Positions 1 to 55,331 of a stretch of 55,331 bases of DNA are shown here, piece by piece. Origin of the DNA: Methanobacteriota archaeon. GTDB taxonomy: Archaea; Halobacteriota; Methanomicrobia; Methanomicrobiales; Methanoculleaceae. Each line of letters begins with the position of its first letter. Positions within the stretch are counted from its first letter, which is position 1. Below the pieces are notes generated by a model, which was given only the letters and a program-made list of their open reading frames with translations, ran no database searches and had not been told where the DNA came from. Position numbers and translations under genes: made by a program. The stretch is taken from positions 1 to 55,331 of the forward strand of contig JASUSO010000003.1 of NCBI GenBank assembly GCA_030446015.1. Direction: 5' to 3'.

Positions 1-99
1 AGGTCAAAGAGATCAAGATCAAAGTGATCCTCCATAACCTAACGAAGGCAGTACAAACAGTCGTGATTGTCGTTGTCTGGAAGGAATTCAACAGAGCCC
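1..99 (-). mobile_element. Probable end of an insertion sequence running off the left edge
   Basis: Read on the minus strand, the sequence from about 99 begins GGGCTCTGTTGAATTCC, which resembles the terminal inverted repeats of several IS families. About 60 bases further in, an ATG (33-35) opens a frame that stays open to the window edge (MEDHFDLDLFDL). This fits an IS end followed by its transposase start. The boundary coincides with the abrupt end of the neighbouring ATPase gene. The second end and the target duplication lie outside the window, so the IS call is an inference. Confidence 0.35.
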
Positions 100-651
100 T
101 ATTTTTGCTTTAAACGCAAAAGCATAGGAGTATTTATCTTCAAATTCGTTTTCATATGGGTTAAATGGCCGGGCCTTGCCGTTAATATAGTAATTCTTAC
201 TTTGAGGGTGATCTTTTGATATTGAGAATATTTCTTCGAGGCCCTCCCAAAAATTGTTTTCATCTATTTTATGTGGATAAGGGGTGCCCTCAACATAAGT
301 TATGCCTGATTTTAGATCTCGATGGTACTGTTTATGCTCTCCATGTACAAAAAATCCGAAACAGTTGTGGTATATCTCTTCATAATTTAATTCCTCATCG
401 GCATCTCGTGTTAACTCACAGAAGATATAGATTGGTTCTTCAATGTTTCCGTCATGAAAGTCGTTTTCAACGATGTTCTGGGTTTTATGGTAAGCAGGGA
501 ACGACTCGCCCAAAACGATGTCAATCGCTCTTAATATATTGCTTTTGCCAGAGTTATTCCTTCCAATAATTACGTTTTTCCCTTTTTCGAAGTTAATATT
601 TAACTCTTCTATCGAACGGTAATTCTTAATCCTCAATCTTGAAAGATACAT
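88..651 (-). pseudogene. AAA ATPase of OLD-nuclease type, truncated after the N-terminal domain
   Basis: The 187-residue frame opens with an SMC/RecF/OLD-like N-terminus (MYLSRLRIKNYRSIEEL) and a Walker A motif, GRNNSGKSN, near residues 30-38. OLD-family proteins normally exceed 500 residues, with a second ATPase half and a Toprim nuclease domain; both are missing. The frame stops shortly after AFKAKIG, where the sequence changes into the putative IS end, so insertion probably broke the gene. Composition is clearly more AT-rich than the rest of the window, consistent with transfer. OLD proteins are often phage-defence nucleases, but this fragment should not be active. Confidence 0.7.
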
Positions 652-828
652 TTAATTGGATAATTAATCTTCTGATAAATAAGATTTCTGATATTATTTT
701 CTATAATTTAATTGAGAGACATTACACTGATGATTGTAGATTAGGCGTTTCGTTGAGCAAACGTTGATATCAACAATTAAATCCTATGTTGAGGATGGTA
801 GTCAAACACGATATGCCATTTTGTATGG

Positions 829-1091
829 TTGGAAGATAATGTTACAATCCGGTTAATTTATCGATTGAAGAACGATATGGTCACTGAATTTCTGAATCTG
901 GCGGATGAAATCCAGAATGATGTTGGAGTCTGGATAAGGCACTTGATATTCCATTCAACGACGAAGCAATTACTATTGGTATTGATCATTCCGACAAGTG
1001 TGGTCGGTATCTCCGGAGGAGATTGATGAAGAGGGGTATTCACGCACCGGTGAGGAAGAGGATGAGACTAGGAGCGGGCGAAGGCGGATGA
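829..1091 (+). other. Possible decayed gene in an AT-rich gap
   Basis: The stretch 658-1148 has no convincing intact gene. A TTG-started frame (829-1026) gives MEDNVTIRLIYRLKND. Around 930 a different frame becomes protein-like (LDKALDIPFNDEAITIGID, then HSDKCGRYLRRRLMKR) and ends at a stop near 1091. The switch suggests a frameshifted remnant. I recognise no family. Confidence 0.2.
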
Positions 1092-1148
1092 TTGCCGAAA
1101 TTTGCCTAAAATAAGAACATCGCCTTCCTAAACCTCACACCGGCCTTC

Positions 1149-1757
1149 TCAGAACAGCCAGTCCCAGATCCTCATCCGGTAGTACTTACCGATGCTGATA
1201 TTGGGGTCCTCGTCGAGCATCTTGCTCACCCGCTTCTTCATCTTATACGACTTTTTGATCTTTAAGAACGTCTTGCTGAAGAGCGTGTTCGCGGCCATCA
1301 TCTGGTTGAGGTAGCTGTACTGCTCCTTGATCGACTCCAGTTTCAGGCCGGCCGAGATCTCGTCGCAGTCCTTTGACCCCACATCCCTGAACGTATGGCA
1401 GTCCCGGATGAAGTCCGTAAAGATCCTCACCCCCTGCTCGTTCCTGTTCATGGTTGCAGTCAGGTTCAGGATCTTGTCGGAGAACGAGATCACGAATATC
1501 AGGAAGCCGAGAAACGCAATCACGTTTCGCAGGTCCTGTTGATCGTGGAAAGGAAGCGACAACGATTCCAGGATATCGGGATCCACGATGCTCAGGAAGG
1601 CGATGGATGCCGAGAACAGCAGAATGGCCAGCGACAGGGCGGTCGAGATCCATTTGTACTTTCTATACTGGTAGGCGCAGATCTCCCTGGACAGACCGGC
1701 CTTGTCCGCTAAATTGTTAATCTCATTAACACAGTCTTCTACGGTTTTCCCGCTCAT
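1149..1757 (-). CDS. SLATT-domain two-TM membrane protein
   Basis: A 202-residue protein with a short charged N-terminus, two hydrophobic helices at about 36-58 and 80-98, and a long helical cytoplasmic tail. A YRKYKW-type segment just before TM1 and the two-helix layout followed by a helical tail match SLATT effector domains, which in CBASS-like and other conflict systems are thought to form membrane pores when activated. No nucleotide cyclase, SLOG sensor or reverse transcriptase gene is adjacent; the only defence-like neighbour is the broken OLD-type ATPase. It may be a one-gene SLATT system or the survivor of a larger island. Assignment rests on layout and residue pattern. Confidence 0.6.
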   Translation of the reverse strand: MSGKTVEDCVNEINNLADKAGLSREICAYQYRKYKWISTALSLAILLFSASIAFLSIVDPDILESLSLPFHDQQDLRNVIAFLGFLIFVISFSDKILNLTATMNRNEQGVRIFTDFIRDCHTFRDVGSKDCDEISAGLKLESIKEQYSYLNQMMAANTLFSKTFLKIKKSYKMKKRVSKMLDEDPNISIGKYYRMRIWDWLF

Positions 1758-2054
1758 TGAAGTTCCTCATGGTGCAATGAATCGTCGATGAGTATGGTTG
1801 CCCCTTCTCCGAAGTCAGTATACAGAGGTGTCACGGCAAATCCTGCTAGGAAAAAATCATCTAAACAAGCGGCGGGATCGATACCTCTACCGGAAAGAAG
1901 CAGGCACCGTTTTACCATCATCTGGTCATGTACAGAGGTTAGTTACTCGGGTATATACGTTTCGGAACGCCATTCCTTCGGAATCGTCCCGAAACCGATA
2001 ATTTGCCGTATCCAGCCCGGCAAAGATCAACTCCAGCCGGCAGCCGGACAAAAG

Positions 2055-2285
2055 ATGGATAACCGATCCCCGCCCACGTCTCTTCCTGAAATCATGGGAA
2101 ACGACACCGGCACACTGGCAATCACCATCTCTCTCGTTGGCATCGCGTTCGTCCTGCACTTCTCGGCCGCGCCCTACTACTTCATCGGCTCGGCGCCGAC
2201 CGGGTTCAGCACCGGGACGCTCGGCCTGATCTTCTGCGTCCTCGGGATTCTCCTCGCCGGCTTTGCAGCCGCAAAGAAGGAGTGA
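2055..2285 (+). CDS. Small two-TM membrane protein, unknown
   Basis: The frame is open from 1788, but only the part from the ATG at 2055 (76 aa) looks like protein: a polar start, a helix around residues 16-35, a short loop rich in P, Y and G, and a second helix around 53-70 ending AAKKE. Another ATG at 2094 would also work. Archaeal genomes carry many such two-helix proteins of unknown role. It ends just before the convergent reductase gene. The 297 bases before it (1758-2054) show nothing else I can support. Confidence 0.55.
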   Translation: MDNRSPPTSLPEIMGNDTGTLAITISLVGIAFVLHFSAAPYYFIGSAPTGFSTGTLGLIFCVLGILLAGFAAAKKE

Positions 2286-2296
2286 AGGCCGACCCC

Positions 2297-2962
2297 TTAC
2301 TTCTTCACCGCGTAGACGAGGTGCACCGTCCCCTGCTCCATCGGCACGGCCTTCCGGAGTTCGAGCGCCGTCCGTCCACCGGCCCGGCCGAAGAGTCTCT
2401 TCTCTCCCTCGCCGACGATGACCGGGTGAACGATCAGGCTGATCGTATCCGCGATCCCCTCCCGGATCAGGACGTCGTTTAGGTCCGGGCCGGAGTCGGT
2501 GACCACCCGGCGTATGCCGAACCGCTCCCCGAGTTCCCCTATGGCGCTCCTGAGGTCGACTCTGTCCTTGCCGCACCGGATGAAGGGGTACTCCCGTTCG
2601 CGGAGGTAGTCGAGGTAATCCTCCGGCGTCGTCTCCGCAACAAGGACGATGACGTCCTTCGTATGCTCCATGTTCCGGTAGAAGTGGAGCAGATCTTTGA
2701 GTATGCCCCTGCTGTCGACGATGACGCTGACGGGGCGCGGGTCGTCCGGCCGCACCTCGGGCCGGTGCCGGTCCGCCTCCTTCTCCGGCTCGTTGATGTC
2801 CATGAACATCTCGATCCCGGTCTTTGCGGTGGCCGACCCCGCGAGCACCGCCCCCGGCTCAAGGGCCAGGAGTGCGCCGTAGTGCTGCCCGAGATCGATC
2901 TCAAAGCCCCTCACCGCGTGATCGAGGCTCACGCTGTTGTGGATGATGACTTCCGGGTACAT
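2297..2962 (-). CDS. RibD/dihydrofolate-reductase-fold NAD(P)H reductase
   Basis: The frame is open to 3061, but conserved sequence begins at MYPEVIIHNSVSLDH, so I place the start at 2962 (221 aa). The N-terminal strand, a GSATAKTG segment near residue 40, PVSVIVDSRG in the middle and LIVHPVIVGEGE near the C-terminus match the RibD C-terminal family. The best-known archaeal member reduces the ribosylaminopyrimidine intermediate of riboflavin and F420 synthesis, but this protein diverges from that enzyme's usual N-terminus, so the exact substrate is open. It is divergent from the HD hydrolase. Confidence 0.7.
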   Translation of the reverse strand: MYPEVIIHNSVSLDHAVRGFEIDLGQHYGALLALEPGAVLAGSATAKTGIEMFMDINEPEKEADRHRPEVRPDDPRPVSVIVDSRGILKDLLHFYRNMEHTKDVIVLVAETTPEDYLDYLREREYPFIRCGKDRVDLRSAIGELGERFGIRRVVTDSGPDLNDVLIREGIADTISLIVHPVIVGEGEKRLFGRAGGRTALELRKAVPMEQGTVHLVYAVKK

Positions 2963-3072
2963 GCGGGGAGATTCGTCTGTTCGGGATATAGACATCGTGG
3001 ATCCGCTCCCGCCCGCCGATACAGAAAGCCCTATCCCCTTTCCCGGCCGAGAACTCTTCACTGGAGGATACC

Positions 3073-4278
3073 ATGGAGATCCCGCCCCACATCGCCGACC
3101 GGATGGCCCGGAGGATGGCCGACCGCGAATCCCTCCTCTCGCCCCGGGCGACCCGGAACGCCGATTACCTCCGGCGTTCCGGCAAAAAACCCGAAGACCC
3201 GGTCATCCGGCCGCCGTTCTTCCGGGACGCCGACCGGATCGTCCACTCGAAGGCCTACTCGCGCTACATCGACAAGACCCAGGTCTTCTACCTGGTCGAG
3301 AACGACCACATCACCCATCGCGTCCTCCACGTCCAGCTGGTCTCGAAGATCGCAAGGACGATCGGGCGGGCTCTCGGCTTGAACGAGGACCTGATCGAGG
3401 CGATCTCCCTCGGTCATGACATCGGCCACGTGCCCTACGGCCACCTCGGGGAGACGTTCCTCAACGAGCTCTGCGCCGGGCACGGTCTCGGGGGGTTCCG
3501 GCACAACGTCCAGAGCGTCCGGTTCCTCGACGTCGTCGAGGACTGCGACCTCACGCTGCAGGTGCTGGACGGGATCCTCTGCCACAACGGCGAGGCCAAC
3601 GACCACGTTCTCACGGTCGAGGGTGAGGCCGAATGGGACTCGTTTGCGGAGAAACTGCAACGGATCGAGGACGGGGGCGACGCCCTCCCCCTCACCGCCG
3701 AGGGATGCGTCGTCCGGTGCGCCGACAGCATCTCCTACCTCGGCCGCGACCTGGCGGACGCCCTCGAGGTCGAGGTGATCGGCGAGCGGGATCTCGAGGA
3801 ATTCCCGGAGAACTGCATGGACCTCTTCGGGATCGAAGGGAGGACGAAGGCCGCATTCTCCGATATCAACCGAAAAGTGCTCGATATCCTGATCCGCGAC
3901 CTCATCACGGAGAGTTACGATGCCGACTGCATCGCCTTCTCGGCGGAGGCGTCGGCCTCTGTCGCGGCCTTCAAGGAGTTCAACATGGCGCACATCTACA
4001 CAAACCCGCGGCTCCTCTCGAACCGGGAGAAGATCCGGTTCATGTTCCGGTACCTCTTCGACCGGATCATCGAGGACATCGAGGACGAACGCGAGGACTC
4101 GCCGGTCTACGCGGACCTCATCAACGCACCATGGGTCTCCCCACGATACGTCGCCACCGCCACGCCGGCGGAACTCGCGCGGGACTTCATCGCCGGGATG
4201 ACCGACCGCTACTTCGAGTGGGTCTTCCGGCAGAGCATCCTCCCGGAGAGGGTGCGGTCGAGGTACCGGGGGTGGTGA
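3073..4278 (+). CDS. HD-domain phosphohydrolase, dGTPase-like
   Basis: A 401-residue protein of the dGTP triphosphohydrolase-like HD family. Metal ligands are visible: H82 (THRVLHV), H115-D116 (GHDIGH) and a later aspartate in RCADSISYLGRD near residue 220. The N-terminal YSRYIDKTQVF motif is also typical. Members hydrolyse dNTPs to nucleosides and triphosphate, though archaeal homologues often have broader or unknown substrates. The start is supported by GGAGG a few bases upstream. It is transcribed away from the reductase gene. Confidence 0.8.
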   Translation: MEIPPHIADRMARRMADRESLLSPRATRNADYLRRSGKKPEDPVIRPPFFRDADRIVHSKAYSRYIDKTQVFYLVENDHITHRVLHVQLVSKIARTIGRALGLNEDLIEAISLGHDIGHVPYGHLGETFLNELCAGHGLGGFRHNVQSVRFLDVVEDCDLTLQVLDGILCHNGEANDHVLTVEGEAEWDSFAEKLQRIEDGGDALPLTAEGCVVRCADSISYLGRDLADALEVEVIGERDLEEFPENCMDLFGIEGRTKAAFSDINRKVLDILIRDLITESYDADCIAFSAEASASVAAFKEFNMAHIYTNPRLLSNREKIRFMFRYLFDRIIEDIEDEREDSPVYADLINAPWVSPRYVATATPAELARDFIAGMTDRYFEWVFRQSILPERVRSRYRGW

Positions 4279-4445
4279 ACCCCGTGGCCGGCAGTTGGGG
4301 TTCTGCCTGTTGTCGCGATCGCTGTCCCGGGACGGGAGATCGGCCGGGACTCCGGGTACAGGGCTGAACCGGGCCCATCCGCTCCGATCTCGATGTGTGC
4401 CTGCCGCCGAAACCTACATCGCGGGCGGCGTCGGATCATAAGAGA

Positions 4446-5273
4446 ATGAACCCGAGATGCCCGGCCGTCCTGGTCCACGGCTGGCGGAGCCATCCCGGCA
4501 TCTGGAACCGCCTCACCCCGGCGCTCACGGAGGCCGCGGTGCCCATCTGGAACTTCGATTACACCGCGTTGCAGGGCGCCGGGACGGAGACGATCGCCCT
4601 CGCTCTCCAGGACTACATCCACAAAAAGCGTGAGGTGACCGGCTACGCCGGCCCGGTCGACATCGTCTGCCACTCCATGGGGACCTGCATCGCCCGCTAC
4701 CTCCTCGAGGTCCTCGACGGCGGTGACCGGGAGGAAGACGTCCGGCAGCTCGTCGGGATCGGCCCCCCGAACAACGGCTCGGCCATGGCCGAACTCTTCA
4801 ACGACCCTGAACAGGGCCCCGACGTGATCCGGCGGCTTGTCGGGGTCTTCGTGCCGCGGGACTACGACCCCGGGGAGGACACCATCGTCCAGGAGTTCCG
4901 CCCCCAGAGCAGGATCGTCCGGGACCTCCGCCGCGCCGGAACCCGCGACGAGATCGCCTACCGTATCGTCCTCGGCGCGAACCTCACCGGGGACCCGGCG
5001 TTCTTCCCGGCGTTCGGCGGCAGAACCTGGGAGTTCGCCCCGGACGGCGGCTGGCGGACGACGTATGCCGGCGATGGCATCGTCCCTCACTCCGACTCGC
5101 ACCTCCCGGGCGCGGAGGTGGACATCCTCCCTGCGGATCCGGCGAACCTCGCCCGGAACCCGGAGTTCTACTGCCACACCCTGCTGCCGAGAAACCCCGA
5201 GGTCGTTTCCCGCGTCAGGGACTACCTCACTCTAACTTCAGGGCCCGCCGTGCGGACTCTGCCCAGGCGTTGA
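4446..5273 (+). CDS. Alpha/beta hydrolase, lipase-like
   Basis: Starting at ATG 4446 the protein has 275 residues. It shows the oxyanion segment VLVHGW, a nucleophile elbow CHSMG (serine near residue 77) and a late DGIVPHSDSH segment with catalytic acid and histidine candidates, as in class I/II triacylglycerol lipases and esterases. There is no signal peptide. The 3' end overlaps the convergent small gene at 5227-5517 by 47 bases. The substrate is unknown. Confidence 0.75.
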   Translation: MNPRCPAVLVHGWRSHPGIWNRLTPALTEAAVPIWNFDYTALQGAGTETIALALQDYIHKKREVTGYAGPVDIVCHSMGTCIARYLLEVLDGGDREEDVRQLVGIGPPNNGSAMAELFNDPEQGPDVIRRLVGVFVPRDYDPGEDTIVQEFRPQSRIVRDLRRAGTRDEIAYRIVLGANLTGDPAFFPAFGGRTWEFAPDGGWRTTYAGDGIVPHSDSHLPGAEVDILPADPANLARNPEFYCHTLLPRNPEVVSRVRDYLTLTSGPAVRTLPRR

Positions 5274-5517
5274 TCGCCCGTTCGAGTTCCTCGCCGGCCT
5301 TCCGCGCCGCCTGCTGGATATGCTCGTGCCCTTCGGGCGTCCCGAAGAGGTGCTGGCCCGCGCTCACCACGTCGTTCACCGCTTTTTTGACCGACTCCGA
5401 TGCCTCCTGCACCCGCTCCTCGACGGTTGGGGCGGCCGGTACCGGTTCCTCCTCCGGTTCGGGAGCGGGGTCGACGACCCACCGCCCCTTCACAAAGCGA
5501 CCTTCTCTCTCGCTCAT
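5227..5517 (-). CDS. Small helical protein, unknown
   Basis: A 96-residue acidic protein. The first third is rich in P and E (a likely linker); the remainder is one or two amphipathic helices with regularly spaced A, V and L (VEERVQEASESVKKAVNDVV). It has no cysteines and no membrane segment. It overlaps the lipase-like gene tail to tail. I do not recognise a family; the layout resembles small apolipophorin- or phasin-like helical proteins, which is only an analogy. Confidence 0.6.
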   Translation of the reverse strand: MSEREGRFVKGRWVVDPAPEPEEEPVPAAPTVEERVQEASESVKKAVNDVVSAGQHLFGTPEGHEHIQQAARKAGEELERAINAWAESARRALKLE

Positions 5518-5649
5518 AGTCGTGGATGTAGGTCTTCACCGGATAATAAACCTGTTTTCTGTATCGTCGTGCCTCCCGCCGATGCGCAGGTTCATCTACC
5601 CGGAAGACTACAGAGGGTCTGATATGGTCCGGGTTGCCGTCTCCGAGGT

Positions 5650-6180
5650 ATGCGGCCGGGCCCCTGCCGGCTCCGGGTTGCACGAGCCGCTGCGTTCGTG
5701 TTCCTCTTCCTCCTGGCCGTTCCGCTCCTCCTCGGCTTCGCCTTCGGCATCTCCCCCGCGGCGGCCCTTGCCCTCATCGGGTCGACCCTCCTCCTCCAGG
5801 CGGCCGCTGCCGTCGTCGGCCTCTCGCTCGGGTTGCACCCGGCGGTCGTCCTCCTCTTCCTGACGTCGGTTGCCGCTGCCGTCCTGTTCGGCATCCTCGA
5901 GGCCTGCGAGCTCTTTGCCGGGCGCTCCCGGATGATCCAGAGTCTTTTATCGAAGATCGACGCGAAGATAGGACGCATCGAGTACCTGAGACGTTACGGC
6001 GCCCTGATGCTGATCCCGGTCATCTGGATCCCAGGGATTGCCCTCTACGGCGCTCCCGTCGTCGCGTGGATCTTCCGGTACCCGCGGGCGGCCTCCCTCC
6101 TCTGCATGCTGGCCGGGTGGATGATCGCGATCCTCGCGGTCATGGCGGCGGCGTTGGGGCTCGTCCGCCTGGCCTTCTGA
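5650..6180 (+). CDS. Small multidrug-export-family-like membrane protein
   Basis: A 176-residue protein with about five hydrophobic helices (near 12-34, 36-58, 62-84, 118-138 and 148-174). A loop after the third helix contains SKIDAKIGRIEYLRRYG, followed by ALMLIPVIWIPGIALYGAPV. This organisation resembles the Sm_multidrug_ex family of small archaeal membrane proteins. Transport function is unproven in this family. It ends 144 bases before the first tRNA-Cys and is the last gene before the sulfur block. Confidence 0.6.
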   Translation: MRPGPCRLRVARAAAFVFLFLLAVPLLLGFAFGISPAAALALIGSTLLLQAAAAVVGLSLGLHPAVVLLFLTSVAAAVLFGILEACELFAGRSRMIQSLLSKIDAKIGRIEYLRRYGALMLIPVIWIPGIALYGAPVVAWIFRYPRAASLLCMLAGWMIAILAVMAAALGLVRLAF

Positions 6181-6265
6181 GCAGGCACGCCGGTGCCCAC
6201 CTCTCCGCCCTCCTTTCGTGGGGATGCGGCCGTTCCGCCCTCCCCGGAGGATGGCATGATCCCAA

Positions 6266-6275
6266 GGTATATATG
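6266..6275 (+). promoter_or_regulatory. TATA box of the tRNA-Cys1/SepCysS1 operon
   Basis: GGTATATATG lies about 54 bases before the tRNA 5' end. A normal archaeal start about 26 bases downstream would fall near 6297, between the two operator copies. Confidence 0.6.
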
Positions 6276-6289
6276 TTCACAATCGTTAA
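6276..6289 (+). promoter_or_regulatory. Operator palindrome, upstream copy with one mismatch
   Basis: TTCACAATCGTTAA differs from the consensus TT[AC]ACAATTGT[GT]AA at one base. It touches the 3' side of the TATA box. Its centre is 29 bp from the perfect copy at 6305. Confidence 0.65.
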
Positions 6290-6304
6290 CACTGATAGTC
6301 ATAA

Positions 6305-6318
6305 TTAACAATTGTTAA
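6305..6318 (+). promoter_or_regulatory. Operator palindrome before tRNA-Cys1
   Basis: TTAACAATTGTTAA, perfect two-fold symmetry, centred about 40 bp from the TATA box and ending six bases before the tRNA. It should overlap the first transcribed bases, a position suited to repression. Confidence 0.8.
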
Positions 6319-6324
6319 TTCTAC

Positions 6325-6396
6325 GCCGAGGTGGCGGAACGGCTACGCGGTTGACTGCAGATCAACTCCATCCCGGTTCGACTCCGGGCCTCGGCT
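6325..6396 (+). tRNA. tRNA-Cys (GCA), copy 1
   Basis: A full cloverleaf: acceptor GCCGAGG paired with CCTCGGC, three-pair D stem GCG/CGC, anticodon stem TTGAC/... with loop CTGCAGA (anticodon GCA, G37), a T arm with TTCGACT, and U73 as expected for tRNA-Cys. CCA is not encoded. The SepCysS1 start codon follows after only four bases, so tRNA and mRNA must share a transcript unless a promoter hides inside the tRNA. Confidence 0.97.
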
Positions 6397-6400
6397 CTCT

Positions 6401-9066
<2,666 letters not shown>

Positions 9067-9067
9067 G

Positions 9068-10537
9068 ATGCCTGGATCGGTCGGCACTGTGAAGACGGAG
9101 TACGTCACCTTCTCCGAACCCCTCACCCTCGAGAGCGGTGCGGTTCTTGCGCCGGTGACGATCGCCTACGAGACCTACGGCCGGCTGAACCGGGAGAAGA
9201 GCAACGCGATCCTGATCTGCCACGCCCTCTCCGGCGACGCCCACGCGGCAGGCTACCACGAAGGCGAGACCCGGCCGGGGTGGTGGGACGGCGTCATCGG
9301 GCCCGGGAAGGCCTTCGACACCGACCGCTACTTCGTCATCTGCTCAAATGTCATCGGCGGCTGCAAAGGCTCGACGGGGCCTGCTTCCATCGACCCCGCG
9401 ACCGGCCGGCCCTACGCCCTCTCCTTCCCGGTGATCACCGTGCGGGACATGGTCCGGGCGCAGAAACGGCTGATAGAACACCTCGGGATCGAGTGCCTCA
9501 CCGCGGTGGCGGGTGGCTCGATGGGAGGGATGCAGGCGCTCCAGTGGGCGGTCGCCTACCCGGAGGCGGTCCGGAAGGTGATCGCCATCGCCACGACCGC
9601 ACGCTCGACCGCCCAGCAGATAGCCTTCAACGAGGTCGGGCGGCAGGCGATCATGGCCGATCCCGCGTGGGCGGGCGGGAATTACCCGCCGGATAACCCG
9701 CCGGTACAGGGCCTGCGTCTCGCACGGATGATCGGGCACATCACCTACCTCTCCGACGGGGCGATGCGTGAGAAGTTCGGGCGGAACCTCCAGGGCCGCA
9801 GCAGCGTCGGCTACGGCTTCTCCACCGAGTTCCAGGTCGAGAGTTACCTCCACCACCAGGGCGAGTCGTTCACCCGGCGGTTCGACGCCAACTCCTACCT
9901 CTACATCACCCGGGCGCTCGACTACTTCGACCTCGCCGTGGACGACTCGCTCACCGCCGGGTTTGCCGGGGCGAAGGCCTCGTTCCTGGTCGTCTCGGTC
10001 TCTTCGGACTGGCTCTACCCGCCCTACCAGTCCGAGGAGATCGCAAACGCCCTGGCCGCAAACGGTATCCCGGTCCAGTACTGCGAGATCCGGTCGAACT
10101 ACGGACACGACGCCTTCCTCCTTGAGGACGGGCAGTTGAACTACCTCATCGGCACGTTCCTCGATCACCTGCTCGTCCGGGACGTCATGGAGACGGGCAT
10201 CCCGACTATCGCCGAGGAGGCGTCCATTCACGACGCCGCGAGGGTCATGATCGAGAACGCCGTCAACCACCTCCCCGTCCTCGCCGGGAAGGGCGACCTC
10301 GCCGGGATCGTCACCTCCTGGGACATCGCGAAGGCGGTCGCCTGCGGCCATAAGAGCCTCGACGAGATCATGTCCCGCTCGGTCGTCACCGCCGCCCCGG
10401 ACGAACCGGTCACGGAGGCCGCCCGAAAGATGGAGGAACGCTCGATATCCGCCCTCCCCGTCGTCGACGCCGACCGGCGGGTGATCGGGCTCATCTCAAG
10501 CGATGCGATCAGCACGCTGATAGGACGATGCACATGA
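9068..10537 (+). CDS. metX: Homoserine O-acetyltransferase with C-terminal CBS pair
   Basis: Makes O-acetylhomoserine, the substrate for MetY. The alpha/beta hydrolase core shows the nucleophile in GGSMGGMQ (near residue 145) and the catalytic histidine in NYGHDAFLLE (near 350). Residues from about 370 to the end form two CBS motifs (VRDVMETGIP..., LDEIMSRSVV...), which usually bind adenosyl ligands and may regulate the enzyme. I chose ATG 9068 because GGAG ends nine bases before it; an in-frame ATG at 9059 lies directly against that site. The 3' end overlaps the next gene. Confidence 0.92.
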   Translation: MPGSVGTVKTEYVTFSEPLTLESGAVLAPVTIAYETYGRLNREKSNAILICHALSGDAHAAGYHEGETRPGWWDGVIGPGKAFDTDRYFVICSNVIGGCKGSTGPASIDPATGRPYALSFPVITVRDMVRAQKRLIEHLGIECLTAVAGGSMGGMQALQWAVAYPEAVRKVIAIATTARSTAQQIAFNEVGRQAIMADPAWAGGNYPPDNPPVQGLRLARMIGHITYLSDGAMREKFGRNLQGRSSVGYGFSTEFQVESYLHHQGESFTRRFDANSYLYITRALDYFDLAVDDSLTAGFAGAKASFLVVSVSSDWLYPPYQSEEIANALAANGIPVQYCEIRSNYGHDAFLLEDGQLNYLIGTFLDHLLVRDVMETGIPTIAEEASIHDAARVMIENAVNHLPVLAGKGDLAGIVTSWDIAKAVACGHKSLDEIMSRSVVTAAPDEPVTEAARKMEERSISALPVVDADRRVIGLISSDAISTLIGRCT

Positions 10538-11013
10538 CATCTCAGCAGAATAACGGACAGGCCCTCCTGGTATTCGGGTGCCCCGAGGTCCCGGTGCAGG
10601 CGGCGATCGGCCTCTACCTTGCAGGCCGGCTTGCCGGGGACGGCTACGACGTCGTCACGGCCGGAAACCCCTCGGTCCTCGGCCTCCTCCGCGTCTCGGA
10701 CATAAAGAAGCACTACATCGGAAAGACCGTCGATCTCGACCGCTGTATCGGGGAGATCGCGGAGAAGAAGCGGGACGCGGACCTCTGCGTGGTCTTCGCC
10801 CATAACGATGCCGGCATCTCCTACGCCGCCTCGATGCGCTACCTCCTCCCGGAGGCGCGCCTCGTGGTCATCGTCTTCGGCCGGAGCGCCGAAGAGCTCG
10901 CGGGACAGATCGAGTTCCCCTGCGAAAAGGTCGTGGAGAAGGCGGTCCACAACCCGGGAAAACTAAAGATTGGGATCGACGAGGTCTTCGGATGGCATGC
11001 ATCGACGAACTGA
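10534..11013 (+). CDS. DUF1890 protein
   Basis: A 159-residue protein restricted, as far as known, to methanogens. The N-terminus reads like a nucleotide-binding fold (ALLVFGCPEVPVQAAIGLYL), and a second strand near residue 90 is LCVVFAHNDAGISYA. ATG 10534 overlaps the metX stop, with AGGA at a good distance; an ATG at 10528 is also possible. The function is unknown. Its place between metX and thiI, and before its usual partner DUF1894, suggests a role in sulfur metabolism or tRNA thiolation. Confidence 0.8.
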   Translation: MTSQQNNGQALLVFGCPEVPVQAAIGLYLAGRLAGDGYDVVTAGNPSVLGLLRVSDIKKHYIGKTVDLDRCIGEIAEKKRDADLCVVFAHNDAGISYAASMRYLLPEARLVVIVFGRSAEELAGQIEFPCEKVVEKAVHNPGKLKIGIDEVFGWHASTN

Positions 11014-11276
11014 ACCCGGAGGTCCTCCTCCGGGGGGCTTCGTTCGCGGAGTGCCGCGCTCTGGTTGAGAAGCGCTGCCGCGAGGTCTACTACGTCGACC
11101 CGGGCTACGCGATCTTTGATACACACCTCATCGGGGTCCCGCCGATCGCCGTCGGAGTGGAGGAGACCTTCATCGTCCTCCCCTACACCAAACCCTGTTA
11201 CGGGACGTTCCTGATCCGGGTGCCGGGAGGCGAGGAGGTCGAGCGGCTCAGGCGGAAGGGGAGGCGGAGACCGTGA
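10992..11276 (+). CDS. DUF1894 protein
   Basis: A 94-residue protein overlapping the end of the DUF1890 gene by 22 bases. Two cysteines sit near the N-terminus in CIDELNP and ECRALVEKRC, and a later one in TKPCYGTF. DUF1890 and DUF1894 genes are typically neighbours in methanogens, which supports the call. The stop overlaps the GTG start of thiI. No biochemical role is established; a helper for sulfur transfer is a guess from context. Confidence 0.8.
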   Translation: MACIDELNPEVLLRGASFAECRALVEKRCREVYYVDPGYAIFDTHLIGVPPIAVGVEETFIVLPYTKPCYGTFLIRVPGGEEVERLRRKGRRRP

Positions 11277-12412
11277 CCGCCGGCCAAAACCAGATCTGGC
11301 TGGTGCGCTACTCCGAGGTCTTCCTCAAGTCGGAGCCGGTCCGCAGGAGGTGGGAGCAGACCCTTATCCAGAACATCAAGATGGTCCTCCCGGCGGCGGT
11401 TCCCCGGCGTGAGCGCGGGAGGATCTGGCTTTCCGGCGAGGTCGACCCGGAGGTGCTGAAGAGTGTCTTCGGGGTCGTCTCGTTCTCGCTCTGCGACGTC
11501 GTGCCGCTCGACGACCTGTCGACGGGCATCCTCGCGTTCTGCGAACGCCGCAGCATCGGGGAGGCGGCGACCTTCGCCCTCCGGATCAGGCGCGTGGGGA
11601 ACCATCCCTTCACCTCCCGGGACGTCGCGGAGAGGCTCGGGGACCTGATCCGGGCGGAGTACCCACACCTTTCGGTCGACCTCGACCATCCCGGGCGGGA
11701 GATCTTCGTCGAGATCCGGGACGGGACCTGCTACCTCTTCGACCAGAAGATCCCGGGTGCCGGCGGGCTCCCCCTCGGCGTCGAGGGGACACTCGTCGCG
11801 CTCGTCTCCGGCGGGATCGACTCCCCGGTTGCGGCCTACCTGATGATGAAGCGGGGGTGCCGGATCGTCCCGCTCTACGTCGCGCTCGAGGGCTACCTCG
11901 ACGAGACGAACCTCGCCCGGACGAAGGCCACGGTCGAGGCCCTCCGCCGCTACCAGCCGGAGATCGAACTCCTGGTCGTCCGTGACGGATACCTTGCCCG
12001 GGCGCGGCGGACGCTTGATTCGCGGGGAGAGGAGCGGTATACCTGCCTCCTCTGCAAGCGGCGCATGTACCGGATCGCCGCCGAAGTCGCCCGGAGAGTG
12101 GGCGCAAAAGGGTTCGTCACCGGCGAGTCGATGGGCCAGGTCGCGTCGCAGACCCTCGACAACCTGATGGTGCTCACCGATGCGGCGGCGATCCCGGTCT
12201 ACCGGCCGCTGATCGCGTTCGACAAGGAGGATGCCATCCGGCTTGCCCGCGAGATCGGGACGTTCGATGCGTCGATCGCCCCTGCCTGCGGGTGCGGAGC
12301 GGTCCCGACACGCCCCGCCACCGCTGCAACCATCGAGACCGTCCGTGCGCTCGAAGAGGCGGTGGGGGATGTCGGAGATGTGGGAATGCTCTCAATTCAA
12401 GTATGTGAATGA
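11273..12412 (+). CDS. thiI: ThiI-type tRNA sulfurtransferase
   Basis: A 379-residue protein with an N-terminal ferredoxin-like/THUMP part (about 1-160) and a PP-loop ATPase domain with SGGIDSPVA near residue 183. It activates tRNA uridine 8 for 4-thiouridine formation. Cysteines in the PP domain (CLLCKRR) and near the C-terminus (PACGCGAVP) could hold a persulfide or metal cluster; no rhodanese domain is attached, as is common in methanogens. The GTG start overlaps the DUF1894 stop. cysK follows after 19 bases. Confidence 0.9.
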
Positions 12413-12431
12413 CCGAAAGGTGACTATATCT

Positions 12432-13361
12432 ATGGGACGGATTTACCGTGACATCACCTGGACGATCGGGAACACCCCGCTCGTCCGGTTGAACCGCGTG
12501 ACGGAAGGCTCCCGGGCGACGGTCCTCGCCAAGGTGGAGTCGTTCAACCCGATGGGAAGCGTGAAAGACCGGATCGGGGTCGCGATGATCGACGAGGCCG
12601 AACGGACCGGCAAGATCCGGGAGGGGACGACGATCGTCGAGGCGACGAGCGGCAACACCGGGATTGCACTCGCGTTCGTCTGTGCCGCCCGCGGCTACCG
12701 ACTCAAGCTCGTCATGCCCGAGACGATGAGCGTGGAGCGGCGAAAACTCCTCGCGGCGCTCGGCGCCGAGGTGATCCTCACCCCCGGGGCCGAGGGGATG
12801 AGGGGAGCAGTCGACCGTGCCGCCCGGATCGCCGCCGAGGACCCCAACGCCTACTTCGTGCCCCGTCAGTTCGAGAACCCGGCGAACCCCGCCGTCCACC
12901 GCCGGACAACGGCCGAGGAGATCTGGCGGGACACCGACGGGACCGTGGATGCCATCGTCGCCGGCGTCGGGACGGGGGGGACGATCACCGGTATTGCCGA
13001 GGTCATCAAGGCGCGGAAACCCACGTTTGCGGCGATCGCCGTCGAGCCGGCGGAGTCCCCGGTCCTCTCCGGCGGCCAGGCCGGCCCGCACCGTATCCAG
13101 GGGATCGGGGCCGGGTTCGTACCGGACGTTCTTCGGACCGATCTCATCGACGAGATCGTCCGGGTCGCCTCCGCGGACGCCTTCGCGATGGCACGCCAGC
13201 TCGCCGCAAAAGAGGGCATCCTCGCCGGGATATCGTCGGGCGCGGCGGTCCACGCGGCCTGCGAGGTCGCCCGCCGGCCGGAGTACGAGGGGAAGGTGAT
13301 CGTCGTCATCCTCCCGGACACCGGCGAGCGGTACCTCTCGACGGACCTCTTTGCAGCATGA
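12432..13361 (+). CDS. cysK: Cysteine synthase (O-acetylserine sulfhydrylase)
   Basis: A fold-type II PLP enzyme of 309 residues that makes free cysteine from O-acetylserine and sulfide. The PLP lysine is in [10 protein letters not shown], the substrate loop is [11 protein letters not shown], and the phosphate-binding glycine loop is [10 protein letters not shown]. Start ATG 12432 has AAAGGTGA upstream. With the next gene, a serine acetyltransferase, it gives a tRNA-independent cysteine route beside the tRNA-dependent one. Confidence 0.95.
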
Positions 13362-13377
13362 CGGAGGGCGGGGCGCG

Positions 13378-14331
13378 GTGAGCATCAGGGAAGATATCCG
13401 GACGGTCTTTGAAAAAGACCCGGCGGCCCGGTCGACGCTCGAGGTGCTCCTCTGTTACCCGGGCCTCCACGCGATCTGGGCGCACCGGATCGCGCACGCC
13501 CTCTACCGCCGCCGGCTCTACTTTCTGGCGCGGCTCATCTCTCATATATCGCGGGCGCTGACCGGGATCGAGATCCATCCCGGCGCGAAGATCGGCCGCC
13601 GGGTCTTCATCGACCACGGCTCGGGCGTCGTGATCGGGGAGACGGCGGAGGTCGGCAACGACGTCCTGATCTACATGGGGGTGGTGCTCGGCGGGACCGC
13701 GCTCGAGCGGACGAAGCGGCACCCGACGATCGAGGACGGCGTCGTCATCGGGTCGGGGGCAAGCGTCCTCGGCCCCATCACCGTCGGGCGCGGGGCGAAG
13801 ATCGGCGCCGGTTCGGTCGTCGTCCACCCCGTCCCCCCCGGTGCGACGGTCGTCGGAGTCCCGGGCAGGCTTGCCGGCCCGAAGTGTCAGCGGGGTCAGG
13901 AGCGGCTCGGCCGCGGCGACCTCCCCGACCCGATGCTCCAGGTGGTCAGCCGCATCCTTGACCGGCAGAACCGGATCGAGGAGCGGCTCCGGGCGGTGGA
14001 GCGGTCGGGCCTGGTCGGCGGCAAACGGCAGGAGGAGATCGCGCTCGAGGAGAGTGTCCGGGAGGCGTTAAAAGAGGTTATCGACCCGGAGGTCGGGATC
14101 GACGTCGTCGACCTCGGCCTGATCCGGGGGATCACCGTCCGGGACTCCTCGGTCCTCGTGGAGATGGTCCTGACCACCGCCGCCTGCCCGCTCGTCGATC
14201 ACCTCACCAAGCAGGTCCGGCGCCGGGTCCTCGACGTGAGCGGCGTCCGGGACGTCGAGGTGCAGATCCTCGACGAGCCCTGGGACTGGGACCGGTTCTT
14301 CGGCGAGCGGGATCTCCTCGGGAAAATTTAG
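13378..14331 (+). CDS. cysE: Serine O-acetyltransferase fused to a DUF59 (MIP18-like) domain
   Basis: Residues 1-170 are a short EpsC-type CysE: a small helical N-terminus, then left-handed beta-helix hexapeptides ([20 protein letters not shown]), catalytic histidines and PGRLAGPK. After a helical linker (about 180-215), residues 220-317 form a DUF59 domain ([20 protein letters not shown]) with a cysteine in TTAACPL. DUF59 proteins act in Fe-S cluster assembly. GTG 13378 is the likely start; ATG 13351, overlapping cysK, is the alternative. The gene ends tail to tail with nadA. I know of no reason for the frame to be an artefact: it is continuous. Confidence 0.88.
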
Positions 14332-15299
14332 GGGATCGGAACGTCCAGCATCCGCCGAATCGCCGCCCGGGCGCGGGCGGCGGTCTCCTCCGGCACCGTC
14401 ACCCGCGGCTCGCACCGTTCAAGGGCCGCGAGCACTTTTGCGAGATCGGTCTTCTTCATGTTGACGCAGACCGCCTTCTTCGAGAGGGGGTAGAAGACCT
14501 TTCCCGGGCACTTCTTCTCGAGCTGGTGGAGGAGCCCGACCTCGGTCCCGATGACGAACTCGCTGGTCGGACTCGCGCAGGCGTGCCGAACCATCCCCGA
14601 GGTCGAGAAGACGTGATCGGCGAGGTCGATCACCTCCGGCCGGCACTCGGGGTGGACGAGCACCTCGGCGTCCGGGTGATCGCGGCGGGCGGCCATCACC
14701 TCGTCGGCCGTCATCCGGTCGTGGACGATACAGTAGCCCTCCCAGGGGAGGATCTTCTTCGTTGTGAACCTTGCGACGTAGCGGCCGAGGTTCCTGTCGG
14801 GGAGGAAGATCACCTCCTCCGCGTCGAGCGACTCGACGACCGCGACGGCGTTTGCGGAGGTGCAGCAGATGTCGCTCTCCGCCTTCACGTCGGCCGAGGT
14901 GTTGACGTAGGCGACGACGGCGGCCTCCGGGAACCGCTCGCGGAGCACCCGGACCTCGCCGGCGGAGATCATCTCCGCCATCGGGCAGCAGGCGTCGGCC
15001 GCGGGGAGGAGGACCGTCTTTGTCGGTGAGAGTATCGCCGCCGTCTCGGCCATGAAGTCGACGCCGGCAAAGACGATGACGTCGGCATCGACCTTCGCCG
15101 CCGCGCGTGCGAGTTCGAGCGAGTCCCCGACGAGGTCGGCGACCTCCTGCACCGCCGGAATCTGGTAGTTGTGGGCGAGGATGACGGCGTTACGCTCCTC
15201 TTTCAGTGCGGCTATCCGTTCGGCGAGGGTTTGATCGGGGCTGGAGGGCAGAATGGTATCACAACCTCTTCGTGCGGTCGGTGGTGCGGTTCTGTCCAC
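14328..15299 (-). CDS. nadA: Quinolinate synthase
   Basis: Condenses iminoaspartate and dihydroxyacetone phosphate to quinolinate for NAD synthesis; it needs a [4Fe-4S] cluster. Family motifs include [20 protein letters not shown] near the N-terminus, ADACCPMA and [10 protein letters not shown] in the middle, VHPECRPEV, and a C-terminal region with CVNMKKTDL. The start is uncertain: GTG at 15299 is the furthest upstream option and no good ATG lies between it and the conserved region. An operator palindrome lies 22 bases upstream, shared with the divergent small gene. Confidence 0.9.
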
Positions 15300-15320
15300 A
15301 ACAATTATCCCTATGGTTAC

Positions 15321-15334
15321 TTAACAATTGTGAA
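15321..15334 (+). promoter_or_regulatory. Operator palindrome between nadA and a small gene
   Basis: TTAACAATTGTGAA in the divergent gap, 22 bases from the nadA start and 40 bases before the ATG at 15374. An AATTATCC sequence about 22 bp upstream could be the rightward TATA box, which would put the operator at the start site. Confidence 0.75.
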
Positions 15335-15373
15335 TGCGGTACGGCCCGATTGCCGTGCCGTAGTGACGATAGC

Positions 15374-15721
15374 ATGGCGCGAATCTTATCCGAACGGGAC
15401 GTGGCGATCCTGAAAAAATCCGCCCCGGAGTGCACGGGACTGTTCTGTGCGGGTTCGGGAGGGCCCTACCGGTCTGTCCTCCCCCCGCTTGCAAACCACT
15501 ACGCGGCGGATGCCGAGGACTTCCACGTCCGCCTGGAACGGCTCGACGACGACGACCTCCGCTACCTCACCGGGCTGATACTGGACGGGAGCGAGAGCCT
15601 CGGCTGCGTCCCTCCCGAATACGTCGAGGTCTTCCTCACCTTCGTCGATAACCGGCTCGGCCGGGACGCCGCCCTTGCGATCCTGCAGAGCTATGAGAGC
15701 GAGGGCGGGTGCGCCCTCTGA
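15374..15721 (+). CDS. Small acidic protein with cysteines, unknown
   Basis: From ATG 15374 the protein has 115 residues. It is acidic and largely helical, with cysteines in PECTGLFCAGSGG near the N-terminus, LGCVPPEY in the middle and a final EGGCAL. The ATG lies 40 bases after an operator palindrome and the gene is divergent from nadA, so it probably belongs to the sulfur/Fe-S regulon. I do not recognise a family. Confidence 0.6.
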   Translation: MARILSERDVAILKKSAPECTGLFCAGSGGPYRSVLPPLANHYAADAEDFHVRLERLDDDDLRYLTGLILDGSESLGCVPPEYVEVFLTFVDNRLGRDAALAILQSYESEGGCAL

Positions 15722-15744
15722 CAGGCCGGGCGTTTGCTCCGGCA

Positions 15745-16257
15745 TCACGGGAGCGAACGACCTCTTGCCGCCTGCCTGTCCGGAGGCGTCGAGGAGGGGC
15801 GCGACCCACCGACTACCCCTGCCTGGGATCGCTTTGACCTGCAAAAGCCTTCAAACCGGCTCAGGAGATCCGTACTGCCCGCATCTGCGCCGATGAACTC
15901 GACAAAGTGGCGGATCTGCTCGTTCGTCTCCGGGGAGAGTTCGTGCTCCATGATACAGGCATCCCGGGAAGCAGCCGTCTCGGGCACCCGGATGAGCGTG
16001 AGGAAGGCCCGGAGCGTCTCGTGCCGGTGCTTGATGACCCCGGCGATGCTCCGGCCTTCGGGCGTCAGGACCACCCCCTCGTACCGGCGGTGCGTGACCA
16101 GGCCCATCGCGTCGAGTTTCCTGACCATCTCGACGACCGTCGGGGGCCGGACCGAGAGCTCCGCGGCGATGTCTCGCGTCTTTGCGTAGCCTTTCTCGAG
16201 GGATACGTTGAGGATCGCCTCGAGGTAATCTTCCGCTTTCCTGCTCAGGTTTCGCAC
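15745..16257 (-). CDS. DtxR/MntR-family metal-dependent repressor
   Basis: The N-terminal winged helix (MRNLSRKAEDYLEAILNV..., ELSVRPPTVVEMVRKLDAMG) and the metal-binding dimerisation helix (HRHETLRAFL..., CIMEHELSPE with Cys, Glu and His ligands) are clear over residues 1-125. There is no SH3-like third domain, and the last 40 residues look unstructured. It lies divergent from feoA-feoA-feoB, with a DtxR-type inverted repeat between them, so it very likely represses ferrous iron uptake when iron is sufficient. Confidence 0.88.
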   Translation of the reverse strand: MRNLSRKAEDYLEAILNVSLEKGYAKTRDIAAELSVRPPTVVEMVRKLDAMGLVTHRRYEGVVLTPEGRSIAGVIKHRHETLRAFLTLIRVPETAASRDACIMEHELSPETNEQIRHFVEFIGADAGSTDLLSRFEGFCRSKRSQAGVVGGSRPSSTPPDRQAARGRSLP

Positions 16258-16292
16258 AGTATTATGATCGTCTGATGCCGGGGCATATAATT

Positions 16293-16308
16293 GTTAGGGT
16301 GGCCTAAC
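16293..16308 (+). promoter_or_regulatory. DtxR-type inverted repeat
   Basis: GTTAGG-GTGG-CCTAAC is a perfect 6-bp inverted repeat resembling DtxR/IdeR boxes. It lies 36 bases upstream of the dtxR-like start and 132 bases before feoA. CATATAA just to its left could be the leftward TATA region. A half site, CCTAAC, occurs near 16360. Confidence 0.65.
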
Positions 16309-16439
16309 TCAGACAGGCTCCGCCGCCTGAGGCGACATTCGGCTTTTCCAGTTTTCTCCTAACATCTTTCAGGGAATTGTGCCGCCACCGAAACAATTTC
16401 GGCGTGAGATTATCCCGACCAAACGAGAGAGCAAGATCC

Positions 16440-16712
16440 ATGGAACCATCGGATCGAACCGCTCCACGTGGCGGAGCGGTAACCACCCTCGATCGTATCG
16501 ATCTTGGCTGCCGATGCCGCGTCGTCGGCATCCGTGCTTCCGGGGCGCTCCGGAAACGGCTTTTCGCCATGGGCATGGTTCCCGGGGCGGATGTGGAAGC
16601 CATAAGGGTCGCCCCGCTCGGCGACCCCGTCGAGTATCGGGTGAAAGGATACGCCCTCTCGATGCGGCGTGCCGAGGCGGGCCTCATTGAAGTCGTCCTG
16701 GAGGAGGAATGA
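16440..16712 (+). CDS. feoA: FeoA-domain protein 1
   Basis: A 90-residue protein; residues 15-88 form the SH3-like FeoA fold (LDRIDLGCRCRVVGI..., KRLFAMGMVPGADVEAI). FeoA assists FeoB-mediated ferrous iron import from the cytoplasmic side. The N-terminal 14 residues are extra. Its stop overlaps the second FeoA gene (ATGA). Confidence 0.88.
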   Translation: MEPSDRTAPRGGAVTTLDRIDLGCRCRVVGIRASGALRKRLFAMGMVPGADVEAIRVAPLGDPVEYRVKGYALSMRRAEAGLIEVVLEEE

Positions 16713-16945
16713 CGGGCGCCGTCTGCCCGCTCGCCCTCCTCTCCGCCGGGACCGAGGCGACGGTCGCCGACGTCAGGGCCGACAGGGGGATGCGGCTCCG
16801 CCTTGCCGGGATGGGGCTCTGCCCCGAGGTATGGGTGCGGGTGCAGTGCGCCGACTGGGGCTCGCTCATCGTCTCGGTCGGCGACGCTCGGTACGCCCTC
16901 TCGCGGGGGATAGCGATGAAGGTTCTGGTGAGGGAGGCTGCATGA
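16709..16945 (+). CDS. feoA: FeoA-domain protein 2
   Basis: A 78-residue FeoA fold (LLSAGTEATVADVRADRGMRL..., GMGLCPEVWVRV). It overlaps both neighbours by four bases, so two FeoA proteins and FeoB are translated as a coupled unit. Two separate FeoA genes are common in archaeal feo operons. Confidence 0.88.
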   Translation: MTGAVCPLALLSAGTEATVADVRADRGMRLRLAGMGLCPEVWVRVQCADWGSLIVSVGDARYALSRGIAMKVLVREAA

Positions 16946-18939
16946 TCGGAATCCGGATTGCACTCGCCGGCAACCCCAACGTCGGCAAAACGACGCTGTT
17001 TAACGCACTCACCGGATCCCGCCAGCATGTCGGGAACTGGCCGGGCGTGACGGTCGAGAAGAAGACCGGCCGAATCAACCGGAACGGCCATACCATCGAG
17101 GTGATCGATCTCCCGGGGACCTACAGCCTGACCGCCTACTCCGCGGACGAGGTCGTCGCACGGGACTATATCCTTGAGGAGAAGCCGGACGTCGTCGTCC
17201 AGGTCGTGGATGCGACGCACCTCGAGCGGAACCTCTACTTGACGACCCAGATCACCGAACTTGAGGTTCCCGTCGTCATCGCCCTGAACATGGTCGATGA
17301 GGCTGAGGCCACTGGATGCACCATCGACCGGGAGAGACTCTCGTCGCTCCTTGAGATCCCGGTTGTGCGGACGGTCGGGACCCGGGGAGAAGGGCTCGAC
17401 GACCTCCTCGACGCAGCGGTCCGGGAGGCGAAGACGTCGCCGCACCACGAACACATCGTCGGGTACGGGAACGAGATTGAGGCGATGATCGCGTCGCTCG
17501 TCGGCGTCCTCGCAGCCGACAAAGACCTTGGGGATCGGTATCCTCTCCGCTGGCTTGCGGCGAGACTCCTTGAAGGCGACGAGAACGCCCTCGCGAAAGT
17601 CAAGGAGAGCCCTGTCTCTTCCCGGGTGCAGGATATCCTCTCTGGAACCGATCTCGACGAGTACGAGGCTGCGATGGCGGACAGGCGCTACGACGTGATC
17701 GCCGCCGTCCTGCCGCAGGTGCGCACCGCCGGTGCCCGGAGCATGAACGTCTCGGAGATGATCGACCGGGTCGTCACGGACCGGTACCTCGGCATCCCGA
17801 TATTCCTGGCCCTGATGTGGGGGGCGTTCGAACTGACGTTTGTGGTCGCGGCGCCCTTTGTCGCCCTGATCGAGGCGGGGCTTGCCTGGCTCTCGGCGGC
17901 CGTAGCCGGATGGCTCGGGCCCGCATGGCTTGCATCGCTCGTCGGCGACGGGATCATCGGCGGTGTCGGGTCCGTCCTCGTCTTCGTCCCGAACATCTTC
18001 ATCCTCTTCCTCTTCCTCTCGTTCCTCGAAGACACCGGCTACCTGGCGCGGGCCGCGTTCATCATGGACCGGCTCATGTACGCCATCGGGCTGCCGGGGA
18101 AGGCGTTCATCCCGATGCTGATCGGGTTCGGGTGCAACGTCCCCGGGATCATGGCGGCCCGGACGATCGAGGGCGAGAAAGACCGGCTGATCACGATCCT
18201 GGTGAACCCGTTCATATCCTGCAGCGCGAGGCTTCCGGTATACATCCTCTTTGCCGGCGCATTCTTCGGGGCGGCAGCAGGCGCCGTCGTCTTCTTCCTC
18301 TACGTCCTCGGCATCTCCACCGCAATCGGGTCCGCAAAACTCTTCCGACACACGATCCTGCCGGGAGAATCGTCCCCCTTCATCATGGAGATGCCGCCCT
18401 ACCGGCTCCCGACGGTAGGGACGAGCCTGCTCCACACGTGGAGTAGAGGGGCGATGTATGTCCGCAAAGCCGGGACGATCATCCTCGCCGGGGCACTCGT
18501 CGTCTGGTGCCTGGCATCGTTCCCGTTCGGTGTCGAGTACGGAAGCAGCGAAAGCCTTGCGGGCTCTCTCGGCCGCCTGCTCGAGCCGCTTGTCGCGCCG
18601 CTCGGGTTTGACTGGAAGATCGCGGTCGCGCTGCTCTTCGGGCTCGTGGCAAAAGAGGTCGTCGTCGGATCGCTCGGCGTGCTCTACGGGACCGGGGAGG
18701 AGGGAGACGCCCTCTCGACGGCGCTCCTCGCTGACCCCGGTCTCTCGGCGGCAACAGCGCTCGCCCTGATGGTCTTCGTGCTGCTCTACGCGCCGTGCCT
18801 CGCAACGATCGCGACCATCCGGAAAGAGGCGGGGTCGTGGCGATGGGCCGGCTTCTCGGTGGCGTACGGCCTCGTCCTCGCCTGGACGCTCTCACTGATC
18901 GTCGGGCGGATTGCCCCGTTCTTCCTCGGAGGTGCATAA
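16942..18939 (+). CDS. feoB: Ferrous iron transporter FeoB
   Basis: A 665-residue membrane protein. The N-terminal G domain has GNPNVGKTTLFN (G1), DLPGTYSL (G3) and NMVDEAE (G4), followed by a helical GDI domain and about ten membrane helices arranged as two Gate motifs plus a C-terminal helix pair. Cysteines in FGCNVPGIMAAR and ISCSARLPV lie in the putative pore. It imports Fe2+, driven or gated by GTP. The upstream DtxR-type repeat implies iron control. Confidence 0.95.
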   Translation: MIGIRIALAGNPNVGKTTLFNALTGSRQHVGNWPGVTVEKKTGRINRNGHTIEVIDLPGTYSLTAYSADEVVARDYILEEKPDVVVQVVDATHLERNLYLTTQITELEVPVVIALNMVDEAEATGCTIDRERLSSLLEIPVVRTVGTRGEGLDDLLDAAVREAKTSPHHEHIVGYGNEIEAMIASLVGVLAADKDLGDRYPLRWLAARLLEGDENALAKVKESPVSSRVQDILSGTDLDEYEAAMADRRYDVIAAVLPQVRTAGARSMNVSEMIDRVVTDRYLGIPIFLALMWGAFELTFVVAAPFVALIEAGLAWLSAAVAGWLGPAWLASLVGDGIIGGVGSVLVFVPNIFILFLFLSFLEDTGYLARAAFIMDRLMYAIGLPGKAFIPMLIGFGCNVPGIMAARTIEGEKDRLITILVNPFISCSARLPVYILFAGAFFGAAAGAVVFFLYVLGISTAIGSAKLFRHTILPGESSPFIMEMPPYRLPTVGTSLLHTWSRGAMYVRKAGTIILAGALVVWCLASFPFGVEYGSSESLAGSLGRLLEPLVAPLGFDWKIAVALLFGLVAKEVVVGSLGVLYGTGEEGDALSTALLADPGLSAATALALMVFVLLYAPCLATIATIRKEAGSWRWAGFSVAYGLVLAWTLSLIVGRIAPFFLGGA

Positions 18940-18940
18940 C

Positions 18941-19372
18941 ATGAAGAATGTAATACAGGGAGTATTCGGAGCGGTGCTCGGGGCGCTCTACACAGGCTTC
19001 GGCGCGCTCCAGATCGTCGCCGTCTTCACGGGTCCGGCCGTCCCGTTCGTCCCGGCTTCCGTCTTCTGGGGATTCGTGCTGCTCGTTATCGGCGCTGTAC
19101 TGCTGAGGGGGGCTCGGAACCTCTCACGGGGGCTTGACGACGGGATCGTATTCGTCAACGTGGGCATCCTGCTCTCGGTCGCGTTCGGGGCGATCGCGCT
19201 CCTTGCGGCCGGAGCGGGAGCACTCGAAGCGGCCATCGCAGGGGAGGCATGGTCGGTCGCGGATGCGATCACCCCGGCCGCCTACCTTGCGGTCATAGGA
19301 GCCGCAGGTTCCTCGCGTGGTGCAGAAGGTTCGTCCGGGGGCTCGGTGCAGCATGATGCAACGCATCCTTGA
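18941..19372 (+). CDS. Four-TM membrane protein of the feo operon
   Basis: A 143-residue hydrophobic protein starting two bases after the feoB stop. Four helices lie near 5-28, 35-57, 68-92 and 104-118, and a polar, Ser/Gly-rich tail ends QHDATHP. The function is unknown; position implies an accessory role in iron import. The 3' end overlaps the next gene. Confidence 0.7.
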   Translation: MKNVIQGVFGAVLGALYTGFGALQIVAVFTGPAVPFVPASVFWGFVLLVIGAVLLRGARNLSRGLDDGIVFVNVGILLSVAFGAIALLAAGAGALEAAIAGEAWSVADAITPAAYLAVIGAAGSSRGAEGSSGGSVQHDATHP

Positions 19373-19616
19373 GCGGATCGGCGCGGGGGCGTTCACGCTC
19401 CCGTCGCTTGCGGTGGAGCTCGGCATATCGCGGGAGTCGCTGCTTGACCGGCTCGCGCTGATGGAGCGGCTCGGCCATATCGCCCGCGACCAGCCCTGCG
19501 AGACCGCCCCTGGCGGGTGCGGGTGCTGTTCCTGCGGGTGTGGGGGTGCGGCTGACGTCCCGGTGCGATACGTGCTCACCGAGAAGGGGAGGCGGCTCTG
19601 CGGGCGAGGCCGGTAA
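19353..19616 (+). CDS. FeoC-like winged-helix protein with cysteine cluster
   Basis: From ATG 19353 (87 aa): a winged helix (QRILERIGAGAFTLPSLAVELG..., ESLLDRLALMERLGHI) followed by a dense cysteine loop, GGCGCCSCGCGG, and a short C-terminal strand pair. This is the FeoC pattern, in which an Fe-S cluster near the wing may sense iron or oxygen. It closes the feo operon and runs convergent to the radical SAM gene. Confidence 0.75.
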   Translation: MMQRILERIGAGAFTLPSLAVELGISRESLLDRLALMERLGHIARDQPCETAPGGCGCCSCGCGGAADVPVRYVLTEKGRRLCGRGR

Positions 19617-19632
19617 CGATTCTTGCGGCCCC

Positions 19633-20625
19633 TCACACGTCCCAAAACGGGGTGAGATCGCACCCGGTGCAGGGGAGGCACATCGTCCTCGCCCGCCGCG
19701 CGTCGAGACCGTTCTGCTCCAGGATCTCGCGGGTCATCGCCGCGAGCCGGAGCAGCCGTTCCGGTGAAGGGCGCTCGACGACGATCTCACCCGCCCGGAG
19801 GGGGGATGCGGAGATCGGCCGGAGGATGGGGATGACGCCCATCTTCGCAAGAAGGGCGACGCCGTCCCAGACCGTCCCGTCGTCCTCGCCGAGGCCGATG
19901 ATGAAGTTCGAGAAGACCGCGTTCCTCCCGAAGACTTCCACAGCTCCTTTGAGCGCGTCGAGGATGGATGGAAGGGAGAGGCCGGGGCAGACCCGCGCGA
20001 AGATTGCCGGATCCATCGTCTCGACGTTGTACTTGATCTCGTCGGCACCGGCGGCGCGGAGAACCGCGGTCGAGTCCGCGGTCGGGTAGACCGAGACGCC
20101 GATGGGGAGGTCGAACCGCGCCCGGAGCGCCCTCACCACGGCCGCCATCCGCTCCACCTCCTGCTCCGCCGATTCGGCGACGCCGCTCGTGAGCGAGATC
20201 GCAGAGAGGTTCCCGCTGGCAGCGGCCTCCTCGACCATCCTGATGATCGTCTCCGTATCCTTGATCGCCCCGTCGAGCTTCGGCACCGGGCAGAACTTGC
20301 AGTCGTAGACGCAGCGCTCGCTGACGGTGATGTAGGCCTGCTCCGGGCAGTGGCAGAGCGGGGGCTCGAGCCTGCCCCGTACAACCGTCTCCCCGTCCCG
20401 GACGACGGCGACCCCATCCCCGTCCGGGACGACCCGGAGCGGCGATCCCGGGTTGATGGAGAGGCGGACGCGCCGGTCGCCGGAGCGGATGAAGACCGAC
20501 GATCCTCCGGCGCCCGGGCCTGCCGTCGCCGTCGTCGGAATGAGACCCGCACCGAGCGCCTCGTCGATGCTCGCCGAGCCGATGCTGACGAGGTATGCCT
20601 TCTTCTCGGGTGTCATGATGTGCAT
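19633..20625 (-). CDS. Biotin-synthase-like radical SAM protein
   Basis: Starting at MHIMTPEKKAY (330 aa). The radical SAM motif is C105-x3-C109-x2-C112 (SERCVYDCKFCPVP), preceded by CHC at 91-93. A C-terminal CLPCTGC motif could bind an auxiliary Fe-S cluster. The TIM-barrel part resembles uncharacterised archaeal biotin synthase homologues rather than BioB itself. Its promoter region contains an operator palindrome, linking it to the sulfur regulon; divergent to it are a MoaD-like protein and TtuA. A sulfur-insertion or Fe-S role is inferred only from this context. Confidence 0.75.
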   Translation of the reverse strand: MHIMTPEKKAYLVSIGSASIDEALGAGLIPTTATAGPGAGGSSVFIRSGDRRVRLSINPGSPLRVVPDGDGVAVVRDGETVVRGRLEPPLCHCPEQAYITVSERCVYDCKFCPVPKLDGAIKDTETIIRMVEEAAASGNLSAISLTSGVAESAEQEVERMAAVVRALRARFDLPIGVSVYPTADSTAVLRAAGADEIKYNVETMDPAIFARVCPGLSLPSILDALKGAVEVFGRNAVFSNFIIGLGEDDGTVWDGVALLAKMGVIPILRPISASPLRAGEIVVERPSPERLLRLAAMTREILEQNGLDARRARTMCLPCTGCDLTPFWDV

Positions 20626-20674
20626 CTCTTCTCCTCCTCCCGGTCGGCGTTGCGGGCTTTGCCGGGGCACACGA

Positions 20675-20688
20675 TTAACAATTGTGAA
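20675..20688 (+). promoter_or_regulatory. Operator palindrome between radical SAM and moaD-ttuA
   Basis: TTAACAATTGTGAA, 50 bases upstream of the radical SAM start and 120 bases before the moaD-like start. On the minus strand GTAATATATGG near 20730 is a good TATA box about 50 bp upstream of it, so the radical SAM gene is the likelier target. Confidence 0.75.
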
Positions 20689-20808
20689 TCTACTCACGAA
20701 TCTCTCCGGAGATCCATATATTACTTCCTGTTTCGGCAGATTTGGCCGTATTTCGCTCCTACGTTTGAGGAGATTTATGGGGTCGCGGGACCAACACTCA
20801 CATGCAGT

Positions 20809-21003
20809 ATGCAGATCATCCTCCCGGACAGGAGCGTGCGGACTCTCGCCTGCACCTCCGCGCCGATAGAAGAGATCCTCCTTGAACTCGGGATCAACCC
20901 GACGACCGTGATCGTCGTGAAGAACGGCAAGATCGTCCCCGAAGACGTGATAGCAACCGAGGGTGACGAGATCCGGATCGTCCGGTTCTCGCACGGCGGG
21001 TGA
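20809..21003 (+). CDS. MoaD/ThiS-like beta-grasp sulfur carrier
   Basis: A 64-residue protein ending in FSHGG; the C-terminal Gly-Gly is the site of thiocarboxylation in this superfamily. A GLY-poor core with VIVVKNGKIVPEDVIATEGDEIRIV is typical of the beta-grasp fold. The TtuA/NcsA gene starts five bases later, a pairing expected for tRNA 2-thiouridine formation. A TATA-like GATTTATGG about 34 bases upstream suggests a short or absent leader. Confidence 0.85.
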   Translation: MQIILPDRSVRTLACTSAPIEEILLELGINPTTVIVVKNGKIVPEDVIATEGDEIRIVRFSHGG

Positions 21004-21007
21004 GCTG

Positions 21008-21925
21008 GTGGCGTCGGCGGAGAACCGGTGCTCCCTCTGCGGCGAACCCGCGGTCGCCCGCCTCGTCGAGCCGGAGCGGCGGCTCTGCGCCGCCCACTTC
21101 ATCGAGGACGTCGAAGCCCGCGTAATCGCCGCCATCCGCCGCGAACGCATGGTCTTTCCGGGCGACCGGATCGCTGTCGGCCTGAGCGGAGGAAAGGACA
21201 GTACCGCGCTCCTCCTTGTGCTCCACCGTCTCCTCCCCGCGCTCGGCGCAGACCTCGTCGCGGTCACCATCGACGAAGGGATCGCGGGCTACCGGGAGGA
21301 GACCCTCAGGGCCGCGGAGGCTCTGACGGCGGAACTCGGTGTCGAGCACGCCATCGTCACGTTCGCCGACCTCTTCGGGGACGATCTCGACGGCCTCCTC
21401 GTCGGCAGGGAGGCGCAGGGCTGCGCCGTCTGCGGCGTGCTGCGCAGGCGTGCGCTCGCCGAAGGGGTGAAGCGGGTCGGCGCGACGCGGCTCGCCACCG
21501 GCCATAACCTCGACGACGAGGCGCAGTCGGTCCTGATGAACATCCTCCGCGGCGACCTGCCCCGCCTCCTCCAGGACACCTCGACCGGTTCTCCGGGACA
21601 CTTCGTCCCGCGGATAAAACCGCTCGCCGTCCTCTCCGAGAAAGAGATCGTGACCTACCTCCTCCTCCGCGGTTACTTCCGCGACCTGCCCGAGTGCCCC
21701 TACGCCGGGACCGCGCTCCGCTCAGAGGTGCGGACGATGCTTGCGGAGCTCGAGCACCGCCACCCGGGGACGATGGTTCGACTGATGCGGTTCCGCGACG
21801 GCATCAGGGAATCGTTCTCTCTCCCGGGGCCGGCGAAAGCGCTCTCCACCTGCCGCATCTGCGGGGAACTCACGAGCGGCGAGGTCTGCCGGGTCTGCGC
21901 GCTGCTCGGGCGGGAAGAGCGGTAG
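21008..21925 (+). CDS. TtcA/TtuA/Ncs6-family tRNA thiolase
   Basis: From GTG 21008 (305 aa): an N-terminal zinc site (C8, C11, C27, H30), PP-loop SGGKDS at 60-65, internal cysteines in GCAVCGVLRR, and a C-terminal zinc ribbon (TCRICGELTSGEVCRVC). This is the TtuA/NcsA layout, in which a [4Fe-4S] cluster on the internal cysteines helps transfer sulfur from a beta-grasp carrier to tRNA U34 or U54. The adjacent carrier supports this. Which position is modified cannot be told from sequence alone. Confidence 0.85.
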   Translation: MASAENRCSLCGEPAVARLVEPERRLCAAHFIEDVEARVIAAIRRERMVFPGDRIAVGLSGGKDSTALLLVLHRLLPALGADLVAVTIDEGIAGYREETLRAAEALTAELGVEHAIVTFADLFGDDLDGLLVGREAQGCAVCGVLRRRALAEGVKRVGATRLATGHNLDDEAQSVLMNILRGDLPRLLQDTSTGSPGHFVPRIKPLAVLSEKEIVTYLLLRGYFRDLPECPYAGTALRSEVRTMLAELEHRHPGTMVRLMRFRDGIRESFSLPGPAKALSTCRICGELTSGEVCRVCALLGREER

Positions 21926-21942
21926 CGGCTGCGCGCCGATGG

Positions 21943-22737
21943 TCAGAGCACCTCGTCCATGCTCCCGCTCCGGTAGCCCTCCAGATCGAGTGCGACGTAG
22001 CAGAAGCCGATCTCTTTGAACCGGGCGACGATCGCCCTGCGCTCCGCAAGAAGGCGATCCATCTCCGTCGGTTCGACCTCTATGCGCGCAATCGCCCCGT
22101 GGCACCGGACCCTGGTCTGCACAAAGCCGAGTTCGTGGAGGAGTTCTTCGGCAGACTCGATCATCCGGAGTTTTGCATCGGTGATCTCCTCGCCGTAGGG
22201 GATGCGGGAGGAGAGGCAGGCGGCCGAGGGTTTGTTCCAGAACGAAAGGCCGCTTTCCCGGGCGACGCGCCGGATGTCGCTCTTTGTCATACCCGCCTCG
22301 ATGAAGGGATGCACGATCCCCTCCTCCGAGCTTGCCGCAAGGCCCGGGCGGTGCTCGGTCGTGTCGGAGAGGTTGATCCCGTCCGCGACGACGGCAAGAC
22401 CGCGCTCTTTTGCCTTCGCTTTCAGGATTGCCGCATCCTTCTTTTTGCAGTGATAGCAGCGGTCTGGAGGGTTTCTCCGGAAGTCCTCGTCAAGGTCGGG
22501 CATCCGGACGATCTCAAGCGAGAGATCGAGATCCCGCGCCATGGCCTCTGCCTCTGCGAGCGCCGATCTCGGCACGAGCGGACCATCAAGGAAGACGCAG
22601 TGCGCCTTCTCCCCGAGAAGGTCTCTCGCGACCACCGCAAGGAGCCCGCTGTCCACGCCGCCGGAGAAGGCGACGAGCATCGAACCCCTCTCTGCGATCT
22701 TCTGCTCAAGGAGGGCACGCTTTGGATCACGCGTCAT
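21943..22737 (-). CDS. larE: LarE-family sulfur transferase, three-cysteine type, copy 1
   Basis: A PP-loop ATPase of 264 residues with SGGVDS at 25-30. LarE inserts sulfur into the nickel-pincer cofactor precursor in bacteria. Here C93 and C96 (DRCYHCKKK) and C173 (PSAACLSSR) give the three-cysteine set of [4Fe-4S]-LarE proteins, which can use a cluster-bound sulfide instead of sacrificing a cysteine. No larA, larB or larC gene is in the window, so the true acceptor may differ. A short frame overlaps its start (22727-22954), and an operator lies at 22910. Confidence 0.88.
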   Translation of the reverse strand: MTRDPKRALLEQKIAERGSMLVAFSGGVDSGLLAVVARDLLGEKAHCVFLDGPLVPRSALAEAEAMARDLDLSLEIVRMPDLDEDFRRNPPDRCYHCKKKDAAILKAKAKERGLAVVADGINLSDTTEHRPGLAASSEEGIVHPFIEAGMTKSDIRRVARESGLSFWNKPSAACLSSRIPYGEEITDAKLRMIESAEELLHELGFVQTRVRCHGAIARIEVEPTEMDRLLAERRAIVARFKEIGFCYVALDLEGYRSGSMDEVL

Positions 22738-22954
22738 GGCTTCTGGTCATCCCCTGTAGGATCTGTCTGCATATCGGTCGGCAAGGCTCTCCAAGCCGTC
22801 CGTTCTTGATCTCCAGTGCAAGGGACCTGATGGGCCCCCTCGCCTCTTCGTCGAATCCGGCACAGGAGCCACGTTTCCCTGATGGATGCAGGAAGACTCT
22901 GGAGGTGTATTCACAATTGTGAATCGGCGTGGGAAGAGAAAATGATTTGCGCAC
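22727..22954 (-). CDS. Possible small cysteine-containing protein coupled to larE1
   Basis: A GTG-initiated frame of 75 residues ends CRPICRQILQGMTRSHDA and overlaps the larE1 ATG, an arrangement typical of translational coupling here. The last 55 residues (GFDEEARGPIRSLALEIKNG onward) look like real protein, but the first 20 run through the operator at 22910, so either the start is wrong or a non-canonical start such as CTG is used. A competing frame (22747-22989) covers the same bases. No family recognised. Confidence 0.35.
   Translation of the reverse strand: MRKSFSLPTPIHNCEYTSRVFLHPSGKRGSCAGFDEEARGPIRSLALEIKNGRLGEPCRPICRQILQGMTRSHDA
22910..22923 (+). promoter_or_regulatory. Operator palindrome upstream of larE1
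   Basis: TTCACAATTGTGAA, perfectly symmetric. A possible leftward TATA (AAATCATTTT, about 22945) is 26 bp away, which would place the operator at the start of the larE1 transcript. Confidence 0.78.
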
Positions 22955-23063
22955 CGGGACTGAAACGGTTTGCCGTATTCAGCCTGCATTCGGCCAAAAT
23001 GCGGAAAGAGTTGCCTGAAGAAGAACCATAATGGTATGGGAGGGAGTATAGTGGTATAGCGGA

Positions 23064-23077
23064 TTCACAATTGTGAA
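23064..23077 (+). promoter_or_regulatory. Operator palindrome before tRNA-Cys2
   Basis: TTCACAATTGTGAA ends seven bases before tRNA-Cys2. CCATAATGG near 23029 is a plausible TATA box, about 41 bp from the operator centre and 56 bp from the tRNA, matching the other tRNA-Cys promoters. Confidence 0.82.
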
Positions 23078-23084
23078 TCGCAGC

Positions 23085-23156
23085 GCCAGGGTGGCGGAGT
23101 GGCTACGCGGTTGACTGCAGATCAACTTCATCCCGGTTCGAATCCGGGCCCTGGCT
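23085..23156 (+). tRNA. tRNA-Cys (GCA), copy 2
   Basis: Acceptor GCCAGGG/CCCTGGC, anticodon loop CTGCAGA (GCA, G37), T loop TTCGAAT, U73. It differs from copies 1, 3 and 4 in the D loop (GAGTGGCTA) and by single bases near the variable loop and in the T loop. The E1-like gene moeB follows 77 bases later with no obvious separate promoter. Confidence 0.97.
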
Positions 23157-23169
23157 CTTTGCGATTGCC

Positions 23170-23202
23170 CTGCCGGCAGATATGGGAGACTTCTCCCGGC
23201 AG
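23170..23202 (+). promoter_or_regulatory. Leader hairpin between tRNA-Cys2 and moeB
   Basis: CTGCCGG (23170-23176) can pair with CCGGCAG (23196-23202). An internal GGGAGA/TCTCCC pairing (23184-23197) shares bases with the outer stem, so the two folds are partly exclusive. GGAGG follows at 23206. It could shape translation of moeB after the tRNA is cut out; this is untested. Confidence 0.35.
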
Positions 23203-23233
23203 TACGGAGGCATATGCCAATATGGGGGTACAG

Positions 23234-23980
23234 ATGCTTTCACAGAATGAACGTGAACGGTATTCACGCCAGATCCTGCTCTTCGGTGAGGAGGGTCAGG
23301 AGCGGCTGAAGAACGCGACTATTTTCATCGCCGGGGCGGGCGGACTCGGCTCGCCCGTCTCCATCTACCTTGCGGTTGCGGGGGTGGGAAGGATCATCCT
23401 CGTCGATAAGGATGCCGTGGAGCGGACGAACCTGAACCGTCAGATCCTCCATTACGACCGGGATATCGGCAGGAAGAAGACGGCATCCGCGGAGGAGAAA
23501 CTGCGGGCGATCAACCCTGATATCACCGTGGAGGTCCTCGATACGACGATCGACGAGACGAACGTGCACGAACTTGTAGGGAATGCCGACGGGATCGTCG
23601 ATGCGATGGACAACTTCCCCACCCGGTACCTCCTCAACCGGGTTGCCCTCAAGATGGGGATCCCCCTCTTCCACGGTGCAATCCGGGGACTCTACGGCCA
23701 GGCGACCACGGTTCTTCCCGGAAAGACCGCATGCCTCCGGTGCGTGTTTCCCCATCCCCCGCCGAAGGAAGTATTCCCGGTCGTCGGGGTTACGCCGGGG
23801 TTCATCGGCATGGTGCAGGCCACCGAGGTGGTCAAGTACCTCGTCGGGACGGGCGAGCTGCTCGCGAATCGCCTCCTCCTCTGGGATGGAGAGCGGGCCG
23901 TGGTGGAGGAGATTGCGCTTGAACGGGACCCGTCCTGCGAGGTCTGCGGCGGGAAGAATCAACACGGTGATGCACCATGA
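23234..23980 (+). CDS. moeB: E1-like MoaD/ThiS adenylyltransferase (MoeB/ThiF family), copy 1
   Basis: A 248-residue protein with the nucleotide-binding GAGGLGSPV (about 30-38), the DNFPTRYLLNR segment, and two CxxC zinc pairs (CLRC near 170 and CEVC near 240). It adenylates the C-terminal glycine of a beta-grasp carrier. I place the start at MLSQNER because it aligns with MLTERER of the paralogue and has GGGGG five bases upstream; ATG 23222 is an alternative. The moaD gene overlaps the stop. Co-transcription with tRNA-Cys2 is likely. Confidence 0.9.
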   Translation: MLSQNERERYSRQILLFGEEGQERLKNATIFIAGAGGLGSPVSIYLAVAGVGRIILVDKDAVERTNLNRQILHYDRDIGRKKTASAEEKLRAINPDITVEVLDTTIDETNVHELVGNADGIVDAMDNFPTRYLLNRVALKMGIPLFHGAIRGLYGQATTVLPGKTACLRCVFPHPPPKEVFPVVGVTPGFIGMVQATEVVKYLVGTGELLANRLLLWDGERAVVEEIALERDPSCEVCGGKNQHGDAP

Positions 23981-24255
23981 AGGTAACTCTTCGTTTCTTT
24001 GCCCGGTTCGGGGAACTCCTCGGAAAGGACCGGGTCGTCGATGCGCCGGAGAATACGTCGCTTGCCGATCTCGTAAGGGATGCTGCGTCGCAGAACGGCG
24101 AGGGCTACGGATCGATCTTTGACGAACAGGGGAAGTTTCGCGATTACGTCATCCTGATGCGGAACGGAAAACGGGTCTCGGCTGCCGCTGCAGAGAGGAC
24201 CGCCCTCTCCGAAGGGGATGAAGTCGCCGTCTTTCCGCCGGTCGCGGGAGGATAG
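23977..24255 (+). CDS. moaD: MoaD-like sulfur carrier, copy 1
   Basis: A 92-residue beta-grasp protein ending PPVAGG, with the MoaD signature LMRNGKRV and EGDEVAVFPPVAGG. The start overlaps the MoeB stop (ATGA). It probably receives AMP from MoeB and sulfur from a desulfurase, for molybdopterin or tungstopterin, or for another thiolation. MoaE is present only in the second cluster (42936). Confidence 0.9.
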   Translation: MKVTLRFFARFGELLGKDRVVDAPENTSLADLVRDAASQNGEGYGSIFDEQGKFRDYVILMRNGKRVSAAAAERTALSEGDEVAVFPPVAGG

Positions 24256-24258
24256 CGA

Positions 24259-24289
24259 GCCCGGAGAAGGAGAACTCCATCTCCCGGGC
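24259..24289 (+). terminator. Stem-loop after moaD copy 1
   Basis: GCCCGGAGA pairs with TCTCCCGGGC with one bulge, starting four bases after the moaD stop; an inner GGAG/CTCC extends it. No T-run follows, so it may stabilise the 3' end rather than terminate. The rest of 24290-24557 shows no gene I can support. Confidence 0.35.
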
Positions 24290-24557
24290 GAGGCTACCCG
24301 CTCCGCCCCGAACTATTCTGCAGGTTTTTCCGGGCATCGACCACGCCCGTGGTCGTCGTTCACAGTATCGCCGCGGTCTCATCCTGATCGACACAGGGTG
24401 TTCGATCCCGGTCACGGTCGGGCTGGGTGTTGGAGTGTCAGCAGGTCGGAATTTCCGGGTACACGGCACCCGGTTCGAAAAGATGGGCAAGAAGAGGGGG
24501 AGGGGATGCCTTATGGCAGAAGGATCGCCTCCTCTTCGTTGTTCCGGTCTGATTCAA

Positions 24558-24713
24558 CTACTTATTTCGTATGAGCCATTCGTCAAGGTCCACGCTTATG
24601 ATGCCGTCGGCGTGGAGGTTCCCCTGTTCTGGCGCTCTCTTGTGGGGATATAGCGTCTCCTGACCGGTGATGCGATCGCCGGTTCGGAGAATGCGAACGT
24701 TTCTTCTGCGCAT
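24558..24713 (-). CDS. Small basic protein of 51 residues, unknown
   Basis: An ATG frame preceded by GAGGTGA encodes MRRRNVRILRTGDRIT..., continuing through LYPHKRAPEQGNLH and ending DLDEWLIRNK. The basic N-terminus, even amino acid usage and ribosome site make it look real. No family is recognised. The plus strand here carries no competing good frame. It stands alone between moaD and the tRNA-Cys array. Confidence 0.45.
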   Translation of the reverse strand: MRRRNVRILRTGDRITGQETLYPHKRAPEQGNLHADGIISVDLDEWLIRNK

Positions 24714-25100
24714 TTTGTTCACCTCGTATGGGTTCTGTCTTCAACCGGCTGTACGTCCGCTTAAGGGGGTGCGCTCGTTTATCACGGCGCCGTTATGGGA
24801 TTATGGAGATGCAACCGGGTCGGCTGCTGCCCGGAATGCGGCAGAGGAGGAAACGACAGTACTCGTTCGCACCCCGGGCGCCGCGTTCCGTAACGGTGAA
24901 CCTCTCCTGGTTCTTCCTCCCATCGGGGAAGGCTCCTCCGAAACCCGGTGTCGGTGTACGCATGGTCATCGCCTGTTCACAATTGTGAACACACTGTATC
25001 TGGCCGGCTTGACGATAACCGTTGGGAAAGCGGCAAGATTATGCGGCAGGAATTGCCGAAATATCCGCATATTTATAGGCTGACGGCCAACAGAATGAAC
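24714..25100. other. Gene-free stretch before tRNA-Cys3
   Basis: I see no supportable gene. It holds the operator at 24976 and, near 25040-25080, an AT-rich promoter island with TTGCCGAAATATCC and the strong TATA box GCATATTTATAGG (centre about 25075), which lies 51 bases before tRNA-Cys3. Confidence 0.6.
24976..24989 (+). promoter_or_regulatory. Operator palindrome far upstream of tRNA-Cys3
   Basis: TTCACAATTGTGAA within a GTTCACAATTGTGAAC 16-mer. It lies about 92 bp upstream of the tRNA-Cys3 TATA box, unlike the start-site position in the other four tRNA-Cys promoters. Confidence 0.78.
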
Positions 25101-25120
25101 AGGTCACTGGAAGATGACCT
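25101..25120 (+). promoter_or_regulatory. Different inverted repeat at the tRNA-Cys3 start site
   Basis: AGGTCA-N8-TGACCT is a perfect 6-bp inverted repeat centred about 36 bp after the TATA box and five bases before tRNA-Cys3, the position filled by the TT[AC]ACAATTGT[GT]AA operator in the other promoters. Confidence 0.45.
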
Positions 25121-25125
25121 GACCT

Positions 25126-25197
25126 GCCAGGGTGGCGGAACGGCTACGCGGTTGACTGCAGATCAACTCCATCCCGGTTCGACTCCGGGCCCTGGCT
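25126..25197 (+). tRNA. tRNA-Cys (GCA), copy 3
   Basis: Acceptor GCCAGGG/CCCTGGC; from the D arm to the T arm it is the same as copy 1 (anticodon loop CTGCAGA, T loop TTCGACT, U73). No gene follows; the next feature is another tRNA-Cys, 482 bases on. Confidence 0.97.
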
Positions 25198-25658
25198 CTC
25201 TTCTGTTGCATCGTTTCGCGGCGACGCTGTGATCCTGCTCTCTTCTCTGTGCTTCTGCTCTCCCGCCCGGTGCAGGTCGTTTCGCACCCCGGATGGGGAT
25301 CAGTATTTCGCTAATATCAGCATCTGCAGTCGAGCAATGCAGCCTCGTCCGGCGACTGGATGCGGGATCAGCAGCACTCGAACACCGGCCCTCGCACCGC
25401 AGGTGTGACCCGCGAAGAACGTGAAGGGAAGTTGATGGGTTGACCTCGTGAAAACAGCCTCAGGTAGTTTAGCGAAACACTGACACTCCTGTGTCTTGCA
25501 AAGACCTCGCCGCATACCCCGTTTCCCCCCAGGTAGTGCCGCACATGTGTCGGCTCTGCTCCCCGCTCCTGCCGACCCCCCCGAACGGAAGGAAAACCGG
25601 AAAATTTCGCCGCTTTGTGAATCTATATCTATCTACATGGGCTACCTATTATGTAGAG

Positions 25659-25672
25659 TTCACAATTGTGAA
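25659..25672 (+). promoter_or_regulatory. Operator palindrome before tRNA-Cys4
   Basis: TTCACAATTGTGAA, seven bases before the tRNA and about 39 bp from the TATA-like TCTATATCTA near 25627. Confidence 0.82.
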
Positions 25673-25679
25673 TTCAGGT

Positions 25680-25751
25680 GCCAAGGTGGCGGAACGGCTA
25701 CGCGGTTGACTGCAGATCAACTCCATCCCGGTTCGACTCCGGGCCTTGGCT
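25680..25751 (+). tRNA. tRNA-Cys (GCA), copy 4
   Basis: Acceptor GCCAAGG/CCTTGGC; the rest is identical to copies 1 and 3, with GCA anticodon, G37 and U73. It stands alone within the duplicated cassette. Confidence 0.97.
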
Positions 25752-26090
25752 CTCTTCTGTTACATTGTTTCGCGGCGACGCTGTGATCCTCCACTCTGAG
25801 TCTCTCTTTCGCATCGTGATTTCCGGACCATGGCGAGGACGATCGCAAAGCCCGCTCTCTTCTCCATATATCCGCTCTCCGGGCCAGGTGCAGGTTGCGT
25901 CATCTCCCGGATGGGGTTTTAGGGCGCTACAGAGATCACGCCGCATATCTTGTCTCCCCCCTGGATAGTGCCGTACGTGAGTCGGTCCTGCTCCCCGCTC
26001 CTGCCAGACCACCCGAACGGAGGGAAAGCCGGAAAAATCCGCCGCTTTGTGAATCTATATCTATCTGCATGGGCTACCTACTATGCAGAG

Positions 26091-26104
26091 TTCACAATTG
26101 TGAA
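26091..26104 (+). promoter_or_regulatory. Operator palindrome before tRNA-Cys5/SepCysS2
   Basis: TTCACAATTGTGAA, seven bases before tRNA-Cys5 and about 39 bp from the TATA-like TCTATATCTA near 26058. The geometry matches tRNA-Cys1, 2 and 4. Confidence 0.82.
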
Positions 26105-26111
26105 TTCTGAT

Positions 26112-26182
26112 GCCCGGGTGGCAGAGGGGTTATGCGTCCGACTGCAGATCGGAGAAGATGAGTTCGAGTCTCATCCCGGGCT
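26112..26182 (+). tRNA. tRNA-Cys (GCA), divergent copy 5
   Basis: A 71-base cloverleaf: acceptor GCCCGGG/CCCGGGC, D stem GCA/TGC, anticodon stem TCCGA/TCGGA with loop CTGCAGA (GCA, G37), four-base variable loop, T stem ATGAG/CTCAT with loop TTCGAGT, and U73. Anticodon and discriminator say cysteine, but D, anticodon and T stems differ strongly from copies 1-4. SepCysS2 begins 12 bases later with a GAGG ribosome site between. Confidence 0.93.
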
Positions 26183-26194
26183 TTTGAGGATACC

Positions 26195-28866
<2,672 letters not shown>

Positions 28867-28967
28867 GTGGTCTGTAGGCCCTGTTCTACTGCAATCGCCT
28901 CGGGGGGCACCCGTCCGCCCCGTTCCTCCTCTTTTGAATCTCACCCTACCGGGAGGGGACCCGGCGT

Positions 28968-29504
28968 ATGAGGATACTCTCCATTCATGCGGATACCATG
29001 TGGTATCGTCCCACGAGGAAGACGAAGATGGCGGAGGCCGTTGAACCCCGGGAAGACAGGATGGACGAATGCGTGGTCCTCTTCTGCTGCGTTGAGAAAC
29101 TCGACGAGAAAAACCCGTCGCACGTCGTCGCACATGCGAAGGCGAACATCATCGATCGGCTCTCGAAGTTGAAGGTGAACCGGGTCCTGATCTACCCCTA
29201 CGCCCATCTCACGAGCACCCTCGGGTCTCCGGAGTGTGCGCTCTCCATCCTGCAGAACCTTGAAGACGAACTCCGCTCTGTTGGCGTCGAGGTGAAGCGG
29301 GCGCCGTTTGGCTGGTACAAGGAGTTCGAGATCCGGGGGAAAGGCCACCCGCTCGCCGATCTCTCCATGACGATCTGCCCGTACGAGGGATGGGAGTGCG
29401 ACTTCCGGTGTCCGCATTGCAAAAACCCGATAAAAGAGGCCGACCTGGAGTCGTCCAGTACTTCTGATACCCGGACTCCGCCGGAACAGGGTATCGACCT
29501 GTAA
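28968..29504 (+). CDS. Stand-alone archaeal ThrRS editing domain with zinc-knuckle tail
   Basis: Residues 1-140 match the archaeal ThrRS N-terminal editing domain (D-aminoacyl-tRNA deacylase fold): MRILSIHADTMWY, CCVEKLDEKNP, PYAHLTSTLGSPE and RAPFGWYKEFEIRGKGHPL. That domain removes serine from tRNA-Thr. Here the catalytic and anticodon-binding parts of ThrRS are absent, and instead the chain continues with CPYEGWECDFRCPHCKNP, a likely zinc site, and a short tail. It lies 101 bases after metY2. It may edit in trans for a ThrRS elsewhere, or act on tRNA species of the cysteine pathway. Confidence 0.75.
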   Translation: MRILSIHADTMWYRPTRKTKMAEAVEPREDRMDECVVLFCCVEKLDEKNPSHVVAHAKANIIDRLSKLKVNRVLIYPYAHLTSTLGSPECALSILQNLEDELRSVGVEVKRAPFGWYKEFEIRGKGHPLADLSMTICPYEGWECDFRCPHCKNPIKEADLESSSTSDTRTPPEQGIDL

Positions 29505-29692
29505 CGGGGGGGCCGCAACGTATCGACAGGCAGCCCTCGTGATCGTTTTTCATACCGCTCTCCTTCGCCCGGAATCCCCTCCGGCATAACTTGCCGCAAA
29601 TAACTGCTTTTCACAAAAATCGAGCATATTTGGCCGTTTTGCCGGCTATTATCCCCTCTCGCGGCGACCTGTATATTCCACAAGGAGGTTCC

Positions 29693-30583
29693 ATGACGAA
29701 GATCCGAAGTGTTGCCATCTATGGCAAAGGCGGAATCGGAAAATCGACGACGACATCCAATCTCAGCGCAGCCCTTGCCGATATGGGAAAACGCGTCATC
29801 CAGATCGGATGCGACCCAAAGAGCGACTCGACCAACAACCTCCGTGGAGGGAGATCGATCCCGACGGTCCTCGATGCCATCAGGAGCGGGAAGGTGGTCG
29901 AGATAGAGGATATCGTGTACGAAGGGTTCGGCGGCGTCCTCTGCATTGAGGCTGGAGGTCCGGAGCCGGGTGTCGGTTGCGCCGGACGCGGGATCATCGC
30001 CGCAATCGAGCTCCTCCGCCAGAAGAAGGTCTTTGAGGAGTACCGGCCCGACGTCGTCCTCTACGACGTCCTCGGAGACGTGGTCTGCGGCGGGTTCTCC
30101 GTTCCCATCCGCGAGGGCGTTGCCGAGCAGGTCTACACCGTGACGTCTGCAGACTTCATGGCCATCTACGCTGCAAACAACCTCTTCAAGGGGATACAGA
30201 AGTACGCCAGCAGCGGCGGTGCGCTCTTCTCCGGCATCATCGCCAACTCGGTGACGCTGCCGATCCAGCGGGAGATCATCGACGACTTCGCGTCGCGGAC
30301 CAGTACCACCATTGCAGAGTACGTCCCGCGGTCCGATACGATCACCCGGAGCGAACTCCTGGGCCAGACCGCAATCGAGTACGATCCGGACTCAGAGCAG
30401 GCAGACGTCTATCGCAGCCTTGCACGAACACTGCTGCAGAACGAGGAGAAGTACGTCCCAAAGCCGCTCGAGGCAGCGGAACTGAAAGTGTGGGCGGAGT
30501 CGTGGTCGGATCGGCTCCTTACGAAGAAGAACGACGCGCGATCGACGTCCGGGTCACGGAATATCGCCTCGACGAGCACGTAG
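29693..30583 (+). CDS. NifH-like reductase of a nitrogenase-like system
   Basis: A 296-residue P-loop protein: GKGGIGKST at 11-19, and cluster cysteines C96 (VGCAGRG) and C132 (GDVVCGGF) that would hold a [4Fe-4S] cluster between two subunits. The start has AAGGAGG upstream. It differs from true NifH in several conserved loops (KSDSTNNL, RSIPTVLD), so it belongs to the nitrogenase-like groups. The last 25 residues are low-complexity. It heads a three-gene operon with NifD- and NifK-like partners and probably delivers electrons to them with ATP hydrolysis. Confidence 0.9.
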   Translation: MTKIRSVAIYGKGGIGKSTTTSNLSAALADMGKRVIQIGCDPKSDSTNNLRGGRSIPTVLDAIRSGKVVEIEDIVYEGFGGVLCIEAGGPEPGVGCAGRGIIAAIELLRQKKVFEEYRPDVVLYDVLGDVVCGGFSVPIREGVAEQVYTVTSADFMAIYAANNLFKGIQKYASSGGALFSGIIANSVTLPIQREIIDDFASRTSTTIAEYVPRSDTITRSELLGQTAIEYDPDSEQADVYRSLARTLLQNEEKYVPKPLEAAELKVWAESWSDRLLTKKNDARSTSGSRNIASTST

Positions 30584-30613
30584 CGGCATGCACCTGAGAT
30601 CGGGGAAATTGAT

Positions 30614-32167
30614 ATGGTATTTGCGACACGAGATGAGGCCGATTCGGCACTCTACGAGAAGAGGATAGACCTCTCCCAGGCGACCTGCCCCAACCGCGAA
30701 CAGAGGGCGAACGGCATCAACATCTTCTACGGCAAGGCAAGCGACCTCATCGAGAAGGCCCGGTCGGGGTGCCTGCAGAACCACGAGCGTGGTTTTGCAC
30801 AGTCATCCGGCTGCTCGCTGAACTTCTACCTCTCCGTCCGCGTCGGCACCATACGGGATGCTGCGACGATCTTCCACGCGCCGGTCGGTTGCTCCTCGTC
30901 GGCACTCGGGTACCGGGAGCTCTTCCGGGGGGTCCCTGTCGAGCTGGGAAGGCCGGCGGAGTACGACCTCCACTGGATGACCACGAACCTGCGCGAGAAG
31001 GACGTCGTCTACGGAGCGGGAGATAAGTTGAAGAAGGCGATCTACGAGGCTCAAGAGCGGTATAACCCAAAGGCCATCTTCATCCTCACCTCCTGCACCA
31101 CCGGCATCATCGGTGAGGATATCGAGGGGGCGGTTGCCGACGTTCAGCCGCACATCGACGCACGGATCGTTCCCATCCACTGCGAGGGGGTGCGCTCCAG
31201 GCTTGTGCAGACCGGCTATGACGCCTTCTGGCATGCGGTGCTGAAGTACCTGGTGAAGAAGCCGGAGAAGAAGCAGACAGACCTCGTGAACGTGGCGAGT
31301 ATGCTCTCGTATACCTGGCAGGACCGCCTTGAGATCCAGCGCCTGCTCGGCAAGATCAGACTCCGTGCAAACCTGATCCCGGAGTTTGCAACGGTCGAGC
31401 AGTTTCAGCAACTCTCGGAGGCCGCCGTAACCGCACCGCTCTGCCCAACCTACACCGACTACCTCTCGCGCGGGCTCGAACAGGAGTACGGCGTGCCCTA
31501 CTTCATGTATCCTTCGCCGATGGGCATCACCAACACCGACGAATGGCTCAGGCAGATAGGGAAGTACACCGGCAGGTCCGACGAGGTCGAAGCCCTCATC
31601 GAGGAGGAGCATCGGATCTGGGAGCCGAAGATGCAGGCCATACGGTCCGAGTTCGATCGGATCGCCGCAGAGAAGGGCAGCAAGGTGAGCGTTCTCGGTT
31701 CGCTCGGCCAGGGGCGGCTGCTGGCGCAGATGCCCTTCTTCGACGAACTCGGACTGACGTCGCCCGCGGCGATGTCGCAGGACTACGACAACCTGATCCT
31801 CGAAGAACTCGAGGAGGTCGTCTCCCGGGTCGGCGACTTCGACCTGCTGGTCAATACGTTCCAGGCGGCGGAGCAGTCGCATATTACGAGGAAACTCGAC
31901 CCCGACCTGACGCTCACCTGCCCGTTCCAGGGAGGAGCGTACAAGCGGATCAAGGGTGCGACCCGGATCCACGCCCTGCGCGGCGACCCGCATCCCTGGA
32001 GCGCCCAGAGCGGCTATACGGGGGCGGTGGCCTACGGAAACTTCCTGCTCCAGGCGTTGAAGAGCAGGTCGTTCCAGAAGACCCTCAAGGAGAAGACGAA
32101 GGACAGCTATCGCGACTGGTGGTTCAAACAGGGCAACCCCCTGTATTACATGAAGAAGGTGGTATAA
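30614..32167 (+). CDS. NifD-like catalytic subunit, unknown substrate
   Basis: A 517-residue nitrogenase component 1 homologue. P-cluster-type cysteines are C67 (SSGCSLN), C93 (APVGCSSS) and C161 (TSCTTGIIGEDI). Equivalents of the FeMo-cofactor ligands may be C277 (APLCPTYTDYL, before a GVPYF strand) and H460 (GDPHPWSAQSGY). An N-terminal TCPNREQRANG motif is also present. It is longer than CfbD and is paired with a NifK-like protein, so it is not the F430-synthesis enzyme. No nifE, nifN, nifB or nifI is nearby. Methylthio-alkane reductase is a known relative that works on C-S bonds. Confidence 0.85.
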   Translation: MVFATRDEADSALYEKRIDLSQATCPNREQRANGINIFYGKASDLIEKARSGCLQNHERGFAQSSGCSLNFYLSVRVGTIRDAATIFHAPVGCSSSALGYRELFRGVPVELGRPAEYDLHWMTTNLREKDVVYGAGDKLKKAIYEAQERYNPKAIFILTSCTTGIIGEDIEGAVADVQPHIDARIVPIHCEGVRSRLVQTGYDAFWHAVLKYLVKKPEKKQTDLVNVASMLSYTWQDRLEIQRLLGKIRLRANLIPEFATVEQFQQLSEAAVTAPLCPTYTDYLSRGLEQEYGVPYFMYPSPMGITNTDEWLRQIGKYTGRSDEVEALIEEEHRIWEPKMQAIRSEFDRIAAEKGSKVSVLGSLGQGRLLAQMPFFDELGLTSPAAMSQDYDNLILEELEEVVSRVGDFDLLVNTFQAAEQSHITRKLDPDLTLTCPFQGGAYKRIKGATRIHALRGDPHPWSAQSGYTGAVAYGNFLLQALKSRSFQKTLKEKTKDSYRDWWFKQGNPLYYMKKVV

Positions 32168-32168
32168 T

Positions 32169-33524
32169 ATGACGAATTCGGAGGCAAAAGGGGCATATGG
32201 CCCGAAAGATGCCCCGGAGCCCTCTGCAATCGAGGCCCCCAGGTTTTCCTGCGCCCTCGGGGGAGCGCTTGGCACGGCGGTCGGGATCTACGGCGTTGTC
32301 CCCATCCTTCACTCCGGTGCAGGATGCGGTATCGGGCAGCTCTTCGGGCAGCTCTATGCCGGGGGACAGAACGCCGGCGGGCCGCAGGGAGGGACCAGCA
32401 CCCCCTGCTCTTCGCTTGTGGAGCACCATGTGGTATTCGGAGGAGAGGAGAAACTCCGGGACCTGATCCGCGCCAGCACTGAGTTGATGGAAGGAGAGAT
32501 CTATGCGGTCATAAACGGCTGCGTCCCGTCGCTGATCGGCGACGACCTGAACGCTGTTGCAAAGGAGTTCCGCGGGAAGAACGATATCTTCTTTGTGCGG
32601 TCAGCCGGGTTTGCCGGAAATTCGTACGAAGGCTATGAACTCTTCTTCGAAGGGCTGATAGAGGACCTCCTCAAGCCGGCGGAGGAGATCCGGCCAAAGA
32701 CGGTGAACGTCTTCGGCATCGTCCCGTACCAGCATGTCTTCTGGAAAGGCGATGCGAGGACCATCAAGAACCTTCTCGCTGAGATCGGGATAACGGCCAA
32801 CGTCTTCCTCGCGGAGTTCGACGGAGCGGCTCAGCTGCTTGAGATCCCTGCTGCGGAGTACAACATCGTGCTCTCCACCTGGAACGGCCACCGGACGGCG
32901 AGGCTGCTGGAAGAGAGGTTCGGCACGCCGTACCTGACCTTCCCGTCGGTCCCCGTGGGGCCGAAGCAGACCGCGGAGTTCCTGCGCAGGGTGGCGAAGG
33001 TCTTCGATATATCGGAAGAGATTGTCGAGCGGGTGATCGCACGGGAAGAGCAACGGGTGTACCGGTTCATCGAATACGGAGGCGATGCCCACATGCTCGT
33101 CCGGCCGCACCCGTTCTTTGCGATTGCGGCGGATTCGGGGACTGCGATCGGCATCTCGCGCTTCCTCATCAACGAGCTCGGCTACCTGCCGGATATCGTC
33201 CAGATCACCGACGACCCGCCGGAGGAGGTGCGTGCGGAGATCGTCAAATGGCTCACGCAGGACCTTGAGACCCCTCTCACACCGGAGGTGGTCTTCGAGA
33301 CGGATGCGCACCTCATACGGCAGAACTTGAAGGGCAGGCCGTTCCTGTTCCTGTTTGCAAGTTCCCTCGAAGCCCCGATCGCTCTCGCGGAATGGGGCGC
33401 TCTCCCCATAACCGTCGCGTTCCCTGCGTTGAACCGGCTCATCCTGAATCGGACCTACGCCGGATTCGACGGAGCCCTGACTCTGTTTGAAGAGATCATC
33501 AGTTCGTTTGTCGGGCCCCTGTGA
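32169..33524 (+). CDS. NifK-like subunit
   Basis: A 451-residue partner starting one base after the NifD-like stop. Cysteines C28 (RFSCALGG), C53 (GAGCGIG) and C118 (INGCVPSLIGDDL) match the NifK P-cluster set; C80 (STPCSSL) is extra. The C-terminal half keeps the Rossmann-like repeats of the family (FGIVPYQHVFWKG, RFGTPYLTFPSVPVGPKQT). With the NifD-like subunit it should form the heterotetramer. A strong terminator overlaps its stop. Confidence 0.85.
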   Translation: MTNSEAKGAYGPKDAPEPSAIEAPRFSCALGGALGTAVGIYGVVPILHSGAGCGIGQLFGQLYAGGQNAGGPQGGTSTPCSSLVEHHVVFGGEEKLRDLIRASTELMEGEIYAVINGCVPSLIGDDLNAVAKEFRGKNDIFFVRSAGFAGNSYEGYELFFEGLIEDLLKPAEEIRPKTVNVFGIVPYQHVFWKGDARTIKNLLAEIGITANVFLAEFDGAAQLLEIPAAEYNIVLSTWNGHRTARLLEERFGTPYLTFPSVPVGPKQTAEFLRRVAKVFDISEEIVERVIAREEQRVYRFIEYGGDAHMLVRPHPFFAIAADSGTAIGISRFLINELGYLPDIVQITDDPPEEVRAEIVKWLTQDLETPLTPEVVFETDAHLIRQNLKGRPFLFLFASSLEAPIALAEWGALPITVAFPALNRLILNRTYAGFDGALTLFEEIISSFVGPL

Positions 33525-33552
33525 CGGAGATCTCCGTCTTCCTCTCTTTTTT
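33523..33552 (+). terminator. Terminator of the nitrogenase-like operon
   Basis: GACGGAGATCTCCGTC is a perfect 16-base palindrome overlapping the stop codon, followed by TTCCTCTCTTTTTT. Confidence 0.75.
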
Positions 33553-33710
33553 CCGGGTGTGGGCGATCGTCATCGAACGCGCCGGTGCAATTATAGTAAG
33601 CGCCCGGAGTTGAGGTCTCCGGCATGAAAAAAAAGTGTTCTGGTCTGTCCGCAACGGGACAGGGGAGGACGTTCAGGAGGATACGTCGATGAAACGCATA
33701 GGAGGCCGCA

Positions 33711-33965
33711 TCATGCGGTTACCACCTCCGGCTCCGGGACGTTCAGCCCGTACAGGCTCTGGCGGGCATCGATGAAGTAGTGGCGCTCTATAAGTATCTT
33801 TTCTTCTTTGAGCCTGCTCAGGGCGTATCTCACGGTTCGCGCCGGCAGCGAGGTCTCGCGGATCAGGTCTTTCTGGGTGAACTGACCGCCTGTTTCGAGG
33901 ACCTTGTACACGAGTTTTGCCGACGGCGGGAGGTGTCCGATCTTTGCCAGTATCTTCTCATTCAC
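33711..33965 (-). CDS. Small winged-helix regulator
   Basis: An 84-residue protein: helix-rich start (LPPSAKLVYKVLETGG), then a clear helix-turn-helix (FTQKDLIRETSLPARTVRYALSRLKEE) and wing (KILIERHYFIDARQSLY). This is a MarR/ArsR-like minimal DNA-binding domain with no ligand domain and no cysteines. An operator palindrome lies 59 bases upstream, so it may itself be in the sulfur regulon. It converges on the nitrogenase-like operon. Confidence 0.75.
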   Translation of the reverse strand: MNEKILAKIGHLPPSAKLVYKVLETGGQFTQKDLIRETSLPARTVRYALSRLKEEKILIERHYFIDARQSLYGLNVPEPEVVTA

Positions 33966-34305
33966 GTTGCTTTCATTGACAAAAACGATCCCTCATAGTG
34001 GAATCACCATACTCAGGTAGGGATTCACAATTGTTAACTTTTTCGATCCTTCCTGCTATGGGTTCGATGGGCCGTCATCGTGGCATAACCGTGATTAGAG
34101 GCAATTCAGGCCGCATAATCCCGAATTCGCCAAAAATTGCCGGTATCGGTGCGTGGATCATCAGGGCTCCGTATGCATCGAGGGGATGCAGCTGCCTGCA
34201 AAAAATTCTCGCCGCGCATGTGGGGTGCATCTGCGGCAGTTCATGCAACAATCGCCATACGTCCCCGATATCGGGTAGAAGGCGGCAACGATCCACCCCG
34301 GCGCA
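33966..34305. other. Gene-free stretch upstream of the winged-helix gene
   Basis: Contains the operator at 34024 and an AT-rich island (34100-34150) with GGCAATTCAGGCC and CCAAAAATTGCCGG. Frames here on both strands are short and unconvincing. Confidence 0.5.
34024..34037 (+). promoter_or_regulatory. Operator palindrome upstream of the winged-helix gene
   Basis: TTCACAATTGTTAA, 59 bases before the start at 33965. No clear TATA box could be placed. Confidence 0.72.
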
Positions 34306-34590
34306 TCATTCGAGGATCGTCAATTCGAACCTGCCTTCCATGCATGTGGCGGCAAAATCGAGGAAATCCCTCATATTTTCAGACATCTCCGACGAGAGCG
34401 ACGGCGAGACGTAGACGATGATATGCGGGTTCTCCCTGTTCTTCTTTAACTCCAGGTACAGGTCCCTGAAGATGATGAGGACCGTCCTGAAGTTCACCCT
34501 TCTCGTGATCCGGATGTGGCCGGTGCCTTCCGAATCGATCAGGACCCGGTAACTCGGCGTCTTTCTAAAAAATGGGTCTTCTGACTGCAT
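34306..34590 (-). CDS. Hypothetical protein
   Basis: From ATG 34590 (94 aa): beta-strand-rich sequence (RVLIDSEGTGHIRITRRVNF, RTVLIIFRDLYLELKKN, HIIVYVSPSL) then an amphipathic helix (MSENMRDFLDFAATCMEG) and a final strand. It reads as a real alpha/beta protein, but I do not recognise it. The frame is open to 34695, so a longer start is possible. The 34591-34905 stretch otherwise holds an AT-rich island near 34850-34900 and no supported gene. Confidence 0.5.
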   Translation of the reverse strand: MQSEDPFFRKTPSYRVLIDSEGTGHIRITRRVNFRTVLIIFRDLYLELKKNRENPHIIVYVSPSLSSEMSENMRDFLDFAATCMEGRFELTILE

Positions 34591-34905
34591 ATCCTGTGCC
34601 GTATCGTTGTCTGCTCCTCTGCTCCTGCACAGTGTCTGTACACTGGTGGTACTGGACATTCCGTAGACCGAGCCGATCAGGATGGGGCAGAGCACACCCT
34701 GATGCTGTAACTATGGGGATCAGCATGATTCGGCCCGACCGTCAGTTTACCGACGCACGCTTTCCTGTGGATGGCCGCCTTCCTCTCTCCTCCCACAGGA
34801 TCACCTTGTGGGGCGGAAAACCATTTATGCGCTGGTGATTCAGCAAGTTCTTGCGGGATAATTCGGATTTTTTCCTGACTGCGGCAAATGTTGCGGGATG
34901 TCTTC

Positions 34906-35421
34906 TCATCGTTCCGGCTGCTCCAGCTCCTTCTGGTACATCACGACGTCGAGGACCTTTCCCGCCACCTCTCCGACGTTCCGGAGGTGAGCGCATCGGG
35001 AATACTCCGCCGCCTCAAAAAGCCTGGTGCTCGCACGGTTCTCACCCGTGGCCGTTCCCAGGATCACACGTATCCCCGCCCTTCTTGCGTGATCCTCAAG
35101 GAACGAGAGAGCGATCTTCCCGATCCCTCTCCCGGTATACTCCGGTTTTAAGTAGATCGAGATCTCCGCCGTCCTGTCATATGCCCGCACGTTTTTGTAC
35201 CTGCGTATCCCGCAATATCCCAGGACATCTTCATCATCCAGGATCAGGTACGCCCGGTAGACCGGATCGCCCGGCGGGAAGTCCCTGCTCAACTCCGCCG
35301 GGGTGATATCGCCGTCGTGAAACGTTGCGGTCGTGTGGAGGCTGTAATAGTTGTAAATCTCTGCAATGACCGGGAGGTCCCCTTCCCGCGCCAGCTGAAA
35401 TCTGATTGCCGTCTGTTTCAC
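34906..35421 (-). CDS. GNAT N-acetyltransferase, phosphinothricin-acetyltransferase-like
   Basis: A 171-residue GNAT protein: IRFQLAREGDLPVIAEIYNYY at the start, a central AEISIYLKPEYTGRGIGKIAL with the acetyl-CoA loop (TGRGIG), and GTATGENRASTRLFEAAEYSR near the C-terminus. Related enzymes acetylate small amines such as phosphinothricin or methionine sulfone. Here the substrate is unknown. Confidence 0.85.
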   Translation of the reverse strand: MKQTAIRFQLAREGDLPVIAEIYNYYSLHTTATFHDGDITPAELSRDFPPGDPVYRAYLILDDEDVLGYCGIRRYKNVRAYDRTAEISIYLKPEYTGRGIGKIALSFLEDHARRAGIRVILGTATGENRASTRLFEAAEYSRCAHLRNVGEVAGKVLDVVMYQKELEQPER

Positions 35422-35544
35422 CGCCTCTGAGCTGTATGATCCCGGTGTGTCGGTGCGATATCCGCCGAGATCTCGGCTGCAAATCGCACGACTGTCCGTT
35501 CGTATCCCGCCGTGGGGGTGCTCCGTACCCCCACCCCGTCGGTA

Positions 35545-36441
35545 TCAGCGCCCACGGTACCGGAGCGTCTCGCTCTCGCTGAGGAGATGGACGTCAAGCC
35601 CCGGCATTGCCTCGCCGAGCCCGCGGGAGGCGCCGGCGATTGCCGCCGGGTCGTCGTAGTGATTCACCGCTTCCACGATCGCCCGTGCCGTCCGTTCCGG
35701 GTTGGCCGACTTGAAGATGCCCGAGCCCACAAAGACCCCGTCGGCGCCGAGCTGCATCATCAGCGCCGCATCCGCGGGGGTTGCAATCCCGCCGGCCGAG
35801 AAGTTCACCACGGGGAGCCTGCCGAGACGTGCGGACTCGATGACGAGTTCCGCCGGCGCTTCTATCTCGCGGGCGCGGTTGATCAGCTCCTGCTCGCTCA
35901 TCCCCTGCAGGAGCCGGATCTCGCCCATGATCGCACGCATGTGCCGGACGGCCTCGACGACGTTGCCGGTACCGGCCTCGCCCTTGGTCCGGATCATCGC
36001 CGCACCCTCGTCGATCCGCCGGAGGGCTTCCCCGAGGTTCCGGGCGCCGCAGACGAACGGGACAGTGAACCGCTTCTTCTCGATGTGGTACTCCTCGTCG
36101 GCAGGCGTGAGAACCTCGCTCTCGTCGATCATGTCGACGCCGAGCGCCTCGAGCACCTGCGCCTCGACGAAATGGCCGATCCGTACCTTGCCCATCACCG
36201 GAATCGAGACAGCATCGATGATCTCCGCAACCTTCTCCGGGTCCGCCATCCGGGCCACGCCGCCTGCCTCCCGGATGTCGGCCGGGACGCGCTCGAGCGC
36301 CATCACCGCAACGGCGCCCGCTTCTTCTGCAATTCGTGCCTGCTCGGCGTTCACGACATCCATGATGACGCCGCCTTTCTGCATGGACGCAAACCCCCTC
36401 TTCAGGAGTTCGGTACCGGATCTGAGGTCTTTTAAGTCCAT
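35545..36441 (-). CDS. pdxS: Pyridoxal 5'-phosphate synthase lyase subunit
   Basis: A 298-residue TIM barrel, strongly conserved ([20 protein letters not shown], catalytic lysine about K85 in [10 protein letters not shown], later [11 protein letters not shown]). It builds PLP from ribose 5-phosphate, glyceraldehyde 3-phosphate and ammonia; the glutaminase partner pdxT is not in the window. PLP is the cofactor of SepCysS, MetY, CysK, NifS and SufS here, and an operator lies about 120 bases upstream, so cofactor supply may be co-regulated. Confidence 0.95.
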
Positions 36442-36559
36442 ATTTTTCTCTCCTTTCCGGGATCTCGCTCAACCCGGTACCCGAATGCCGGGGCGGGTCA
36501 CTGATGAGCGTATCTCCCCTGTCCTGAGCAAACGTCTGTTCCATGAGGTTTTAAATATA

Positions 36560-36573
36560 TTCACAATTGTGAA
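36560..36573 (+). promoter_or_regulatory. Operator palindrome upstream of pdxS
   Basis: TTCACAATTGTGAA lies against ATATATTTAAAA (minus strand, about 36553), a good TATA box for leftward pdxS transcription. The operator would cover the BRE side rather than the start site. Confidence 0.75.
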
Positions 36574-37113
36574 CTTTCTTCCCGTCTCATCCGGCATCCG
36601 GGCGGCGCATTCCCGTAATCGCGCATATTACGGCAAATTTTGTCGATTTCGGCCGAAATAAATACTTCCGGCGCGTACCCGGATATCGTTCACGGATGCG
36701 AGCGGGAGAAGAGAAGCAAATCTGTATCGTCCGGCAGGGCGAAAACCCACGCTGCAGCACAGCACCCCGCCCGTTCGATCTGCCCCCTCTCCACCATGAT
36801 CCGGCACGGAGACGATGGTCGGGACAGAGCGCGTCTCTATGGATTCCTGTCGGGAGCAACTCCTCTCAGCCCCTCACCGGCCTGTTGCCGGGGCTCCGCC
36901 GCACAACCTCCTGGAGAAAAGTGCCTGTGCCGTCCCCCTTCCCGGTCTGTACCCCGGGAGGATGGGTCGGCTGCCTTCACCTCCCGCCGCACGCCCGTGA
37001 ACGATTGCATCCGATACGGCCGCTCTTCTGCACAGTGCGTACGGTTCTGAGCCCGGGGAGGGGGGCATCGACGAATGCCGCGAAGACGCCCCGGCGCAGA
37101 GGAGCGGGGTCGT
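36574..37113. other. Gene-free stretch between pdxS and fdhD
   Basis: Several overlapping frames occur on both strands but none looks like protein. An AT-rich island (36615-36665) contains ATTACGGCAAATTTTG and CGGCCGAAATAAATAC, resembling a rightward promoter with TATA AAATAAATA. A short untranslated RNA downstream is possible but unsupported. Confidence 0.4.
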
Positions 37114-37893
37114 TCACTCGCCGGCGGCCGCCTGCGACGCGCCGCGGACCCGCTCCAGCCCGGTGTAGATGTTCATCTTTCTGCTCCGGACGAACCCGAC
37201 GATCGTGAGCCCGCCCGCCTCTGCGGCCTCGATGGCGGTGGTGGTCGTCGCCCCCCGCGAGACGATCACCGGGATGTTTGCGACCAGGCACTTCCTGACC
37301 ATCTCGGAGGAGATCCGGCCGGAACTGACTGCAAACGTCCGTGAAAAGTCTATCCCGGCAAGAAGGCCGTGGCCGATGACCCGGTCGAGGGCGTTGTGCC
37401 GGCCGATATCCTCGGCGATCTGGATCGCCTTCCCCTCTTCGTCGAAGAGCCCGACGAGGTGGATGCCGCCGGTGATCCGGTGCAGATCCGAGTCGAGCGT
37501 CTCCTTCGTCGCCGCCCGGATTACCCCGGCCGGGAGGGTGAGGTCGGAGCGGATCACAGGGAGGCGTCCGGCGTCGAGGAACGACGCGCTCCCGCCGCAC
37601 CCGGAGAGGACGGTCTTGTGCGAGACGAGGATCGTAAACGGGTTCTTCGTGAGGACGCTCGCGGTATTCCCCTCGATCCGGATCGACTCGATCTCATCGA
37701 TGTTCCGAACGATCCGCTCCGTATAGAGGTATCCCACGACGAACTCCCGGAGCATCGTCGGGCTCGTCATCGCGGTGAGAGCATGGCGGCCGTTGACGGT
37801 CACGGAGAGCGGCATCTCCTCGACGACGGGGTGGGTTGCGGCGACGAACGACTCGTCGTCGACTCTCACGATCGGCAGTTCCCGGTAGAGCAT
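37114..37893 (-). CDS. fdhD: FdhD-family sulfurtransferase
   Basis: A 259-residue protein with the family core (LREFVVGYLYTERIV, IAEDIGRHNALDRVIG, SSGRISSEMV, SRGATTTTAIE). FdhD passes sulfur from a cysteine desulfurase to the Mo/W-bis-MGD cofactor of formate dehydrogenase. The usual CxxC loop reads LSGCGGSAS, with only one cysteine. The gene follows sufS with a one-base overlap, so the sulfur donor is encoded in the same operon. Formate dehydrogenase itself is not in the window. Confidence 0.9.
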   Translation of the reverse strand: MLYRELPIVRVDDESFVAATHPVVEEMPLSVTVNGRHALTAMTSPTMLREFVVGYLYTERIVRNIDEIESIRIEGNTASVLTKNPFTILVSHKTVLSGCGGSASFLDAGRLPVIRSDLTLPAGVIRAATKETLDSDLHRITGGIHLVGLFDEEGKAIQIAEDIGRHNALDRVIGHGLLAGIDFSRTFAVSSGRISSEMVRKCLVANIPVIVSRGATTTTAIEAAEAGGLTIVGFVRSRKMNIYTGLERVRGASQAAAGE

Positions 37894-39077
37894 CAGATCG
37901 CCCTCCGGGAGATCTCTTCAACGGTGGCTATCAGCGTATCGATCTCCTCCTTTGTGGTGTAGATGTAGGTACTCGCCCGCACCGTCCCTTCCGGGAGGCC
38001 GAGGTGCTCCATGAGCGGCTGGCAGCAGTGGTGCCCAGACCGGACCAGGACGGCGGCGGCCTCGTCGAGGACCTGCGCCACCTCGTGCGGGTGCATCCCC
38101 TCGACCGTGAACGAGACGACGCCGATGCGGTCGGACCCGGCATCCAGGCCGGCGACCGTAACCCCGTCGAGCGCCGCAAGCCCGTCGATCAGCCGTGCGG
38201 TGAGCCGCTCTTCGTGCCGCCGGACCGCGTCCATCCCGATCTTCTGGAGGTACGCCGCCGCCCGGGCAAGCCCGATGGTGCCGGCGACCGGCGGCGTCCC
38301 CGCCTCGTAGCGCTCCTCGCCGGGAGCGAGGGTGTAGCCGTCGGCCGTCGCGCTCTCGATCGAGCCGCCCCCGACGAAGAGCGGTTCGAGGTCCGGCTCG
38401 CGCATCCAGAGCCCGCCTGTCCCGGTGGGCCCAAGCATCTTGTGGCCGGAGAAGCAGAAGTAGTCGCACCCGATATCGGCGACGTCGATCGGGATGTGCG
38501 GGACCGACTGGGCGCCGTCGACGAGGAGCCGCGCTCCCCGGTCGCGGCAGATCCCGGCGATCTCCCGGACGGGGAGGACGGTACCGAGGACGTTCGAGGC
38601 GTGGGTGACGGCGACGAGCCGGGTCTCGTCGCGGATGGCTGCTTCCAGGTCGGCGAGGTCGAGGACGCCCGCGGCGTCCGGCCGGACGACATCCACCGCG
38701 ACCCCCCGTTCGCGGAGCCGGAGCCAGGGGAGGAGGTTAGAGTGGTGTTCGAGGAGCGTCGTCACCACCCGGTCGCCCTTCTGCCAGGGGATGCCGGCCG
38801 CGACCGCCCCGATCGCCTCGGTGGTGTTCCGGGTCATTGCGAGGGTGCCGCCCTCTCCCCCGATGAACGACTTTATGGCGTCGTGGGCGTCCCGGTAGCG
38901 GTGGGTGGCGACCACGGCGAGCCGGTGGATGCCCCGCCCGACGTTTGCGCGGTAGCGCAGGTCGTACTCGACCGTCGCCTGGACAACCGGCTTCGGGGTG
39001 AGGGAGGTTGCAGCGCTATCCAGATAGATGAGGTCCCGCGTGATGGGAAAGTCCGCTCTACAGTCTTCGATCCTCAT
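37893..39077 (-). CDS. sufS: SufS-type cysteine desulfurase
   Basis: A 394-residue class II desulfurase: LIYLDSAATSLTP at the start, LEHHSNLLPW near 110, the PLP lysine in FSGHKMLGPTG, and catalytic cysteine about 351 in VRSGHHCCQPLM. It produces persulfide from cysteine. ATGA overlap with larE2 upstream and a one-base overlap with fdhD downstream indicate coupled translation. A NifS-type desulfurase is divergently encoded at 40320. Confidence 0.93.
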   Translation of the reverse strand: MRIEDCRADFPITRDLIYLDSAATSLTPKPVVQATVEYDLRYRANVGRGIHRLAVVATHRYRDAHDAIKSFIGGEGGTLAMTRNTTEAIGAVAAGIPWQKGDRVVTTLLEHHSNLLPWLRLRERGVAVDVVRPDAAGVLDLADLEAAIRDETRLVAVTHASNVLGTVLPVREIAGICRDRGARLLVDGAQSVPHIPIDVADIGCDYFCFSGHKMLGPTGTGGLWMREPDLEPLFVGGGSIESATADGYTLAPGEERYEAGTPPVAGTIGLARAAAYLQKIGMDAVRRHEERLTARLIDGLAALDGVTVAGLDAGSDRIGVVSFTVEGMHPHEVAQVLDEAAAVLVRSGHHCCQPLMEHLGLPEGTVRASTYIYTTKEEIDTLIATVEEISRRAI

Positions 39078-39901
39078 AAGACCTCATCCATGCTCCCGCT
39101 CCGGTACCCGGCAAGGTCCAGGGCAACGTAGGCAAAGCCGATCGCGCGGAGCGCCGCCGTTACATCATCCCGCATGGAAAAGAGCCGCTCCAGGTCGTCG
39201 GGCGGCACCTCGATCCGGGCGACGTCGCCGTGCAGGCGGACCCGCACCTGACGGAATCCCCGGTCGTGCAGGACCTCTTCGGCCGCCTCGATCCGGGCGA
39301 GCGCCTCCTCTGTTATCTCGTCCCCGTAGGGGATGCGGGTGGCGAGGCAGGCCGCCGAGGGTTTGTTCCAGAACGTGAACCCGCACTCGCGGGCAATCCT
39401 CCGCACGTCCTCCTTCGTCGCACCGGCCGCGGCCAGGGGGTGGCAGACCCCCTCCTCGTCGCCTGCGGCAAGCCCCGGGCGGTAGGTCCCGAGGTCGGAG
39501 GCGTTCGTCCCGTCCGCGACCGTCTCGATCCCTTCCCGCCGGGCCAGACTTTTTAGCAGGCGGGCCGAGGCTTTCTTGCAGGTGTAGCAGCGGTCGGGCC
39601 GGTTCGCCCGGAAGGCCTCGTCCTCAAGGATCGGGAACGCCACGACCTCCAGGGGGAGGTCCAGCCGGTCGGCGGTCTCCCGCGCCTCCTCGATCTCGCG
39701 CCGGGGCAGGAGCGGCGAGTCCAGGAGGACGCACCTGACCCGATCCTTCCCGAGTTCCCGGACGGCCAGAGCGGCGAGGAGTGCGCTGTCGACGCCGCCG
39801 GAGTAGGCGATGAGGATGGGGCCTCTCTCTCTGAGGGCCCCGGCGACCGCTTCTCTGTTGCACCTCGCCTCCACCGGCTGCTCCTCCTTACGATTCTGCA
39901 T
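39074..39901 (-). CDS. larE: LarE-family sulfur transferase, three-cysteine type, copy 2
   Basis: From ATG 39901 (275 aa): PP-loop SGGVDS at 34-39; C105, C108 (DRCYTCKK) and C185 (PSAACLATR) form the same three-cysteine set as copy 1. It sits between the HTH regulator and sufS, so persulfide from SufS could rebuild its cluster. Two such paralogues without Lar partners suggest targets other than lactate racemase. Confidence 0.88.
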   Translation of the reverse strand: MQNRKEEQPVEARCNREAVAGALRERGPILIAYSGGVDSALLAALAVRELGKDRVRCVLLDSPLLPRREIEEARETADRLDLPLEVVAFPILEDEAFRANRPDRCYTCKKASARLLKSLARREGIETVADGTNASDLGTYRPGLAAGDEEGVCHPLAAAGATKEDVRRIARECGFTFWNKPSAACLATRIPYGDEITEEALARIEAAEEVLHDRGFRQVRVRLHGDVARIEVPPDDLERLFSMRDDVTAALRAIGFAYVALDLAGYRSGSMDEVL

Positions 39902-40211
39902 CGCACGACCCGCCAAGCTGGTTCTCTTCGCGAATCTTCGTGCAGATCTCACAGATCCGGGCGGCGAGGTTGTCCACCCGGCCGTCCTTGAGGTCCTGCG
40001 CGAGCCGGGTGAGCGCCTCCTTCACCTCCCCCTCAAAGACGATCCGGTATCCGCGCTTTCCGGTGCGGTACTGGGAGATCGCTGAGGGCGTCATATCGAG
40101 AAGGCGGGCGGCCTCCAGCTGCGAGACGCCCATGCTGTTCAGTTCTTCGGCAATCGCAGCCCGGATTGCGGGCAATACGTTCCATACAATCAACTGGCAG
40201 GGGAGTTTCAT
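39888..40211 (-). CDS. XRE-type HTH regulator with cysteine cluster; candidate sulfur/Fe-S regulator
   Basis: From ATG 40211 (107 aa): helix-turn-helix at about 28-50 (VSQLEAARLLDMTPSAISQY), resembling the small archaeal HTH group that includes thiamine regulators, then a helical dimer region and C87-x2-C90-x12-C103 (ICEIC..., GGSCDAES) plus C5. The cysteines could hold an Fe-S cluster or zinc. The gene is the first of a leftward operon with larE2, sufS and fdhD and is divergent from nifS, with an operator in between. XRE proteins bind palindromes of this size, so it is my best candidate for the regulon's DNA-binding protein. Confidence 0.75.
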   Translation of the reverse strand: MKLPCQLIVWNVLPAIRAAIAEELNSMGVSQLEAARLLDMTPSAISQYRTGKRGYRIVFEGEVKEALTRLAQDLKDGRVDNLAARICEICTKIREENQLGGSCDAES

Positions 40212-40258
40212 CGCATACCACAACGTTTAAAGGTTCCGGAGCAGATCTAACTGTGATG

Positions 40259-40272
40259 TTAACAATTGTTAA
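40259..40272 (+). promoter_or_regulatory. Operator palindrome in the regulator/nifS divergon
   Basis: TTAACAATTGTTAA inside GTTAACAATTGTTAAC, 48 bases upstream of the regulator start and 48 bases before nifS. It could serve autoregulation and nifS control together. TTTAAA at 40225-40231 may belong to the leftward promoter. Confidence 0.8.
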
Positions 40273-40319
40273 CTTTGTCCCTGGAGAAGAAATACCTTTG
40301 TGCAGTGTCGGGGTGCAGC

Positions 40320-41513
40320 ATGAACGCCGCGATTAGGGGAAGATCGCGCCCGATCTACATGGATCATGCGGCGACGACGCCGGTGCGGCCGGAGGTCGTC
40401 GAGGCGATGCTCCCCTGCTTCTCGGAGCGGTATGGTAACCCCTCTTCAGTCTACGCCCTCGCCCGCGAGGCGCAGGTGACGCTGGAGAAGGCGCGGGGAC
40501 AGGTGGCGGACGCGCTCGGCGCAGCCACCGAGGAGATCTACTTCACCTCCGGGGGGACGGAGGCCGACAACTGGGCGATCAAGGGAGTGGCTGCCGCGAA
40601 CAGGAAGAAGGGCGATCATATCATCACCTCCTCGATCGAGCACCACGCCGTCCTCCATTCCTGCGAGACCCTCGAGAAGCAGGGCTACCGGGTCACCTAC
40701 CTCCCCGTCGACGAGTTCGGCCGGGTTGACCCGGCCTCGGTTGAGGAGGCGATCACGGATCAGACCATCCTCGTCTCGGTGATGGCCGCGAACAACGAGA
40801 TCGGGACGATCCAGCCGATCAAAAAGATCGCGGAGATTGCGCACGACCACGGTGTTCCCTTCCACACCGACGCCGTCCAGGCGATCGGGGCGATACCGAT
40901 CGATGTGAATGAGATGGGCATCGACCTCCTCTCGCTCTCGGCCCACAAGTTCGGCGGGCCGAAGGGGACGGGAGCCCTCTACATCCGGCGCAAAACCCGC
41001 ATAGCGGCGCTCATGGACGGTGGGGCGCAGGAGCGAGGGAAGCGGGCCGGGACCGAGAACGTCCCGGGGGCCGTGGGGCTCGGAAAAGCGATCGAACTCG
41101 CGGTCGCCGAGATGCCGGAGAAAGTCCCCCGGCTCGCCGCGATGCGGGACCGGCTGATCCGGGGGATCCTGGACTCTATCCCGGAGACCCGCCTGAACGG
41201 CCATCCGACCGAACGGCTCCCAAACAACGTCAACGTCGCGTTCCGCTACGTCGAGGGGGAATCGATCCTCCTCATGCTCGACGCCCTCGGGATCGCCGCC
41301 TCGACGGGGAGCGCCTGCACTTCGGCGTCGCTTGATCCCTCGCACGTCCTGATTGCCTGCGGCCTCCCGGCGGAGCACGCCCACGGTTCGCTCCGGCTCA
41401 CCCTCGGCTCCCAGAACACCGATGACGATGTCGACTACGTCCTCTCCGTCCTCCCCCGGGTGATCGAGCGGCTGCGCAAGATGTCGCCGCTCAGCCCCGA
41501 ACAATACACGTGA
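40320..41513 (+). CDS. nifS: NifS/IscS-type cysteine desulfurase
   Basis: From ATG 40320 (397 aa): [40 protein letters not shown], the PLP lysine in [12 protein letters not shown], and the catalytic cysteine in [15 protein letters not shown]. It supplies persulfide to the scaffold encoded next. The stop overlaps or touches the start region of iscU. Confidence 0.95.
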
Positions 41514-41518
41514 TCACT

Positions 41519-41908
41519 ATGTACAGCGAACGAGTCATGGACCATTTCATGAACCCCCGGAACATGGGGGAGATCCCGGATGCTGATGGCGTCGGCGAGG
41601 TCGGAAACCCGGCCTGCGGCGACATCATGCGGATAACCCTCCGGATCGAAGAGAACAGAATCGTGGATGCAAAGTTCAAGACCTTCGGGTGCGCCGCCGC
41701 CATCGCATCGAGTTCGATGGCCACCGAACTTATCAAGGGAAAGACCATCGAAGAGGCGCTGGCGGTCACCAACCGGGCGGTCGCCGAGGCGCTGGAGGGG
41801 CTGCCCCCCCAGAAGCTCCACTGCTCGGTCCTCGCCGAAGAGGGGATCCAAAAGGCGATCGAGGACTACCGGGCACGGCACGGGACGCCGACCGCGAACG
41901 AGGGATAA
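41519..41908 (+). CDS. iscU: IscU/NifU-N type Fe-S scaffold
   Basis: From ATG 41519 (129 aa; a GTG at 41510 is possible). Three scaffold cysteines lie in GNPACGDIM, TFGCAAAIASSS and KLHCSVLAEEG. It assembles [2Fe-2S] or [4Fe-4S] clusters from NifS-derived sulfur. The gene is immediately downstream of nifS and upstream of the second moeB. Confidence 0.95.
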   Translation: MYSERVMDHFMNPRNMGEIPDADGVGEVGNPACGDIMRITLRIEENRIVDAKFKTFGCAAAIASSSMATELIKGKTIEEALAVTNRAVAEALEGLPPQKLHCSVLAEEGIQKAIEDYRARHGTPTANEG

Positions 41909-41912
41909 CGGT

Positions 41913-42647
41913 ATGCTCACCGAGCGGGAACGGGCGCGCTACGCCCGTCAGCTCCTCCTCTTCGGCGAGGAGGGGCAGGAGCGGCTGAAGAGGAGTAAGG
42001 TCTTCATCGCCGGGGCAGGGGGTCTCGGCTGCCCGATCGCCCTCTACCTTGCCGTCGCCGGTGTCGGGGAGATTCGCCTTGTGGACCGGGACACCGTGGA
42101 GCAGACCAACTTAAACCGGCAGGTTCTCCACTGGGAGAGGGATATCGGCACGCCGAAGGCCGGGTCTGCGGAGGCGAAACTCCGGGAGGCGAACCCGGAC
42201 ATCCGGGTCGAGGCCCTCGTGGCGACGATCGATGAAGCGAACGTCCGGGACCTGGTGGGCGATGCCGACCTGATCGTGGATGCGATGGACAACTTTCCGA
42301 CCCGGTACCTCCTGAATCGGGAGGCGCTCCGGAGCGGCGTGCCGCTCATCCACGGCGCAATCCGGGGATTCAGCGGCCAGGCAACGACGATCGTCCCCGG
42401 CCGGACGGCCTGCCTCGAGTGCATCTTCCCGGAGGCCCCGCCCGCCGAGGTCTTCCCGGTCGTCGGGACGACGCCGGGGATCATCGGCCTCATCCAGGCG
42501 AACGAGGCGATCAAGTACATCACCGGGACCGGCGATCTCCTCACCGACCGGCTCCTCCTCTGGGACGGCCTCTCGGCGACGCTCGAGACGTTCGCCGTGG
42601 AGCGGCGGCCGGACTGCCCCGCCTGCTGCGAGGGGGTGGTTTCGTGA
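41913..42647 (+). CDS. moeB: E1-like MoaD/ThiS adenylyltransferase (MoeB/ThiF family), copy 2
   Basis: A 244-residue paralogue of the protein at 23234: GAGGLGCPIALY, DNFPTRYLLNR, and zinc pairs CLEC and CPACC. The start ATG lies four bases after the iscU stop. The GTG start of moaD overlaps its stop. Here moaE follows, which points to molybdopterin or tungstopterin synthesis for this copy. Confidence 0.9.
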   Translation: MLTERERARYARQLLLFGEEGQERLKRSKVFIAGAGGLGCPIALYLAVAGVGEIRLVDRDTVEQTNLNRQVLHWERDIGTPKAGSAEAKLREANPDIRVEALVATIDEANVRDLVGDADLIVDAMDNFPTRYLLNREALRSGVPLIHGAIRGFSGQATTIVPGRTACLECIFPEAPPAEVFPVVGTTPGIIGLIQANEAIKYITGTGDLLTDRLLLWDGLSATLETFAVERRPDCPACCEGVVS

Positions 42648-42922
42648 AGATCCGGGTGAAGGCGTTTGCCCGGTTCCGGGAGATCCTCGGGAGCGACCTC
42701 GCGCTCGATCTCTCCGACGGGGCGACGATGGCGGCGGTTCTCACCACACTCCGGGACCGTGCCGGGGATGAAGGCGATGCGATATTCGACGAGACCGGGA
42801 CGCTTCGGACGCATGTCATCCTGATGCGAAACGGGAGACGGGTGAACAGAAAAGAACTTGATACGCTCGTTCTTGCGGACGGGGACGAGGTCGCCCTCTT
42901 CCCGCCGGTCGCGGGCGGATAG
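42644..42922 (+). CDS. moaD: MoaD-like sulfur carrier, copy 2
   Basis: From GTG 42644 (92 aa), ending FPPVAGG with the LMRNGRRV motif, closely similar to copy 1. With MoaE downstream it should form molybdopterin synthase. Confidence 0.9.
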   Translation: MKIRVKAFARFREILGSDLALDLSDGATMAAVLTTLRDRAGDEGDAIFDETGTLRTHVILMRNGRRVNRKELDTLVLADGDEVALFPPVAGG

Positions 42923-42935
42923 GAGGTATGAGGTT

Positions 42936-43349
42936 ATGATTGGTATCACAAGGGACGTCATCGACGCGGGTTCGATGATCGAGGCGGCGAAGAAACCGGG
43001 CATGGGGGCTTTGGTCACCTTCTGCGGCGTTGTTCGGGACGACGGCGGGGTGGAGCGGATGGAGCTCGAGGTCTACGAGGAGGTTGCGATCCGTGAACTG
43101 GAGGCGATCCGCGACGAGGCGATGCAGAAGTACGCGATCGAGTCGGTGGATATCGTTCACCGCGTCGGGTCTCTCTCTGTCGGGGAGACCATCCTCCTCA
43201 TCATCGTCGGGGCCGGGCACCGGAAGGAGGCGTTCGCTGCCTGCGAGCACATCATCGACAGGCTCAAGCAGACCGTGCCGATCTGGAAGAAGGAGTTTTA
43301 CCGGGACGGCGAGCGGTGGGTGCCGGGGGAAGCCGGCGGTCAGGAGTGA
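42936..43349 (+). CDS. moaE: Molybdopterin synthase large subunit
   Basis: A 137-residue MoaE: GALVTFCGVVRDD, ELEVYEEVAIRELEAI, and catalytic C-terminal lysines in HRKEAFAACEHIIDRLKQTV and WKKEFYRDGERWV. It converts cPMP to molybdopterin with sulfur from MoaD. AGGAGGT sits nine bases before the ATG. This explains part of the NifS sulfur flow: formate dehydrogenase and similar enzymes need the pterin, and FdhD is encoded in the opposite arm. Confidence 0.92.
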   Translation: MIGITRDVIDAGSMIEAAKKPGMGALVTFCGVVRDDGGVERMELEVYEEVAIRELEAIRDEAMQKYAIESVDIVHRVGSLSVGETILLIIVGAGHRKEAFAACEHIIDRLKQTVPIWKKEFYRDGERWVPGEAGGQE

Positions 43350-43386
43350 ACCTTTTCTCCCGCCGGGGAGAAGAGATCCGGTAGCC

Positions 43387-44178
43387 ATGAACGACGACCT
43401 GAAGGCGGCCGTCCTCGAGCGGTGCCGGAGGATGGAGATCCCGCTCGTCGGGATCGCGAGCACGGAGCGGTGGGAGAACCCCCCGTTTTTGCCCTGGATG
43501 CCGGAGGAGTTCTACCCGCAGTCGATCTTTCCTGAAGCCCGGTCGGTGATCGTCATCGGCCTTCCCATCCACCTCCCGGTGCTCGATACATCTCCCTCGA
43601 TCTACTACCACGAGTTGTATAAGACCGTCAACACCCTGCTCGACCAGTACACCTACCGGCTCGCCTCATTCCTCAACGAAGAGGGCTACCCCTCTGTCTT
43701 CGTTCCCCGCGACGGCTACGGGAGCATCGAGGTGCTCCAGAAGAACCCCGTCGCCTTCTTCTCGCACCGCCACGCCGCCCTCCTCGCGGGGCTCGGGACG
43801 TTCGGCGTGAACAACACCCTCCTCACCCCGGAGTACGGCCCCCGGGTCAGGTTCGGCTCGGTCCTCACCGCCGCGGACCTCCCGCCCGACCCGCTGCTCG
43901 CGGATGACCTCTGCACCCGGTGCATGCTCTGCGTCGAGGCTTGCCCCGCAGGAGCACTCGATGAACGGGATTACCCGGAGGGCCTCACGGACAAAGCAGC
44001 CTGCGCCGAAAACAGTGCGAAACTTGCCCGCCGCCACATCTCTCCCTGCGGCATCTGCATCAAGGTCTGCCCGATAGGGGAGGACCGGCGGCATTTCGGC
44101 CGGAGCACCGCCGCCGGAGACGGAGATCCGCGCTACTGGCGCGCCAGGGAACACGTGCGGAAATACGGCGGGCTGTAG
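43387..44178 (+). CDS. QueG-like 4Fe-4S protein
   Basis: A 263-residue protein. The N-terminal 165 residues resemble the cobalamin-binding reductase half of epoxyqueuosine reductase-like proteins (PLVGIASTERW, FPEARSVIVIGLP, GLGTFGVNNTLLTPEYG). Residues from about 175 carry two ferredoxin motifs: CTRCMLCVEACP and CGICIKVCP. Methanogens lack queuosine in the usual form, so the substrate is likely different. It may be the last gene of the nifS operon. Confidence 0.75.
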   Translation: MNDDLKAAVLERCRRMEIPLVGIASTERWENPPFLPWMPEEFYPQSIFPEARSVIVIGLPIHLPVLDTSPSIYYHELYKTVNTLLDQYTYRLASFLNEEGYPSVFVPRDGYGSIEVLQKNPVAFFSHRHAALLAGLGTFGVNNTLLTPEYGPRVRFGSVLTAADLPPDPLLADDLCTRCMLCVEACPAGALDERDYPEGLTDKAACAENSAKLARRHISPCGICIKVCPIGEDRRHFGRSTAAGDGDPRYWRAREHVRKYGGL

Positions 44179-44198
44179 GCCCGCCGGATAAAAATAGA

Positions 44199-44888
44199 TT
44201 ATTCTCTTCTGACTCTACCCATCATCCGGTCCATGATCTCCGGCGCCCGATCACGCAGGCCGAGCCCGACGATGATGGCGATCGCCGCGCCGATGCCGAT
44301 CCCGACACCCCAGGCAATCGGGACGACGAAGACGTAGATGATCGAGAGGTCGAGCAGGAGCTGCTGCAGCGCGAGGATGGCGACGACGAAGTAGAGGAAG
44401 GCCCGCAGAAGCATTGCGATGAATCCGAAGCCCTCGATGCTCTGCACCTCCCCCACGTTCTGGAGGAGATCCATCAGCCAGTCGATCAGGATGAACCCGA
44501 TGACAAGGATCAGGATGAACGCGACGATGTTCGGGATGTACGCCAGGATGGCCGCGACTGCCGCTGTCAGGGCCGGGATCTGCAGGACGCTGACCGCCGT
44601 GAGGATTGCGATGAGGTAGATGAACCATCGGACGATGAGGTCGAAGAGGTGGCTTATATTCATCGTGGAACGCTCGATCTGCTGGCCGACCGATGTCTTC
44701 CGGAGTGCGTCGTCGACACCGATCCGGTCGAGAACTTCGGAAACGACTCTCCCGAGGATGCGCCCGAGGATCCAGCCGATGATCAGGATGATGATCGCTG
44801 CAATGAGGTTTGGCAGAAACAGAATGACATTCCGGGCCATTTCTTCAACCGGCTCAAACACCTGAGCCGTGAGGTCTCCATTTGTCAC
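44199..44888 (-). CDS. TM-helix-repeat membrane protein (CmpX/MscS-like)
   Basis: A 229-residue protein with five or so long hydrophobic helices separated by short amphipathic links: FLPNLIAAIIILIIGWILGR, then VSEVLDRIGVDDALRKTSVG, a second helix set, IPNIVAFILILVIGFILIDW, and a C-terminal helix rich in G and I. The repeated pattern matches bacterial and archaeal TM_helix proteins related to MscS channels, but the MscS beta domain is absent. Confidence 0.75.
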   Translation of the reverse strand: MTNGDLTAQVFEPVEEMARNVILFLPNLIAAIIILIIGWILGRILGRVVSEVLDRIGVDDALRKTSVGQQIERSTMNISHLFDLIVRWFIYLIAILTAVSVLQIPALTAAVAAILAYIPNIVAFILILVIGFILIDWLMDLLQNVGEVQSIEGFGFIAMLLRAFLYFVVAILALQQLLLDLSIIYVFVVPIAWGVGIGIGAAIAIIVGLGLRDRAPEIMDRMMGRVRRE

Positions 44889-45047
44889 GGTATATCACCG
44901 GGGGAAGGATATGGGAGGTACTATATAAATCTTGATGCATCTGCCGCCCGGGGAGCACGGGGAGACCGCTGCCGGGGGAGCACGAACACAGGCGATGTCG
45001 AAGACCCTCTAGTGCGCCGGATTGGAGCGTAACTCACGACCAAAAAG

Positions 45048-45312
45048 TTCTTCACGTTCTTCGCGGCTCGAAGCCTACGGCTTCTCAAATTCTTCCCCAA
45101 AGGGAAGTCGTTCTTCTCGTGAGTTGCTTGCTGGGATAACAATACAGCCTCACGCGAAGAACGCGAAGCCGCGAAGGGGAGTTACGGGTAATTATGTCGA
45201 ACTTCGCGTTCTTCGCGGCTCGAAGCCTACGGCTTCTCAAACTCCTTCCCAAAGGGGAAGTCGTTGCGTGAGTTACCTGTCGGCGATAATAATACAGCCT
45301 CACACGAAGTGC
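45048..45312. repeat. Direct repeat pair with small hairpins
   Basis: Two copies of about 110 bases (45048-45165 and 45201-45312) share CTTCGCGGCTCGAAGCC, TACGGCTTCTCAAA, AAGTCGT, GTGAGTT and AATACAGCCTCAC. Each contains the hairpins GAAGCC-TAC-GGCTTC and CTTCCC-AAA-GGGAAG. The gap 44889-45355 holds no gene I can support; its short frames follow the repeats. A related mosaic is at 55140-55331. Confidence 0.75.
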
Positions 45313-45355
45313 GACGAAGTCCGATACCTTCGGCGGGCCGGAAAAAAGTGGGAGG

Positions 45356-47614
45356 CTACTCCGCCACCCCGGCCGCCGCTATAACCCGGGAACGGCCGCT
45401 GAAGCGGTACATCACCGCGAGGATCGCCGGCATGACGACGATTGCCCCCACGAGCGAGAACCCTACCGATATGACCGTCACGATCCCGAAGTTGCTGATG
45501 ATGTTGAAGGTCGAGAAGGTGAGCGCCGAGAACCCGAAGACCGTCGTCAGCCCGGAGACCGTGATGGCCGTCCCGATCTTCTGGACGGCGGTCTGGACAG
45601 CGTCGAGGAACTCCATGCCCCGGCTGAGTTCCTCCTCGCACCGCTCCATGATCAGGATGGTGTACTCGGACGCGACGCCGATCGTCATCGACCCGAGGAC
45701 GGCGGTCAGCGGCGTGTAATCGAGGCCGAGGAGGTACATGATCGCGCCGTTCCAGCCCACGATGAAGACGATCGGGATGACCGGCGAGATGGCCGAGAAC
45801 TTCCGGTAGACGAGGATCATGAACCCGAGGATGAAGGCGAATCCGAGCACGGTCATGTAGGTCTTCGACTCCTCGATATCGTCCATGACGGCGGCAAACA
45901 TCTCCATGCTGCCGGTGATCTTTGCCGTCACACCGGCGGGCGGGTTGTTCCATGCGACGTCGTCCTGTATCCTCCCTACAAGGTCTCGGGCGACGCTCAT
46001 CTCCATATCGACCGTCGAGAACTCGAGCACCGTCTCCATGTTCCCGTTGAGGTAACGGGCGAGCGTGTTCTCCGGGATCCGGGCGATGACGTCGTCGACC
46101 TCTCTCTCGGTCGAGGGGAGCACGCCGTTGTTGTACTGCCGGATCAGGGTTGCGATACTCGTTACCCCGGTGATCTTGTCGTTATGCTCCTGCTCGTAGA
46201 CGCCAAACTGATCTATCCAGGCAAGCGTCTCCGGGGAGAGGACGTCGTCTGCGGTCACGACGATTGGGATGGTGCTCGTCGAGCCCATGACCCGGGTGAT
46301 CTTCTCGAGAGAGAGGAGGGCGGGCATATCGTCGGGAACGAAGGTCTTTTCATCCGCGCTGACGGGAACCTTCTCGTCGAGGTAGAAGCCCCCTGCTGCG
46401 ACCACCGCAAAGAGCAGGATGACCGGGAGCGGGTGCTTCGCGACCGTATAGGCCAGTCTGCCGAGGAGGCGGTCGTACCGCTCGATGAGGGATTCCCCTG
46501 ATGCCGGGGCGGACCCGGGGGCCGCGTCCTCCTTCCTCGGCCGGTAGCGGGTGACGATTGCAACGACCGGGACGATGATGAGCGCCGCGACATAGCAGGA
46601 GACGACCCCGATGGTGCAGACCATCCCGAAGTCGGCCACCATGGGCACCGGCGCAAAGAACATCGCGATGAACCCGAGCGCCGTCGCCGACATCGCGATC
46701 AGGATCGACGGCCCCATCTGCGTAACGGTGGCCCAGACGGCCTGTGGGATCGTGCCGCGCCGGATCTCCTCGTCGAACCGTGCGTGGAGTTGAATTGCGT
46801 AGTCGATCCCGATCCCGATCAGGACCGGGAACGCTCCGACCACCACCATGCTGATGGGAATGCCGAAGAGGCCCATGAACCCGAAGGTCATGATCAGCCC
46901 GACGGCCACGATCCCGACCGGGAGCAGGCGGTAGCGGACGTGGGAGAAGAGGAACGTCACCGCGAGGACCATCAGGACCATGGCCACCAGGATCAGCATG
47001 CCCGTCTCGGATCCCATTGCCTCGCCCATCTCCTGATCGAACGCCGGGTTTCCTGAGACGGTGACTGTGAGGCCGGGCGGGGGCTCCGATATGGCAATGA
47101 CGGACCTGATGTTATTGAGAACCTGCTGCTGGGCGTCCATCGTGACGCCCGCTTCGAGGTTGATGACGCTGATCGTCATCAGATCCGAGGGCAGCATCCT
47201 CTCCACCATCTCCGGCGGAGCCTGGCCGATGATCGCGTCGATCTCCGCTGTGGACGACGGCAGGGTGCCGCCGTTGGCCTGTTTCAGGAGATCGACGACG
47301 CCGGAGACGGTATCGACGTAGCGTTCGTTGCGGAGATCCTCCTGGAGGTTATCGATATACGTCAGGACATCCGGGCTCCGGACGCTGTCGGCCTCGTAGA
47401 TGATCATGATTGCGTCTGAGCCGTAGGTCTCCTTATAGTGGGCGAGGAGCGCCCCCCGGGGGGTGTTTTTATCTATATATGTGTCGTCGCCGGTCTGCAT
47501 CGTCACCATTGAGAGTCCAAGGAGTGCCAGGATGAAAACAGCCACGGCTACTCCGGCGACGGCCCAGGTGTGGTTGTTGATGGCGGCGGCAAGCCACTCG
47601 TAGGGGTTCTTCAT
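45356..47614 (-). CDS. RND-superfamily (MMPL/HpnN-like) exporter
   Basis: A 752-residue protein with two similar halves, each with one helix, a large extracytoplasmic loop and five helices. Motifs such as GIGIDYAIQLHARFDEE (about 265) and GVASEYTILIMERCEEE (about 645) are the twice-repeated RND signatures. Archaeal relatives are thought to export lipids or hydrophobic molecules. The small gene upstream overlaps its ATG by four bases. Confidence 0.88.
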   Translation of the reverse strand: MKNPYEWLAAAINNHTWAVAGVAVAVFILALLGLSMVTMQTGDDTYIDKNTPRGALLAHYKETYGSDAIMIIYEADSVRSPDVLTYIDNLQEDLRNERYVDTVSGVVDLLKQANGGTLPSSTAEIDAIIGQAPPEMVERMLPSDLMTISVINLEAGVTMDAQQQVLNNIRSVIAISEPPPGLTVTVSGNPAFDQEMGEAMGSETGMLILVAMVLMVLAVTFLFSHVRYRLLPVGIVAVGLIMTFGFMGLFGIPISMVVVGAFPVLIGIGIDYAIQLHARFDEEIRRGTIPQAVWATVTQMGPSILIAMSATALGFIAMFFAPVPMVADFGMVCTIGVVSCYVAALIIVPVVAIVTRYRPRKEDAAPGSAPASGESLIERYDRLLGRLAYTVAKHPLPVILLFAVVAAGGFYLDEKVPVSADEKTFVPDDMPALLSLEKITRVMGSTSTIPIVVTADDVLSPETLAWIDQFGVYEQEHNDKITGVTSIATLIRQYNNGVLPSTEREVDDVIARIPENTLARYLNGNMETVLEFSTVDMEMSVARDLVGRIQDDVAWNNPPAGVTAKITGSMEMFAAVMDDIEESKTYMTVLGFAFILGFMILVYRKFSAISPVIPIVFIVGWNGAIMYLLGLDYTPLTAVLGSMTIGVASEYTILIMERCEEELSRGMEFLDAVQTAVQKIGTAITVSGLTTVFGFSALTFSTFNIISNFGIVTVISVGFSLVGAIVVMPAILAVMYRFSGRSRVIAAAGVAE

Positions 47615-47838
47615 GCGTGCTCCTCCACCGCCGTTTCCCCGTACTCACCGATGATCGCCATGGTCACCGCGTGAGCAATCTCTCCGTCGCTCCTCTCGCT
47701 GCACTCGATCCCGTAGTCGTTCGCCATGCCCCGGAGTTTTACGGGGTCGAGGATCCGGTAGCCGCGGCCCCCCTCCCCGGCTCTGGTCGCTATCGTGAGA
47801 ATCAGGGAGAGCAGGGATACCGCGGGCTCTTCGTCCAT
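47611..47838 (-). CDS. Small protein resembling a CooS N-terminal helical segment
   Basis: From ATG 47838 (75 aa); the frame is open far upstream and the segment TEETDQIWLEAGFIPPPDC before the ATG may also belong to the protein. GYRILDPVKLRGMANDYGIE... and SDGEIAHAVTMAIIGEYGE recall the N-terminal helical domain of CooS-type CO dehydrogenases, but no cluster cysteines or catalytic domain follow. It overlaps the RND gene (ATGA), so it is probably expressed with it. It may be a repurposed relic or an unrelated helical protein. Confidence 0.5.
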   Translation of the reverse strand: MDEEPAVSLLSLILTIATRAGEGGRGYRILDPVKLRGMANDYGIECSERSDGEIAHAVTMAIIGEYGETAVEEHA

Positions 47839-48697
47839 GGCGAGACGGTGGAGTTGGGCTACTGCCCGCCGGCAGTCCGGCGGGGGAATGAATCCCGCTT
47901 CAAGCCAGATCTGGTCGGTCTCCTCAGTATGCGGCTCTTTATGGGATTTTTTGCGATAAACCGGTCTTTTGCACTGTGATCTCCGGGATCCCCGGCAGGA
48001 TCCGGTATTGCAGGTGGTTGCGCAGTTCACGTCTCTCCTCGTTATAAATGGCTCTCTTGCTGGGGGTAGTGTTTTTGAGGGACAGGATATGAACTTGCTG
48101 CAACTCCGGGTGGGGACTGGTTCCGCGGACCGCCCGGCTCGACCGGAGATACCGGAGCCGGAAAAGGGTACTTCGCCGTACGCCCTCTGCGGCGGGGTTT
48201 GCAAACGTCGTCTCCGGGAAGCCTCTGTCTTCGGGAGCGGGGACGCTTTTGGGTCTCAATTGCAGAAGAGTCGGGCATCGGCAGAACACCCCGATGGGCA
48301 CCGTGCCCGGCCAGGGACCGCCTGCCGCCCAGGGCATATTGGGAGACGGGCGGTCCGGGCAACGGTTCATTCGTGCCCTGCCCCGGGCCGTCCGTTGCCG
48401 CTGGAGGCGCTCCCGGCTTTCGGAGGTGGATACATCCGGGCATCTGTTCAGGTGGTACCACTCTATGCTGCTCTCGCCCGTCTCTGCCGGAACGACCTTC
48501 AGCGAAGGTGGGTATGCCTGATTGGGTGTTCCGGCACATATTGCACGAAGCCGGATCACTGACGGGATACATCCGGTCTCCGGCGGGGGGCTGCTCTGGT
48601 GGAAGGGCAGTCTTGCGAGGAGGGTTGACCCCTCTCTCGCCGGTATATCCGTAGCTCGCCGCAACTCATAAGAGTGTTGCAACCAAACAGAGGTGCA
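47839..48697. other. Long gene-poor stretch
   Basis: About 860 bases with many overlapping frames, none protein-like: proline-, arginine- and serine-rich translations and no ribosome sites. The first 100 bases may be the 5' part of the small gene at 47611. I see no RNA gene. The right end has the TrmB-side promoter and the inverted repeat at 48661. Confidence 0.5.
48661..48680 (+). promoter_or_regulatory. Inverted repeat upstream of the TrmB-like gene
   Basis: GCAAC-TCATAAGAGT-GTTGC lies 18-37 bases before the ATG at 48698 and may be the regulator's own operator. Confidence 0.4.
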
Positions 48698-49450
48698 ATG
48701 GTTGCCGAGATAGTTCCCGGGCTCCGGGCCCTCGGGATGAACGAATACGAGGCAAGCGTCTACTCGACGCTCGTCGGCCTCCAGAAAGCGACCGCACGGG
48801 ACATTCATGAGGCGAGCGGGGTACCCCGGGGGCGGATCTACGAGATCTTAAACGATCTGGCCCGGCGGGGATTCATCGGCGTGGAAGAGGGTTCTCCTTC
48901 CTCGTATTACATCCTCGATATCGACGTCGTCTTTGACCGGCTCAGGGACGACTACATCCGGTCTCTCGAAGAGACCCGCGAGGCGTTGAAGAGTCTCTCG
49001 GTCAAGCTGCGTCTTCCTCCCAACTCGTTCTTCATCCTCAGAAGCGACTGGGCAATCGAGAACCATGTTGCCTCGCTTTTCCGCCGGGTGAAAAAGAGCA
49101 TGGTCATCCTCTGCTATGACCCGGAGTTCCTCCGGAAGCACTATGCGGACATCAAACCCCTCGAACGCAAGATCGATCTCTACGTGGTCGTGCGAAAGAA
49201 GGACGAGTATGCCGAGATCAGGCTTCCGATCTACGAGGCCAGGGGAGCCGTGCTTGAACTTCTTGAGTCGCGACCCGTGAACGAGCCAGAGGTCGATCTG
49301 AGGAAGGATGAGTGTACGATCCTGGTCGACGGCCGGGACTTCTTCATCATCGCCACCGGGGGGTCCGGGCGGCACGCGGTGATCGGGTCGGATATGCCGA
49401 TCATCAGTTACCTGCAAAAGACGATCGTCGAGCGGCTCACCGGGACGTAA
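48698..49450 (+). CDS. TrmB-family transcriptional regulator
   Basis: A 250-residue protein: N-terminal winged helix (LRALGMNEYEASVYSTLVGL, ATARDIHEASGVPRGRIYEIL) typical of TrmB, then a coiled helix (YIRSLEETREALKSL) and a C-terminal effector domain with phospholipase-D-like fold (SMVILCYDPEFL, IIATGGSGRHAVIGSD). TrmB proteins sense sugars or other small molecules. No clear target gene lies next to it apart from its own promoter repeat. Confidence 0.88.
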   Translation: MVAEIVPGLRALGMNEYEASVYSTLVGLQKATARDIHEASGVPRGRIYEILNDLARRGFIGVEEGSPSSYYILDIDVVFDRLRDDYIRSLEETREALKSLSVKLRLPPNSFFILRSDWAIENHVASLFRRVKKSMVILCYDPEFLRKHYADIKPLERKIDLYVVVRKKDEYAEIRLPIYEARGAVLELLESRPVNEPEVDLRKDECTILVDGRDFFIIATGGSGRHAVIGSDMPIISYLQKTIVERLTGT

Positions 49451-49509
49451 GGGTCACCGGCAATCAGTTGCTGCAAAGAGGAGAGAGGATGGGCCGGTCG
49501 CCCTCCTCC

Positions 49510-50814
49510 TCACGATCCTGCCGGGTTTACAATCCGCCCTGCAAAGAGGATCGCGCCGGAGTCCTCCTCGACGATGAGGAAGACGAATGGGTGGTCCGCC
49601 CGGAAGACGGGCGTCCGGTCTTCCATGGGTGCGCTTGCCAGGTTCACGACGACGCCGGTCGCCGCCGCGGCCTCGGTCCCCTCCTCGTTCACGTCGACGA
49701 AGGCCTTATGGACAACCTCGCTGATGAAGAGTTCTTCCGTCCCGTCCATCCCCGAGAAGTTGGCTGCGTCGGTGAACGCCGTCGGCATCCCCATCGCCGC
49801 GAGCGCCGGCGGGAGGCTGTAGGTCGTCTCAAGCGTGAACTTCGGGAAGACGACCCTGACACGCTGCTCGATCAGTGATTCTCTGATCTTTCCGAGCGTC
49901 TCGGCGTCGAGGGCCTCTTCCGCCGCCGTCAGATTGTCGTCCTTCGGGAGGAGAACGAGCATCGAGAGCTCGGTTCCGTTTCCGTGCGCATACGGCATCC
50001 TGAGCACCTGGAGACTCTCGGTCTCTGCGTACCCAAAGATTGCATCCTCGTCCGTCCGGCGCATCATCGAGACCCGCACCGCCTCGCCCGGAGCGATCCG
50101 GAACTCCTCATCGGTCGTCTCGGCGGGGTCGAACTGCTTAACCCAGGTGCCCTTGAAGTAGATGGCGTTTGTGATCACGAGCCGGGTCATGGAGTCGATC
50201 GAACCCGCCGGGAGGAGGTCGCGGATTTTGTTCTTGGTCTTCTCCTCCACCCAGCGGTTGATCGTCTCGCGAGACGCTTCGGCATCGCCGATGAAGTCGA
50301 GGTTCGTGACATTCGCTCCGTACCACCGTCCGGCCGTATCGACGTACTCCGGGAGGAACGGATGGGTCTCCTCAGCCCAGAGGGCGTTTGCGGTGCGGAG
50401 GGTGTAGGCCCCGTCCCCGCTGTGTAAGACGGCATCGAGCCCGGCAAACCCTGCCCGCCGGAGAGTCTCGTTCTCGGGGAGGTGGAGCACCGACCCGATC
50501 TCGTCGGCGGTCGTGCCTCTGGCGCCCTCGTAGGCGATCGCGAGGGCCGAGGAGATGCTGTAGGGCGAGAAGAAGATGTTCTTGCCCGCATTCTCCGGGT
50601 CACTTGCGATCTGCCGGTAGAGGTCGGCCGCGAACCGGTTGTTCCCCGCCGAGACGTTGCCTGTGCCATCCGCAACCGGTCCCGGCGTCTCCTGCCCGGC
50701 GGGAGGGGCCGACTGCCCGGACGTGGTCTGCGGCGTATCGGTGCATCCGGCAGCGATGCAGCCGATCGCGATGAGGCCTGCGAGGAGCAGCAGGCCGCTG
50801 GCCCTTCTGTTCAT
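49510..50814 (-). CDS. Serpin-family protease inhibitor, lipoprotein
   Basis: From MNRRASGLLLLAGL (434 aa): a signal peptide with lipobox IAAGC (cysteine about 24), a Thr/Pro/Gly-rich linker, then a full serpin fold from about residue 55 (NRFAADLYRQIA, NIFFSPYSISSALAIAYEGA, VVHKAFVDVNEEGTEAAAAT, HPFVFLIVEEDSGAILFAGR). The hinge EEGTEAAAAT has the small residues needed for inhibitory serpins. It likely guards the cell surface against proteases. Serpins are scattered in archaea and often transferred. Confidence 0.92.
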   Translation of the reverse strand: MNRRASGLLLLAGLIAIGCIAAGCTDTPQTTSGQSAPPAGQETPGPVADGTGNVSAGNNRFAADLYRQIASDPENAGKNIFFSPYSISSALAIAYEGARGTTADEIGSVLHLPENETLRRAGFAGLDAVLHSGDGAYTLRTANALWAEETHPFLPEYVDTAGRWYGANVTNLDFIGDAEASRETINRWVEEKTKNKIRDLLPAGSIDSMTRLVITNAIYFKGTWVKQFDPAETTDEEFRIAPGEAVRVSMMRRTDEDAIFGYAETESLQVLRMPYAHGNGTELSMLVLLPKDDNLTAAEEALDAETLGKIRESLIEQRVRVVFPKFTLETTYSLPPALAAMGMPTAFTDAANFSGMDGTEELFISEVVHKAFVDVNEEGTEAAAATGVVVNLASAPMEDRTPVFRADHPFVFLIVEEDSGAILFAGRIVNPAGS

Positions 50815-51020
50815 GGTCTGCGGTATGGTGCGCCGTCTAATTATACCTGGCGCTAACGACGAAGGTTTTTGGAGCCTTGATGGGGGCAGCACCATCGACG
50901 GGCTGTTCGGTAAAGGGCCGCGCCCGTATGCGGCAGGATGAACGGGCCTCCCCCCTCCCATGGTGCAATGGTATATATCGGTCATGATCATGAGTAGGCC
51001 GCGGGCTTGGAGTGAGACCA

Positions 51021-51689
51021 ATGAAGGTTATCGGGATCAACGGGAGCCCCCGGGGCGAGAATAGCCGGACAAAACGTCTCATCGATGCCGTCCTGAGCGG
51101 CGCACAGGAGGCCGGTGCAGACGTTGAGACGATCAGCCTCATAGACTATGATTTTAAATTCCGGAATGCCTGCAGCATCTGTCTGCAACAGGAGAAGTGC
51201 GTATACCTGGACGACTTTCCCCGGGTCTACGCGAAGATCAAGGAGGCGGACGGCATCGTTCTCGGATCGCCGGTGTATATCGATCTCGTCACCGCCCAGA
51301 TGAAGATGCTCATCGATCGGATGGCGGACGGAATCCAGTGCCAATCGCTTTATGGGAAGTATGGATGCGCGGTTGCTACATCGGGCGATCACGCGGAGGG
51401 ATCGGTGGTCACCTATCTGAACCACTTCCTCCAGATGCTGGGGGCCAACCCGGTGGGAGGAGTGGGTGTGGCCCTGGGAAAGGATAGCCATGCGATAGAG
51501 AAGGCGGAAGGCGAGGCCCGTGAACTGGGAGAAACCCTGGCTCTGGCCATCCGGACCCGGCGAAAAGACCCTGCCCTGGAGGAGTTTCACCAGCGGTACC
51601 AAAAAAAGTTTGAGGATGTCCTGTCCAGAGAGAGGCCTGAGTGGCCCCTTGACTACGATTACTGGGTACAGCAGGCGTGGTTATGGTGA
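51021..51689 (+). CDS. Iron-sulfur flavoprotein, NADPH-dependent FMN reductase-like
   Basis: A 222-residue flavodoxin-fold protein: KVIGINGSPRGENSRTKRLI (FMN phosphate loop), then a compact cysteine motif C-x2-C-x4-C (ACSICLQQEKCVYLDDF) like that binding the [4Fe-4S] cluster in methanogen iron-sulfur flavoproteins, and GIVLGSPVYIDLVTAQMK. It may detoxify oxygen species or shuttle electrons. Confidence 0.85.
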   Translation: MKVIGINGSPRGENSRTKRLIDAVLSGAQEAGADVETISLIDYDFKFRNACSICLQQEKCVYLDDFPRVYAKIKEADGIVLGSPVYIDLVTAQMKMLIDRMADGIQCQSLYGKYGCAVATSGDHAEGSVVTYLNHFLQMLGANPVGGVGVALGKDSHAIEKAEGEARELGETLALAIRTRRKDPALEEFHQRYQKKFEDVLSRERPEWPLDYDYWVQQAWLW

Positions 51690-51766
51690 AACTCACATAT
51701 GGTCCGCCACCGCAGCACTTCGATCTCCAGGGCGGCGTCCTTGGGGCGTTTTCGACGTGATGTTCC

Positions 51767-52189
51767 ATGGTGGCAATGCCTGACGACCTCGTTGCGCTCC
51801 TGAGACGCTGGCATACCGTCCCCGTCGCGACCACCGGGGCCGATGGGATGCCCAATGTCGCAGCGAAGTCAATCACGGTCAGGGACCCCGAGACCATCGT
51901 CTGGGGCGAGCTCTATTTCATGCAGACCTACGAGAACCTCATGCAGCATCCGGTTGCGTCGATCTGCGTCTGGGAATGGACCCCGCCGTTTGCCGCGTAC
52001 CAGGTGAAGGGGCGGGTCGCGATTCACAGGCGCGGCGACGTGGCGGCGGGGCTCGATCGGAGCGTCTGGACCGGACACACCGAGGAGTTCATAGCCCGCA
52101 TAGAAGGGATGGCAGCGGTCGTCCTCACGGTCGAAGAGATTTACGACCAGACCCCCCGGCTCGAGGTGGCAGGGGAGCGAATTGCGTAG
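51767..52189 (+). CDS. Pyridoxamine 5'-phosphate oxidase-fold flavoprotein
   Basis: A 140-residue split-barrel protein (LLRRWHTVPVATTGADGMPNVA, WGELYFMQTYENLMQHPVAS, AYQVKGRVAIH). Members bind FMN, F420 or heme; this short type has no proven substrate. ATG 51776 is an alternative start. It lies 78 bases after the flavoprotein gene. Confidence 0.8.
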   Translation: MVAMPDDLVALLRRWHTVPVATTGADGMPNVAAKSITVRDPETIVWGELYFMQTYENLMQHPVASICVWEWTPPFAAYQVKGRVAIHRRGDVAAGLDRSVWTGHTEEFIARIEGMAAVVLTVEEIYDQTPRLEVAGERIA

Positions 52190-52221
52190 CAGGTCTTAGA
52201 GGATCGGAACAGAAATAGGAA

Positions 52222-52294
52222 GGCCAGGGCCGAGATTCGAACCCGGGTCGAGGGATCCACAGTCCCTTAGGATAACCAACTACCCCACCCTGGC
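52222..52294 (-). tRNA. tRNA-His (GTG)
   Basis: Minus-strand cloverleaf: acceptor GCCAGGG/CCCTGGC, anticodon loop CTGTGGA (anticodon GTG), T loop TTCGAAT, C73. The extra G at -1 needed for histidine identity is not encoded (the base is T), so it must be added or produced in processing. A degenerate copy of the operator (CTCACAATTGTTGG) lies just upstream. Confidence 0.95.
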
Positions 52295-52300
52295 AAGGTA

Positions 52301-52314
52301 CTCACAATTGTTGG
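52301..52314 (-). promoter_or_regulatory. Degenerate operator-like palindrome before tRNA-His
   Basis: CTCACAATTGTTGG keeps the ACAATTGT core but loses both outer pairs. It ends about six bases from the tRNA 5' end, the same place as in the tRNA-Cys promoters. It may be non-functional or weakly bound. Confidence 0.3.
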
Positions 52315-52653
52315 CGGTCTGATTTGATTAAGGTATCTCTTCACCGGGCCCGCGTTACGCACCTCCCCCGGGCCATGGGCGCAGTTCCGGCCGGGTTCGC
52401 CGCCGGTAACGTGATCCGACGGGGATCCTGCTATCGTGCCGCCCGATTCGGCCGCCTCCGGCTATGGAGGAGGGGCAGCGGGGTGAATTATTAATAGACT
52501 CCGTGCTCTATAACGTACCAGTGTTCCGGGCGTCGAGCGACGCCCCGGGGGTAGGGAATCACCCGAAATCTGGCGTGATTCGGTGAAAGGCGGCCAATAT
52601 ATCCGAATTTTTCGGGCTTATTCGTCCATATAGATATACCGAAGGTGATTATC
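52315..52653. other. Divergent promoter region of tRNA-His and infB
   Basis: No gene seen. An AT-rich island (52570-52640) contains GGCCAATATATCCG, a probable TATA box for infB with a start near 52626, and GAAGGTGA as ribosome site. ATTATTAATAG near 52490 could be the leftward tRNA promoter or belong to an older element. Confidence 0.5.
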
Positions 52654-54435
52654 ATGGCAAAGCAATCAACGATCAGAACCCCCATCGTCTGCGTGATGGG
52701 CCACGTAGATCACGGCAAGACATCGCTCCTGGACCGTATCCGGGGCTCTTCCGTGGTATCCACCGAAGAAGGCGCGATTACCCAGCACATCGGCGCCACG
52801 CTCGTTCCCATCGACGCAATCACCCGCATGAGCGGGGCCCTGAGCAAGGTCAGCGTCAACGTCCCGGGCCTCCTCTTCATCGACACCCCCGGCCACCATG
52901 CCTTCACCACGCTGCGTGCGCGCGGCGGGGCGCTTGCCGACATGGCGATCGTCGTGGTAGACATCAACGAGGGTTTCCGCCCCCAGACGATCGAGGCGCT
53001 CCAGATCCTGCGCAACTACAAGACGCCGTTCGTCATCGCGGCAAACAAGATCGACCGCATCCCCGGCTGGCGCGTCCAGGAGAACCAGCCGTTCTTGAAG
53101 ACCTTTGCGCAGCAGAACGAACGCGTCCAGGGTGTACTCGAGACGAAGGTCTACGAACTCGTCGGCAAACTCTCCGACCTCGGGTTCAACTCCGAGCGGT
53201 TCGACCGGGTCTCGGACTTCGCGCGGAACATCTGCATCGTCCCGACGAGCGCCATCACCGGCGAGGGTCTCCCCGACATCCTCATGGTGCTGATCGGGCT
53301 TGCCCAGCGTTACATGACCGAGAGCCTCAAGGTCAGCGCCGACGGCCCCGGCGCCGGCACCGTCCTCGAGGTGAAGGAGGAGCGCGGCCTCGGGATGACG
53401 ATCGATCTGATCCTCTACGACGGGACCCTCAAGGTCGGTGACGAGATCGTCGTCGCCGGAAACGACCAGATCATCGAGACGAAGGTGCGCTCCCTCTTAA
53501 AACCCCGGCCGATGAGCGAGATCCTGATCGAGGAGCGGTTCGAGCGGGTCAAGTCCGTCTCTGCCGCCGCGGGTATCAAGGTCGCCGCCCCGAAACTCGA
53601 CGGGGTCATCGCCGGCTCTCCCCTCATGGTCGTCCGCGGCGGCAACCGGGACGAGGTGATCGAGCGCGTCCGCCACGAGGTCCAGGACATCGAGGTGAAC
53701 CTCTCCGATATCGGCGTCATCATCCGGGCGGACACCATCGGCGCACTCGAAGCGCTCTCGAAGGAGCTCGAGGGCCACCAGATCCAGGTGATGCGGGCGA
53801 CCGTGGGGCCGGTCACCCGCCACGACGTCATCGAGGCGGGGACGATCAAGGACCCCCTTTACAGCGCGATCATCGCCTTCAACACCCCCGTCCTGCCGGA
53901 CGCCGTCGACGCTCTCGCGGATTCGTCGATGTCCCACGTCAGCATATTCGAGGGCGGGGTCATCTACCAGCTCATCGACGACTACATCGAGTGGCGCGAC
54001 GAGAAGAAGCAGGAACTCGAGCGGCAGAAGTTCGAGAAACTGGTCATGCCCGCCAAGATCCGGATCCTCCCGAACTGCGTCTTCCGGCAGAGCAACCCGG
54101 CGGTGGTCGGTGTCCGGGTCCTCGGTGGGAAACTCCAGAGCGGAGTCGATCTCGCACTCCCGAACGGCAAGAAGGTCGGCCGCATCAAGCAGATCCAGGC
54201 GAAGAACGAGACCGTCCAGGAGGCCGAGGCGGGCAAGGAGGTTGCGATCTCGATCGAAGGCCCGACCGTCGGCCGTCAGATCAACGTCGACGACGACCTC
54301 TACGTGGATATCCCGGAGCGGCACGTGAAGGTGATCGAGCGGGAGATGATCGATCAGTTAAGCCCGAGCCTGCGCGAGACCCTGGAGGAGTTCACCACCC
54401 TCAAGCGCCGGGAAGACCCCTTCTGGGGGAAGTGA
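52654..54435 (+). CDS. infB: Translation initiation factor aIF5B (IF-2)
   Basis: From [10 protein letters not shown] (593 aa): GTPase motifs GHVDHGKTS (G1), DTPGHHAF (G3) and NKIDRIPGW (G4), followed by domain II beta barrels, domain III and the C-terminal barrel (LTADGRA counterpart in [14 protein letters not shown]). It joins ribosomal subunits at the start codon. An N-terminal extension like that of eukaryotic eIF5B is absent, as is normal in archaea. rps6e follows. Confidence 0.97.
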
Positions 54436-54552
54436 CCCGTTCGGGAAGCGTGACCCCTCTCTCCCGCCCATCGCTTCCTTCTAACCCTGCAGAGGTAGTC
54501 TTTTAATACCATATCCTCAAACTGTATAGGTACTTTCGAAGGAGTCGTCAAC

Positions 54553-54951
54553 ATGGCAGATTTCAAAATCATCCTATCCGACCCGGAGACCGGGCGTTCC
54601 TACAAGATCGATGCGACCGGCCCCACCGCCGGAGCGTTCATCGGCAAGCGCATCGGCGACGAGATCGGCGGGGACGTCCTCGGCTTTGCGGGCTACACGA
54701 TCAAGATCACCGGTGCGACGGACAAGACCGGCATCCCCTCACGCCGCGACCTTCCCGGCCCCGCCCGGAGAAGGCTCCTCCTCTCCAAGGGCGTCGGGTT
54801 CCACCCCGTCATGGACGGGGAGCGCCGCCGGAAGTCGGTACGTGGCAACGAGATCAGCGCCGATATCGTTCAGATCAACGCCGCCGTGAAAGAGAGGGGT
54901 GCAAAACCCCTGGCAGAATACTTCAGCCAGCCCGAGGCGGCTGCTGAATAA
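54553..54951 (+). CDS. rps6e: Ribosomal protein S6e
   Basis: A 132-residue small-subunit protein: MADFKIILSDPETGRSYK, GKRIGDEIGGDVLGFAGY, TDKTGIPSRRDLPGPARRRL and MDGERRRKSVRGNEISADIVQ are diagnostic. The spacer after infB contains TTTTAATACCATAT, a likely separate promoter. aIF5B and S6e genes are often neighbours in euryarchaea. Confidence 0.97.
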   Translation: MADFKIILSDPETGRSYKIDATGPTAGAFIGKRIGDEIGGDVLGFAGYTIKITGATDKTGIPSRRDLPGPARRRLLLSKGVGFHPVMDGERRRKSVRGNEISADIVQINAAVKERGAKPLAEYFSQPEAAAE

Positions 54952-55139
54952 ATCCGCTCCCAATCTTTTTTGCAGCGCAAATTGCCGGGCAGATCCGCCC
55001 ACATCACTGTCGTTCTACCGGCCATGGAGGGGGCGCGCTGTGCGTCCCGGCCGATACCAAAACGATGGTATAGATTCGGCCCTGTTGAAATGCTTTCCAC
55101 AACCTCTGGATAACACTCGGTTATCGATAGAGATGGGCG

Positions 55140-55331
55140 ATGTGGGTCTCACGCGAAGTGCGACTTTCCCGAAGGGAAAGGAGTTCGAACACCGAAGGTG
55201 TGAAGTGCGATGGACGGAATGTCCGGAGCATGAGCACCGGTAGGTGAGAAGAACGACGGGCTGAAGGGCCGGAGTTCAAGCACCGGTAGGTGAGAAGAAC
55301 GACGGGCTGAAGGGCCGGAGTTCAAGCACCG
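55140..55331. repeat. Mosaic of short hairpins ending in a 46-base tandem repeat
   Basis: Three units of 46 bases start at 55226, 55272 and 55318 (the last is cut by the window end), each with GCACCGGTAGGTGAGAAG and ACGGGCTGAAGGGCCG. Before them runs a string of small hairpins with loops of 3-4 bases: CTTTCCC-GAA-GGGAAAG, ACACC-GAA-GGTGT, GGAC-GGAAT-GTCC. Stops occur in all readings I tried, so it is not coding. The rest of 54952-55139 holds nothing I can support. Confidence 0.7.

What the first reader, a model, noticed from the sequence alone, without database searches (positions are those of the whole stretch)
26112..26182. Divergent tRNA-Cys5 with a rebuilt body
Copy 5 keeps the anticodon loop CTGCAGA, U73 and a good cloverleaf but has different D, anticodon-stem and T-stem sequences. 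It is the copy joined to SepCysS2. It may be an orthogonal Sep-accepting tRNA, a dedicated biosynthetic carrier poorly bound by elongation factor, or a regulatory RNA.
Basis: partly seen in the sequence, partly recalled or inferred. Interest (0 to 1): 0.74.

Follow-up and report, generated by a model that had tools for sequence, protein, structure and literature searches.

The report
Switch-controlled second tRNA-Cys lineage in methanogens
The odd fifth cysteine tRNA is not a rebuilt copy but one member of an old second family of cysteine tRNAs, found patchily in methane-making archaea, that sits just in front of the gene for the enzyme finishing cysteine on that tRNA and is probably switched together with a block of sulfur genes through a shared DNA control site.

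Summary
In detail: 26112-26182 is a well-formed tRNA-Cys(GCA), U73, 12 nt before a SepCysS gene, and only 61-65% identical to copies 1-4. It is not a freshly rebuilt copy. The same body ("type 5") occurs in 7 of 232 genomes of its class and in Methanosarcinaceae. Its stems covary strongly, and it is 79-89% identical to copy 5 across that class gap, so it is a conserved second tRNA-Cys lineage. Linkage of tRNA-Cys to N-extended SepCysS was already published (Mukai 2017). New here, as far as the held literature shows: type-5 genes carry the palindrome TTnACAATnGTnAA in front, while housekeeping tRNA-Cys genes do not. All 11 exact copies of this box in the genome lie in this window, a sulfur/Fe-S island. 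The genome has SepRS and no detectable CysRS, so copy 5 can only be a SepRS substrate; "orthogonal" is not supported. SepCysS linkage is common but not obligatory: other species have a generic or decayed tRNA there, and some type-5 genes stand alone. Most likely copy 5 is a switchable Cys isodecoder that raises tRNA-dependent cysteine synthesis. A dedicated, EF-1A-poor carrier is not excluded: the lineages differ at the three T-stem pairs that elongation factor reads.

The parts
26112..26182 (+). tRNA-Cys(GCA) copy 5, type-5 lineage, first gene of the SepCysS2 operon
   Evidence: ARAGORN; Rfam RF00005 55.8 bits; covariation
26142..26148 (+). anticodon loop CTGCAGA (anticodon GCA 26144-26146, G37 at 26147)
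   Evidence: sequence
26158..26174 (+). T arm ATGAG-TTCGAGT-CTCAT, hallmark of type 5 (U50-A64, G51-C63, A52-U62 against C-G, C-G, G-C in generic tRNA-Cys)
26091..26104 (.). palindromic operator-like box TTCACAATTGTGAA, 7 bp before the tRNA
   Evidence: conserved position in relatives
26056..26061 (+). TATA-like element TATATC (inferred archaeal promoter)
   Evidence: sequence; relatives have TATAAATA at the matching place
26065..26088 (.). inverted repeat CTGCAT-N12-ATGCAG between TATA and box; copy 4 has CTACAT-N12-ATGTAG (both arms changed)
   Evidence: sequence; G022 homologue
26183..26194 (+). 12-nt spacer TTTGAGGATACC with Shine-Dalgarno-like GAGG; would become the mRNA leader after 3' tRNA processing (inferred)
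   Evidence: sequence
26195..27559 (+). SepCysS2, 454 aa, N-extended
   Evidence: NCBIfam PRK09331 637 bits, TIGR02539 406 bits; PDB 3wkr E 1e-91
27571..28866 (+). Cys/Met metabolism PLP enzyme, next gene of the operon
   Evidence: Pfam PF01053
28968..29504 (+). tRNA-Thr-ED family gene
   Evidence: Pfam PF08915; same partner in Mukai 2017
6325..6396 (+). tRNA-Cys copy 1, generic type, 4 nt before SepCysS1
6401..7774 (+). SepCysS1, 457 aa, N-extended
23085..23156 (+). tRNA-Cys copy 2, generic type
25126..25197 (+). tRNA-Cys copy 3, generic type
25680..25751 (+). tRNA-Cys copy 4, generic type; its promoter unit is a duplicate of that of copy 5 (84% over 194 nt)
6305..6318 (.). operator-like box before tRNA-Cys1 (second, imperfect box at 6276-6289)
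23064..23077 (.). operator-like box before tRNA-Cys2 (another at 22910-22923)
24976..24989 (.). operator-like box about 136 bp before tRNA-Cys3
25659..25672 (.). operator-like box before tRNA-Cys4
15321..15334 (.). operator-like box beside nadA
20675..20688 (.). operator-like box upstream of a PP-loop (TtuA-like) gene
34024..34037 (.). operator-like box; adjacent gene not identified
36560..36573 (.). operator-like box behind a TATA-like stretch; adjacent gene not identified
40259..40272 (.). operator-like box at the start of a class V aminotransferase (desulfurase-like) gene

Best explanation
Copy 5 is a working tRNA-Cys of an old second isodecoder lineage (type 5). SepRS charges it with phosphoserine, and SepCysS (any of three genes, including the one downstream) converts this to cysteine. 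It is the first gene of an operon tRNA-Cys - SepCysS2 - PLP sulfur enzyme. The operon starts at an archaeal TATA promoter with a TTnACAATTGTnAA palindrome next to the tRNA start, probably the site of an unknown regulator of this sulfur/Fe-S island. When the regulator releases (or activates), tRNA substrate and converting enzyme rise together, because in this pathway the tRNA is the carrier on which cysteine is made. The finished Cys-tRNA most likely still feeds translation. Shown: tRNA integrity and conservation, linkage, box distribution, SepRS present and CysRS not found. Inferred: co-transcription, regulation and its signal, charging, and use in translation.
For: Conserved lineage: 13 distinct type-5 tRNAs, 100% stem cells paired, 8 pairs doubly changed. 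They separate from all generic tRNA-Cys with 100/100 support, apart from one long-branch outgroup row; within-type identity 0.83, between types 0.63; copy 5 is 0.79-0.89 to Methanosarcinaceae type 5 but 0.61-0.65 to its own neighbours. Position: 7 of 7 type-5 genes in the class sit 7-14 nt before an N-extended SepCysS. 44 of 78 long SepCysS loci have a tRNA-Cys upstream, 30 of them within 4-17 nt, and all 44 have a box with at most 1 mismatch within 150 nt (shuffles 0). Island-confined box: all 11 exact copies in the genome are in this window; G022 has 9 in one 29-kb stretch; G013 4 in one stretch; G020 none. Type-5 genes not next to SepCysS in the loci read (L172-L174, L203) still carry the box, whereas housekeeping tRNA-Cys genes do not, best 4-7 mismatches. 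SepRS yes, CysRS no. Determinants GCA, G37 and U73 present.
Against: No expression, charging or binding data exist. The regulator was not identified; a box is not proof of regulation. The genome is about 90% complete, so absence of CysRS is not proof (but 99%-complete G022 also lacks it). Type 5 was collected with a T-arm pattern, so T-stem invariance is partly by construction. Minor SepRS elements A47 and A59 are absent from copy 5 (4-nt variable loop, G59).
Confidence: 0.62

Rival explanations
1. Type 5 is a specialised carrier: Cys (or Sep) made on it is released or passed to sulfur metabolism rather than used by the ribosome, because its T stem binds EF-1A poorly.
For: Lineage kept distinct over two classes and tied to the sulfur box. 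The type-5/generic differences include pairs 49-65, 50-64 and 51-63, the T-stem pairs read by bacterial EF-Tu (EF-Tu rule from general knowledge). Usually linked to an extra SepCysS.
Against: The same spot holds a generic tRNA-Cys in most species. Type-5-linked SepCysS are not one clade (5 changes). Degenerate tRNAs upstream of SepCysS in L094, L021 and L042 show that the tRNA there is dispensable. Type 5 also occurs away from SepCysS.
Confidence: 0.12
2. No functional difference: the operon was inherited or exchanged as a cassette, and whichever tRNA-Cys happened to sit there stayed. The body divergence is neutral history and extra dose is all that matters.
For: Type 5 and generic tRNAs interchange at the same site. 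Copies 4 and 5 share a duplicated promoter unit but carry different bodies. Patchy distribution, 7/232. All five copies are chargeable by the one SepRS (inferred).
Against: Type 5 stays separate and is not homogenised by gene conversion with several generic copies in the same genome, and it is tied to the box in two classes.
Confidence: 0.22
3. The tRNA acts in cis: its RNase P/Z processing trims the transcript so that a short-leader SepCysS mRNA results, coupling mRNA birth to tRNA maturation.
For: Short spacing, 4-17 nt in 30 of 44 loci; SD-like GAGG in the spacer.
Against: Many long SepCysS genes have no tRNA upstream; spacing reaches 200 nt.
Confidence: 0.04

Closest known systems
tRNA-Cys / clade VII SepCysS loci (Mukai et al. 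2017, PMC5424206)
   Same: tRNA-Cys gene beside N-extended SepCysS, with sulfur genes and a tRNA-Thr-ED gene: the same gene set as here.
   Different: The passages read do not mention two tRNA-Cys lineages, a shared operator or regulation (only those passages and the held literature were checked).
Methanosarcina mazei tRNA-Cys isoacceptors preferred by SepRS or CysRS (Hauenstein and Perona 2008, read only through PMC8762117 and PMC9976931)
   Same: Several distinct tRNA-Cys bodies in one methanogen, with core-region differences.
   Different: This genome has no recognisable CysRS, so a SepRS/CysRS split cannot be the reason; type 5 occurs with and without CysRS.
tRNA-protein operons such as E. 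coli tRNA-tufB (general knowledge)
   Same: tRNA co-linear with a gene whose product uses that tRNA.
   Different: Single tRNA, archaeal promoter with a palindromic box, enzyme acts on this very tRNA.

Membership tests
tRNA-Cys | cloverleaf passing tRNA models, GCA anticodon, U73 | tested here: met
tRNA-Cys | charged in vivo and reads UGC/UGU | not testable with these tools
   needs charging and ribosome assays
SepRS substrate | G34 C35 A36, G37, U73 present; SepRS in the genome | tested here: met
SepRS substrate | minor elements A47 and A59 | tested here: not met
   4-nt variable loop without 47, G59; copies 1, 3 and 4 also lack A59
SepCysS substrate | U73, the main SepCysS determinant (PMC5688128) | tested here: met
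clade VII tRNA-Cys-SepCysS locus (Mukai 2017) | tRNA-Cys next to SepCysS plus sulfur genes plus tRNA-Thr-ED | tested here: met
clade VII tRNA-Cys-SepCysS locus (Mukai 2017) | N-terminal domain of SepCysS homologous to SepCysE | tested here: inconclusive
   N-extension of about 60 aa present but no sequence match to SepCysE structures
orthogonal tRNA (separate synthetase) | own synthetase, or determinants that exclude the standard one | tested here: not met
   single SepRS, no CysRS detected, standard determinants kept
tRNA pseudogene / tRNA-like leader | loss of anticodon or of stem pairing | tested here: not met
   intact in copy 5; such relics exist in L094, L021, L042

The most novel reading that the evidence does not exclude
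Methanogens keep two functionally different cysteine tRNAs: a housekeeping one for translation, and a sulfur-regulated type-5 one whose T stem tunes EF-1A binding, so that Sep/Cys made on it serves as a regulated reservoir or route to free cysteine and sulfur transfer.
Probability: 0.13. Interest if true: 0.85.

Novelty: new variant of a known kind. Interest (0 to 1): 0.52.

Why it matters
Why methanogens make cysteine on tRNA, and whether that tRNA-bound cysteine serves only translation, is open. A second, box-controlled tRNA-Cys lineage gives a direct test: compare EF-1A binding, charging and deletion phenotypes of type-5 and housekeeping tRNA-Cys in tractable Methanosarcinaceae that carry both. 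The box also defines a compact archaeal sulfur/Fe-S regulon with an unknown regulator.

Tried and rejected
Donor tRNA inside the own genome: none; best non-Cys matches are no closer than Cys1-4. CysRS-specific tRNA: no CysRS here; type 5 does not track CysRS. Strict co-evolution with SepCysS2: rejected by the SepCysS tree. Thermodynamic folding: not diagnostic, covariation used instead. SepCysE relation of the N-extension: no sequence match. First tRNA-Cys pattern had a wrong gap length (no hits) and was replaced. A tRNA tree held to one type-5 clade was not rejected (p-AU 0.146). Literature for the box sequence: 0 papers. HTH search near the boxes: only a TrmB-like gene at 48674-49450, not near a box. 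G15:G48 Levitt pair: not conserved in type 5. The third row of the protein alignment was a wrong coordinate range and is not used.

Full report
What is there. The window is a contig of a Methanomicrobiaceae methanogen, probably Methanoculleus (nearest SepCysS record Methanoculleus sp. UBA77, 97%). It holds five tRNA-Cys(GCA) genes and one tRNA-His. Copy 5, 26112-26182, passes ARAGORN and Rfam (55.8 bits). It shares GCC at the start, CTGCAGA and U73 with copies 1-4 but differs in the D arm, anticodon stem, a 4-nt variable loop and the T stem. It ends 12 nt before the ATG of a 454-aa SepCysS (637 bits). Copy 1 stands 4 nt before a second SepCysS at 6401. A third, shorter SepCysS lies on contig 36. 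Own-genome SepRS is present at 721 bits; the best CysRS score is 34 bits, in 666-aa and 1086-aa frames that look like paralogous synthetases.

Not a rebuild. Among 44 tRNAs of the genome, none is a donor for copy 5. A pattern for its T and anticodon arms finds 7 of 232 genomes of the class, in 6 genera and 3 families, and more in Methanosarcinaceae, family f8. Thirteen distinct type-5 tRNAs have all stem cells paired, 8 pairs with changes on both sides, 0 of 500 shuffles as high. Copy 5 is 0.79-0.89 identical to Methanosarcinaceae type 5 but 0.61-0.65 to copies 1-4. In the tRNA tree type 5 and generic split with 100/100 support, one long-branch Bathyarchaeota row aside. With T arm and anticodon arm columns left out the split still needs only 2 changes against about 12 shuffled. 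The pattern search fixes part of the T arm by construction. The unbiased tRNA-Cys pattern in Methanosarcinaceae nevertheless shows the same two-type situation: many TGCAGAGCGATTCC genes and a minority with GTGAGTTC.

Link to SepCysS. In all seven class genomes the type-5 gene lies 7-14 nt before an N-extended SepCysS. Of 78 distinct long SepCysS loci, 44 have a tRNA-Cys upstream, mostly generic, 30 of them within 4-17 nt. The association was described for clade VII SepCysS, with sulfur genes and tRNA-Thr-ED (PMC5424206); here 27571-28866 and 28968-29504 match that. It is not obligatory. Type-5-linked SepCysS do not form a clade (5 changes). L094, L021 and L042 show tRNA remnants without a working Cys anticodon arm. 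In L172-L174 and L203 type 5 stands before other genes. G002 has a boxed generic tRNA-Cys with no SepCysS in the 6 kb read around it.

The box. TTnACAATTGTnAA occurs 11 times in the whole genome, all in this window; 9 in G022, all within one 29-kb stretch; 4 in G013, all in one stretch; none in G020. With up to 3 mismatches the window has 12 against 0.4 expected. In relatives there are usually two boxes, one abutting TATAAATA and one just before the tRNA, about 28 bp apart. All 44 tRNA-linked SepCysS loci have a box with at most one mismatch within 150 nt of the tRNA; shuffles none. Housekeeping tRNA-Cys genes have none (best 4-7 mismatches), while 12 of 13 type-5 sequences have one within 70 nt; in L205 two boxes lie about 145-160 bp upstream. 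Boxed neighbours in the window include both SepCysS operons, copies 2-4, nadA, a PP-loop gene and a class V aminotransferase, so sulfur or Fe-S demand is the likely signal. The regulator was not found.

How it most likely works. SepRS charges copy 5 and SepCysS converts it: the shared determinants GCA, G37 and U73 are present, the minor SepRS elements A47 and A59 are not. Transcription from the boxed promoter would give tRNA and SepCysS2 in one RNA; 5' and 3' tRNA processing would leave an mRNA with a 12-nt leader bearing GAGG. Raising carrier and enzyme together raises tRNA-dependent cysteine synthesis. Use in translation is the default. A dedicated carrier is possible, since the lineages differ at the EF-read T-stem pairs, but interchange and decay of the linked tRNA argue against a strict requirement.

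Limits. No expression or biochemical data. Genome about 90% complete; the ordinary Methanoculleus tRNA-Cys was not seen in it, perhaps in a gap. Prevalence of type 5 is a lower bound: exact pattern, incomplete genomes, contig ends such as L005.

Noticed in passing
window 26065-26088 and 25633-25656: Inverted repeat CTGCAT-N12-ATGCAG (copy 5) and CTACAT-N12-ATGTAG (copy 4) between TATA and box, with changes on both arms; kept in G022 as CTGCATGTGGCATCTACTATGCAG. May be a second protein-binding site.
   Followed up: partly
L094, L021, L042 upstream of SepCysS: Degenerate tRNA-Cys remnants (one of type 5) directly before SepCysS.
   Followed up: partly
G197 (family f5, genus g36): 14 matches to the tRNA-Cys pattern in one complete genome, far above the usual 1-4.
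   Followed up: no
window 29591-33524: NifH-like plus two nitrogenase-component-1-like genes inside the sulfur island; possibly a sulfur-scavenging nitrogenase-like reductase.
   Followed up: no
window 13351-14331: Serine acetyltransferase-like protein with a C-terminal FeS_assembly_P domain.
   Followed up: no
window 9041-10537: MetX with C-terminal CBS-type domains.
   Followed up: no
window 36560-36573: Perfect operator box with a TATA-like stretch but no gene recognised by Pfam directly behind it.
   Followed up: partly
L072 (G016), upstream of SepCysS: A tRNA-Cys before SepCysS1 whose middle is a run of N in the held record.
   Followed up: no
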